From a virus: a DNA stretch of 38,125 nt. Every line of letters begins with the position of its first letter. Within the stretch, counting starts at the first letter, position 1. This document shows, in pieces, positions 1 to 38,125 of the stretch. The position numbers and the translations under genes were made by a program. The stretch lies in IMG/VR virus record IMGVR_UViG_3300025736_000077, positions 1-38,125 of that record. One strand, written 5' to 3'. A model generated the notes under the pieces. That model ran no database searches. It was not told where the DNA came from and saw only the letters and a program-made list of their open reading frames with translations.

Positions 1-184
1 AACCGTCATCGTCCCAGTGGTTTTCTCCACCAATCAAAGAAACAACTTCTTTTAATAGGTTTACTTTTGTCTGCTTTTTAGTCCGCTTAGTTATATCTAT
101 CTCTGAAATATCTACTATTGCTATCAAATCGTCATCAGCACTCGTCTCTAAAGAAGTTAATTGAGTTATTTTTTTACTACTCAT
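1..184 (-). CDS. Tail-fibre protein, N-terminal fragment (second allele)
   Basis: This open frame starts at ATG 184 and runs off the left edge. Its first 61 residues match the start of the 848-residue tail-fibre protein at 37050 except for three substitutions (E to S, T to I and Q to R). The first 54 nt of the window are identical to 36867-36920, and scattered changes follow. It is the same gene seen from a variant genome, cut by the end of the assembly, and not a separate short gene. It probably encodes the virion-anchoring end of the fibre. Confidence 0.85.
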   Translation of the reverse strand, partial: MSSKKITQLTSLETSADDDLIAIVDISEIDITKRTKKQTKVNLLKEVVSLIGGENHWDDDG

Positions 185-192
185 TTTATATT

Positions 193-250
193 CTTGTGGA
201 ATCCTCTATCCTTGACTACTAAGCTAATCTTGGATAAAGGACTCCACAAG
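193..250 (-). promoter_or_regulatory. Covarying hairpin before tail-fibre gene (left allele)
   Basis: Positions 193-211 pair with 232-250 to form a 19-bp stem around a 20-nt loop, ending 8 nt before the fibre ATG. The only non-Watson-Crick pairs are G-U when read as minus-strand RNA; on the plus strand they would be A-C mismatches. This fits an RNA made in the direction of the genes. The right allele at 37059-37116 has the same fold with compensatory changes. No U-run follows, so it is not a plain terminator. A role in translation control or RNA processing is inference. Confidence 0.75.
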
Positions 251-262
251 ATTCACGTGAAT
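251..262. repeat. Perfect 12-bp palindrome
   Basis: ATTCACGTGAAT is self-complementary. It lies between the stop of the receptor-binding candidate and the hairpin. The identical palindrome is at 37117-37128 in the other allele, where similarity between the alleles resumes after the swapped domain. Confidence 0.7.
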
Positions 263-270
263 TAAATTAT

Positions 271-1050
271 TTACCAGCCTGGAGTTATTTCAATCCACTT
301 TATTAAACTAACACCACCTCCACTATTATGGGTTTCTACTATTTTATAATAGTAATCATCTGGAACTACCAATGTTAGCATACCTTTATTCGCCCAACTT
401 AATGTGCCATAACCGCTTCCGTGTGAATTAGCAAATTGACCAACAATATCAGTTGGTGGAGAAACGTTTTCTACTAAAGCACTGGCTATTGCTTCTCCTG
501 CACTTATTCCACTACTACAAGCCACCGTTACTAAAATCATCATTGTCTTACCTGAAGTGTTTTGATAAATAGTATCTATTGCTCTTGAAGCAGTGACATC
601 CTCATAGGTACTATTCTGAATTACTTGGAGAGCTTTTCTCAAGTCTTTGTTGATATATCCTTCTCCTGCTGATTCGTCTGTATCAGTAATCTCTACTTCT
701 CCTGCCCTATGATAAATCTCACATATAGGCATATCGTCTTCTGGGGGAGTTGGTGCTGTTGGGCTATCTGTTTCTGTTCCTGCTGTCACCGCTATCACAC
801 CAGCAGAAGTCATACTAACAACATCTATCCTTGAACTTGCTGAAGGTGCTGTCATCAAAGGAGAATATCCTCCGGCAAACTCAACTTTTGAACCACCCAT
901 ATAGGCAAGCCCTGCGTTTACCATAACCTTAATGGTGCTTGTGCCGTATGCTAAAAGCCACGAAGATGCTACTGCTTCGTCTCTTAAAAAGTTATATTGG
1001 GGAGCTGTCCCTGTATCTCCACCTGAAACTTGTGCGGTTTTTCTTGACAT
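271..1050 (-). CDS. Receptor-binding/tail-tip protein candidate, allele A
   Basis: This 259-residue protein has an N-terminal half (about residues 1-137) nearly identical to the 265-residue protein at 37971-37174. After the shared segment GYINKDLR the two diverge completely. Here the C-terminal part is Ser/Thr/Gly/Val-rich and predicted to be beta-structured, with no catalytic motif seen. It is placed between baseplate-type genes and the long fibre. A conserved anchor with an exchangeable C-terminus is typical of receptor-binding proteins. The exact role is inferred from position and from this pattern. An HNH gene ends 2 nt upstream. Confidence 0.6.
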   Translation of the reverse strand: MSRKTAQVSGGDTGTAPQYNFLRDEAVASSWLLAYGTSTIKVMVNAGLAYMGGSKVEFAGGYSPLMTAPSASSRIDVVSMTSAGVIAVTAGTETDSPTAPTPPEDDMPICEIYHRAGEVEITDTDESAGEGYINKDLRKALQVIQNSTYEDVTASRAIDTIYQNTSGKTMMILVTVACSSGISAGEAIASALVENVSPPTDIVGQFANSHGSGYGTLSWANKGMLTLVVPDDYYYKIVETHNSGGGVSLIKWIEITPGW

Positions 1051-1051
1051 A

Positions 1052-1780
1052 TTATATATTGTTTAAGTTTCTAAAATCTGTGACCTTTGTATATTTAATT
1101 TTATTACAAATTATACAAAGTGGCTGAACATTATCACAACTATTCTTCCCACCTTTTATTAAAGGAATAATATGGTCAACACTTAATATAATTTCTGGTT
1201 CTCTTTTTTTACAAGCCAAACAAGTATAGTTATATTTCTTTTTTATTTCTTCCCATTTTTCAAAAGTTAAATCTCCCTGTGCATTTCGTAAACGAGCTCT
1301 TCTTTTTGAACAGTTAAATCTTTTGTATTCTTTTGTATAAGATAATCCGTGTTTTGTTACACCTTTTCTTATTTTCTCTTTTGTTTTTTCTGAAAGTTTA
1401 TTTCCTTTCAAAGCGATACTATTTGCCTGTCCTATTTTCTTTTTCCAAGTTATTTTTCTTCCTTTCATTTTTTCACTCATTTTCTTTCTTTCTTTGGGAT
1501 TTTCCCATCTTTTTATTTGTGCTTTACGTTGATTCTCTTTATGCCTTTCTGTATGTTTTCCTCCTTTTTTAATATCACGCATAATATCTTTTGTTTCTTG
1601 TGTATGTTTCCAATTTTCAGGATTGCCAGCTCTTGGCTTTCCTAATTTTGCTTTTCGCTGTTTTTTTATATGTTCTACAGTATGTTTTCTTCCAGTATTT
1701 ATCTTGTGTCCCTTTTTAAAACCATAAGTATTTCCCATCTTTGCTTTACTCATTTTAGGATATCTTATTTTCTTTGACAT
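1052..1780 (-). CDS. NUMOD3/HNH homing endonuclease (allele A only)
   Basis: This 242-residue protein starts with several short Lys-rich NUMOD3-like DNA-binding repeats (K-G-x-x-H-T-x-E type, about residues 1-130). It ends in an HNH nuclease domain with CLACK, VDHIIPLIKGGKN and CIICN (about residues 185-230), giving the paired zinc cysteines and the catalytic His. Its ATG follows the stop of the upstream gene by one base, so translation is probably coupled. The gene is absent from the right-hand copy of this locus, a natural empty site. It is expected to cut alleles that lack it and spread by repair. Confidence 0.9.
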   Translation of the reverse strand: MSKKIRYPKMSKAKMGNTYGFKKGHKINTGRKHTVEHIKKQRKAKLGKPRAGNPENWKHTQETKDIMRDIKKGGKHTERHKENQRKAQIKRWENPKERKKMSEKMKGRKITWKKKIGQANSIALKGNKLSEKTKEKIRKGVTKHGLSYTKEYKRFNCSKRRARLRNAQGDLTFEKWEEIKKKYNYTCLACKKREPEIILSVDHIIPLIKGGKNSCDNVQPLCIICNKIKYTKVTDFRNLNNI

Positions 1781-1781
1781 A

Positions 1782-2258
1782 CTACACGTTTGAAAAGTTA
1801 ACTTGGTATTCTACACTTGTATCTTCCCCAACCGATTTCGTATGAGTCGGTGAAATAACACTCCTCGCAAAAAGCTGGTTTCCACAGAAGATTCCAAACT
1901 CCTCATAGTCGTCTTCAGCTAATTCAGCATCAGCTATAAAGAAATCAATCGTTATCTGACTTGTTCCTGTTTCTGTGGCTGTTGCTACTACAATTCCATC
2001 TAAAATAGTATTTCCCAAATCAGTATCATCATCAGTCGCTGCGGTATTATCATCACCAATCTTTGCTTGAGTAATCTTCAGGTCGTAGGTCGTCTCTCCT
2101 ATAAGCCTCTTAGCGAGCAGGTTCATTCCACTCCCCTCATTAAGCACAACCAAGTTCTCATTCCAATCGGATACTCTCAGAACCTTTTTTGTTCCGGCCT
2201 TATAGGTTTTAAACCTAAACTTTCCCTTTATTCCACAATTGTCTTTTAATTTTATCAT
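1782..2258 (-). CDS. Baseplate/tail-tip protein
   Basis: This 158-residue acidic protein has no catalytic motif. It contains a segment (NEGSGMNLLAKRLIG, then a Thr/Asp-rich strand region with KIGDDNTAATDDDTDLGN) of the type found in small phage tail-tip or baseplate proteins downstream of the hub gene. It sits between the hub protein and the receptor-binding candidate. Its last residues differ between alleles: EYQVNFSNV here and EYIINLNNN at the right end. This shows that the HNH insertion boundary falls at its 3' end. The function is assigned by position. Confidence 0.5.
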   Translation of the reverse strand: MIKLKDNCGIKGKFRFKTYKAGTKKVLRVSDWNENLVVLNEGSGMNLLAKRLIGETTYDLKITQAKIGDDNTAATDDDTDLGNTILDGIVVATATETGTSQITIDFFIADAELAEDDYEEFGIFCGNQLFARSVISPTHTKSVGEDTSVEYQVNFSNV

Positions 2259-2261
2259 AAT

Positions 2262-3686
2262 TTAATCAGCCCAGGTAAACATTGACCATACGATAGGTTG
2301 TGTTTCACTATCATCAACCCAGACATATAATTTTGTTGTTGAAGTTGAAATTGCGCCCAGCACATCTAACGCTCCGCAAGAATCATCAAACTGAATCAAT
2401 ATCAGCAGATTATCAGGGTCAAACTCTCTTATCTCTCTGAATCTTATCAAGTCCTGTAATATCTGAATTATGCCTACTGTTCTCATTGTTGCCAGAGTTA
2501 CTGCCCATCGTCCTTTGTCTTTGGCCAGAAGTCTAAACTGGACTCTTTGTATTAAAAATGTTTCATCTATGTTTAATAAATCAGAATCTATTGTTATAAT
2601 TTGTCCGCTTCTTAACCCTGAAGTGTCTGTCTGAAAACTACCCTCTATTAGTCCATCTTTATAAGCGGTCAGTTCTGCTTGGGCATATTCTAATGCCTCT
2701 GCCCGACTCTGAATACTTTTATCTTCCTTAAAATGTTCGTAAACCCCATACTTGGCAATAGACACCGGCTCTGGGATACTTACTATTATTGGAAATAGAG
2801 GAATGCCTGTAACATCAACCTTTTTTGTGGCTGCCGGCTTCGTGCCATCTTTGAACCTTATATACTTTTGTCCATAACTCCAAAAACAATCATAATCCTC
2901 CTCCGCACTTAGAAAATCAACTCCTATTGTGGTGGTTGCCTCCTCATCTTGAACATAAATTGACGGCTTTTCAGCAAACTTATTTGATAAAGGAAATGTT
3001 ATTTGGTCTCCATCAGCAATATATGATTCAGTTCTCTCTATTGCTCTTTCCTCTGCCCCCCTAATAACAACTGTGTTTCTTATTTGACTTAAATCATCTC
3101 TTATCTTTAATGTGTTTTGAAGGTAATTTCCATTAGTATCTGTAATTTCAAAAGGTGCTATATTTACTGTTCTTTCAAAAAAATGAATGTCTTTGTCGTA
3201 ATCAATATACCAAGAATATCCTACTAACTTTGATAACTTATCAAGACATTCAGTCATTGTTAGTCTGTTAAAGACCACCGTTTCTATTTCTGTCGCACAA
3301 CTAACGCTTGTCGTGGCAAAGGTGGTCGCATAAATGCCAACTATATCGCTGATAATAAAATCTACTGTCTTGTCATCATATCTTTCCAAAACCAATTCTC
3401 TATTGATATATTGTGAATAATCAGAACAGACTACATCATAAACTACCATTGTCCCTGCCTGGATTGATTTATTTACTTCTATTATTACTCCACCGAACTC
3501 TTTAACAGCATCTATATTTAAAATAACTTCCTGATTTATTGCTGGTACAAATCCTGTGCTCCCATACTTCTGAATACTAAACCTTAAAGTGTCTTTTTGC
3601 TCGTTTATGTTATCTTCTTTCAATAAGCTATCAGCAATAATATCAGCTGTTTTATCAACAGAATCAACTAATAATTCAATATCCAT
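2262..3686 (-). CDS. Tail-tip hub protein (gp27-like candidate)
   Basis: This 474-residue protein is encoded directly after the tape measure, overlapping its stop by one base. The N-terminal third is a beta-rich domain beginning DIELLVDSVDKTADI. The middle has KIRDDLSQIRNTVVIRGAEE, a pattern common in phage tail hub and tail-protein families. The rest is mixed beta with SIQSRAEALEYAQAEL, a helix also common in these proteins. It probably forms the central ring at the tail tip. The family assignment rests on position and general pattern, not on a diagnostic active site. Confidence 0.6.
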   Translation of the reverse strand: MDIELLVDSVDKTADIIADSLLKEDNINEQKDTLRFSIQKYGSTGFVPAINQEVILNIDAVKEFGGVIIEVNKSIQAGTMVVYDVVCSDYSQYINRELVLERYDDKTVDFIISDIVGIYATTFATTSVSCATEIETVVFNRLTMTECLDKLSKLVGYSWYIDYDKDIHFFERTVNIAPFEITDTNGNYLQNTLKIRDDLSQIRNTVVIRGAEERAIERTESYIADGDQITFPLSNKFAEKPSIYVQDEEATTTIGVDFLSAEEDYDCFWSYGQKYIRFKDGTKPAATKKVDVTGIPLFPIIVSIPEPVSIAKYGVYEHFKEDKSIQSRAEALEYAQAELTAYKDGLIEGSFQTDTSGLRSGQIITIDSDLLNIDETFLIQRVQFRLLAKDKGRWAVTLATMRTVGIIQILQDLIRFREIREFDPDNLLILIQFDDSCGALDVLGAISTSTTKLYVWVDDSETQPIVWSMFTWAD

Positions 3687-5161
3687 TATATTTTAATATT
3701 TCTTTTTAATTCATCGGCAATTTGTCTTCCGAACATTACTCCTGCTTCTCTGTCAAGATAGTTTCCTCCCATTATATTAACTGTGATTGCTCCTGCTCCT
3801 CCTCCTGCTGGGATTACTGTTTCTCCTTTGTGCAATAGATAAGGTTTTGTTTCAGGGATATATCCACCTTGCTGACGACCTTCTAACTTGCTATACATCC
3901 AATCGCCTGCCTTACCTGCCTGCTCTCCAGCCCATTTTGCCCCTGATTTTACTGCCTCATAAGCGTCTAAAAGTGGCTGTATTTTATTCATAAGAGCATC
4001 AATAGCATCAGTCCAAATTAGTTTAATTCCTTTCCAAGTATCACTAAAATACTTTTCAATGCTATCCCAAACCTCTACTATTTTGTCTTTCAATTCTCGC
4101 CAGGTATCTTTTAACATTTCCGATACCTCAGCCCAATTTTTGTAAAGATTATATCCGGCTAATATCAAAGCAACTATAAGTAAAGTAATAATTCCTATCG
4201 GACTAGCTATAAAAGCAATAGCACCTCCCAATAATCCAACTCCTGTTATTATTGCTGGTAAGATTAAACCCAATCCCCCAATCACTGCTACCAATCCAGC
4301 AATACCGGCTGCCACAATAATTATAGTTTTAGTTAATTCTGGATTCTTTTCAATCCAAGCACCCAATTTTTCTACAACAGGCATTGCCTTATCAATAATT
4401 GATTTCATTATTGGAATAAAAACAGTTCCAATACTTTCTGACAATTCTTTTGTTCTTTCTTTCAATACTCTTTGCTGATTAGCTACCGAGTCAGCTGTCC
4501 GAGCATAGTCCCCCATAGCGTTTTTGCTTTGCTCAGTTATCATCTGTAATGTAATTTCTGCTCTGGCCTGCATCAACGCCATACCAGCTAACTCTTCTTT
4601 TCCTTCTGCTGCCAATCTGGTTTTAATATCTTCTTCTTTAATAACTACACCTAACTCCTTTAAGGATTCTCTTTCACCAAGTAATCCTTTTGTCATAATT
4701 CTACTTGCTCTGGCCGCACCTCCTTGAAGATTAGTAAAAGAGGCAAGGTCTATTGCCATTTTCTGTGTCTTTTCAGACATAATTAGTGCCTCATCTCCGG
4801 TCATTCCGAGACCCGTTAAAAGGTCACCAGTAGAAGACAAAAGGTCTTCCGCAGAACTTTGAGCAAGACCCCAATTGTCTCTCAGGTTTTTAGCAACTTC
4901 ATCTGCCTTGTCGCCTACATCACCAAAAACAACATCAAACTTATTAAATATCTCTTGGGCATCTACCGCTGATTGAGTTGCCTTAAAAACACCAACACTT
5001 ATGGCTGCAAAGGCGGCAGTTCCAATTAGGGCCATCTTTTGGAAGGTTGGCTTTAATGTTTTCAGTTTGCCCTGAAGACCATCAACATTGCCCTTCACTT
5101 TTTTAAAAGCAGCATCGGTTCGGTTCTGGGCATCTATGATAAATTGAAGTTTCTCGGCCAT
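3686..5161 (-). CDS. Tape measure protein
   Basis: This 491-residue protein is short for this family. The N-terminal half is helical and Ala/Gln/Lys-rich (about 1-275). A strongly hydrophobic block with several predicted membrane-type segments follows (about 278-345, rich in Ile, Gly, Leu and Ala). Next are Trp-containing helices (NWAEVSEM, DTWRELKDK, DTWKGIKLIW) and a C-terminal piece with GGYIPETKPYLLHKGETVIP, seen at the end of many tape measures. It follows the frameshifted chaperone, the usual order. The modest length implies a short tail. ATG 5161 follows the chaperone stop closely. Confidence 0.9.
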   Translation of the reverse strand: MAEKLQFIIDAQNRTDAAFKKVKGNVDGLQGKLKTLKPTFQKMALIGTAAFAAISVGVFKATQSAVDAQEIFNKFDVVFGDVGDKADEVAKNLRDNWGLAQSSAEDLLSSTGDLLTGLGMTGDEALIMSEKTQKMAIDLASFTNLQGGAARASRIMTKGLLGERESLKELGVVIKEEDIKTRLAAEGKEELAGMALMQARAEITLQMITEQSKNAMGDYARTADSVANQQRVLKERTKELSESIGTVFIPIMKSIIDKAMPVVEKLGAWIEKNPELTKTIIIVAAGIAGLVAVIGGLGLILPAIITGVGLLGGAIAFIASPIGIITLLIVALILAGYNLYKNWAEVSEMLKDTWRELKDKIVEVWDSIEKYFSDTWKGIKLIWTDAIDALMNKIQPLLDAYEAVKSGAKWAGEQAGKAGDWMYSKLEGRQQGGYIPETKPYLLHKGETVIPAGGGAGAITVNIMGGNYLDREAGVMFGRQIADELKRNIKI

Positions 5162-5167
5162 TTATCT

Positions 5168-5404
5168 TCACTTAGTTATTTTTCTTATATTGTCGCTATC
5201 TATCTGTAATTTATCTTTTAATAAATTAATAAACCACACTGGTTGTGCCATATATTCTTGGTATGTCCAGCCCATCTCTTGGCAAATAGACACTGTCTGC
5301 ATTTTAGGATATAACTTTCCTAATCTATACCATCTTCTTTCTTTGAGACGGGCTTCGTAAAATCTATACCACTCACTATGTTTTCTACCTCTTTCAAAAT
5401 AAAC
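5168..5404 (-). CDS. Tail assembly chaperone, -1 frame extension (gpGT-like)
   Basis: A -1 frame relative to the gene at 5673-5320 is open from 5404 to a TGA at 5168. It encodes about 78 residues, including SEWYRFYEARLKERRWYRLG, ICQEMGWTYQEYM and PVWFINLLKDKL. It has no start of its own and lies exactly between the first chaperone gene and the tape measure. Siphophages usually make a fused product here by programmed -1 frameshifting. The overlap with the 0 frame is 5320-5404. A run of A-rich Lys codons near 5345 could be the slip site, but no perfect X-XXY-YYZ heptamer was found. Confidence 0.7.
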   Translation of the reverse strand, partial: VYFERGRKHSEWYRFYEARLKERRWYRLGKLYPKMQTVSICQEMGWTYQEYMAQPVWFINLLKDKLQIDSDNIRKITK

Positions 5405-5673
5405 TTATAGTCAACTTTTGGCATTGTTCTAATCCTTTTCCAAATGTCTCCTTCTTTTTTGTCAACTTTTAATACTACAACATTAACCGCTATCTCAGTG
5501 GATTTTTTCATTGCTTCACCAATGTTTATGTCAGCATTTCCCTGCCCAAGTGCGTTTATTTTGAACTTCACGTCTGTAATGGGAGCTTCAATTTTATCTC
5601 CTTCCTCTCCTGAAATCCATTCTTTTAATTCAATTTCCACTCCCATTTTCGGGGTCTTGATTATTTTATTCAT
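5320..5673 (-). CDS. Tail assembly chaperone, short form (gpG-like)
   Basis: This 117-residue protein lies between the tail tube gene and the tape measure, where lambda-type phages carry gpG. It is charged and has no membrane segment, and its last ~28 codons overlap an open -1 frame that continues to 5168. It is expected to coat the tape measure during tail assembly, with the frameshifted longer form made at a lower rate. The start ATG at 5673 is 2 nt after the tail tube stop. Confidence 0.7.
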   Translation of the reverse strand: MNKIIKTPKMGVEIELKEWISGEEGDKIEAPITDVKFKINALGQGNADINIGEAMKKSTEIAVNVVVLKVDKKEGDIWKRIRTMPKVDYKFILKEVENIVSGIDFTKPVSKKEDGID

Positions 5674-5677
5674 AGTC

Positions 5678-6610
5678 TTAATACGAACTTACACTATTTT
5701 CAACAGATATACTTATAGTTGATGTAGTCGCAGAATCATATTCTGCGATAAAGTTAATCGTTTCCTGAGAAATATCATCATTAGGAGTGTCTATCTCTAA
5801 AGGATCTACTCTAAACTGCGGTATGGTAATAGTTATTTTATGGGTCGCCTTTGAGAACACTACAGAAAGCGCTTGTTTCGTCAAATCCCTAAAAGCATTC
5901 CTCTGAGTCGTACTTTCAAAGTCAATTACTATACTCCCATTAACATTGAAGTTCTTGGAAACAATCTTATCTACATCATTGTCATTCGGAGCATACTTCA
6001 CTTCTGCATTGTTGTTTATATTCAGAGTAAACTCTCTGATTGTTAGAGTAGAAGTCGTGCTATCGTTTGTCAGCTCCACATAAGCATTCTTAAAAGTAAA
6101 TAGCTCCAAATCTACATAGGTTGGGGTGTCTGCCTCAACCGTTGGGTATTTTGAGAGTATATCTACCGCAATCTTGGCAACATCATCGGCAAAAGTTAGC
6201 GCTAAAGTATTAACCACCGAATAGGGAAACTTAATTTCATCTACGCCCCTGTTTCTATAAATGGTCGCTGTTAGTGGCTGATTATTAGCTTTTCTTGAAA
6301 TAGTGTGAACCTCTAAATTACCGGACGAGGTTGAATCTATACTTCCAAGAGCAAGAGCAAACCAATAAGGAGCTGTTTTTGGGTCAAGCACAACCTCAAT
6401 TGACCCTTCACCCCACTTTTTTCCTTCTACTGAATCGTTCCCCTGTTCATCTCGCATTCCTTTTGCTGCAACATCAGCAATCGGAGTGTGCTTCCCGATA
6501 AGGTTGCAAGAAAGGTAAGGAATAAAAGCATCAATGGCAGTAGTTGTTCCCTCAGATCCAGCAGTTTCAAGACCGATCCCTAATGCTCCTCTTCTTCCTA
6601 TGTCGCTCAT
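5678..6610 (-). CDS. Major tail tube protein
   Basis: This 310-residue protein starts at MSDIGRRGALGIG (ATG 6610). An upstream in-frame ATG at 6631 would lie deeper inside the preceding gene. It is beta-rich with a segment GNLEVHTISRKANNQPLTAT and long Thr/Asn/Ile strands in the second half. The sequence GLETAGSEGTTT followed by AFIPYLSCNL near the start is typical of tail tube proteins in siphophages. Its place just before the tail chaperone pair supports the call. It overlaps the end of the preceding gene by 44 nt. Confidence 0.75.
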   Translation of the reverse strand: MSDIGRRGALGIGLETAGSEGTTTAIDAFIPYLSCNLIGKHTPIADVAAKGMRDEQGNDSVEGKKWGEGSIEVVLDPKTAPYWFALALGSIDSTSSGNLEVHTISRKANNQPLTATIYRNRGVDEIKFPYSVVNTLALTFADDVAKIAVDILSKYPTVEADTPTYVDLELFTFKNAYVELTNDSTTSTLTIREFTLNINNNAEVKYAPNDNDVDKIVSKNFNVNGSIVIDFESTTQRNAFRDLTKQALSVVFSKATHKITITIPQFRVDPLEIDTPNDDISQETINFIAEYDSATTSTISISVENSVSSY

Positions 6611-6779
6611 CTTTTTCTTTCTCGTCTTCAATCTCTGGCTTAGTATCAGAAACTTTAACGAAATTATTATTTAGTAATAACTTATTGCCTACTTCGTTGG
6701 ACACCTCTCGTATTTCCCCGACCGACCAACTTGTTTCGGGGTGTGGAGTCCAGCAGGCGATATTTGATTTTATCTTCAT
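6567..6779 (-). CDS. Small protein before tail tube gene
   Basis: This 70-residue protein starts MKIKSNIACWTPHPETSW, with a mixed N-terminal half and a very charged tail (EIEDEKEKDERHRKKRSIRD). The tail is encoded by the stretch that overlaps the start of the tail tube gene. Family unknown. The ATG is preceded, 23 nt upstream, by the AAAGGTCG element found before four other genes. Position suggests a tail or head-tail accessory role. Confidence 0.55.
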   Translation of the reverse strand: MKIKSNIACWTPHPETSWSVGEIREVSNEVGNKLLLNNNFVKVSDTKPEIEDEKEKDERHRKKRSIRDRS

Positions 6780-6808
6780 TTTTTTACTTAGTATTAGTTT
6801 AACGACCT

Positions 6809-7249
6809 TTAAAGCGTTATTGTTTCTAATGTTTGTATTTTTAGGAGAATTTTCAGCATTATTCTTGTGTTATTTTCCACATAACTTTTCATTGTTTCAA
6901 CAGGCATAACTCTTAAAACATCGCTCAATCCTACATCATTATCATTTCTAAATGCCTCATTAATAGAATAAGCCCTTGCTTCTGCTGTCGCTTCTGCATC
7001 TGCCCTTCCTTTGAAATCCTCAAGTTTCTCCTGAATAAGATTAATCTCAAAAGTATATTCAACTAAATCCTGCGTATTACTGTGAACTTCTGAAGTATCA
7101 CCCAGATAATTTATAAAACAATAGGGATATCCTGTCGGCTTATTCTCAGGATAATTATAAACAACAACTATAGTCCTCGTTCCATCGTCAGCTACAATGG
7201 CTTCAAGAATGCCCTTAATTTTACCTTTAATTGTAACTATATCACTCAT
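6809..7249 (-). CDS. Tail terminator-like protein
   Basis: This 146-residue protein lies between a gp10-like tail component and the tail tube gene, where tail terminators (gpU type) usually lie. It has an alternating beta/alpha pattern, including YPYCFINYLGDTSEVHSNTQ followed by EYTFEINLIQE, similar to small phage proteins that cap the tail tube. It overlaps the upstream gene by 4 nt. The function comes from gene order and fold pattern, and no catalytic motif is present. Confidence 0.6.
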   Translation of the reverse strand: MSDIVTIKGKIKGILEAIVADDGTRTIVVVYNYPENKPTGYPYCFINYLGDTSEVHSNTQDLVEYTFEINLIQEKLEDFKGRADAEATAEARAYSINEAFRNDNDVGLSDVLRVMPVETMKSYVENNTRIMLKILLKIQTLETITL

Positions 7250-7605
7250 CTTTTAATTATGTTTTGAATAGCCTCTTTAAAATATCTTTGAATATTAGAT
7301 TTCATTGTTTTAATAGCCCTTGCCATAAATGGTCTTGCTCTCATTTTATAAGTTCCTTCGTGAACATGAATAGCATATCTCACGCCGGCAATAACTTCTC
7401 CCGATAGTTCGCTTCTATATGTTCTACTATTTATTGATGTTCTCATTAGCCCTGTATCAACAGGAGAGTTTATCTTTGTTTGTCTTTCAACACTTAAAAC
7501 TGACTTTTTAACAGCTTTGTTTAGTTCTTCCCTCATTTTGGTTGGTCTAGTCTTTAAGAATCTGTCTATCTCATCTATATTTTTAATTTTTATTGAAATC
7601 TCCAT
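7246..7605 (-). CDS. HK97 gp10-like tail/head-tail component
   Basis: This 119-residue protein has the recognisable pattern of the HK97 gp10 family: an N-terminal helix with VERQTKINSPVDTGLMRTSI, then GEVIAGVRYAIHVHEGT and ARPFMARAI. The motif spacing PVDTG...YA..VHEGT...RPF fits this family well. It takes part in joining heads and tails. Its ATG overlaps the stop region of an inserted HNH gene, so it is probably coupled to that reading frame now. Confidence 0.85.
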   Translation of the reverse strand: MEISIKIKNIDEIDRFLKTRPTKMREELNKAVKKSVLSVERQTKINSPVDTGLMRTSINSRTYRSELSGEVIAGVRYAIHVHEGTYKMRARPFMARAIKTMKSNIQRYFKEAIQNIIKR

Positions 7606-8219
7606 TATTTTGTAAGTAAAAATTCTTCTAATTGTTCTTTTGTATTATTTCTTTGTCCATATTTTTTGTGGAAATCTTTATGGGCTTTTTCTGAAAAAGT
7701 AATCCCGTTATCTATGGCAAATCGTAATTCAATATATTCTGCAAAATTCTGAAGATGATGAGGATTTAATTTTCCGCCCCTTATACCACTTTTCTGACAA
7801 GTCCAGTTATCTCGGGCAAATACTGCCTCACGCCACAAACGAAATTCTATACCATTTCTAATCTTATGATTTATTGGTGATACTCCTCCTTTCCAATTTG
7901 ACCCATTTTCTCCTCTATTTCTTCCACTTATTTTATTTCTTGTTTCTAACGAATGATGTTTTCCCAGCATTCCACTTGGTTTTCCTTTTAAAGATTTACT
8001 TATTTTTGTCCCCCATAGTACTTCTCTACCCTTTCGTATTCTACTCATCTTTTTTCTTGTTTCCTCTGATAATTTTCTTCCTTTCATCCATTTTCCAACA
8101 CCAACTTTCTTATGAGTTTCACTTATCTTTTTTTTATGTTCTTCTGATAATTTCCTACCCTTACAAGCTATACTTAGTTTTATTTTTGTCTCATCTGTAT
8201 GATGTGTTCCTTTTAACAT
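7605..8219 (-). CDS. NUMOD3/HNH homing endonuclease
   Basis: This 204-residue protein has about five NUMOD3-like repeats in the first 115 residues (KGRKLSEEHKKKIS, KGRKLSEETRKKMS, LGKHHSLETRNKIS and similar). An NGSNWKGGVSP linker follows, then an HNH-type domain with FARDNWTCQKSGIRGGKLNPHH and KAHKDFHKKYG. The second Cys of the first zinc pair is Ser, as in a subset of this family. It is a free-standing gene placed between head-tail connector genes and overlapping the next start. It is probably a mobile endonuclease that moved into the structural operon. Confidence 0.9.
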   Translation of the reverse strand: MLKGTHHTDETKIKLSIACKGRKLSEEHKKKISETHKKVGVGKWMKGRKLSEETRKKMSRIRKGREVLWGTKISKSLKGKPSGMLGKHHSLETRNKISGRNRGENGSNWKGGVSPINHKIRNGIEFRLWREAVFARDNWTCQKSGIRGGKLNPHHLQNFAEYIELRFAIDNGITFSEKAHKDFHKKYGQRNNTKEQLEEFLLTK

Positions 8220-8223
8220 ATAA

Positions 8224-8550
8224 CTATTTTGTTAACCGAATTCGTAACTCAAGATGAGAGAATCCCTGCCAGTCATAGATTTCTACTCCTTGAACCATAT
8301 ATTCTACACTTCCGTCTACTATCTTTTCTCCCTGCTTAATGTCAGCAATCTCACTGAACATTACAAAATCTTTCCCATAAGAGCCTTCTAAATCCTCCCC
8401 ATAGGCATCATCTAATGGCTGGATATTGCATTTAACCCCAGTCTGTGCTGTTTTATTAAGATTGACAACCCAAGCCTGATTATCTGTATCGGCAGTATCA
8501 GCCAGCCGATAGGTATCCACTGTTTTATCAAAAAACTGGCTAATTGGCAT
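8224..8550 (-). CDS. Head-tail connector/head closure protein
   Basis: This 108-residue protein starts MPISQFFDKTVDTYRL. The remainder is beta-rich with GVKCNIQPLDDAYGEDLEGS, QGEKIVDGSVEYMVQG and FSHLELRIRLTK. This is the typical look of small head-closure proteins that follow the gp6-like adaptor. It overlaps the upstream connector gene by one base. An HNH gene separates it from the gp10-like gene, which it would otherwise adjoin. The call rests on position plus overall pattern. Confidence 0.65.
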   Translation of the reverse strand: MPISQFFDKTVDTYRLADTADTDNQAWVVNLNKTAQTGVKCNIQPLDDAYGEDLEGSYGKDFVMFSEIADIKQGEKIVDGSVEYMVQGVEIYDWQGFSHLELRIRLTK

Positions 8551-9182
8551 TAAATTGTTGGCTTAGCATACATTTTTAATATTTCTTGGACTCTTTCAAA
8601 ATCTGCCAATTGCTTTTGGTCTTTAAAACTCATTGTATATCTTCCCATAGTCACTGAACTCATTTCTCCTTCTGAACTCCAAGAGCTGTTTATCATACCT
8701 GCCACTAACACTATACAAGCAAACTCAATATCACCAGGAGCAGCAATAGAATATCCCCACTTAGCTTCAACCTTGATGTTCTGTTCATCTGATGTAAATA
8801 CCAATCCACTATCGCTCGTTAAGGCTACTCTTGTTTTCGGCAGTTCTTCAACTGTAGCAGGATAAAGCAGAACATTCTTACTACTAACTTCTGTGCCATC
8901 AATAGTTAAAGTTATGGTTGCTGTTGATGTATTAACAAACTCATCTACAACAAGATCTGTCGGGCTAGAATAATCCCCTCCCACACTAACCGACCTTTGT
9001 AAATCAACCTCATAAACCTTTTCTGAATTGGAACTATCGGCAATAAAAACCCTGCCTGTTTCATTCTCTATGTATTCTGTCATCCACTGTATCCATATTG
9101 TGATTTGAGATGTAAAACTACTCTCAATATCGATACCCATGTAGTTCTCTATGTTATCAATATCTGTATACTCTCTACTCAT
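8550..9182 (-). CDS. Head-tail adaptor (gp6-like)
   Basis: This 210-residue protein begins with a helix-rich segment (YTDIDNIENYMGIDIESSFT, then IWIQWMTEYIENETGRVF). It continues into a beta domain and ends in a helix (FKDQKQLADFERVQEILKMY). The NYMG...WI..MTEYIE.ETGR pattern resembles phage head-tail connector gp6 proteins. It overlaps the preceding gene by 4 nt and the next by one base. Confidence 0.65.
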   Translation of the reverse strand: MSREYTDIDNIENYMGIDIESSFTSQITIWIQWMTEYIENETGRVFIADSSNSEKVYEVDLQRSVSVGGDYSSPTDLVVDEFVNTSTATITLTIDGTEVSSKNVLLYPATVEELPKTRVALTSDSGLVFTSDEQNIKVEAKWGYSIAAPGDIEFACIVLVAGMINSSWSSEGEMSSVTMGRYTMSFKDQKQLADFERVQEILKMYAKPTI

Positions 9183-9523
9183 AGTCTTATTTTCTCTCTT
9201 GCTTCAGTTCTTATTGGCCATCCATCTTCTGTAAGCAAGAAAGGGCAAATTATTTGTTTATTATATAAAGTATTCTTTCTACTAAAAGGCTTTGTTTTTT
9301 TAGAAAATGAACTGTCTTTTCTATCAAATAGAGATGTCTTTTTGCTGAATAAACCTGTCTTTCTGCTAAGAGGAGATGTCTTCTTAGAAAACGGACTTGT
9401 CTTTTTGGTTAATGGACTCGTCTTCTTGGAGAATACACTATCCTTTTTACTTATCTTTTTTGATTTATTACTAAAAGAGCTATCTTCTCTACTAAAAGCT
9501 CCTCCCTGACATTCATCTGTCAT
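9179..9523 (-). CDS. Heptapeptide-repeat virion-region protein
   Basis: This 114-residue protein is built mostly of about ten copies of a 7-residue repeat of the form [PSL][LF]SKKTS (about residues 18-85). The repeats are very basic and Ser/Thr-rich. They are flanked by a short N-terminus containing DECQGGAFSRED and a C-terminus with CPFLLTEDGWPIRTEAR. The DNA shows matching 21-bp periodicity. Similar Phe/Lys/Thr heptad proteins occur near connector genes of other phages, but I know no function. It overlaps the adaptor start by 4 nt. Confidence 0.6.
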   Translation of the reverse strand: MTDECQGGAFSREDSSFSNKSKKISKKDSVFSKKTSPLTKKTSPFSKKTSPLSRKTGLFSKKTSLFDRKDSSFSKKTKPFSRKNTLYNKQIICPFLLTEDGWPIRTEAREKIRL

Positions 9524-9535
9524 GTTGTTAACATC

Positions 9536-10492
9536 CTATTTATATATTTCTTTTTCTTCTTTTTTTTCTTCTTTTTTTTCATAGGTATTTGTTTTTGGAT
9601 TATAGTCATCTCTATGTTCCCAATTATACCCCCACTTAAATCTGGCATGGAACATATCATCCTTGTCCATCTTTATTCTGTCCAAATCAAGCTCTAAGAA
9701 AAATCTCCCCACTGCTTCTTTCAGATTTTTATTAAAGTTCAATAGGAACAATATCTTTTTCAACCACTCAAACTTCTCAGCCACTCCTCTACCATCCCAC
9801 TTAATTTCAAAATCTAGTACTCTCTTTAGTTCTTTTATAATGTTCTTTTTGCCAGCATCTCTATTGAACTCAGGCATCACATCTTGGAAAGGATACCTGT
9901 AAGCATCGTCATATTCCAGTATCATGCAGATAATGTTTCTCAAATGCTTAATTACAATCTTCCAAATCGGATACCAAATCATCATTAAATTGAATACCCT
10001 ATAAACCTCTCTTGCGCATGTGCAGTATCTTTCTGGCTTCTGTCTTACCCTATTCATTCTCTGGTCAAGTCTAACCAATAGCTCGTCAAACAATATCATA
10101 AATTGCTTCCTGAATAGAAGAACAAATAGAATCATTTTTACCCTACTATGCTTCAATCCAACAAAAAACCCTCTTAGAAAAGCCACCAATGTCTTCTTAA
10201 CCTCATCAACTGTCTCTACAGTTTCACCATAGCAGAATCCTTTTGCTGGAGAATCTGTCTTATCAAAATAAGTAAGCACTCCTCCCTCATCTGGAAATAT
10301 AACTCTTGTTATTGACTTCTTTGTTGGGTCTGTACTTGGCTTCGTCTGCATCATGCCAACATTTGTCTCTCGTATCTTTGCCAGTATAAAGTTTATTTTT
10401 TGAACGAACTCAAACGCTCCTGCTTTCTGTTCTTTTAGCTTTGCTTGTTCTCTCTGTTTTTGTCTAAACTTTTGATTGTTTTTTTTACCCAT
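9536..10492 (-). CDS. Unknown protein in head operon
   Basis: This 318-residue protein has a very basic N-terminus (KKNNQKFRQKQREQAKLKEQ) and a long helical middle with several hydrophobic stretches and many Arg/Lys (KMILFVLLFRKQFMILFDEL, VFNLMMIWYPIWKIVIK). It ends in a charged tail rich in KKEEKKEEKE. No conserved catalytic pattern was recognised. Its position between the decoration-type gene and the connectors suggests a virion or assembly role. The hydrophobic helices could contact membrane or pack in the capsid. Function unknown. Confidence 0.6.
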   Translation of the reverse strand: MGKKNNQKFRQKQREQAKLKEQKAGAFEFVQKINFILAKIRETNVGMMQTKPSTDPTKKSITRVIFPDEGGVLTYFDKTDSPAKGFCYGETVETVDEVKKTLVAFLRGFFVGLKHSRVKMILFVLLFRKQFMILFDELLVRLDQRMNRVRQKPERYCTCAREVYRVFNLMMIWYPIWKIVIKHLRNIICMILEYDDAYRYPFQDVMPEFNRDAGKKNIIKELKRVLDFEIKWDGRGVAEKFEWLKKILFLLNFNKNLKEAVGRFFLELDLDRIKMDKDDMFHARFKWGYNWEHRDDYNPKTNTYEKKEEKKEEKEIYK

Positions 10493-10547
10493 AATGCTTA
10501 GTATCTCCCCCTATCTGCTATTAAATAAGGGGAGAGCTTAGTTTTAT

Positions 10548-10649
10548 TTATCTTTTCTTTCTTTTCTTTGGCTTTTCCTCTTTGACTTCCTCTTTCGGTT
10601 CTTCAACCTTTCCTGGCTTTTCACCAGGAGTATATCTTGTATGGCTCAT
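10548..10649 (-). CDS. Small charged peptide (33 aa)
   Basis: An ATG at 10649 opens a 33-residue frame made almost entirely of Lys, Glu, Pro and Arg (EKPGKVEEPKEEVKEEKPKK). It starts one base after the stop of the preceding gene at 10651, so it is likely coupled to it. A GC-rich inverted repeat (CTCCCC/GGGGAG, about 10506-10533) follows before the next gene. Function unknown. It might be a remnant or a small head accessory peptide. Confidence 0.4.
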   Translation of the reverse strand: MSHTRYTPGEKPGKVEEPKEEVKEEKPKKRKKR

Positions 10650-10650
10650 A

Positions 10651-11037
10651 TTAGCTTACATTAGAAGGAATATATCTTTCGTTATAGATAACTCCAAGAA
10701 TTCCAATGTCAACAAAGGTTTCTCCAGCTTCTGTCGTAGCCAAACCAACTACTACCCGGATATATCTCTTTGTAGGAGTCAAATCAACTTCTGTAAGTCC
10801 TGTAGTTTCAATGTCAAGAACATCTCCAAGAGTTGTCCAAGCAGAATTATCAACACTTTCCTGAACCGTAACTGAAGCAGTAGCCGTTGATGTTGCACCA
10901 ACACTTACCAGTAATAAGCATTTTCTTCCTTCTCCTTTCAAATCAACAGCTGTTCCAGTAAGATCTGCGAGAACTCCATGTTGCTGTTTAGCAGCCAATA
11001 GTTCTTTTACTGTTGAGTTATTTAGTAAATCTTTCAT
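10651..11037 (-). CDS. Capsid decoration/virion protein candidate
   Basis: This 128-residue protein directly follows the major capsid gene. It starts with a helix (KDLLNNSTVKELLAAKQQHG). The rest is a Thr/Val/Ala-rich beta domain of immunoglobulin-like spacing (TGTAVDLKGEGRKCLLLVSV, VTVQESVDNSAWTTLG, KRYIRVVVGL). Proteins of this type are usually decoration or head-fibre proteins. No enzyme motif is present. Position just downstream of the capsid gene supports a virion role. Confidence 0.55.
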   Translation of the reverse strand: MKDLLNNSTVKELLAAKQQHGVLADLTGTAVDLKGEGRKCLLLVSVGATSTATASVTVQESVDNSAWTTLGDVLDIETTGLTEVDLTPTKRYIRVVVGLATTEAGETFVDIGILGVIYNERYIPSNVS

Positions 11038-11038
11038 G

Positions 11039-11890
11039 TTATTTATTTAGAACGGTAAATGCTGAGGCAATCGCTGGCTGGCCTGCTACTCTCTTTACAA
11101 ATCTAATAACAGTCTCATCATATCTAAATCTGTCATGTATTGAGGAGTCAACTTTTATTCCTCCCTTATCTCCAATGTAGTAATAATTCAAATCAGCAAG
11201 AATAATGTCTCCAGTGGTTCCAAGGGCTGGAAGTTTCTCTGTCATAAGAACGGGTTTGCCTTGCACTATTGGAACAATCTTATCTCTAAGATTGGCCATA
11301 AACAGAGCAATCCCTGATGTGCCTTCGTTTCCGATAGTCATCAACTGACCCATACCTGCCTTAGTAGTTAACCAGACAGCATTAGCGTCTGCCCAAGCAG
11401 GATGTCCAACATACATGTCAATTATGTCTTCAATCTTAATCTTTGCACTTGTATCTCTTGTAACAACATTTATTCCGGCAGCATTGATTATTCCCAAAGG
11501 TTGACCCATTCCTGTTCCTCTCATAAACCTATAGTCCTCTTCGTAAGCGATAATCTCACTGAACAAGGACACAAGGTAGTTTGCGAGGTTTACAGCAGAA
11601 TCTTCAAGTACTTCATCGGAAGCAGGAACTAATCCAATCATCTTCTTTGCCTGTAAAACTATTTTACCGAAAGCTGGTTGACTTTCTGTCTTTGAAGCAC
11701 TCTCTTCAGCCCAATAAACATCAGCTCCACCAAAATTCTCTGAAGATTGGTCAAGCTTAGGTAGGGTTTTTGAAAGTCTGGTCATCGGGAATATCCTCGC
11801 ACGAGGTCTGATAAGAGCTGCTTCAGTAGCATATCTAACTACTTCGGCTTGAAACTCATCGGGGACGAGGAATCCTCCTTCGGTGTCATC
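11039..11890 (-). CDS. Major capsid protein, exon 2 (HK97 fold)
   Basis: This is the C-terminal 283 residues of the capsid protein. It begins DDTEGGFLVPDEFQAEVVRY, the conserved GG-x-LVP-x-E-F segment that follows the N-terminal delta region in HK97-type capsids. It also has KKMIGLVPASDEVLEDSAVN and the FMRGTGMGQPLGI motif. An in-frame TAA lies just upstream, and only a TTG could start it alone. Spliced after exon 1, it continues in phase as ...ALNEG-DDTEGG, giving 414 residues, normal for this family. The protein forms the icosahedral shell. Confidence 0.9.
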   Translation of the reverse strand, partial: DDTEGGFLVPDEFQAEVVRYATEAALIRPRARIFPMTRLSKTLPKLDQSSENFGGADVYWAEESASKTESQPAFGKIVLQAKKMIGLVPASDEVLEDSAVNLANYLVSLFSEIIAYEEDYRFMRGTGMGQPLGIINAAGINVVTRDTSAKIKIEDIIDMYVGHPAWADANAVWLTTKAGMGQLMTIGNEGTSGIALFMANLRDKIVPIVQGKPVLMTEKLPALGTTGDIILADLNYYYIGDKGGIKVDSSIHDRFRYDETVIRFVKRVAGQPAIASAFTVLNK

Positions 11891-12030
11891 CAATTATGTT
11901 ATCGTGGCTTTTTTAATTACCACTTCTTACGATTATTCGTAAGTTCGGACTATATCTTTATCTGTTTTAACAAACAAAAAAAGTAGTTTGTTAACTACCT
12001 CATATACATAGTTTATCTTTATTTTTTCTT

Positions 12031-12759
12031 CTATAAAATTGACATACCTTTAAGTAAAGGTTTAGTCAAAACAAGTAGGGTTTCTCTTGAATATATTTCT
12101 CTAAACTGTTTTACTGTTTCTTGATGTCTATCATGAAACCAACCCTTAATCTCTATCCATCTATTCCAATCTTGAATCCAGAAGTCAGGGGCATAAGTTC
12201 TATCTTTTAATTCAAATCTTTTGGGCTCATATTCCCATTTTAGATTTTTTCTATCAAGCCATCCAGCAAACTTTATCTCGTAAGATGAACGCATCCATAC
12301 TTTAGTTCTGTCTTTTCTAATATACCAATCACCTTTTCCGTGAAGTGAAGGTTTTCCATACCGTCCATTAAGTTTTCCTAATCTACCTACTTTTTTTCTT
12401 GTTTCTGGATGCTCTATATAATACCGTTCCCTATATTTACTTTCATCCTTATGCCAACAATCACGACTACAATAATTATATCTCTTAACATCTTTCCTCT
12501 TAATTTCTTTCTTTTTCCCACAAAACGAACAAGTTATTTCTACTAATCCACCTTTATAGTTGGGATTATTCTTTCCTTTGAATATAACTTGGTGTGCCTT
12601 ATTCCTACACTCATAAGAACAATAACTTCCAGAACCAGCATCATAATTACTCTTTTTAATCCATTTTCTTTTTCCACACTCAAGACATTCAAACAAAACC
12701 TTAAATCCTCCAGCATTACTTTTGCTCTTTTCTATTTTTATTAGTTTGCGTTTATCCAT
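12031..12759 (-). CDS. Intron-encoded PD-(D/E)XK homing endonuclease
   Basis: This 242-residue protein lies in the P8 region of the capsid intron. The first ~110 residues hold three Cys-pair zinc motifs (CLECG with CSYEC, CSFCG with CSRDC) and a linker GKNNPNYKGG. The last ~100 residues carry a PD-(D/E)XK nuclease core: SSYEIKFAGWLDRKNLKWEY, then TYAPDFWI and WIEIKGW (D...E-x-K). I chose ATG 12759 because a consensus promoter ends 8 nt upstream. The longer TTG-initiated frame at 12795 would start inside the -35 box. It should cut intronless capsid genes and drive intron spread. Confidence 0.85.
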   Translation of the reverse strand: MDKRKLIKIEKSKSNAGGFKVLFECLECGKRKWIKKSNYDAGSGSYCSYECRNKAHQVIFKGKNNPNYKGGLVEITCSFCGKKKEIKRKDVKRYNYCSRDCWHKDESKYRERYYIEHPETRKKVGRLGKLNGRYGKPSLHGKGDWYIRKDRTKVWMRSSYEIKFAGWLDRKNLKWEYEPKRFELKDRTYAPDFWIQDWNRWIEIKGWFHDRHQETVKQFREIYSRETLLVLTKPLLKGMSIL

Positions 12760-12766
12760 TACTTTA

Positions 12767-12795
12767 ATTATAGTATTTTCAAAAAGGCATGTCAA
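12767..12795 (-). promoter_or_regulatory. Consensus sigma70 promoter for intron endonuclease
   Basis: Both boxes match the full consensus: TTGACA at 12795-12790, a 17-nt spacer, and TATAAT at 12772-12767. The nuclease ATG at 12759 is 7 nt downstream of the -10 box, so the transcript should start at or next to the ATG with no room for a ribosome-binding site. Confidence 0.85.
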
Positions 12796-12984
12796 GTCAA
12801 TTTTACTATGTATATGAAGTTTTAAATGAACAGATAATCGGAGCTCGTGGAGGGATTATTGTTGGGACTCACCCTCTAGTCTCTACACCTTCCCAGAAAC
12901 TTATACCCTTCTGGGCTTGGCTCGGTATTGTCCTTTTTAGGAGTTCCACCGAATTCACCGATTTTATTGAGAGCTATAACACTA

Positions 12985-13377
12985 ACCCTCATTCAGAGCT
13001 TTTATCAAGCTCTTTGGTATTCCATTCCTTGCCAGAGATTTCATATCCTCCACAAAGCTTATCATCTTTCCAGAAAGTTTTACAAAAGGTCTTTTTGACC
13101 TTAAGTAAGAATCAGTTTCCATTACTGATCTTTCAAGAGTAGGATCCTCCTTATGAAAGACAAGAGATTTCTTAACGGGATTCTCGTGAATCTCCTTAAG
13201 AGCTGCCTCAATCTTCTTTCCAACAATATTTTCAATCTTTTTCAATGCCTCTGCATCTTCCTCTGGAGTCTCCGGAGTCTCAGGATTTTCAGGAGTTTCT
13301 TCCTCCCCTTCCTTTAAAACATAACTTGCTTCAACTTCTACTATGGTTCCGTCTTTCTTTCTTATTTTTCTTTTCAT
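12985..13377 (-). CDS. Major capsid protein, exon 1
   Basis: These 131 codons encode the N-terminal delta-type region. A basic start (MKRKIRKKDGTIVEVEASYV) is followed by a Pro/Glu/Thr linker, a coiled-coil-prone helix (AEALKKIENIVGKKIEAALK) and the segment SLARNGIPKSLIKALNEG that normally precedes the GG-x-LVP motif. Without splicing the frame stops at TAG 12984-12982, one codon into the intron. The ATG overlaps the protease stop as ATGA. The N-terminal part is probably removed by the prohead protease encoded next to it. Confidence 0.9.
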
Positions 13378-14678
13378 TTTTTTGTTTTTGCCTTAGCTTT
13401 AATAATAGCTGCATCAACCACCTTAGAAGCAATTCGGAGATATCTTATCTCAACCTTTTGGCCAGATTTATTCTCCTTCAATTTTCTCAAAGTGTTTTCT
13501 ACAGCCTTGTTTGCCAATAGCATAAGACGCAGTTCGGGATTGATCCCACCTTTCATCTTACTATGGCTGCGACCTTTAACTTCTGGGGCGATGTCTTTCT
13601 CAGGCTCTGTCGCTGTAAGCAACACCTTTAGGGCATCAATAGCTTCCCCCATTTGTTTTACACAATTATTTATGAGCTTTCGGTTCTTTTCCGAAATAAC
13701 TCTTCCTACTTTTGTTTCTATATTCTCATCGCTTCTTCCTGGCCCTGGTCTTTCTGCTCTTCTCATCTCTCCTCCACATTTAGGGCATTTTATATCAGCA
13801 CAATGCTCATCAGATGTCATTTTGTGTCCGCAATCTATACATTCACAATCATAAGTCGTTTTTTCTTTTTCACTCGCTGGCTCAAACTTTATTCCTTTAT
13901 GATCTGTGCAATGCTTTTTAGCTTCTGATGCTGTCCAAATATCTTTTGCATATCTATATCCCTGCTCTTCCCATTTGGTATCATCATCTTTCCTCTGACA
14001 AGTAAGAATACTGTATTTCTTCCCATCACTCGTTCTACTAGTTCTTTTACAGGTTTTGTAATCATCGGGGTCAGACAACCTACAACTATGCTCATTTGGA
14101 TAGGGCTTGCCAATCTCCTTTGTTTCAAGCTCTTTCGTTATCAGTTGAAGCCCCATCTTTCTGGCTGATACTAATGCTGTAGGTAATGCCGGGACAGATA
14201 CCCAAGAAATCTCTAATAGCTCCTGCTTTTTAAACTTTGTTCCATCTTTAGAATATCCTTTTTCTATCTCATCTTCATTGGCTCTACGATACATCTTTTC
14301 TTCTACTTCTACTGCTCCTTTCTCATCTTCAACCAATGGCATAAAACCAACGCTAACAGCATTTAAAAATCCATCTTCAACCAGAGTTCTTAGCTCTTGG
14401 GCAAATGGTGTAGGTGCAAATACTCCTTTTGCTTTTAAGTTTCCATCCTCAACCCATACTTTTGTTGCTCTAGCCACTGGGGGAATAGGAGTTTCTCCCA
14501 ATCCTCCTCCTGACATATGTGACCAAAGCATTACTGGGTTCTTTTTATAGTTAGATAAAACCCACCCCTCTGGGTTTATAGTATCGCCATATCTGTCTAT
14601 CTGAGCATTTGAAGCGACTACTTCAAACTCTCCTGACTTCAACGACTTTACTTCTGCACCTAAAAATAGTTTATTCAT
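13374..14678 (-). CDS. Prohead protease with C-terminal zinc-binding extension
   Basis: This 434-residue protein begins with an HK97-type (S78) prohead protease domain (about 1-185): FEVVASNAQIDRYGDTI, the His in MLWSHMSGG, and the Ser in AVSVGFMPL. Next is an extension with PYPNEHSCRLSDPDDY and KKHCTDHKGIKFEPA, also found after this protease in other phages, then a zinc ribbon (CECIDCGH, CPKCGG at about 278-304). The tail is a long basic helix. It matures the capsid and scaffold. Family proteases are often only about 200 residues, so the extension may serve as scaffold. Confidence 0.85.
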   Translation of the reverse strand: MNKLFLGAEVKSLKSGEFEVVASNAQIDRYGDTINPEGWVLSNYKKNPVMLWSHMSGGGLGETPIPPVARATKVWVEDGNLKAKGVFAPTPFAQELRTLVEDGFLNAVSVGFMPLVEDEKGAVEVEEKMYRRANEDEIEKGYSKDGTKFKKQELLEISWVSVPALPTALVSARKMGLQLITKELETKEIGKPYPNEHSCRLSDPDDYKTCKRTSRTSDGKKYSILTCQRKDDDTKWEEQGYRYAKDIWTASEAKKHCTDHKGIKFEPASEKEKTTYDCECIDCGHKMTSDEHCADIKCPKCGGEMRRAERPGPGRSDENIETKVGRVISEKNRKLINNCVKQMGEAIDALKVLLTATEPEKDIAPEVKGRSHSKMKGGINPELRLMLLANKAVENTLRKLKENKSGQKVEIRYLRIASKVVDAAIIKAKAKTKK

Positions 14679-14715
14679 TTATTCTCTTAGTATTTAAATT
14701 GGTTTTTATTTATAT

Positions 14716-16812
14716 TTAATCTCCGACCACTGGGAGCAAGGCACACCTGCAGTTAATTTCTGAAGGATATAATAGCCCATTTGAAAAAGGTTTGCCTTTA
14801 ACCACCACTTGACCACTCATGGCGGCATGTTCTGGACGAACTCTATCATCCATTGTCGCTAACCATTCTACCTTCTCAACTACCTCACTTTGTTTATAGG
14901 CCTCAAGTTCTGCTCCATTAGAAGAACCCAACACCTCTGTTCTAGCTATTCTTTCTGACTCCCACTTGGTTCTACTATCAAAAACATCATTAACTCTCTT
15001 AGTAAGATCAGGCACTCCCTCTCCTTCACCTACTCCTATCTCCAATGTCTTTTTAAGGGTCTTTCTTGTAGTTTCATTTACTTGGTCAGCGAAGAGCATA
15101 GTTTTGTCGTTAATAAACTTTCTAACTCCAGCGGTCATCTCAAAGGTGCTTCCCACAAGTGCGGCAGCTCTCTTACCTCGCTTCTCGGTTATAGATGTAA
15201 ATAGAGGCAGTGATATTTTAGCAAATAGTGTCTTTTCAGTTTCCCAATCAATATCCCCCAGTGCTTTCTTAGATTTCTCCAAAGCAGCAATTACTCTCTT
15301 TTGCTGACTCTTAAACAATCCCACAACCATTGCATTAAATGGCTTCTCGTCTCCAGTTAAAAGCCTATCGTGTTCGTTCCAAATCTCTTGTTTCTTTTCC
15401 TTAGTAAAACTCAACTTCTTTATTATTCTCAATCTATCAGCAAATATTTTAATTATATCCTTTTTTAACTTAAGAGTTGTCTTTAACTTCTTCTTACCTG
15501 TCATTACTCTCGTCCTCAACGCCTCCATCTCCTTTTGTTTTTTGACTTTATAATATGTTATAGGATTTATTCCTTTAATCGTGAACATCTTAGTCCTCTC
15601 ACTTTCAGGAACTCCACCTGCTGGCATCAAAGCCACTGGTAGATAGAAGTCCCAACCACCCTCTAATGGTGGCAATCCTTCTTTATCTCTAACCTCATTT
15701 ATCACTAGCCAATTATTTTTTAGTGCTGTTTCATACTCTTTTATTATAGCATCCCTATTCTCTGGAGTAGGATCTACATAATCCAAATAAAGATTATCAC
15801 CGAACTCCGAAACCAAGAACTCATTCAACTTTTCGTTTATCATCTTGTATCTCGGTTCTACTGTCTCACTTAAGAAAGTATAAATTTGAGCTTCGGCTTC
15901 GGCTCTGTTCATTCCCATCATTCCTATAATTGACTTAGGAACTCCGAAGGCTGCTAATATCTGGGTAGTAGATATCTCTGTCAGCTTGCTAAACTCCATA
16001 TCTCTCATAGTCTGAGTCAGCTTCTCAATCCTTGCATCCTTGCCGTGAAGAAGGCCAAACCTATGCGACTTCTCAAGCCCGCCAAACTCTGACTGCCACA
16101 TTTTCTTAAACTCTTTCTTATCTTGTGCTTGCATTCTGTTTTCAGTAAATATAACAAAGTCTGGCCTTGCCGAGTTATAGAAGAAGTTCATATTCCACCT
16201 TATAGCATAAACCAAACTCCTAATTACTTCTAAAGCTGGCTTGACAGTTGGTAATCCATAAAAAGAACTCTTAGGGTTTACTTCTTTAATGTGAATAACT
16301 TCGTCAAATTCATATGTTTTAACTTCTCCTCCCGGGACTCTATATTCATACCCCCCAATTATCTCTTCATCGCTCGGAAGTATTTTTACCCAATCTGGTC
16401 TTAATGGCCACAGCTCTAAAGTCTTTCCTCCATCGTTCTTAGCTTTTAAGATATAGGAGTTGCCTAGCAAATCCAAATCAATAGAGATTCCTTTAAACAA
16501 CTCAAACCCGGTCATAAACTTATTTGGCTTGGCTAAAAGGTCAAGTACTGTGTGGTCTTTCTCTTCCTTAATAATCTCATTGCCATAACTACCTTTGATA
16601 CTGTAAAGCTGTCTTTTCACATTCGCTACTGCTTCTCCTATCTTTTTACAACAAGTAAAAACCAAATGAGAGTTTTCATAGGAATCTAAATAGTCTCTGT
16701 TTGTAGGTTGATAAGTATTTTCACTAAAGAAAAAGGACTTAAAGCCCGACACCCAATATGCCCTTTTAAGTCCTAAATAGTCCTTTGTTCTTTTAAATAT
16801 GTTTAAGTTCAA
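14716..16812 (-). CDS. Portal protein fused to MuF-like minor head domain
   Basis: This 698-residue protein carries two usual products in one chain. Residues ~1-400 match HK97-type portals (FKGISIDLDLLGNSYILKAK, ELWPLRPDWVKILPSDEEII, KLTEISTTQILAAFGVPKSI). A charged helical linker follows. Residues ~560-698 match the MuF/SPP1 gp7 head-morphogenesis domain (SERIARTEVLGSSNGAELEA, WLATMDDRVRPEHAAMSGQV, PSEINCRCALLPV). The portal is the DNA entry and exit ring, and MuF proteins are minor head proteins. It follows the terminase as usual. Confidence 0.85.
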   Translation of the reverse strand: MNLNIFKRTKDYLGLKRAYWVSGFKSFFFSENTYQPTNRDYLDSYENSHLVFTCCKKIGEAVANVKRQLYSIKGSYGNEIIKEEKDHTVLDLLAKPNKFMTGFELFKGISIDLDLLGNSYILKAKNDGGKTLELWPLRPDWVKILPSDEEIIGGYEYRVPGGEVKTYEFDEVIHIKEVNPKSSFYGLPTVKPALEVIRSLVYAIRWNMNFFYNSARPDFVIFTENRMQAQDKKEFKKMWQSEFGGLEKSHRFGLLHGKDARIEKLTQTMRDMEFSKLTEISTTQILAAFGVPKSIIGMMGMNRAEAEAQIYTFLSETVEPRYKMINEKLNEFLVSEFGDNLYLDYVDPTPENRDAIIKEYETALKNNWLVINEVRDKEGLPPLEGGWDFYLPVALMPAGGVPESERTKMFTIKGINPITYYKVKKQKEMEALRTRVMTGKKKLKTTLKLKKDIIKIFADRLRIIKKLSFTKEKKQEIWNEHDRLLTGDEKPFNAMVVGLFKSQQKRVIAALEKSKKALGDIDWETEKTLFAKISLPLFTSITEKRGKRAAALVGSTFEMTAGVRKFINDKTMLFADQVNETTRKTLKKTLEIGVGEGEGVPDLTKRVNDVFDSRTKWESERIARTEVLGSSNGAELEAYKQSEVVEKVEWLATMDDRVRPEHAAMSGQVVVKGKPFSNGLLYPSEINCRCALLPVVGD

Positions 16813-16877
16813 TTCATTGGCTTAGTTTTAAATATGTTGATTAAAAATGTTTGTTTCAATATTGCCCATATCTTTCC

Positions 16878-17066
16878 TCACCTTACTCCAATTCTTTGTT
16901 TCTTAGCTGTTGGCTTTCCAGCGCAATGTACTCCCGAACTAAAAGCATAGAAAAAAGCAAACGATAAGAATATTGCCATTACTATGACATTTTGAGCAAT
17001 CGCTACTCTAAATAAAGCAGAATAAATTATCAATAATACAGAAAGAATAATAAGTGTCGTTCTCAT
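16878..17066 (-). CDS. Small membrane protein (62 aa)
   Basis: This 62-residue protein starts at MRTTLIILSVLLIIYSALF. It has two hydrophobic segments, roughly residues 4-22 and 26-43, and a basic tail (KPTAKKQRIGVR). Its ATG overlaps the stop of the 31-residue frame upstream as ATGA, which sets this start over the in-frame ATG at 17081. Function unknown. It is placed between terminase and portal, where small membrane proteins are unexpected. Confidence 0.5.
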   Translation of the reverse strand: MRTTLIILSVLLIIYSALFRVAIAQNVIVMAIFLSFAFFYAFSSGVHCAGKPTAKKQRIGVR

Positions 17067-17158
17067 ATTAAATAAAGACAATAGGCCACGAAGAAAGCCA
17101 ATACTGTTAGCATTATTGCTATCTTTATTAATTGTAATACTAATTCTAATTTTGACAT
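17063..17158 (-). CDS. Single-pass membrane peptide (31 aa)
   Basis: An ATG at 17158 opens a 31-residue frame with one hydrophobic helix (IKIAIMLTVLAFFVAYCLYL). It starts inside the end of the upstream zinc-finger gene, and its TGA overlaps the next ATG as ATGA. The chained overlaps make translation plausible. Function unknown. Confidence 0.45.
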   Translation of the reverse strand: MSKLELVLQLIKIAIMLTVLAFFVAYCLYLI

Positions 17159-17412
17159 TTAATTTTATATGCTCCTCTTATCCCGGCATTTGGATGTTTT
17201 CTATGATAACAATCATTTTGAAAATTTCTGCTCTTATCTGGATTTTTCTTAGCCCATTTCTTAGAAAGTGTGAGTTGGTTCGCATAACTACATCCAGTCC
17301 TCATTTTGGCACTACCGCAAAATCTTTGGTGTGGTCGTCTATATGCTTTAATATATTTCTTCCCACATCGTTCACAAATCCCTTCATAATTATATCCCTT
17401 AGGTCTACTCAT
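17146..17412 (-). CDS. Zinc-finger protein between terminase and portal
   Basis: This 88-residue basic protein has CERCGKKYIKAYRRPHQRFC, then Cys in TGCSYAN and DCYHRKHP. The Cys/His pairs look like the zinc fingers at the N-termini of the phage's HNH proteins, but no HNH catalytic part follows. It starts one base after the terminase stop. It may be a DNA-binding accessory protein or the remnant of a homing-endonuclease insertion. Its function is not known. Confidence 0.5.
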   Translation of the reverse strand: MSRPKGYNYEGICERCGKKYIKAYRRPHQRFCGSAKMRTGCSYANQLTLSKKWAKKNPDKSRNFQNDCYHRKHPNAGIRGAYKIKCQN

Positions 17413-17413
17413 A

Positions 17414-18586
17414 TTAAATAAAATCTATTCCATATCCTTCTGACTTACCCATACTATAAGTGGCATATCTTCCTGCGTCAATTAAGTGGTCGTTCTCTTT
17501 AATAGGCTGTTCTGGTTCTGTCGGCTTGCCATCCTTCGTCTTCCACATGTAGTTCCTCAACTCCTTGACAAGATTGACTGAACGCTTTGTAATAAACAGC
17601 TTCTTGCTCTTGATGAACTTGAATCCTGGCAGCACGCTATTGTCTGCATCCACCATGTTGAACCCTGCATTCCTCAGCTCCTCTATCGTCTTCGGGTCTT
17701 CCGGGTCGGGGTATATCTCGTCATACTCGTCAATCCCCTTCTCTTTCATTCTGCCGATAAGCTCGGGGTCTGTCAGGTGGCTCTGGTAAAGTATCTCGTC
17801 CCAATAGTAATCATCGTCTTTCTCGACCACTTTCGTTATGGCTGTTGGCTTGTTGAAGGCAAAGTCAATCCCATAGGCCAATCTATCAGGATTCTCTGGA
17901 AGCTCATCGCAATACTGCCAGTGGGTAAATATCAATGTCTGAGCAACACCTCTTAATCCTAATCCATAAATCCTCCAGTAGTTCTCATCTACTCCCTTAT
18001 ATCCTTCTATCTCTTTGACTATCTCACTGTTAAGAAAGGGGTTGTCTTTGTAGTTACTTCTGATAATCAAGCAATCTTTTCTCGGTTCTAACTGGTCATA
18101 TATCCAATGGAACTGGTGGCTTGGATTGTAATCAAGAAATATCTGGTTTGATGTTCGCATTGATAACTGTCGCCAATCTTCAAGCCCAAATTCATTCGCC
18201 TCATTAAGCCATAAATAGTCCCTTCTCCGGCTTCTTACCTTTGTCGGCATATCCACCGATATAAAGTCAATCTCTGTTCCTGTTCGTGGCCACTTATAAG
18301 TATGGTCTGATTTATTATGGTAGTCCTCTTTATATACTCCCAGGCCCTTCAGTATATTTAGAAAATCCCTCATCGCTGTAGCTTTCAAGGCTGGCAGGTA
18401 TTTCCTTGCTATCGTTATCTGCTTGTTCTTTTCCTTTAGCATTATCATCGCCATCAGTTGAGCCAGAGACACCGTCTTGCTGCTCCCCGATCCCCCCTCT
18501 GCTATTATTATTCTCTTTTCCTTCTTCTGATACTGTTCCCAAATCTTCTGGAACACCACTGTCGCTTGAAGGTTTACTTTCCTCAT
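17414..18586 (-). CDS. Terminase large subunit
   Basis: This 390-residue protein has an ATPase Walker A motif GGSGSSKT at about residues 31-38, with YLWLNEANEFGLEDW as the Walker B region (LWLNEA). The C-terminal nuclease domain begins near RLAYGIDFAFNKPTAITKVV (Asp in GIDFAF), with later Asp/Glu in YPDPEDPKTIEEL and HLIDAGRYA. It pumps DNA into proheads and cuts concatemers. The start at 18586 is required for the Walker A motif, so the gene truly overlaps the preceding frame by 257 nt. Confidence 0.92.
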   Translation of the reverse strand: MRKVNLQATVVFQKIWEQYQKKEKRIIIAEGGSGSSKTVSLAQLMAMIMLKEKNKQITIARKYLPALKATAMRDFLNILKGLGVYKEDYHNKSDHTYKWPRTGTEIDFISVDMPTKVRSRRRDYLWLNEANEFGLEDWRQLSMRTSNQIFLDYNPSHQFHWIYDQLEPRKDCLIIRSNYKDNPFLNSEIVKEIEGYKGVDENYWRIYGLGLRGVAQTLIFTHWQYCDELPENPDRLAYGIDFAFNKPTAITKVVEKDDDYYWDEILYQSHLTDPELIGRMKEKGIDEYDEIYPDPEDPKTIEELRNAGFNMVDADNSVLPGFKFIKSKKLFITKRSVNLVKELRNYMWKTKDGKPTEPEQPIKENDHLIDAGRYATYSMGKSEGYGIDFI

Positions 18587-18938
18587 TTTTTGATTTAATT
18601 ATTTCTATTGCCACCTTTTCTATTGATTCATCTAATCCTAAATCTAAACTTTGTTTTGGCATTCCTTCTGTTCTATTTGCCACAACCTCAAATTCTCTTA
18701 ATTCTTCTCTCGCCTTAAATACCCTCGTATAAGCCAATGTTTCGGCAACTGTTCTTTTGTCCTCCGGATTTGTATTCTTATAATCCGTGAATTCTTTCAC
18801 TGTCATTGCTTTAAAATAATTCATCCAATAGCTAAAAGAGTTTCTCTTATCCCATCTACCATCGCTTCTATTCTCTGGATGTTCTCCAAATCCTCCTTTT
18901 CCTGTTGGGTTAGGAACTTGCTTTGTAGTCTCTTCCAT
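18330..18938 (-). CDS. Terminase small subunit candidate
   Basis: This 202-residue protein precedes the large subunit. Residues ~1-115 look folded (NPTGKGGFGEHPENRSDGRW, SFSYWMNYFKAMTVKEF, RTVAETLAYTRVFKA, ANRTEGMPKQ), a pattern I associate with small-terminase proteins of similar phages. Residues ~118-202 are disordered and Ser/Gly/Asp/Glu-rich, and are encoded in the stretch shared with the large subunit. It should recognise packaging sites. A GGAGG lies about 15 nt before the ATG, unusually far. It is the first gene after the promoter at 19051-19023. Confidence 0.65.
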   Translation of the reverse strand: MEETTKQVPNPTGKGGFGEHPENRSDGRWDKRNSFSYWMNYFKAMTVKEFTDYKNTNPEDKRTVAETLAYTRVFKAREELREFEVVANRTEGMPKQSLDLGLDESIEKVAIEIIKSKNEESKPSSDSGVPEDLGTVSEEGKENNNSRGGIGEQQDGVSGSTDGDDNAKGKEQADNDSKEIPASLESYSDEGFSKYTEGPGSI

Positions 18939-19022
18939 TTTAAAAATAAAAACCCTCCTATCTCCAAGAGAGCTTAAAATAAAAACTTGCTTGTTTTTTT
19001 ACAAACCTTATCATCTTTCTTT

Positions 19023-19051
19023 ATGATAATATATCTAAACAACTTTGTCAA
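19023..19051 (-). promoter_or_regulatory. Promoter of late (packaging/structural) operon
   Basis: TTGACA at 19051-19046, a 17-nt spacer and TATCAT at 19028-19023. The predicted leader is about 75-80 nt, ending at the ATG at 18938. An identical 20-bp box lies 6 nt upstream of the -35 box and is shared only with the early promoter at 28132. Confidence 0.75.
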
Positions 19052-19057
19052 ACAAGG

Positions 19058-19077
19058 CTCACTCTGTTAATAACTTT
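19058..19077 (-). promoter_or_regulatory. Shared 20-bp promoter box, copy 1
   Basis: On the plus strand it reads CTCACTCTGTTAATAACTTT, identical to 28138-28157. It contains the near-palindrome GTTAATAAC. It lies just upstream of the -35 box of the terminase promoter, where an activator would bind. The protein that would bind it is unknown. Confidence 0.7.
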
Positions 19078-19381
19078 CTGTTAAGATAATTCCTTCTCCC
19101 CTGCTATCAGAATGCCCTTAAACCCCTTTAACTTGCCCTGTGAGGCGTTTATATACAATAGACGACATATCCTACCACTCTTTTTATTACTTTATGCACT
19201 CCCCCACTACCTCCTACTAAAATTTTGGAATTTTTAAGATTGAATTTTGAAAAGAGTGGCACCCCCGGGGTGGGGGAGTGGTATCTTATTGTCTCCCCTT
19301 ATATATTCTTCTAATAAAATATACTGTAATAAAGTCAAGAGTTAATCGTCATAATCTATAATAAAGTATAAAGTTAACTTT

Positions 19382-19642
19382 TCACTCCGTTTTCTCATTA
19401 TGAGGAGCGGAGTTTTTTATTTTCGCCTGACAATAAGGACAAACTATGGCCTTCTTTGATATTCTCTTTTGGCAAGTAGAACAAATAGCCCCGCCTTCCT
19501 TACAACATAGATAATAAATCCAACTAAATATCCCTAATATAGCTCCGCTAACAAATGCCGTTAGCAAGTTTCGTTCCTTCCTTTGAGCTAATGCCATTGA
19601 GAATAGCCCAGATAATATCCATATAATTATAAATATATACAT
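19382..19642 (-). CDS. Membrane protein with zinc ribbon (86 aa)
   Basis: This 86-residue protein has two N-terminal hydrophobic segments (about 1-19 and 27-47) and a C-terminal double-Cys zinc ribbon (CSTCQKRISKKAIVCPYCQ at about 54-72). Proteins combining short membrane anchors with such ribbons are common in bacteria but their roles are poorly defined. It is the last gene of the early operon, 20 nt after the preceding gene, and could be a host-takeover or superinfection function. Its 3' end contains a hairpin followed by T6 on the opposite strand. Confidence 0.55.
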   Translation of the reverse strand: MYIFIIIWILSGLFSMALAQRKERNLLTAFVSGAILGIFSWIYYLCCKEGGAICSTCQKRISKKAIVCPYCQAKIKNSAPHNEKTE

Positions 19643-19662
19643 AGTTTTATATTGTTTAGTTT

Positions 19663-20169
19663 TTACTTGAATTCCTGAATTTCAACTATACAACTTCCAC
19701 TAGCAAGTTGTAAATCTAAGTAATAATATCCTTTATTTTTTCTCATTAAAGTTTCATCATTTATATTTCCGTCTTGCCAAATTACTGGTATTCCACCATT
19801 TTCCATTAAATCTGTTCCTTCTTTCATTATATAAATTAAGCACATACCATCGCCCGAAACTGAATAAAATAATTTCTGTTGACCACCTGATAAATAAAAA
19901 GTTTCTGATTGCTTGCTATTATTAGCAGTCAATTTGATAACTTTTTTCCATTCTTTTACTGGTAATGTCTTTGGTTTTTCTTCCTTCTTTTTTTCTTCTA
20001 CCTCTTTTGTTCCTATTTTTTCTATCTCTGTGGTTTCTACAACTTTATCTATTGTCGCTTCTGGTATTGTTTCTTTCTTCTTATACCCGCCAGAAATAAT
20101 AAGAATAATGACTATACAAACAATTACCCAAAACCACCATTTCTTCCAGATTTGTTTTTTATTTTCCAT
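19663..20169 (-). CDS. Membrane-anchored protein with beta domain
   Basis: This 168-residue protein has a basic, Trp-rich start and one transmembrane helix (WVIVCIVIILIISGGY, about 12-30). A Glu/Lys/Thr linker follows (about 31-80), then a beta domain (about 81-168) with FYLSGGQQKLFYSVSG, CLIYIMKEG, IPVIWQDG and GYYYLDLQLASGSCIVEIQE. This domain resembles small extracytoplasmic beta-sandwich domains of bacterial proteins, so the gene may have come from a host. It probably faces outward and could affect adsorption of other phages, though that is inference. The AAAGGTCG element lies 22 nt before its ATG. Confidence 0.55.
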   Translation of the reverse strand: MENKKQIWKKWWFWVIVCIVIILIISGGYKKKETIPEATIDKVVETTEIEKIGTKEVEEKKKEEKPKTLPVKEWKKVIKLTANNSKQSETFYLSGGQQKLFYSVSGDGMCLIYIMKEGTDLMENGGIPVIWQDGNINDETLMRKNKGYYYLDLQLASGSCIVEIQEFK

Positions 20170-20197
20170 AATTTTGTTTATTAGTTAATAACGACCT

Positions 20198-20284
20198 TTA
20201 TATTACAAGATATTCTAATAATTCCTCTACATCTTCAACGCTTCTCACAGTCTCACATAGATGTCCGAGTTTCTTGGCGAAATG
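20198..20284 (-). pseudogene. Orphan C-terminus of a VRR-NUC protein
   Basis: A 28-codon frame without a start codon, preceded by an in-frame TAA at 20287-20285. It encodes FAKKLGHLCETVRSVEDVEE and then a short Leu-rich end. This looks like the C-terminus of VRR-NUC nucleases (lGh.cetvRSvEDV) and parallels the end of the intact gene upstream (GGIAFVARSIEDVEKEL); GAAGATGTAGA is identical in the DNA of both. The HNH gene lies between the two ends and its last codons overlap this remnant. It is probably the old 3' end of VRR-NUC, displaced by the HNH insertion. Confidence 0.65.
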
Positions 20285-21218
20285 TTATCTCTTTATTCCA
20301 ATTACAATGCCGACATAATACTCGTAGATTATTTTCGTTCCAAAAATCCTGATACTGAAGTGCTAATTCTAATAATTTATACTTATCTTTTTCTATAATT
20401 AATTCTTGGTATTTTCCCAAAAATTCTTTCATAATGTCTGCAAATTTTTTAATGTGGTCAACTTCTAAATCACCGCCTTTTTGCCCACATATCTGACAAG
20501 TATAACTATCTCGGACTAATATTTTTTTAATTAGTTTTTTGTTTTTAGAACTATCCCTTACTAAAAGAGCTAATGGTTTTATCCCTCCTTTCCAATTAGA
20601 ATTATTTTCTCCAACGAACAACTTTTCTTTTCTAACATATTCAGAATAGCACTTTTTATCACAAAAGAGAGATGGAACCGGGCGAGATGGAAAAGACCTT
20701 CTTTCTAATCTCATTCCACAATTTTTACAAAAAACTATTACTCTTTTAGCCCTATAGTACAAATTATAACACTTCTCGCAATACTTTCTCTTACCGTTCA
20801 ACTTAACTCCACAATTTTTACAATAATACTCTCGGAAAACTCTTTTTTTCTTTATCGGCTTTATCTTTTTATTTTTGATTTGCCACAATCTTAAACATTT
20901 GATAGAACAAAACTTTTGGTTTTTATTAGCAATTATAGCATAAAATATATTCCCGCATTCTTTACACCTTTTCTCAATCTTCCCACCCCTCCAATGGGGA
21001 TTATTATTCCCACATAACTCTTTCTTATAATATACAGCCATACATTCTCTACTGCAAAAATGATGTTTTCTTTTTAAAATATGGGATTTTCTTCTATAAA
21101 ACTCCTTGCCACAATTATCACATATAGTTTTCGTTCTTCTACATTCTAAACTACAAAGAACCTGTCTTTTATGAGAGGTTTTAAATACTTTATGGCAAAC
21201 TGGACAGGTTTTTAGCAT
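20253..21218 (-). CDS. HNH homing endonuclease with zinc-finger array
   Basis: This 321-residue protein starts at MLKTCPVCHKVF (ATG 21218). It has about five Cys4-type zinc fingers in the first 200 residues (CPVCH...CSLEC, CDNCG...CSREC, CKECG...CSIKC, CKNCG...CEKC, CKNCG...CDKKC). A GENNSNWKGGIKP linker follows, then an HNH domain (CQICGQKGGDLEVDHIKKF with CRHCNWNKE at the end). It overlaps the end of VRR-NUC and is followed by a second VRR-NUC tail. It is a mobile endonuclease that targets the end of that gene. Confidence 0.9.
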   Translation of the reverse strand: MLKTCPVCHKVFKTSHKRQVLCSLECRRTKTICDNCGKEFYRRKSHILKRKHHFCSRECMAVYYKKELCGNNNPHWRGGKIEKRCKECGNIFYAIIANKNQKFCSIKCLRLWQIKNKKIKPIKKKRVFREYYCKNCGVKLNGKRKYCEKCYNLYYRAKRVIVFCKNCGMRLERRSFPSRPVPSLFCDKKCYSEYVRKEKLFVGENNSNWKGGIKPLALLVRDSSKNKKLIKKILVRDSYTCQICGQKGGDLEVDHIKKFADIMKEFLGKYQELIIEKDKYKLLELALQYQDFWNENNLRVLCRHCNWNKEITFRQETRTSM

Positions 21219-21555
21219 ATTTATCAAGCTCTTTTTCTACATCTTCTATGGAACGAGCCACAAACGCTATTCCTCCTCTTCTTCTGATTGTTTTTAAAAA
21301 CGATTTTTGAGCAAGAGAAATTACTCCCTTTTGGGATTTAACTTCTATACACATTATAACACCAACACTCATAATGGTAAATACTCCAACAATATCAGAT
21401 GCTCCTTTCATACCCGTGCGTATATAATGCCTACGATTATATTTATCTATTACAGGAACTGCTAAAGAGTTGTTTCTCCAAGATAAAATACCTCGCATTT
21501 TCAGGTAGTCCAAAATTCCTCGCTGTATTTGGGACTCAGTTGCTTTAATTTTCAT
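21190..21555 (-). CDS. VRR-NUC nuclease
   Basis: This 121-residue protein has the VRR-NUC core: ESQIQRGILDYLKMRGILSW near the start, MKGASDIVGVFTI (catalytic Asp) and MCIEVKSQKGVISLAQKSFL (E-x-K followed by the Gln helix). The family includes Holliday-junction-type and structure-specific nucleases, and phage forms are common in replication/recombination operons. Its last ~28 nt overlap the start of the HNH gene. The C-terminus KYAKNLSSLP may have arrived with that gene, since a second VRR-type C-terminus is left at 20284-20198. Confidence 0.85.
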   Translation of the reverse strand: MKIKATESQIQRGILDYLKMRGILSWRNNSLAVPVIDKYNRRHYIRTGMKGASDIVGVFTIMSVGVIMCIEVKSQKGVISLAQKSFLKTIRRRGGIAFVARSIEDVEKELDKYAKNLSSLP

Positions 21556-21562
21556 TATTTAT

Positions 21563-21826
21563 TCATCTTAATTTCTTAAAATAATAATCACTTAATTTAT
21601 CTCCCTCAATTTTATCATGGCAGGGTTGGCAAACTAAAATAGTTTCTGAAAACTCTCCTAATCCTTCGTGGGTGTAATAATATAATCTATGGTGGCGGTG
21701 GTGGAATGAAAGTCCCCAACCGCTTCCACAAATTTCGCATCTTGTTATGCCTCGCCTCTGATACTCTTTCTTTAACTTACGATTTGCTGATATATTTCTG
21801 CGTCCTACCCTACCTATGCGTTTCAT
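21563..21826 (-). CDS. Small HNH-type protein (87 aa)
   Basis: This 87-residue basic protein has CEICGSGWGLSFHHRHHRLY and LVCQPCHDKIEGDKLSDYYF. It has two Cys pairs framing an HHRHHR segment, the usual layout of a compact HNH nuclease without a DNA-binding extension. It lies between a protein of unknown function and VRR-NUC in the early operon. It could be a phage-encoded nicking enzyme or simply a zinc-binding DNA protein. There is no NUMOD region, so mobility is less certain than for the other HNH genes. Confidence 0.7.
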   Translation of the reverse strand: MKRIGRVGRRNISANRKLKKEYQRRGITRCEICGSGWGLSFHHRHHRLYYYTHEGLGEFSETILVCQPCHDKIEGDKLSDYYFKKLR

Positions 21827-21829
21827 TAT

Positions 21830-22051
21830 CTATTTTAATAATTGGTTAATATCTTTTCTTGGGATTATTATTGAACCTCCCAATGTTCCAACATTTAATC
21901 TCTCTATCTTCTCTCTTAATTCTTGTTTTTGGGCTTTTCTATCTCTTACTATAAATCCTAAAATGGAAGACCAAGGCGGACAATGATTTTTATAAGAAAA
22001 ACACCATTCTCTAATTTCTGTTCCCAGGTCTTCTTTTATCTCTTTATTCAT
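21830..22051 (-). CDS. Unknown early protein (73 aa)
   Basis: This 73-residue charged protein has EIREWCFSYKNHCPPWSSIL in the first half and a basic helix (RDRKAQKQELREKIERLNVG) in the second. No family was recognised. It lies in the early operon, 9 nt after its upstream neighbour and 3 nt before the small HNH gene. Confidence 0.5.
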   Translation of the reverse strand: MNKEIKEDLGTEIREWCFSYKNHCPPWSSILGFIVRDRKAQKQELREKIERLNVGTLGGSIIIPRKDINQLLK

Positions 22052-22060
22052 ATCTCTTAT

Positions 22061-22408
22061 TTATAATTTTTCTTTATATTTCTCTATAAAATAATTTACC
22101 TGTTTCCTGTAATAAGTGTCAAAGGTTTCTTTCTGACTGGTCTGTTTCCAGTTTAGGTAGATAACTGCTCGTAATCTTTGGCTTGGGGTTTTGTCCGACT
22201 TGAACTCTCGGATTTCCTCCGGTAGCTTTATTATATCTTCTTCTGTTATTCTGGCGGGCTTAAATACGGCAAAGCCAGACTTTCCTTTAAGCTGGAATAG
22301 TTTTGTGGTATCTTCGGGCTTTAATTCCTGTGTTAGAACTTCTATCTTAAGTCCGCCATCAACTAAAGTGGATACTTTCTTTATTATTGTTTCAATTTGT
22401 AATATCAT
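22061..22408 (-). CDS. Conserved-looking early protein (115 aa)
   Basis: This 115-residue soluble protein overlaps the exonuclease stop by 4 nt. It has a KLFQLKGKSGFAVFKPARIT segment and SQRLRAVIYLNWKQTSQKET followed by a C-terminal helix (TYYRKQVNYFIEKYKEKL). The pattern is of a folded alpha/beta protein. I know of no defined function. Tight coupling to the exonuclease suggests a recombination or replication accessory role. Confidence 0.5.
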   Translation of the reverse strand: MILQIETIIKKVSTLVDGGLKIEVLTQELKPEDTTKLFQLKGKSGFAVFKPARITEEDIIKLPEEIREFKSDKTPSQRLRAVIYLNWKQTSQKETFDTYYRKQVNYFIEKYKEKL

Positions 22409-23121
22409 TTTAATTCTTTTAACCTATTTTTTAATTGAAGGCAGGCCAGAAATGCTTTTTTGTCTGCTTCATCGTTGTCTAATTCTATTGCTTCGAATTC
22501 TCCTGTTTCTTTTCCGAACCTTGCGATTATTCTCTTATCAATATTCTTCTTTGTTTCTTCCTCATAAGCAATTTGATATGCTGCTACTTGAAATCGCATT
22601 TCATCGTAGATCCCGTTACTACTCTTGAAATCTATCAGTATTAATTCTTTTCCTATCTTTCCTATTGCATCTAGGATTCCGGCGTAATGGTATTTTCTTG
22701 AATAAACTATTTTCTCGCTTTCTAACCATTTTATTTTATGTTCCTTTTGGAATTTTAAGAATGCGGTGATTCCATTAACTACTTTTTCGTCATCAGGCAT
22801 TTTTGGCTTTTTGCCTAATATCCAATTAGATACCCATTCGTGGATCTGTGTTCCAATGTCTGCTGCCTTCTTCTTGAATATCCTGTGTTGCTTGCTTGCT
22901 TCTAAAACATCTTCTTCTGTTATTCCTCCATTAACTCTTGGGATTAAATAATCTCTCATTAGGTTTATTGCCCAATACATTAATGGACCGCTCTTATCCA
23001 CTACTCCTGTAATCCCGGTGACAGAGATTAGCGATTCTCCTTCCTGGCCATAGAATCTATGTCTTTCATCATCAAATCTTATAATTGATTCTTCGCCATA
23101 TAATTTATATTCCTTCAACAT
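22405..23121 (-). CDS. RecB/Cas4-type PD-(D/E)XK exonuclease
   Basis: This 238-residue protein has a RecB-like nuclease core: IGTQIHEWVSNWI (His of motif I, about residue 92), YAGILDAIGKIGKELILIDF (Asp of motif II), IDFKSSNGIYDEMRFQVAAY (DxK plus the QxxxY motif). It is probably the 5'-3' DNA end-resection partner of the protein encoded immediately upstream, in the way lambda exonuclease pairs with Beta. Direction of digestion cannot be seen from sequence. Confidence 0.8.
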   Translation of the reverse strand: MLKEYKLYGEESIIRFDDERHRFYGQEGESLISVTGITGVVDKSGPLMYWAINLMRDYLIPRVNGGITEEDVLEASKQHRIFKKKAADIGTQIHEWVSNWILGKKPKMPDDEKVVNGITAFLKFQKEHKIKWLESEKIVYSRKYHYAGILDAIGKIGKELILIDFKSSNGIYDEMRFQVAAYQIAYEEETKKNIDKRIIARFGKETGEFEAIELDNDEADKKAFLACLQLKNRLKELK

Positions 23122-23122
23122 A

Positions 23123-23791
23123 TTATTTTACTTGATGATTTAATAATTCAGCATAGATTCTGCTTGCCTGCACTTTTGTTAGATTTTTCCAATCAATCGT
23201 TATCTCTGTTTCCTTCTCTATTTGTTTGACGGTATCTATCCCCATCTCCTTTGCAAGCTTTTTTATCTTTTCCTTTTCGGGTTCTACTGCCATTATGTTT
23301 TTGACTTGGTCTTTCTTTACTCCTTCTATGGGTTCATTTCCCTTTTTCATTTCCTCTGCTGGAGTGCTTTCATAGCCAGTCATTTTGATCACCCAGCCGA
23401 TTAAATTCCGGTAGGCCTTTCCTATCGCTCTTGTTTGCGCCATTGATAAAATAGCATATTCGTCAAATGTTTTTTTCTTTGATTCTTCTTTTGAGCAAAT
23501 AGCATATCCACTGGCCATTACCTCTTTTGTTTTGACCGCTACTATTTCTGCTTGAGCCATCCATTTGTTTGTTCCTAGACTTTCCACTTTTACTATTCTT
23601 GGGAATAATCCCATAAGGCCACCTGCAAATTGCCATCCCTCTACCATTACATAATTCTTTCCTGCGATGTTTGCATAAAGATTATTCTTTACTATATGGT
23701 CTTTTAATAGATTTGCCATCTTCACCATTTGAAGTGGTTTGTCTATTTCATAAACTTTTTTTGTTTGAAGTGTATTTTTTGTTTTTTCCAT
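23123..23791 (-). CDS. Putative single-strand annealing/recombination protein
   Basis: This 222-residue protein has a folded core at about residues 15-140 (GKNYVMVEGWQFAGGLMGLF, IVAVKTKEVMASGYAICS, YAILSMAQTRAIGKAYRNLI, MTGYESTPAEEMKK). The AQTRAIGKAYRN helix resembles the conserved helix of Rad52/ERF-type annealing proteins. The C-terminus is a Lys-rich helical tail. It sits directly before a RecB-like exonuclease gene with one base between, the usual pair for phage recombination. The family call is tentative and rests largely on that pairing. Confidence 0.5.
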   Translation of the reverse strand: MEKTKNTLQTKKVYEIDKPLQMVKMANLLKDHIVKNNLYANIAGKNYVMVEGWQFAGGLMGLFPRIVKVESLGTNKWMAQAEIVAVKTKEVMASGYAICSKEESKKKTFDEYAILSMAQTRAIGKAYRNLIGWVIKMTGYESTPAEEMKKGNEPIEGVKKDQVKNIMAVEPEKEKIKKLAKEMGIDTVKQIEKETEITIDWKNLTKVQASRIYAELLNHQVK

Positions 23792-23859
23792 AATTATTTC
23801 TCGGAGGAAGAAAGAACTGCTGAAGCTAACTTCCTTCCCCCTCCAAGTATCACCAGTTT

Positions 23860-24156
23860 TTAATTGTTTTTGTAATCTTCGCTTGGGTCAGAATCTTCTG
23901 CCCGGCTTAAATCTTCCATCATATCTTCTCGGCTTCGTTCCCATTCGTCCATTCCTTTGGCGTCCTGTTCCTCTAAATTATCTTCTAATTCTTCCTCTAA
24001 TCCCATATCTTTAATAGTTTCTCCGGTTGTTTCGTATATCTGGTTTCTGACTTTCCATTCCATTACAGCTTGACCTGCTTCTTCTTTAGTCATTAGCCCC
24101 TTTTTGATAAGGTCTTTAAACATAGAGGGGGTTAAATCTTTTATTGTTTTATCCAT
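23860..24156 (-). CDS. Acidic early protein (98 aa)
   Basis: This 98-residue protein has a helical N-terminus (DLTPSMFKDLIKKGLMTKEE) and a strongly acidic second half (LEEELEDNLEEQDAKGMDEW, SRAEDSDPSEDY). Such acidic proteins can act as DNA mimics or binding inhibitors, but there is no specific evidence for that here. The AAAGGTCG element lies 24 nt before the ATG. The 68 nt between it and the next gene hold an imperfect GGAGG/CCTCC hairpin. Confidence 0.5.
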   Translation of the reverse strand: MDKTIKDLTPSMFKDLIKKGLMTKEEAGQAVMEWKVRNQIYETTGETIKDMGLEEELEDNLEEQDAKGMDEWERSREDMMEDLSRAEDSDPSEDYKNN

Positions 24157-24157
24157 G

Positions 24158-24346
24158 TTATTTAGTTCTTAATTTTTTGCCGACCTTTAAGTTATATTTC
24201 CCAGTTTCTATTTTTAGAAATTTGATAAACCTCTCTAAAAACTCTAAATCAAATCCTTCATCCACCACCACCTTAACCTTTGCTATCTCTTCTATACCTC
24301 CACTATTTATAATAAAATCGTATGGTCTTTTTGATGTTTCACTCAT
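24158..24346 (-). CDS. Small early protein (62 aa)
   Basis: This 62-residue protein has YDFIINSGGIEEIAKVKVVV, then a helix (FLERFIKFLKIETGKYNLKV). Function unknown. It starts 4 nt after the upstream stop, and its last codons contain the AAAGGTCG element that precedes the next gene. Confidence 0.45.
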   Translation of the reverse strand: MSETSKRPYDFIINSGGIEEIAKVKVVVDEGFDLEFLERFIKFLKIETGKYNLKVGKKLRTK

Positions 24347-24350
24347 AACT

Positions 24351-24584
24351 TTATTTTATTTGGTTTATAATGCTTCGGCCTTTCTCCTTTAATTGTCTTA
24401 CCAATTTACAAGTTCCTTCAGACCATTCAAGGGTATGGTGTTTTAATCCCTTTGCCGCCATTTTTTCTTGTCCCTTTCTTATAAATTCATCTATTTTATC
24501 CTTATCCTTTGTTTCCCATACTTCGCCCAAATCTATCGGCTCATTACAATACTTTTTTATTATTTTCTTTTCTGTGTATTTCAT
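24351..24584 (-). CDS. Small early protein (77 aa)
   Basis: This 77-residue charged protein contains CNEPIDLGEVWETKDKDKID and a helical C-terminus (CKLVRQLKEKGRSIINQIK). It begins one base after the stop of the 55-residue membrane protein (TAATATG), which suggests coupled translation. No family was recognised. Confidence 0.45.
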   Translation of the reverse strand: MKYTEKKIIKKYCNEPIDLGEVWETKDKDKIDEFIRKGQEKMAAKGLKHHTLEWSEGTCKLVRQLKEKGRSIINQIK

Positions 24585-24585
24585 A

Positions 24586-24753
24586 TTACTTGGCTACCTT
24601 TATTGCGAATATAGAATAGGAAAGGAAATATCCGTAAACTGCTATTGCTATAATAGCGTCTGGGTCTGATTCAGTTAGTAAAATAACCGAACCTATAAGA
24701 CCAAGAGATGATATCACTATTCCTATAATAGACATTACTTTTAAACTTTTCAT
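24586..24753 (-). CDS. Two-pass membrane protein (55 aa)
   Basis: An ATG at 24753 opens a 55-residue frame with two hydrophobic segments (SIIGIVISSLGLIGSVILL and AIIAIAVYGYFLSYSIFAI) joined by an acidic turn (TESDPD). The AAAGGTCG element lies 25 nt before the ATG, inside the end of the upstream gene. Function unknown. Confidence 0.5.
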   Translation of the reverse strand: MKSLKVMSIIGIVISSLGLIGSVILLTESDPDAIIAIAVYGYFLSYSIFAIKVAK

Positions 24754-24771
24754 TTTATTTTAGTTCTTATT

Positions 24772-24921
24772 TTATTTGCGACCTTTATTATAATCTATGC
24801 CGAGAGGATAAGTTATAAAATATCCTTTGGCGTGTTTGGCGCATACTTTAATCCAAGCGCCATTCTCTTTGACTTGCCCGATAGCTGTATTATTACATTT
24901 GCTACATTTTATTTTTTTCAT
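24772..24921 (-). CDS. Small zinc-ribbon-like protein (49 aa)
   Basis: An ATG at 24921 opens a 49-residue frame. It has CSKCNNTAIG and VCAKHAKGYFITYP, a C-x2-C ... C-x2-H pattern fitting a zinc knuckle. It is the first gene after the promoter at 24971-24944, with a leader of only about 15-20 nt. Role unknown, possibly regulatory. Confidence 0.5.
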   Translation of the reverse strand: MKKIKCSKCNNTAIGQVKENGAWIKVCAKHAKGYFITYPLGIDYNKGRK

Positions 24922-24943
24922 AGTTTTCCACAGGTCTATTATC

Positions 24944-24971
24944 AGTATAGCAAATCAGGAAGTTCTGTCAA
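24944..24971 (-). promoter_or_regulatory. Internal early promoter
   Basis: TTGACA at 24971-24966, a 16-nt spacer and TATACT at 24949-24944. Two further TTGAC units lie just upstream, at 24981-24977 and 24989-24985, giving three copies within 23 nt inside the 3' end of the HTH gene. They could be operator half-sites, perhaps for that HTH protein. Confidence 0.75.
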
Positions 24972-25125
24972 CCCCTGTCAATTCGTCAACAGCATTCCAA
25001 ACCCATTGCCGACTTCTTTTAAGAATAGCGCCAACCTCCCGAGTAGTTAATCCTTGCTTATAAAGTTTTAAGGCCTTCTTCTTTAATTCCATATTCTTTT
25101 GTTTTTGATATTTTGATAATGCCAT
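24955..25125 (-). CDS. Small helix-turn-helix regulator (56 aa)
   Basis: Starting at MALSKYQKQKNMELKKKA (ATG 25125), this 56-residue protein is little more than a helix-turn-helix: ALKLYKQGLTTREVGAILKR followed by the recognition helix SRQWVWNAVDEL. The start was chosen because a promoter (25160-25132) ends 6 nt before it. The longer frame from 25182 would begin upstream of that promoter. It lies directly before, and overlaps, the promoter of the following operon, so control of that promoter is a natural guess. Confidence 0.65.
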   Translation of the reverse strand: MALSKYQKQKNMELKKKALKLYKQGLTTREVGAILKRSRQWVWNAVDELTGVDRTS

Positions 25126-25131
25126 TCTTCT

Positions 25132-25160
25132 ATAATAATCTATTTGTAAATGTTTGTCAA
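25132..25160 (-). promoter_or_regulatory. Promoter for HTH gene, leaderless arrangement
   Basis: TTGACA at 25160-25155, a 17-nt spacer and TATTAT at 25137-25132. The ATG at 25125 is 6 nt after the -10 box, leaving no room for an untranslated leader. Confidence 0.7.
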
Positions 25161-25232
25161 TAGTAGCCGACCAATAACTCAACTTTTAATTTTAAACCTC
25201 TTAAAAAGCCAATTAGACCCTATGTTTTTCAG

Positions 25233-25355
25233 CTATTTTGCCCTTAAACCCTCAAATTGATGTTTATTGATAACTCTATATCCATTTTTAACTATCATAG
25301 GGAAGCTTACTTTATATTTTATTCCACCAATTTTTATTTCTTTTGGGAAATTCAT
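25233..25355 (-). CDS. Small early protein (40 aa)
   Basis: An ATG at 25355 overlaps the stop of the upstream gene as ATGA. The 40-residue product starts MNFPKEIKIGGIKYKVSF. The PKEIKIGG-x-x-YKV start resembles the N-terminus of longer phage proteins, so this may be a shortened version. Function unknown. Confidence 0.45.
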   Translation of the reverse strand: MNFPKEIKIGGIKYKVSFPMIVKNGYRVINKHQFEGLRAK

Positions 25356-25546
25356 ATTTCTAAAATTAAGTTTTTGCCGGATTCCCGTTCCGTTAAATTA
25401 GGATACTCTCTTAAAAAATATCCCTCTAAACATAGCGAGCAAATTCCGACCTTTTTTCCTTTATAAGATACCAAGTATAAAGAATCAGGTTCTTTACAGA
25501 TAGAACACTTACCTTGTTTTATATATTTTAGGTGGATTTCTTTCAT
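25352..25546 (-). CDS. Small zinc-binding protein (64 aa)
   Basis: This 64-residue protein has two Cys pairs (CSICKEPDSLYLVSYKGKKV, then CSLCLEGYF) fitting a treble-clef or ribbon zinc site, and a charged C-terminus. It overlaps the next gene by 4 nt. Function unknown, with a nucleic-acid-binding accessory role possible. Confidence 0.5.
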   Translation of the reverse strand: MKEIHLKYIKQGKCSICKEPDSLYLVSYKGKKVGICSLCLEGYFLREYPNLTERESGKNLILEI

Positions 25547-25580
25547 AGTTTTAATTGATTATTTTTAGTTTTATTTTATT

Positions 25581-25838
25581 TTATTTTCTTGTTGAAATAC
25601 CTTTGTTTTTACAAAATTCCTCATAAGTTATCCCTGTTAAAATTACTTCTTCCAGAAACTCTCTCACTAAATCTAACCCCTTACCATTCGGATATTTATT
25701 ATCTTCACATTGCCCTATTAAGAAAATTATTTTCCCAAGTTCATCAAACGAAGGTATCCAAACTTCATCGTTATCAAACAAAACTTTAACCCACTCTTTA
25801 TTTTCTGTATATAAAATTTCTATTTTTCTTACTTTCAT
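25581..25838 (-). CDS. Small early protein (85 aa)
   Basis: Starting at MKVRKIEILYTENKEWVKVL (ATG 25838), this 85-residue acidic protein has a beta-like first half (VLFDNDEVWIPSFDELGKI) and a helical end (VREFLEEVILTGITYEEFCK). Family not recognised. The end of the inserted HNH gene overlaps its first 41 nt. Confidence 0.45.
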   Translation of the reverse strand: MKVRKIEILYTENKEWVKVLFDNDEVWIPSFDELGKIIFLIGQCEDNKYPNGKGLDLVREFLEEVILTGITYEEFCKNKGISTRK

Positions 25839-26442
25839 AGTGATTGTCCCGATAAGCTTTACTAATTTTCCTATACATATCTTCTCCCCATTCTCCAAGA
25901 GCCCAATTGATTGCCCAAATCGTTAATCTTATATTGTCTTTTGTATATCCTTTTTTACTATCTATTCTATCCACACTGGGACTAAAAGGATTAGTTCTAA
26001 ATTCTTTTCTTTTATTTATATCCATAGGAATTTTAGTCAAAGCACAAATTCCTTTTTGTTTTTTAAATAATTCTACAAGATAACTAATATCAATATCTAT
26101 CGGTATTTTTTTTCTTTCCGCCCTTGTTCTTGCCTGCATAACACAACTTAATAATTTTTTTCTTAATAATTTCTTATAAGGATCAAAATTTATAGTTTGA
26201 GCATCACTTATCTTTTTAGATATTCTTTGTTTTCTTCTTTTGTCTCGTAATAATTCTTTTTTTTCTTCGGGCAAAAGATGATAAGAAACAATATGATGCC
26301 CCCTATTAAACATTTTACCAATATCCCTTAATGAATATCCTTTTTTGGCATAAAATCTAAAACCCTCAATCTCTTTTTCAGAAATCTTCCTCCATAACTT
26401 TTTCGTTGTTCCAACTGCTTTTCTTTTATTTATCCCACTCAT
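25798..26442 (-). CDS. HTH-HNH homing endonuclease
   Basis: This 214-residue protein starts at MSGINKRKAVGTTKKLWRK (ATG 26442). Its N-terminal helix-turn-helix (EGFRFYAKKGYSLRDIGKMF, then HHIVSYHLLPEE) is followed by a basic linker and an HNH-like region with GICALTKIPMD, PSVDRIDSKKGYTKDNIRL and a C-terminal Asn helix. The DRID...KGYT-x-DNI signature is a known HNH variant, lacking the classic double His. A promoter ends 6 nt before the ATG, with its -35 box on the stop codon of the methyltransferase. It is probably mobile. Confidence 0.8.
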   Translation of the reverse strand: MSGINKRKAVGTTKKLWRKISEKEIEGFRFYAKKGYSLRDIGKMFNRGHHIVSYHLLPEEKKELLRDKRRKQRISKKISDAQTINFDPYKKLLRKKLLSCVMQARTRAERKKIPIDIDISYLVELFKKQKGICALTKIPMDINKRKEFRTNPFSPSVDRIDSKKGYTKDNIRLTIWAINWALGEWGEDMYRKISKAYRDNHYESKKNRNFIYRK

Positions 26443-26448
26443 ACTTTC

Positions 26449-26477
26449 ATTGTATTTTATATTATGGATTAAGTCAA
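26449..26477 (-). promoter_or_regulatory. Promoter for HTH-HNH gene, leaderless arrangement
   Basis: TTGACT at 26477-26472 (overlapping the upstream gene's TGA), a 17-nt spacer and TACAAT at 26454-26449. The ATG at 26442 is 6 nt downstream. Confidence 0.7.
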
Positions 26478-27346
26478 GTATTCGCTTGATCTCCCCAGTA
26501 TTTCCACCCTTTTCTTTTTTTATTGTTTCTGGCAAAGAGCTCTAAATATTTTTGATTTGGATAGAGTTTTTCTATAATCTCATAAACAATCTCTGGTTTT
26601 TGAGAATGAGGCAATCTATTTGCTTCAATCACCGATGAAACATATTCTTTACTTAGAGGTAAAAAAGATCCTTTTATACAGATTAATAAAAGTTCGTGGC
26701 AACCACGAACATAAAATCCTATACCAGGTTTTCCCCCTTTTTTAACATAAACCATATTAGTTTTGTAAGAAAAACCCCAATTTTTAATTACTTCAAAACC
26801 TTCTTCTAAAATAGGATTAGTGATCCAGAGAAACAAAACAGCGTTTTCCGTTGTTAAATCTTTTATTAGCATTCCCGAAAGTTCTTCAATCGTCATTGTC
26901 GGATATTCCTTATCAACCGCTCCTTCTACTCCTGTATTTTTATAAGTCCAAGGCGGGTCTGCCAGTAAAACACTATATTTTCCCTCTGGCAGTTCTATTT
27001 TTTCTTTTTTGGGTTCGGGCAGATATAGATTACATATTTTATTCCAAGAAATGTTTTTGCCTTCTAATAGTTTATCTAATTTTGGATATTTTTTAGCAAA
27101 TTGAATTGCTCTCCAAATTGTTCTTTTACTTTGTCCTAAAGATTGTGACACAGTGTGACACAATCTTTCTCCATAAATATCAGAGCGTTTAAAATTATCA
27201 TTTTCTTCTAAAATCCTTTTTCCTAATAAGTGATAAGTTTTAATTAAAGTTAATCTATAATTCCATATCCCCTCAACCATAAGTGCCTGACAATCTTCTA
27301 TTAATCCTTGATACCAATCTTCTGTTTTTATTAATTCTTTATTCAT
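26474..27346 (-). CDS. MT-A70 family adenine methyltransferase
   Basis: Starting at MNKELIKTEDWYQGLIEDC (ATG 27346), this 290-residue protein has a helical N-terminal domain (about 1-115, DUF1016-like layout). The MT-A70 catalytic domain follows: YSVLLADPPWTYKN (catalytic DPPW), YPTMTIEELSGM, VLFLWITNP, RGCHELLLICIKG and the end motif ELFARNNKKRKGWKYWGDQ. It should methylate adenine N6 in DNA, protecting phage DNA from restriction or marking it. TATAAT lies directly before the ATG without a clear -35 box. Confidence 0.88.
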   Translation of the reverse strand: MNKELIKTEDWYQGLIEDCQALMVEGIWNYRLTLIKTYHLLGKRILEENDNFKRSDIYGERLCHTVSQSLGQSKRTIWRAIQFAKKYPKLDKLLEGKNISWNKICNLYLPEPKKEKIELPEGKYSVLLADPPWTYKNTGVEGAVDKEYPTMTIEELSGMLIKDLTTENAVLFLWITNPILEEGFEVIKNWGFSYKTNMVYVKKGGKPGIGFYVRGCHELLLICIKGSFLPLSKEYVSSVIEANRLPHSQKPEIVYEIIEKLYPNQKYLELFARNNKKRKGWKYWGDQANT

Positions 27347-27379
27347 ATATATTATATATTTAATTTTCGGCGGCACAAT

Positions 27380-27994
27380 TTATTTCCAAGTAATATCTTT
27401 TTCTTTTAAGGCGAACTCAAGCCACTGGCTTCCGTCTTTTGGCAAGACCCACCATTTTCCCTTCGACTTTCTCATTTCTAAGTCATTATAATAAGGTTTC
27501 TTTTTAAAAGAAGATGTTGTTCTTCTTACGTTCTTTATACGTTCTTTATTACACGGTATAACGGGAAGCCCCTTGGACGATTTGGGAAGCCCCTTGGACG
27601 ATTTGGGAAGCCCCTTGGTAGGGGGGTCTATTTGGGAAGCCCCTTTGTAAAACTCTGTATTCATAGCCCAAATGTTGTTTATTTGATAGGCACTAACCCA
27701 TTGATAACCACCAGCCGTCATAACTTGCCTTTTTCCTAAACTATCTATCCATTTATGTTTTATAAGATATTTTAATGATTTCTTAATTGTTTCTCTTCTT
27801 AAATGTAATTGCTTAATTAAGTAACTATAAGAAGGATAGCAGTAATTTCTCTTGCCATCTCCTGCTAATCTTTTTAGTTGTAGATAAAGTGCTTGGTCTA
27901 TGGCGGTTGAATTATTAAGAATATAGTTTGGAATTATTGTAAAACAATCTTTATCCCCACTGTCGTCTTTTATATGTAGTTTTTCTTCTTCCAT
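27380..27994 (-). CDS. Replication initiator-like HTH protein
   Basis: This 204-residue protein has an N-terminal winged-helix domain (FTIIPNYILNNSTAIDQALY, RNYCYPSYSYLIKQLHLRRE, SLKYLIKHKWI), the layout of HTH_36-type replication initiation proteins. Residues ~123-140 are GLPKSS repeats. The C-terminus is basic with WWVLPKDGSQWLEFALKEK. Four DNA repeats lie inside the gene, as lambda ori lies in gene O. It is the first gene of the early operon, behind a strong promoter and an unusual leader. No helicase gene is seen, so the host helicase is probably recruited. Confidence 0.65.
   Translation of the reverse strand: MEEEKLHIKDDSGDKDCFTIIPNYILNNSTAIDQALYLQLKRLAGDGKRNYCYPSYSYLIKQLHLRRETIKKSLKYLIKHKWIDSLGKRQVMTAGGYQWVSAYQINNIWAMNTEFYKGASQIDPPTKGLPKSSKGLPKSSKGLPVIPCNKERIKNVRRTTSSFKKKPYYNDLEMRKSKGKWWVLPKDGSQWLEFALKEKDITWK
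27563..27645. repeat. Four direct repeats, candidate origin iterons
   Basis: GGGAAGCCCCTT occurs four times, starting at 27563, 27584, 27605 and 27634 (spacing 21, 21 and 29). The first three share a longer unit including TTGG. They are GC-rich in an AT-rich gene and code for the GLPKSS repeats of the initiator-like protein. A partial match (GGAAGCCC) is at 28039. Use as an origin is inference by analogy with lambda O. Confidence 0.6.
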
Positions 27995-28009
27995 AATTTT
28001 GTCTTATAA

Positions 28010-28065
28010 AAAAAGCGGGCAACTAACGACAAATTAGGAAGCCCGCTTTTTCTGTGTCGTTAGTT
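28010..28065 (-). promoter_or_regulatory. Interleaved stems in initiator leader (attenuator/pseudoknot)
   Basis: In the leader RNA, 28065-28055 can pair with 28031-28021 (11 bp, AACTAACGACA/TGTCGTTAGTT). Separately, 28051-28041 can pair with 28020-28010 (11 bp, AAAAAGCGGGC/GCCCGCTTTTT). The second stem is followed by seven U in total and looks like an intrinsic terminator 15 nt before the ATG. The strands alternate a-b-a'-b', so the stems either exclude each other or form an H-type pseudoknot. This suggests control of read-through into the replication operon. Confidence 0.75.
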
Positions 28066-28104
28066 TTTATTATTATATCCATAGTATTGTTTACTTATTG
28101 TTTA

Positions 28105-28132
28105 ATTATATACCTTTAAGATACTATGTCAA
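28105..28132 (-). promoter_or_regulatory. Main early promoter
   Basis: TTGACA at 28132-28127, a 16-nt spacer and TATAAT at 28110-28105, both full consensus. The leader to the initiator-like gene at 27994 is about 100 nt and holds the interleaved stems. The shared 20-bp box begins 5 nt upstream. Confidence 0.85.
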
Positions 28133-28137
28133 ATGTC

Positions 28138-28157
28138 CTCACTCTGTTAATAACTTT
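28138..28157 (-). promoter_or_regulatory. Shared 20-bp promoter box, copy 2
   Basis: Identical over 20 nt to 19058-19077, and similarly placed just upstream of a TTGACA box. Two such copies at the two main leftward promoters suggest one factor acts on both. Confidence 0.7.
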
Positions 28158-28159
28158 AT

Positions 28160-28413
28160 TATCAGGCGGGGAGGCGTTATACCTCGCCTATGTTTCCCGC
28201 CAGCCGTCCTGTGCCTTTTTAAGGACTTATGAGATAACTGGTATAAGATTATCTCGCAATGTTGTAGTTGTCCTATAATCTCGGGACAGACAATCTTATA
28301 AGATAGTCAACACGCAGTATTAAGACCAGCCTGCCGTATTCTATATTCCCTTAACAGGTTTATAAGTACGAACAGGCTCGTCGGGGGTAGGCACGTAGAC
28401 CTACGACATACCC
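28160..28413 (-). other. Densely structured intergenic region
   Basis: This 254-nt stretch has no credible gene. Read as minus-strand RNA it holds successive stems: GGGGTA/TACCCC around CGTA/TACG (about 28413-28382); AGCCTG/CAGGCT enclosing CGTA/TACG and TATA/TATA (about 28378-28328); ATAAGATTGTCT with AGATAATCTTAT (12 bp with one G-U); GTCCT/AGGAC; and GGCGGG/CCCGCC around AGGCG/CGCCT (about 28201-28165). GAGATAA can instead pair with a downstream TTATCTC. It could be a phage RNA, a terminator region or an origin element. The function is unknown. Confidence 0.55.
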
Positions 28414-28539
28414 CTATTCTTCAGTATCTTCGGTAGTTTCCTCTGTTTTTTCTTCTGTTTTTTCTTCATCTCCTCCCTTAGGAGTATCAACTGGTGCTTC
28501 AGTTTCAGGAGTTTCGTCTTCTAATTGATTATATAACAT
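28414..28539 (-). CDS. Small acidic protein (41 aa)
   Basis: An ATG at 28539 opens a 41-residue frame rich in Glu and Thr (ETPETEAPVDTPKGGDEEKT, then EKTEE/TTEDTEE), with little sign of a fold. The AAAGGTCG element lies 23 nt before the ATG. It is the last gene of the lysis block. Function unknown. Confidence 0.45.
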   Translation of the reverse strand: MLYNQLEDETPETEAPVDTPKGGDEEKTEEKTEETTEDTEE

Positions 28540-28569
28540 ATTATTTATTTATTGGTTTTTAGCGACCTT

Positions 28570-29022
28570 TTATTGCCAACATTCCTCCGAACTTTTCCAA
28601 TCCTTAGTTCCGTTTAATTGATAAAGATATTCACAGCAATCCAGATTATCTTTTGGGTTATAAGCATCTAATTCTCTGTCGAGTCCCTTTTCACATAACT
28701 CCAAAGTAGAGTTTATAATCTGCCCCAGTCCTTTTGCTGAACTATTTGGGTTCTTGGCATTAGGGTCAAATCCCGACTCACACTTGATTATCTTATAAAG
28801 AGTTTCATTAACAACCGTTCCTAATACTTGAAACTTTGGTATATAAGGGATTCTTGGAGCTTTTACTGAGTTTCCTTGAATATATACAAAGGAGATTTCA
28901 GTTGGGTTTTGTTTAATAGATAAAAAGCCTATTACATAACCAATCACAAAACACATTACCAAAAACACTATCGCCATCAGAATTAAATAAATCCAGATTC
29001 TTTTATTATATGGGTCATCCAT
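28570..29022 (-). CDS. Membrane-anchored lysozyme-like (SLT) protein
   Basis: This 150-residue protein has one N-terminal transmembrane helix (WIYLILMAIVFLVMCFVIGY, about 10-32). A short lytic-transglycosylase-like domain starts at about residue 74: LYKIIKCESGFDPNAKN (catalytic Glu), then SSAKGLGQIINSTL, NPKDNLDCCEYLY and SSEECW. The Cys residues could form disulfides outside the membrane. A good ribosome-binding site (AGAGGTGAT) precedes the ATG, and a TTGACA box lies at about 29087-29092. It probably cleaves peptidoglycan at entry or at lysis. Confidence 0.75.
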   Translation of the reverse strand: MDDPYNKRIWIYLILMAIVFLVMCFVIGYVIGFLSIKQNPTEISFVYIQGNSVKAPRIPYIPKFQVLGTVVNETLYKIIKCESGFDPNAKNPNSSAKGLGQIINSTLELCEKGLDRELDAYNPKDNLDCCEYLYQLNGTKDWKSSEECWQ

Positions 29023-29085
29023 AAGATATCACCTCTTACTTTATTGTCCCATATTAAAAAACAATGTCAAGCTATTTATCCCCAG

Positions 29086-29250
29086 TTATTTAGTACTTCG
29101 TTCAATTTTGTCGTAAACACCATAAGCTCCAACTGCTGCCAGTATCATAGCTATGCCAGTATTAGCATCCATCTTTCCGATAATCAATCCAGCAATCGCA
29201 TAAAGTATTGTAGCTACTATAATGATTTTTGTTTTATATCCTTTTAACAT
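29086..29250 (-). CDS. Small two-helix membrane protein, holin candidate (54 aa)
   Basis: An ATG at 29250 opens a 54-residue frame: KGYKTKIIIVATILYAIAGL, an Asp-containing turn (GKMDANTG), a second hydrophobic helix (IAMILAAVGAYGVYD) and a charged end (KIERSTK). Size, two helices and location between the amidase and the lysozyme-like gene fit a class II holin. A ribosome-binding AGGAG is present about 22 nt upstream, rather far. It would make membrane holes that let the lysins act. Confidence 0.65.
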   Translation of the reverse strand: MLKGYKTKIIIVATILYAIAGLIIGKMDANTGIAMILAAVGAYGVYDKIERSTK

Positions 29251-29263
29251 AATATTTTTGTTC

Positions 29264-29821
29264 TTAATCGCTCCTGCCGACTTTAAATAAAGATAATAGT
29301 TTTGTATAAACTTTTAGAAGCTGACTCATAATACTAATCTGTTTTTTTAGAAGCATTATCTTTACATTATCAGAAGCGTCTTTTGTTATTAAATCTTGGG
29401 CGAAATTATCTTTTAAATTCGTGCCAAAACATTGTGTGTTAGAAAAGTGTCTATGGGGGACAATATGGTCGGCAGGTATACTATATTTGTTCATCAAACC
29501 CACCAGAAGCCCCTTTAGAGCCGTTTTCTGGGCAGAGGTGGGGTATTCTTTGCTAAAGTTCCCTGCTATACAGATACCTATTGATTTTCTGTTCATACCT
29601 ATACAGTGAGCTGCTTCTTCTGATACTGCCCGATATTGCTTAACTTTTCCATCTGCTTCTATTAAAAAATGATACCCTCCATATAAACTTAATGAGGACT
29701 TAAAATGCCATTTTTCTTTATGGTAATTATTGATAGGCCAAAATTGATTTGGTTGGACCGATATTCTAACAGCTGAATGATGCAATATCGCCCAACGAAC
29801 CCTATTGACTTTATTTTTCAT
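29264..29821 (-). CDS. N-acetylmuramoyl-L-alanine amidase (endolysin)
   Basis: Starting at MKNKVNRVRWAILHHSAV (ATG 29821), this 185-residue protein is an Amidase_2/PGRP-type zinc amidase. It has the zinc His in ILHHSAV, YHKEKWHF, GGYHFLIEADGKV, EAAHCIGMNRKSIGICIAGN and the second zinc site HIVPHRHFSNTQCFG. It cuts the bond between MurNAc and the peptide stem. No signal peptide is present, so release needs a holin. The longer frame from 29890 overlaps the opposite-strand HNH gene and was not chosen. Confidence 0.9.
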   Translation of the reverse strand: MKNKVNRVRWAILHHSAVRISVQPNQFWPINNYHKEKWHFKSSLSLYGGYHFLIEADGKVKQYRAVSEEAAHCIGMNRKSIGICIAGNFSKEYPTSAQKTALKGLLVGLMNKYSIPADHIVPHRHFSNTQCFGTNLKDNFAQDLITKDASDNVKIMLLKKQISIMSQLLKVYTKLLSLFKVGRSD

Positions 29822-29832
29822 ATGTGTATAAT
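29805..29832 (+). promoter_or_regulatory. Promoter for plus-strand HNH gene, leaderless arrangement
   Basis: TTGACT at 29805-29810, a 16-nt spacer and TATAAT at 29827-29832. The ATG at 29841 is 8 nt downstream. Most of this promoter lies inside the 5' end of the amidase gene on the other strand. Confidence 0.75.
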
Positions 29833-29840
29833 TAGTTAAT

Positions 29841-30413
29841 ATGGTTAAGTATTGTTTAATGTGTAAAAAACAATTTAATGCTCGAAACAATAAACACTTT
29901 TGTGATGATTGCCGTTCTTTGTATGGTCTTCATATAGCAAGGGGATACAAGCTTCTTCAAAGAAAATTTCCAATTAAACGATGTATTTTATGTAAAAAAG
30001 AATTCACTTCAAATATCTCTTGGCAAAAACTTTGTAATAAGTGTAAAAATATCCCCAACATCAATCAAACTATTTGGCAAAAAAAACATTTAAAACAAGT
30101 GAGAGAAAACCAGAGAAATTATCGCTTAAGAAATCTTGAATTATGTCGTAAAAGAACACGGGAGAATCAAATTGAATTAAACAATAGAAAAAGATTTGGA
30201 GGAATGAGGTTTAATGTGCTTGAAAGAGACAATTTCACCTGTCAAAAATGTGGAAAAGATGTTTCTGGCAAAAATATGGCTTGTGTCCATCATATTAATG
30301 GAGATAAAACTGACAATCGGATGAAAAACCTAATTACCTATTGTAAATCCTGTCATCCTGCTTATCATTATTATAATGGTGATTATCCTATTGATGGTGC
30401 TCCACAAAAATGA
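29841..30413 (+). CDS. HNH endonuclease on the plus strand
   Basis: This 190-residue protein has two Cys4 zinc fingers near the start (CLMCKKQF...CDDC, CILCKKEF...CNKC), a long basic helix, then an HNH domain: RDNFTCQKCGKDVSGKNMAC, VHHINGDKTDNRMKNLITYC and KSCHPAY. It is the only clear gene on the plus strand and runs against the lysis operon. It has its own promoter. Opposite orientation and self-contained expression fit a recently arrived mobile gene. Confidence 0.9.
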   Translation: MVKYCLMCKKQFNARNNKHFCDDCRSLYGLHIARGYKLLQRKFPIKRCILCKKEFTSNISWQKLCNKCKNIPNINQTIWQKKHLKQVRENQRNYRLRNLELCRKRTRENQIELNNRKRFGGMRFNVLERDNFTCQKCGKDVSGKNMACVHHINGDKTDNRMKNLITYCKSCHPAYHYYNGDYPIDGAPQK

Positions 30414-30462
30414 TTACAATCCACTTTGGTGTATTTATTTTTGGTTTAATCATATAAATGTG

Positions 30463-30499
30463 GGGATTGAGCTATTGATGTTATCGCCAGCTCAATCCC
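30463..30499. repeat. Perfect 11-bp inverted repeat
   Basis: GGGATTGAGCT (30463-30473) and AGCTCAATCCC (30489-30499) are separated by 15 nt. It lies between the 3' ends of the plus-strand HNH gene and the 56-residue minus-strand gene, so it could end transcripts from either side, although no T-run follows. Confidence 0.6.
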
Positions 30500-30518
30500 A
30501 TTGTGGAGGAGGTCGGAA

Positions 30519-30689
30519 CTATGACCGTCCTAAGGTATCTTCGTCCATTTCCAGCTCTTCAATAACAAACCTGAAGTGAAGTCCCTTGTCAATATGATTG
30601 ACTACCATTTCTATTATATCATAGAGATGGTCTATTTCTTCGTTGGTTTTGGGGACTTCATTATAAAGTATCCTTTTGACATGGTTCAT
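30519..30689 (-). CDS. Small acidic helical protein (56 aa)
   Basis: An ATG at 30689 with a strong ribosome-binding site (AAAGGAGG, 7 nt upstream) opens a 56-residue frame. It contains NEVPKTNEEIDHLYDIIEMV, KGLHFRFVIEELEMDEDTL. It appears helical and acidic. No family was recognised. The good ribosome-binding site, rare in this genome, supports translation. Confidence 0.6.
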   Translation of the reverse strand: MNHVKRILYNEVPKTNEEIDHLYDIIEMVVNHIDKGLHFRFVIEELEMDEDTLGRS

Positions 30690-30711
30690 TGTGAGCCTCC
30701 TTTCTAAAGAA

Positions 30712-30951
30712 CTACTTCTTAATTAAAATATCTATTTTTTCTTCTATTCTTTCCAATCGTTTGTTTATATGCGGGAGATGATTTTCTTCTATTGCCCTAA
30801 CCTTTTCTTCTATAACAGCTAACTTAATATCTTGTTTGCTGTCTGTTTTTCCATTTCCGTTCTTTTTTGCCTTGAGATATAAAAAGAATTCACGGATAGC
30901 AAAAGCAAATAAAATTCCAACAGTTCCTAATTGCAGTATATTATTTGACAT
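30712..30951 (-). CDS. Membrane/coiled-coil lysis-region protein (79 aa)
   Basis: This 79-residue protein has one N-terminal hydrophobic helix (LQLGTVGILFAFAIREFFLY), a Gly/Asn/Lys hinge and a C-terminal coiled coil (IEEKVRAIEENHLPHINKRL, then ERIEEKIDIL). This layout occurs in XhlA-type and related holin-associated proteins, usually with the membrane part at the other end. It lies in the block before the amidase. Its ATG overlaps the upstream stop as TAATG. Confidence 0.55.
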   Translation of the reverse strand: MSNNILQLGTVGILFAFAIREFFLYLKAKKNGNGKTDSKQDIKLAVIEEKVRAIEENHLPHINKRLERIEEKIDILIKK

Positions 30952-31118
30952 TATTTTTTAGGTTCTTCTTTTTTCTTTTCTTTTCCTTCTTTCTCCTGTT
31001 CTTCTAATAAAGAATATTGACCTTTTAATTGTTCTCTTAATTGGGAAAGTTGGGTTATTTGTTGGGTTACTTCGTCAAACTTCTTTTGGACCTCTTCCTT
31101 CTTTTTTTTTGTATCCAT
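30951..31118 (-). CDS. Small coiled-coil protein (55 aa)
   Basis: An ATG at 31118 opens a 55-residue frame in the +1 register inside the end of the kdsB-like gene (44-nt overlap). It is almost all Lys, Glu and Gln (KKKKEEVQKKFDEVTQQITQ, LSQLREQLKGQYSLLEEQ) with clear heptads. Its TAA overlaps the next ATG. The shared stretch starts with a run of nine A, where slippage could join the two frames. Function unknown, possibly a partner of the next coiled-coil protein. Confidence 0.55.
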   Translation of the reverse strand: MDTKKKKEEVQKKFDEVTQQITQLSQLREQLKGQYSLLEEQEKEGKEKKKEEPKK

Positions 31119-31779
31119 TTGCTTTTTCAAGGTCTTCAGGAGTATCTACTCCGAAAGTTTCCTTGTCTATATATATTGTTTGTATTTTATAACCGTGTTC
31201 CAATGCCCTTAATTGTTCTAAACTTTCTGTTTGTTGTAAGGGGGTTGGTTTTAATTTTGTAAATGTTTGGAGGAAGTCGCCCGTAAATATATATATTCCT
31301 CCAGATTGATATGTTATTCCTTCGTTCTGCTTGTAAGGTATGGGGTATCTTGAGGCGTATAATAAGTATCCTTTTAGGTCTATCACTGCCTTAACTACGC
31401 TGTAGTCCTCAAATCCTTCTTTTAGGGGGTGTATCATAACTCCCATATCTGAATGAAACTCTCTGATTAGCTTGCTTAAATCCTCTGGTCTGATAAACGG
31501 TTTATCTCCTTGTATATTTACTACTATGTCGGCTGGGTGTCTTCGGGCTACTTCTGCTATCCTGTCAGTTCCTGTTTCGTGTTCTCCTGTCATTTCTGCC
31601 CTGCCAACAACATCGGCTATTCTCTTGTCGTCTGTGGCTACTATTACCTCATCTAAATCAGGACAGTTTTTAGCTGCGTCATAAACCCACTTAATCATTG
31701 GCTTTCCTTTTATTAGAGCCAAGGGTTTGCCTGGAAATCTGGTTGAGGCGTATCTGGCTGGTATTACTCCTAAAATCAT
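31075..31779 (-). CDS. kdsB: CMP-Kdo synthetase-like cytidylyltransferase
   Basis: This 234-residue protein is close to bacterial KdsB length. It has the CTP-binding start (PARYASTRFPGKPLALIKGK), EVIVATDDKRI, HETGTDRIAEVA, IVVNIQGDKPFI, the acceptor part (YRYPIPY-type segment ASRYPIPY, SGGIYIFTGDFL) and the end motif SLEQLRALEHGYKIQTI with GVDTPEDLEKAN. KdsB activates Kdo as CMP-Kdo for LPS or capsule. The usual QGDEP is QGDKP here, a change beside the metal-binding Asp. It sits with a glycosyltransferase and a methyltransferase and is probably a host-derived cargo gene. Confidence 0.85.
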   Translation of the reverse strand: MILGVIPARYASTRFPGKPLALIKGKPMIKWVYDAAKNCPDLDEVIVATDDKRIADVVGRAEMTGEHETGTDRIAEVARRHPADIVVNIQGDKPFIRPEDLSKLIREFHSDMGVMIHPLKEGFEDYSVVKAVIDLKGYLLYASRYPIPYKQNEGITYQSGGIYIFTGDFLQTFTKLKPTPLQQTESLEQLRALEHGYKIQTIYIDKETFGVDTPEDLEKANGYKKKEGRGPKEV

Positions 31780-31973
31780 TGAACTATATCTGAAGCGTCA
31801 TCTTCAGCTAATAATTGTAATCCTCTTTTATACTTACTTCTTATCATTTTTTTTATTTGTTCCTCTATCCATTGGGCGTCTGTTTTACTATCATCTCTTT
31901 TAGGCCAGTGGGCTAACATAGCATCTCTAAAGTCGGTTACTTTTGCCGTTGGTATTATAATTTTAATTTCCAT
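31776..31973 (-). CDS. Unknown protein (65 aa)
   Basis: This 65-residue protein starts with a hydrophobic strand (MEIKIIIPTAKVTDFRDAML) and continues as a charged helix (DAQWIEEQIKKMIRSKYKRG). It overlaps the glycosyltransferase end by 11 nt and the kdsB-like start by 4 nt, so all three are probably translated together. Function not recognised. Confidence 0.5.
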   Translation of the reverse strand: MEIKIIIPTAKVTDFRDAMLAHWPKRDDSKTDAQWIEEQIKKMIRSKYKRGLQLLAEDDASDIVQ

Positions 31974-32601
31974 ATAATAAGTGTATGGCTGTTAATTTAT
32001 TATGGTGTTTGACCTTTAATCCTTGGGCTATTATTTGGTCTCGGGCATTTCTACAACCGCATTGAAGGGCTTTTAGCCACTCTATGTCTTTGGCTATTTC
32101 TGTTCTCATTATGGTTGCCCCCATTTGAACGTGGGGAATATTCGGCTCGTATTTTATTCCTATCATCGCCAATTTTGGGTCTGTTTCTAACTCCTCTAAT
32201 AGCAAAGGTATGGAAAATGGCGGTATTAAGACTGTCGCTGTTAAAAACATTATATATTTTGTTCCTACTATATCGGCTATTTTATGCCTGACATATCCTT
32301 TCTTTTCCGTCTTGCTCATTTTTACTTTTTCTTTAATTAGTTTTATCTGGGAAGGATAATAAATATCGTTCTTAATCTGGGTTTCTATTAACTCAATCGT
32401 TCCGTCATCGCTCCCCGTATCAAAGATAATTATATTGGGGATTATATTTTGTTTCTGTAATCTTTTAAGGCAAACAGTTATGGTTTCCGCATCGTTGTAT
32501 GTTTGTATTAGTATAGTTAAAGGAACACTAAACGGCTCATCTGAAATCCCTTGTCCGCTTTTTAACTTTTCTATTAAATAAAATTGGTCGGTTTCTTTCA
32601 T
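31963..32601 (-). CDS. Family 2-type glycosyltransferase
   Basis: This 212-residue protein has a GT-A start: PLTILIQTYNDAETITVCLK, then NIIIFDTGSDDGTIELI (the D-x-S/G-DGT nucleotide-sugar motif). The usual second Asp motif is poorly visible (YIMFLTATVLIPPFSIPLLL occupies its place), so metal binding may differ. It should transfer a sugar to a glycan or virion protein. Overlap with the methyltransferase (4 nt) and link to the KdsB-like gene suggest one surface-sugar pathway. Confidence 0.7.
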   Translation of the reverse strand: MKETDQFYLIEKLKSGQGISDEPFSVPLTILIQTYNDAETITVCLKRLQKQNIIPNIIIFDTGSDDGTIELIETQIKNDIYYPSQIKLIKEKVKMSKTEKKGYVRHKIADIVGTKYIMFLTATVLIPPFSIPLLLEELETDPKLAMIGIKYEPNIPHVQMGATIMRTEIAKDIEWLKALQCGCRNARDQIIAQGLKVKHHNKLTAIHLLYGN

Positions 32602-33140
32602 AAAACTTTTATATAATGGGCTAATGAACTTACTTTTTTAATCTCTTTAATTCTTTTCTCGTTTTCTGAAAGCTCATCTAAAAACTTCATAACATCTGGC
32701 TGGGAAGGGGAGTAATCGTGAAATAGCAAATGTCCTCCTATTTTCAGGGCTGGGAATAAATGTTTATAATCCCTTTTAATTCCTTCATAGGTATGGTCGC
32801 CATCTACAAAAATCATATCATATTCCTTTTTAAGCTCTACCTTATTGACGTCATTTATAATTAATTTAATATTTTTAATCCCAAAGTTTTTCATTATTAC
32901 TTTTACAAACTCATCGTTCTTGGGATTTATATCTATACTTTCAACCTCTCCTGTTGTGGCAAATGCCAAAAGCAATGTGCTTCCTCCTTCAAATCTGCCG
33001 ATTTCCAATATCTTTCCCTTTATTGTTTTGGCTATTTTAAATAAGTATGCTCCTTCGTCTAGATTTAATCTTATTATCCCTCGGCTGGATTTAGAACAAT
33101 TAAATAGCCAAATTATATCTTCTAAGTTTTTATTATCCAT
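32598..33140 (-). CDS. Class I SAM-dependent methyltransferase
   Basis: Starting at MDNKNLEDIIWLFNCSKSSR (ATG 33140), this 180-residue protein has the SAM-binding motif ILEIGRFEGGSTLLLA, acidic IDINPKNDEF, FVDGDHTYEGIKRDY and GGHLLFHDYSPS. The pattern matches Methyltransf_24-type enzymes often found in glycan gene clusters. It starts inside the end of the collar-fibre gene and overlaps the glycosyltransferase start. The likely target is a sugar or surface glycan; this is inferred from its neighbours. Confidence 0.8.
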   Translation of the reverse strand: MDNKNLEDIIWLFNCSKSSRGIIRLNLDEGAYLFKIAKTIKGKILEIGRFEGGSTLLLAFATTGEVESIDINPKNDEFVKVIMKNFGIKNIKLIINDVNKVELKKEYDMIFVDGDHTYEGIKRDYKHLFPALKIGGHLLFHDYSPSQPDVMKFLDELSENEKRIKEIKKVSSLAHYIKVL

Positions 33141-34507
33141 ATAACATCTTGATAAGGTGGAATATTTGAACACGGTGTTGTATTGCCGATACTACTAAGA
33201 CCTGTACTTGCCCAAGAACTAAAAGTATGTCTATGTACCTTACATATATCACGATTGGCAATCAAGTTAAGATTCGTGCCTGTTCTACAACTTGCCTCAT
33301 GAAGCACATCAGTTCCTTGCCCCCAAATACAATTATAACAACTATCGTCAGTAAATACTCCTGCTAATGTATGGCAATGGCCGATACCATGTGCATGACA
33401 AGTTGCTCCTCCTGTTCCACCTGGATTTACTCCATTAACCGAACCTCTTGGAAATTTAGCTTGTAAATTAGGAAGATTAAATGTAGTTGTTCCGTTTCCT
33501 ACTCCAAACATCGTTCCTACTATCCCATATAAAGCAATATAAGTGCTTCTTGATACTGCCGCACCGTCGCACTCTAAATATCCTGTCGGTGGAGAAGCGT
33601 CTGCTCCTCCCCAAGCCATTATCGTTCCCGTTGCTGCTCCTCCAGCGTTATCATCCACATATTTTTTAGTGGCTGCTTCTTGATTGGCTGTCGGGTCTGT
33701 GACTCCTATAATCTTATGGGTATTCATATCTAGGTTTTCTGTCTGAGCCCCTAAAGCGGTGTCTGCATTTTGAGCGTGGTCGTTTGGGTCTGTTCCAGCG
33801 GCATGTAAAGCGTCAAACATCGCGCTATTTATCACGCCAGTAACGGCAGTGGTTGCTACTGGTAGAGTAATATCATCAGCTCCACCATCAGAAGTAATTG
33901 ATAATTCTGTTGTATTATTTGTGCCAACCTCTAAAGTAGTTGAAACATTATGGTCTACATCAGTATCTTTTAAACTATTTGCTACTATCTCATCCCATTT
34001 TGCTTTTGTTAAAAGTCCTGCTCTTATTGTAGACGCTGATACCAAAGTCGCATTACTTCCATCACTTGAATTAACATCTACTGTAGTTTCTGTGCTTGTG
34101 CCTTCAGATAGATTAGTTGAAACATTGGTATCTTTTCCAGTATTAGCCCCTATGGCTGATAATTGGGTAGATACTACAAAGTCGTCGTCTAATGTTAGGG
34201 TTTTGGGTGTAGTTCCTCCTGCTATGGTAAATCCTGTTACTACTGATGTTAGTGTTAATCCGTTATATGTCTTGCCCGTTAAAGCAGAAACTATCTTATT
34301 ATCAGCAATAGAATCGGCACTCCAAGTTCCACTCGCAATCGTTCCTAATCCAGTAATAGAAGCTTGATGCTGGGTTATATTAGAAGCAGCCAAGCAAACG
34401 TCTGGTAATGTTCCAAAAGCACCTCCGCCCAATATCTGGTCAGCATCTACCATTCCTGTAAATCCATCATTTTTGGGAGATATTTTTGATATTAATTCTA
34501 TACTCAT
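33122..34507 (-). CDS. Tail fibre with phage collar domain
   Basis: This 461-residue protein has an N-terminal fibrous part rich in Thr/Asn/Asp/Gly. A tail-collar domain starts at about residue 290 (GTIMAWGGADASPPTGYLEC, YIALYGIVGTMFGVGNGTTT, FNLPNLQAKFPRG). The C-terminus is rich in Cys and His (CHAHGIGHCH, DICKVHRH) and ends with IPPYQDVIWIIKT, as in collar/MdpB-type proteins. H-x-H motifs in T4 short and long tail-fibre tips bind iron, so metal binding is plausible here. It overlaps the upstream fibre gene by 4 nt. Confidence 0.8.
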   Translation of the reverse strand: MSIELISKISPKNDGFTGMVDADQILGGGAFGTLPDVCLAASNITQHQASITGLGTIASGTWSADSIADNKIVSALTGKTYNGLTLTSVVTGFTIAGGTTPKTLTLDDDFVVSTQLSAIGANTGKDTNVSTNLSEGTSTETTVDVNSSDGSNATLVSASTIRAGLLTKAKWDEIVANSLKDTDVDHNVSTTLEVGTNNTTELSITSDGGADDITLPVATTAVTGVINSAMFDALHAAGTDPNDHAQNADTALGAQTENLDMNTHKIIGVTDPTANQEAATKKYVDDNAGGAATGTIMAWGGADASPPTGYLECDGAAVSRSTYIALYGIVGTMFGVGNGTTTFNLPNLQAKFPRGSVNGVNPGGTGGATCHAHGIGHCHTLAGVFTDDSCYNCIWGQGTDVLHEASCRTGTNLNLIANRDICKVHRHTFSSWASTGLSSIGNTTPCSNIPPYQDVIWIIKT

Positions 34508-37050
34508 TTGGTTTCTACTAATGTTTCCCCAAGATTACTATTTGTTGAACGCCAAGCGTAATAATCTTCGGTCCAACCATTAGCGTTGGTCACCGATACT
34601 GTTTCTAATGATTCAAATCCTCCTTCAAATCCTCCTACCCAGAACGCTACATCTCCTAATCGTTTGGGGAAGGCAAATAACATATATTCTCCTACTCCTG
34701 TAGTAACAGCATCCCAAGCTTGAGTATTATCATTAGTTATCTCATTAGTTCCTAATCCTTCTATATCAGCTTCTAAAAATGTATCTTCTTTTTCAGTTGT
34801 CCCATAATAAAGCGGATTTATCTGTGTTGCGGCTGTAGATGTTGCTAAAGTATGGCTTCCTAGATTCTTTTGATAAGAAGCATAAACTTTATAGTTTTCT
34901 GTATATCCTGCGGAGTTAGTTATTGATACTGTTTCTGGAGATTGAAAGGCACAAGCAATATTATTAAATTTAAATCCAGAAGTTCCATCATCTTCGTAAT
35001 CATCACCGTCGGGTATTGATGTATAGGTAGACGGAAAAGCAAACACCAAATAATCATTAGCACCTGGAGTAAGAGCCACACTTCTTGTATGGTCATTACT
35101 AATAGCACTACCAGATAATCCTTCTACATCGGCTTCGGTAAATCCACTACCTTTGGTTGAAATTCCCCATCTAATATGATTTCTAAAGTAAATAGCTGTT
35201 TCATATTGAGTATCGTTTTCTGCACCCTTATCAACATCAAGTTGAAACCTAACATACTGGTCTTTAGCATTTGGATAATCTGTTCCTTCGGCAGAATCTT
35301 TAGTTAAATACGGAGAGGTTAAGGTTAAATCACTCCCCCAAGATACACCACCGTTACTTGATAGCTTTACTACACCTGCTGTCGGGGGTCCGTTACTATA
35401 TGTCATATCAAAGGTTATTGCACCAGTAGCTTCCCACTCACCAGAACCTATTAGTTGCGTAGTAGCTTCATTATCTGTAAAAGAGGCGATAGAAAAAGCA
35501 AATGTATAATTATAGGCAGCTGGAACCCAATTAGCTCCGTTCCATTTTAATACCTCGTTCGTTGCTGGTGCGTCTGTTGTAGTATCGGCATCACTTAATT
35601 CGTCTATGGACTCGCTGTTTATATTGCTTAATTTATTATTGAAAGTAGTCCAATTAGCGGAACTTAGATAACCATTCGCAATACTGGTTGCCGCTGGTAT
35701 TGTTAATGTTCTGTCAGCCGATAAATTTCCTCCTCCTGATAATGGAGCTGTTGTTGATATAGTTATTGCTTTTAACGCCAATGCTGATAGGTCTTGGTCA
35801 CCTGTGTTAGCCCCTGAAGTATTACCTAAAAGAGTTATATCTGTATCGGTTACATAATTGTCATCTTCTCCTAATGCAGCAGCAAAGGTTGCTATCGGTT
35901 CATAAGCAGCTGTATCTAAATTACCTATATTGGTTTTCTCAGCGTCTGTTACATAATTATCATCTTCTCCCATAGCGTCCTGCTTCTCATTAAAAGTATC
36001 CCAATCAGTATCCGTTAATGCTCCAGTCGTGTCAGTATCAGCAGCTGCTAAACTTAACGCCTGAGTTGATAATGAAAGTCCATTCCCTGTCCCTATTGTT
36101 ACAGCAGGGTGTAATGCTGCTTTTTCCGTATCTGTTACATAGTTGTCGTCTGCACCCAAGGCAGGAGCGAATCCTGTATGTCCTGCACTTGCATAATCTA
36201 ATTGTGAAAAAGAAGCGTGAGCTGTTGTATCTCCTGTGTCTGTGTAGTTTGTTGCATGAATTACAGCAGGAGCTTGGGTAACTGTCCAATCAACTTCTAC
36301 ATCTTTAGTAAATCCCATAGTAGTTATATCTGCTTCAACTAATTGAGTATCAGTAAATACAGCACCCGATGGCACTGCTTCCTCTACTAATGGGTGGGCT
36401 ATGTTTGTATCCTTAGCTGTGTTTAATCCAACAGCTGTTACTAAAGAACTATGGTCTGCTCCTGTAATATCATTTCTATGTCCTGAGTTTAAAATTACAA
36501 ACCCCGACATTCCATTAACATCAATCCCATCAACGCTTCCCGTAGTTGTGATATTCCCATCAACATTAAAAGCAGTTCCGTCAAAAGTAACTTTAGCTTC
36601 TCCTTCAAGAGTTCCGTCTCCAGTCCATACTCCTATCTGATTATCTACTGGAGTTCCTACTTTTGAAACATCTCCGCCTCCAGCAGGAGTAGTCCAAGAT
36701 AGAACACCTGAACCGTCTGTTTTTATTACTTGATTAATCGTTCCGTCTACCGTTGGGAAAGTATAAGCCGTCCCTACTGCTATTGTATCTCCTGTTATTG
36801 TGCCTGTTGTTGTTAAAGAACCTGAACCTAAATCTATCCCTCTTTCAGCGTGAGGTGTTAAGTCAGAACCGTCATCGTCCCAGTGGTTTTCTCCACCAAT
36901 CAAAGAAACAACTTCTTTTAGCAAGTTTACTTTTGTCTGTTTTTTAGTCTGCTTAGTTATATCTGTCTCTGAAATATCTACTATCGCTATCAAGTCATCA
37001 TCGGCGGAAGTTTCTAATTCAGTTAATTGAGTAATTTTTTTACTTGACAT
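34504..37050 (-). CDS. Long tail-fibre protein
   Basis: This 848-residue protein has an N-terminal anchor (SKKITQLTELETSADDDLIA) typical of phage fibre proteins. A long Thr/Gly/Asp-rich shaft carries repeated DDNYVTD units (about residues 295, 355 and 395). Two tandem homologous C-terminal domains follow, marked by ADVEGL.../ADIEGL..., YLVFAFP/YMLFAFP, and ETVSITNSAGYTENY/ETVSVTNANGWTEDY. The repeated ends suggest internal duplication of a binding domain. The first 61 codons occur again at the left edge as a variant copy. Confidence 0.75.
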   Translation of the reverse strand: MSSKKITQLTELETSADDDLIAIVDISETDITKQTKKQTKVNLLKEVVSLIGGENHWDDDGSDLTPHAERGIDLGSGSLTTTGTITGDTIAVGTAYTFPTVDGTINQVIKTDGSGVLSWTTPAGGGDVSKVGTPVDNQIGVWTGDGTLEGEAKVTFDGTAFNVDGNITTTGSVDGIDVNGMSGFVILNSGHRNDITGADHSSLVTAVGLNTAKDTNIAHPLVEEAVPSGAVFTDTQLVEADITTMGFTKDVEVDWTVTQAPAVIHATNYTDTGDTTAHASFSQLDYASAGHTGFAPALGADDNYVTDTEKAALHPAVTIGTGNGLSLSTQALSLAAADTDTTGALTDTDWDTFNEKQDAMGEDDNYVTDAEKTNIGNLDTAAYEPIATFAAALGEDDNYVTDTDITLLGNTSGANTGDQDLSALALKAITISTTAPLSGGGNLSADRTLTIPAATSIANGYLSSANWTTFNNKLSNINSESIDELSDADTTTDAPATNEVLKWNGANWVPAAYNYTFAFSIASFTDNEATTQLIGSGEWEATGAITFDMTYSNGPPTAGVVKLSSNGGVSWGSDLTLTSPYLTKDSAEGTDYPNAKDQYVRFQLDVDKGAENDTQYETAIYFRNHIRWGISTKGSGFTEADVEGLSGSAISNDHTRSVALTPGANDYLVFAFPSTYTSIPDGDDYEDDGTSGFKFNNIACAFQSPETVSITNSAGYTENYKVYASYQKNLGSHTLATSTAATQINPLYYGTTEKEDTFLEADIEGLGTNEITNDNTQAWDAVTTGVGEYMLFAFPKRLGDVAFWVGGFEGGFESLETVSVTNANGWTEDYYAWRSTNSNLGETLVETK

Positions 37051-37058
37051 TTAATATC

Positions 37059-37116
37059 CCTACGGAACCCTCCATCCTTGACCACTAAGCTAATCTGAGA
37101 TAAAGGGCTCCGTAGG
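37059..37116 (-). promoter_or_regulatory. Covarying hairpin before tail-fibre gene (right allele)
   Basis: Positions 37059-37076 pair with 37099-37116 over 18 bp, ending 8 nt before the fibre ATG. Compared with 193-250, four stem pairs differ and all four keep pairing. The loop core AGATTAGCTTAGT is conserved. Non-Watson-Crick pairs are again G-U only on the minus strand. Confidence 0.8.
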
Positions 37117-37128
37117 ATTCACGTGAAT
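37117..37128. repeat. Perfect 12-bp palindrome, right copy
   Basis: Identical to 251-262 (ATTCACGTGAAT) and likewise adjoining the hairpin. The 45 nt between it and the stop codon at 37174 have no counterpart in the other allele. Confidence 0.7.
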
Positions 37129-37173
37129 TAATTATTATGAATCTTGGACAGTAGTATCACTAGCACATTTAAA

Positions 37174-37971
37174 TCAATCTATGTCAGGTGTGCCTTCAAT
37201 ATCCCAATAAAACCTGAAATTCCGAACAAAAACATTAAACGCACCTGGATCTATGTAGGCATATAAAGAAACAATATCCCCAGCATGGAAAAATAAGTCC
37301 TCAGATTTTGTCACATAAGCCATACTATTCGTTGACCGATCTGTCCCAAAAGCAACAGCATTTAAATATATTCTACCGTGACTTGCATAACCACCATCCC
37401 CGGTCTTAATGTCAAATTTAACTCTTGCAAAACCTGTGTGTGGTATTTGGTAAGATTTCAATAAAGTATAGGCATTTTCGCCTGTTGCTTGCACTGCGTC
37501 TAAAGATTTTTGTAAATTATCACTTACAATAGTAAAAGCAAACTTACGGCGGACAAATGTCCTCAAATCCTTATTGATATACCCCTCTCCATCTTCTTCC
37601 TCATCAGTTATCTCCACTTCTCCTGCTTTGTGATAGACCTCACAGATAGGTATGTTTGCCTCTGGGTAAGTCGGTGCTACTGGTGTATCTGCTTCTGTTC
37701 CTGCGGTTACTGCTATCTCGCCAGCAGAAGTCATACTGATTACATCAATCCTTGAACTCGCTGTTGGTTCGGTCATTAAGGGCGAATATCCTCCGGCAAA
37801 TTCAACTTTATCCCCCCCGAAATAGGCAAGGCCGGCGTTTATCATAACCTTGATAGTACTTGTGCCATAAGCTAAAAGCCAAGACGATGCTCTGGCTTCG
37901 TCTCTTAAAAAGTTATACTGGGGAGCTGTTCCTGTATCTCCTCCTGAAACTTGTGCGGTTTTTCTACTCAT
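37174..37971 (-). CDS. Receptor-binding/tail-tip protein candidate, allele B
   Basis: This 265-residue protein shares its first ~137 residues with the protein at 1050-271 (RKTAQVSGGDTGTAPQYNFL, AGGYSPLMT, GYINKDLR) but has an unrelated C-terminus. Here the latter is a C1q/TNF-like beta pattern (RRKFAFTIVSDN, HTGFARVKFDIKTG, GRIYLNAVAF, FFHAGDIVSLYAYID). Such domains are used for binding cell-surface ligands. No HNH gene precedes it, and its ATG is 2 nt after the stop of the upstream gene. Exchange of the C-terminus between alleles supports a host-recognition role. Confidence 0.65.
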   Translation of the reverse strand: MSRKTAQVSGGDTGTAPQYNFLRDEARASSWLLAYGTSTIKVMINAGLAYFGGDKVEFAGGYSPLMTEPTASSRIDVISMTSAGEIAVTAGTEADTPVAPTYPEANIPICEVYHKAGEVEITDEEEDGEGYINKDLRTFVRRKFAFTIVSDNLQKSLDAVQATGENAYTLLKSYQIPHTGFARVKFDIKTGDGGYASHGRIYLNAVAFGTDRSTNSMAYVTKSEDLFFHAGDIVSLYAYIDPGAFNVFVRNFRFYWDIEGTPDID

Positions 37972-37973
37972 AT

Positions 37974-38125
37974 TTAGTTGTTATTTAAGTTAATAATATA
38001 TTCTACACTTGTATCTTCCCCAACCGATTTCGTATGAGTCGGTGAAATAACACTCCTCGCAAAAAGCTGGTTTCCACAGAAGATTCCAAACTCCTCATAG
38101 TCGTCTTCAGCTAATTCAGCATCAG
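37974..38125 (-). CDS. Baseplate/tail-tip protein, 3' part (second allele)
   Basis: This is the last 50 codons of the gene also present at 2258-1782, cut by the right edge. It is identical at DNA level to 1807-1933 and then diverges: the end is EYIINLNNN instead of EYQVNFSNV, followed directly by the receptor-binding gene with no HNH gene. It is the same gene in a variant genome. Confidence 0.85.
   Translation of the reverse strand, partial: DAELAEDDYEEFGIFCGNQLFARSVISPTHTKSVGEDTSVEYIINLNNN
37999..38125. repeat. 127-nt terminal direct repeat of 1807-1933
   Basis: Base-by-base comparison shows 127 identical nt, bounded by a mismatch at 37998 (A) versus 1806 (G) and by the window end. The length equals a k-mer size often used in de Bruijn assembly, so it most likely marks circular closure of the graph through an alternative path. 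Confidence 0.85.

Follow-up and report, generated by a model that had tools for sequence, protein, structure and literature searches.

Group I introns of the T4 type, present in the td, nrdB and nrdD genes, belong to subgroup IA; their core includes a P7.1/P7.2 element, and the open reading frame (ORF) of an endonuclease, such as I-TevI, is placed in a peripheral loop with a promoter of its own. A cyanobacterial group I intron encodes the PD-(D/E)XK homing endonuclease I-Ssp6803I, for which, to our knowledge, no Endo I-like segment, NUMOD3 or zinc modules are known. The homing endonuclease F-CphI, of cyanophage S-PM2, is resolvase-like and carries the T4 Endo VII motif (PMC6083498). Group I introns are already known in capsid genes. 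In the mycobacteriophage LittleE, RT-PCR and N-terminal sequencing demonstrated that the capsid-gene intron is spliced (Pope et al. 2013; PMC3706429), and in the lactococcal phage Tuc2009 (NC_002703) the major head gene, mp4, contains a group I intron with the ORF of an HNH endonuclease.

The DNA analyzed here, referred to as the window, is a 38,125-base IMG/VR virus record that carries portal, head protease, capsid and tail genes on the minus strand; all the features of the window described below are on this strand. Its major capsid gene carries an insertion of 1094 nt (11891-12984) that, with a probability of about 0.93, represents a mobile group I intron, IA-like in its P7.1/P7.2 stem, that encodes a homing endonuclease. 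This reading is supported by the full intron core, the U-G pair at the 5' splice site, a P10 pairing, the terminal G, the exact capsid reading frame, the empty sites of the homologues and the anatomy of the nuclease.

Exon 1 (12985-13377) contributes 131 codons, which encode an N-terminal delta-domain-like region in the joined ORF, and exon 2 (11039-11890) contributes 283 codons that match the Phage_capsid family (PF05065, E 3e-49). Joining 13377-12985 to 11890-11039 yields a stop-free HK97-type capsid protein of 414 residues, and in the unspliced frame the first three nucleotides of the intron are TAG. An earlier note on this DNA had placed the interruption at 11891-12984, between ALNEG and DDTEGGFLVP; these coordinates proved exact, and homologues from 51-72% identity downward show the same protein without the insert. 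The closest of these (L143, L144 and L146-L148) have 51-72% identity in the aligned regions and are uninterrupted across the junction; the alignment of exon 1 with L143, which is 72% identical, runs across it, and in L144 the junction without the insert is ALGEDDDTAGGFLVPEEF. Many more distant capsid homologues are likewise uninterrupted at this point. A one-piece alignment over the junction was obtained for 150 of the 160 homologues fetched (73/80 viral and 77/80 genomic loci), and in the remaining seven viral loci the reading frame stays open at this point. The insertion lies four residues upstream of the motif GG[FY]LVP, whose first G and whose P are retained without exception even at 21-33% identity; such a highly conserved coding junction, as described in the note, is what would be expected of a homing site. 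Two contigs (L157 and L167) seemingly carry two capsid homologues each, since in each of them tblastn gave two matches that span the junction or lie close to it.

The TAG that exon 1 meets directly after the junction, together with an in-frame TTG in exon 2, would also fit a capsid gene that is truly split into a delta/scaffold-like peptide and a capsid protein initiated at TTG 11893, with no splicing involved. However, no evident ribosome-binding site precedes this TTG and the homologues examined are all fused, for which reasons a separate TTG-started protein was discarded; the split gene would moreover leave a full group I core, a correct P1, P10 and a terminal G unexplained, and we regard it as highly improbable.

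The intron termini have the pairings that define group I splice sites. The end of exon 1 (UGAGGGU, 12985-12991) pairs with the internal guide GCUCUCA (12968-12974) to form a P1 of seven base pairs, whose last exon base is the U of the U-G pair; this was the longest candidate in the scanned region. A P1 of at least six pairs arises by itself in approximately 6% of shuffled sequences, and it is therefore taken as supportive and not as proof. The P10 pairing, read by hand, comprises five pairs between GUUAU of the intron (12976-12980) and AUGAC of exon 2 (11889-11885), and the last base of the intron is G11891.

The group I assignment was evaluated with covariance models. At E-value level, the Rfam model RF00028 matched the 5' half (12994-12756, 39.3 bits, E 3.6e-8) and the 3' half (12017-11926, 21.9 bits, E 0.006), so that the two ends of the insert are covered, on the minus strand and in the right order, which is the outcome of the Infernal-type check proposed in the earlier note. 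At the curated gathering cut-offs the Rfam scan gave no match in the window, and each half scored below 50 bits, presumably because an ORF of 729 nt separates the two halves. A second model, R1, was built from 15 other viral introns with the sequence of the window left out; it matched the 5' core (12966-12800) with 82.4 bits (E 3e-24) and the 3' half (11992-11944) with 13.7 bits. The viral introns used for comparison were collected by an exact core pattern, and the compact ones were aligned. In the resulting alignment of 21 distinct rows, compensatory changes were observed in P3, P4 and P7.2, and canonical pairs in register amounted to 85% for P3, 98% for P4 and 78% for P7.2, as against at most 46%, 59% and 55%, respectively, when the partner strand was slid. 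P7 was kept out of this covariation test because its 5' strand belonged to the search pattern and was thus invariant by selection.

The individual helices could be located as follows. P3 is formed by AAUCGG (12958-12963) and CCGAUU (12841-12836), and P4 by UUCGGU (12948-12953) and ACCGAG (12926-12921); the P6a hairpin CCCAGAA...UUCUGGG (12892-12915) is present in the fold and in the alignment. P7 pairs GACUA (12877-12881) with UAGUC (11948-11952) according to RF00028, the fold and the alignment, its 3' strand being preceded by J8/7 and included in the second match of both RF00028 and R1. Between P7 and the 3' strand of P3, the stem GAGGG...CCCUC (12850-12876) corresponds to a P7.1/P7.2 element that aligns and covaries with 20 other viral introns (e.g. 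GGCGG/CCGCC in L104), and on the basis of this stem the intron appears to be IA-like. P8 pairs AUCUGUU (12829-12835) with AACAGAU (11966-11960), as seen in the sequence and in the fold, and the P9 hairpin CUUACGA...UCGUAAG (11926-11943) was found with RF00028 and in the fold. When the ORF was removed, the unconstrained minimum free energy fold of the intron yielded P1, P4, P6, P8, P9 and a helix of 15 bp around the position of the ORF, formed within P8 by 12805-12819 and 12012-11998. This near-perfect helix flanks the endonuclease ORF and would join the halves of P8 in spite of an insertion of 0.8 kb. All the elements named in the earlier note (P1 with its U-G pair, P3, P4, P6, P7, the P7.1/7.2-like stem, P9 and the terminal G) were thus recovered, but the endonuclease ORF, its promoter and P10 had been left unmentioned there.

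Like this phage, LittleE combines a group I-type intron and a homing endonuclease ORF in its major capsid gene; in both, exon 1 ends in U, the intron ends in G, and the insertion is located in the same conserved N-arm region. In contrast, a protein alignment places the LittleE insertion (GG|YAVP) six codons (18 nt) downstream of the one described here (NEG|DDTEGGFLVP), which indicates that two different introns occupy the same conserved capsid segment. The ORF of LittleE is also on the opposite strand and encodes a nuclease of another family, and its core matches R1 weakly (15.8 bits). Tuc2009 differs from this phage in the capsid sequence, the insertion site and the nuclease family. The T4-type introns share the general layout of the intron in the window, whereas they differ in the host gene, the nuclease family and the promoter, which here has the sigma-70 consensus.

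The putative homing endonuclease is encoded inside P8 (12031-12759), and has 242 residues from its ATG or 254 residues from a TTG at 12795. The protein (P0002) contains two zinc-ribbon-like motifs of the type CxxC...CxxxC, at residues 37 and 89, as well as a NUMOD3-like stretch (GKNNPNYKGG). It matches phrog_9019 (E 6e-14); its N-terminal half matches the HNH family phrog_1271 (E 2.5e-9), and its C-terminal domain matches PHROGs of Holliday junction resolvases and endonucleases (E 6e-14). This nuclease domain retains the five catalytic positions of T7 endonuclease I (E, E, D, E and K), and the corresponding motifs appear in the right order, i.e. SSYE (SxxE), WEYE, APDF (PDF) and IEIK (EIK). 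The score against PF05367 was 15.0 bits, below the curated cut-off of 29.1, for which reason we designate the protein as T7 Endo I-like, outside that Pfam family. The AlphaFold model has a mean pLDDT of 60.6 and is confident in the nuclease domain only. Foldseek ranked Bax1 above T7 Endo I; the two together were returned with probabilities of 0.90-1.0 and E-values of 0.009-0.14 (0.90-0.97 and 0.05-0.14 for T7 Endo I), and the sequence search against the PDB gave weak support for T7 Endo I. Since Foldseek returned both Bax1 and T7 Endo I, the modelled domain is likely to be a PD-(D/E)XK nuclease of the T7 Endo I type. I-Ssp6803I is also intron-borne and of the PD-(D/E)XK superfamily, and neither the PDB sequence search nor Foldseek detected it as a relative. 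F-CphI resembles this nuclease in that a phage domain of the Holliday-junction-resolvase type is used for homing, but carries the T4 Endo VII motif instead of the PD-(D/E)XK fold of T7 Endo I. The location of the ORF within the intron and the presence of modular domains of DNA-binding type (the CxxC motifs and the N-terminal half related to phrog_1271) are traits of homing endonucleases, and point to this function for the product of the ORF; it is mainly this nuclease that leads us to consider the intron as mobile.

Relatives of the nuclease were found in other viral records. One of them (L003, identical to L224) is a protein of 382 residues (1805-2953) that scores 26.6 bits against PF05367, and is the only one with a significant match to NUMOD3 (E 9e-10). 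It consists of helix-turn-helix, NUMOD3, T7 Endo I-like and zinc-ribbon parts, and its gene directly follows that of the terminase large subunit. No group I core was detected by the Rfam model in this 12-kb record, and hence this nuclease is possibly free-standing. Other T7 Endo I-like ORFs, in L243/L244 (2153-3127) and in L254 (2501-3103), are located immediately upstream (at most 100 nt) of group I cores that score 68.6 and 66.5 bits with Rfam, and 100.6 and 103.8 bits with R1, respectively. The L244 ORF contains several NUMOD3-like PWNKG repeats. The scan of genome contigs gave no confirmed relative, and a partial literature search retrieved no paper describing homing endonucleases of the T7 Endo I type. 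We tentatively suggest, at somewhat less than even odds, that these proteins form a separate lineage of homing endonucleases that has not been described so far, in which a T7 Endo I-type (Holliday-junction-resolvase-like) catalytic domain is combined with modules of the NUMOD3, zinc-ribbon and helix-turn-helix types. Such a lineage would parallel the Endo VII-type F-CphI family and would occur in several phages and group I introns that are unrelated to one another; in the present phage the nuclease would be made early, from a promoter of its own, with the host gene being late.

The intron itself contains a sigma-70 promoter with the consensus TTGACA-17-TATAAT (12767-12795, 12/12 matches), which precedes the ATG of the endonuclease by 7 nt. 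The window contains two perfect sigma-70 sites, both on the minus strand, where 0.05 would be expected by chance. The second one (TTGACA-16-TATAAT, 28105-28132) is just upstream of the ORF at 27994-27380. Given that a consensus promoter directly precedes its ATG, the nuclease is probably transcribed separately, independently of the late capsid transcript. A hairpin followed by a T run after the ORF (about 12000-11975) was evaluated as a possible terminator and rejected, as it is A+U-rich and was not called by the scan.

From these sequence features we infer how the element would splice, when its nuclease would be transcribed, what this would cut and how the intron would spread. The late capsid pre-mRNA would undergo self-splicing at 12985/12984 and 11891/11890, through transesterification initiated by guanosine, to direct the synthesis of the 414-residue protein, and the in-frame TAG, as the first codon of the intron, would halt ribosomes before they reach the ribozyme. 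The ORF in P8 would be transcribed apart, from the sigma-70 promoter within the intron; the endonuclease would then cleave capsid genes that lack the intron, at or close to the DNA encoding GGFLVP, and repair of the cut gene would copy the intron in. The gene that this nuclease is predicted to cut is essential and late, and the intron endonuclease of PhiPA3 has been proposed to act in interference competition between phages (PMC11620839). A nuclease acting mainly to cut the capsid genes of co-infecting rivals, as opposed to purely selfish homing, nevertheless seems unlikely here, as homing and interference are compatible with each other and no co-infecting rival is known.

The distribution of the intron bears on whether it is still mobile. 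Besides the window, the intron was found in one further record, of 17 kb, whose overlap with the window is 100% identical and which therefore adds no independent support for conservation. Among 120 viral stretches that have a matching core, no case of a capsid gene interrupted by it was seen, and the intron core was absent from the 80 capsid loci checked. In the capsid scan of genomes the best matches, 33-38% identical, were scattered across very different phyla and did not fix the host. A once-mobile intron that still splices, but has lost endonuclease homing and is only inherited vertically, would agree with its presence in a single virus (two identical records) among approximately 160 capsid homologues; nor is there a close intronless DNA allele against which recent homing could be judged, given that no empty site close at the DNA level was found and the nearest capsid is 72% identical in protein. 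Against this, a reading frame not under selection should degenerate, and that of the nuclease is intact, with 5/5 catalytic positions and a perfect promoter; vertical inheritance alone is accordingly considered improbable, and an intron with an active homing endonuclease is preferred.

With capsid-gene introns on record, the details that look new are the T7 Endo I-type nuclease, the private promoter, and a site 18 nt from that of LittleE. The capsid segment around GGxLVP again attracts mobile introns, here in an uncultured phage. The analysis suggests that homing has drawn on phage resolvases of the T7 Endo I type, as it has on Endo VII, which makes the intron nuclease a compact candidate homing enzyme. 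Annotation pipelines would likely label a capsid gene of this kind as split or truncated. As the earlier note had held, head formation would require splicing of this RNA, and a very abundant late protein would in this way depend on a ribozyme.
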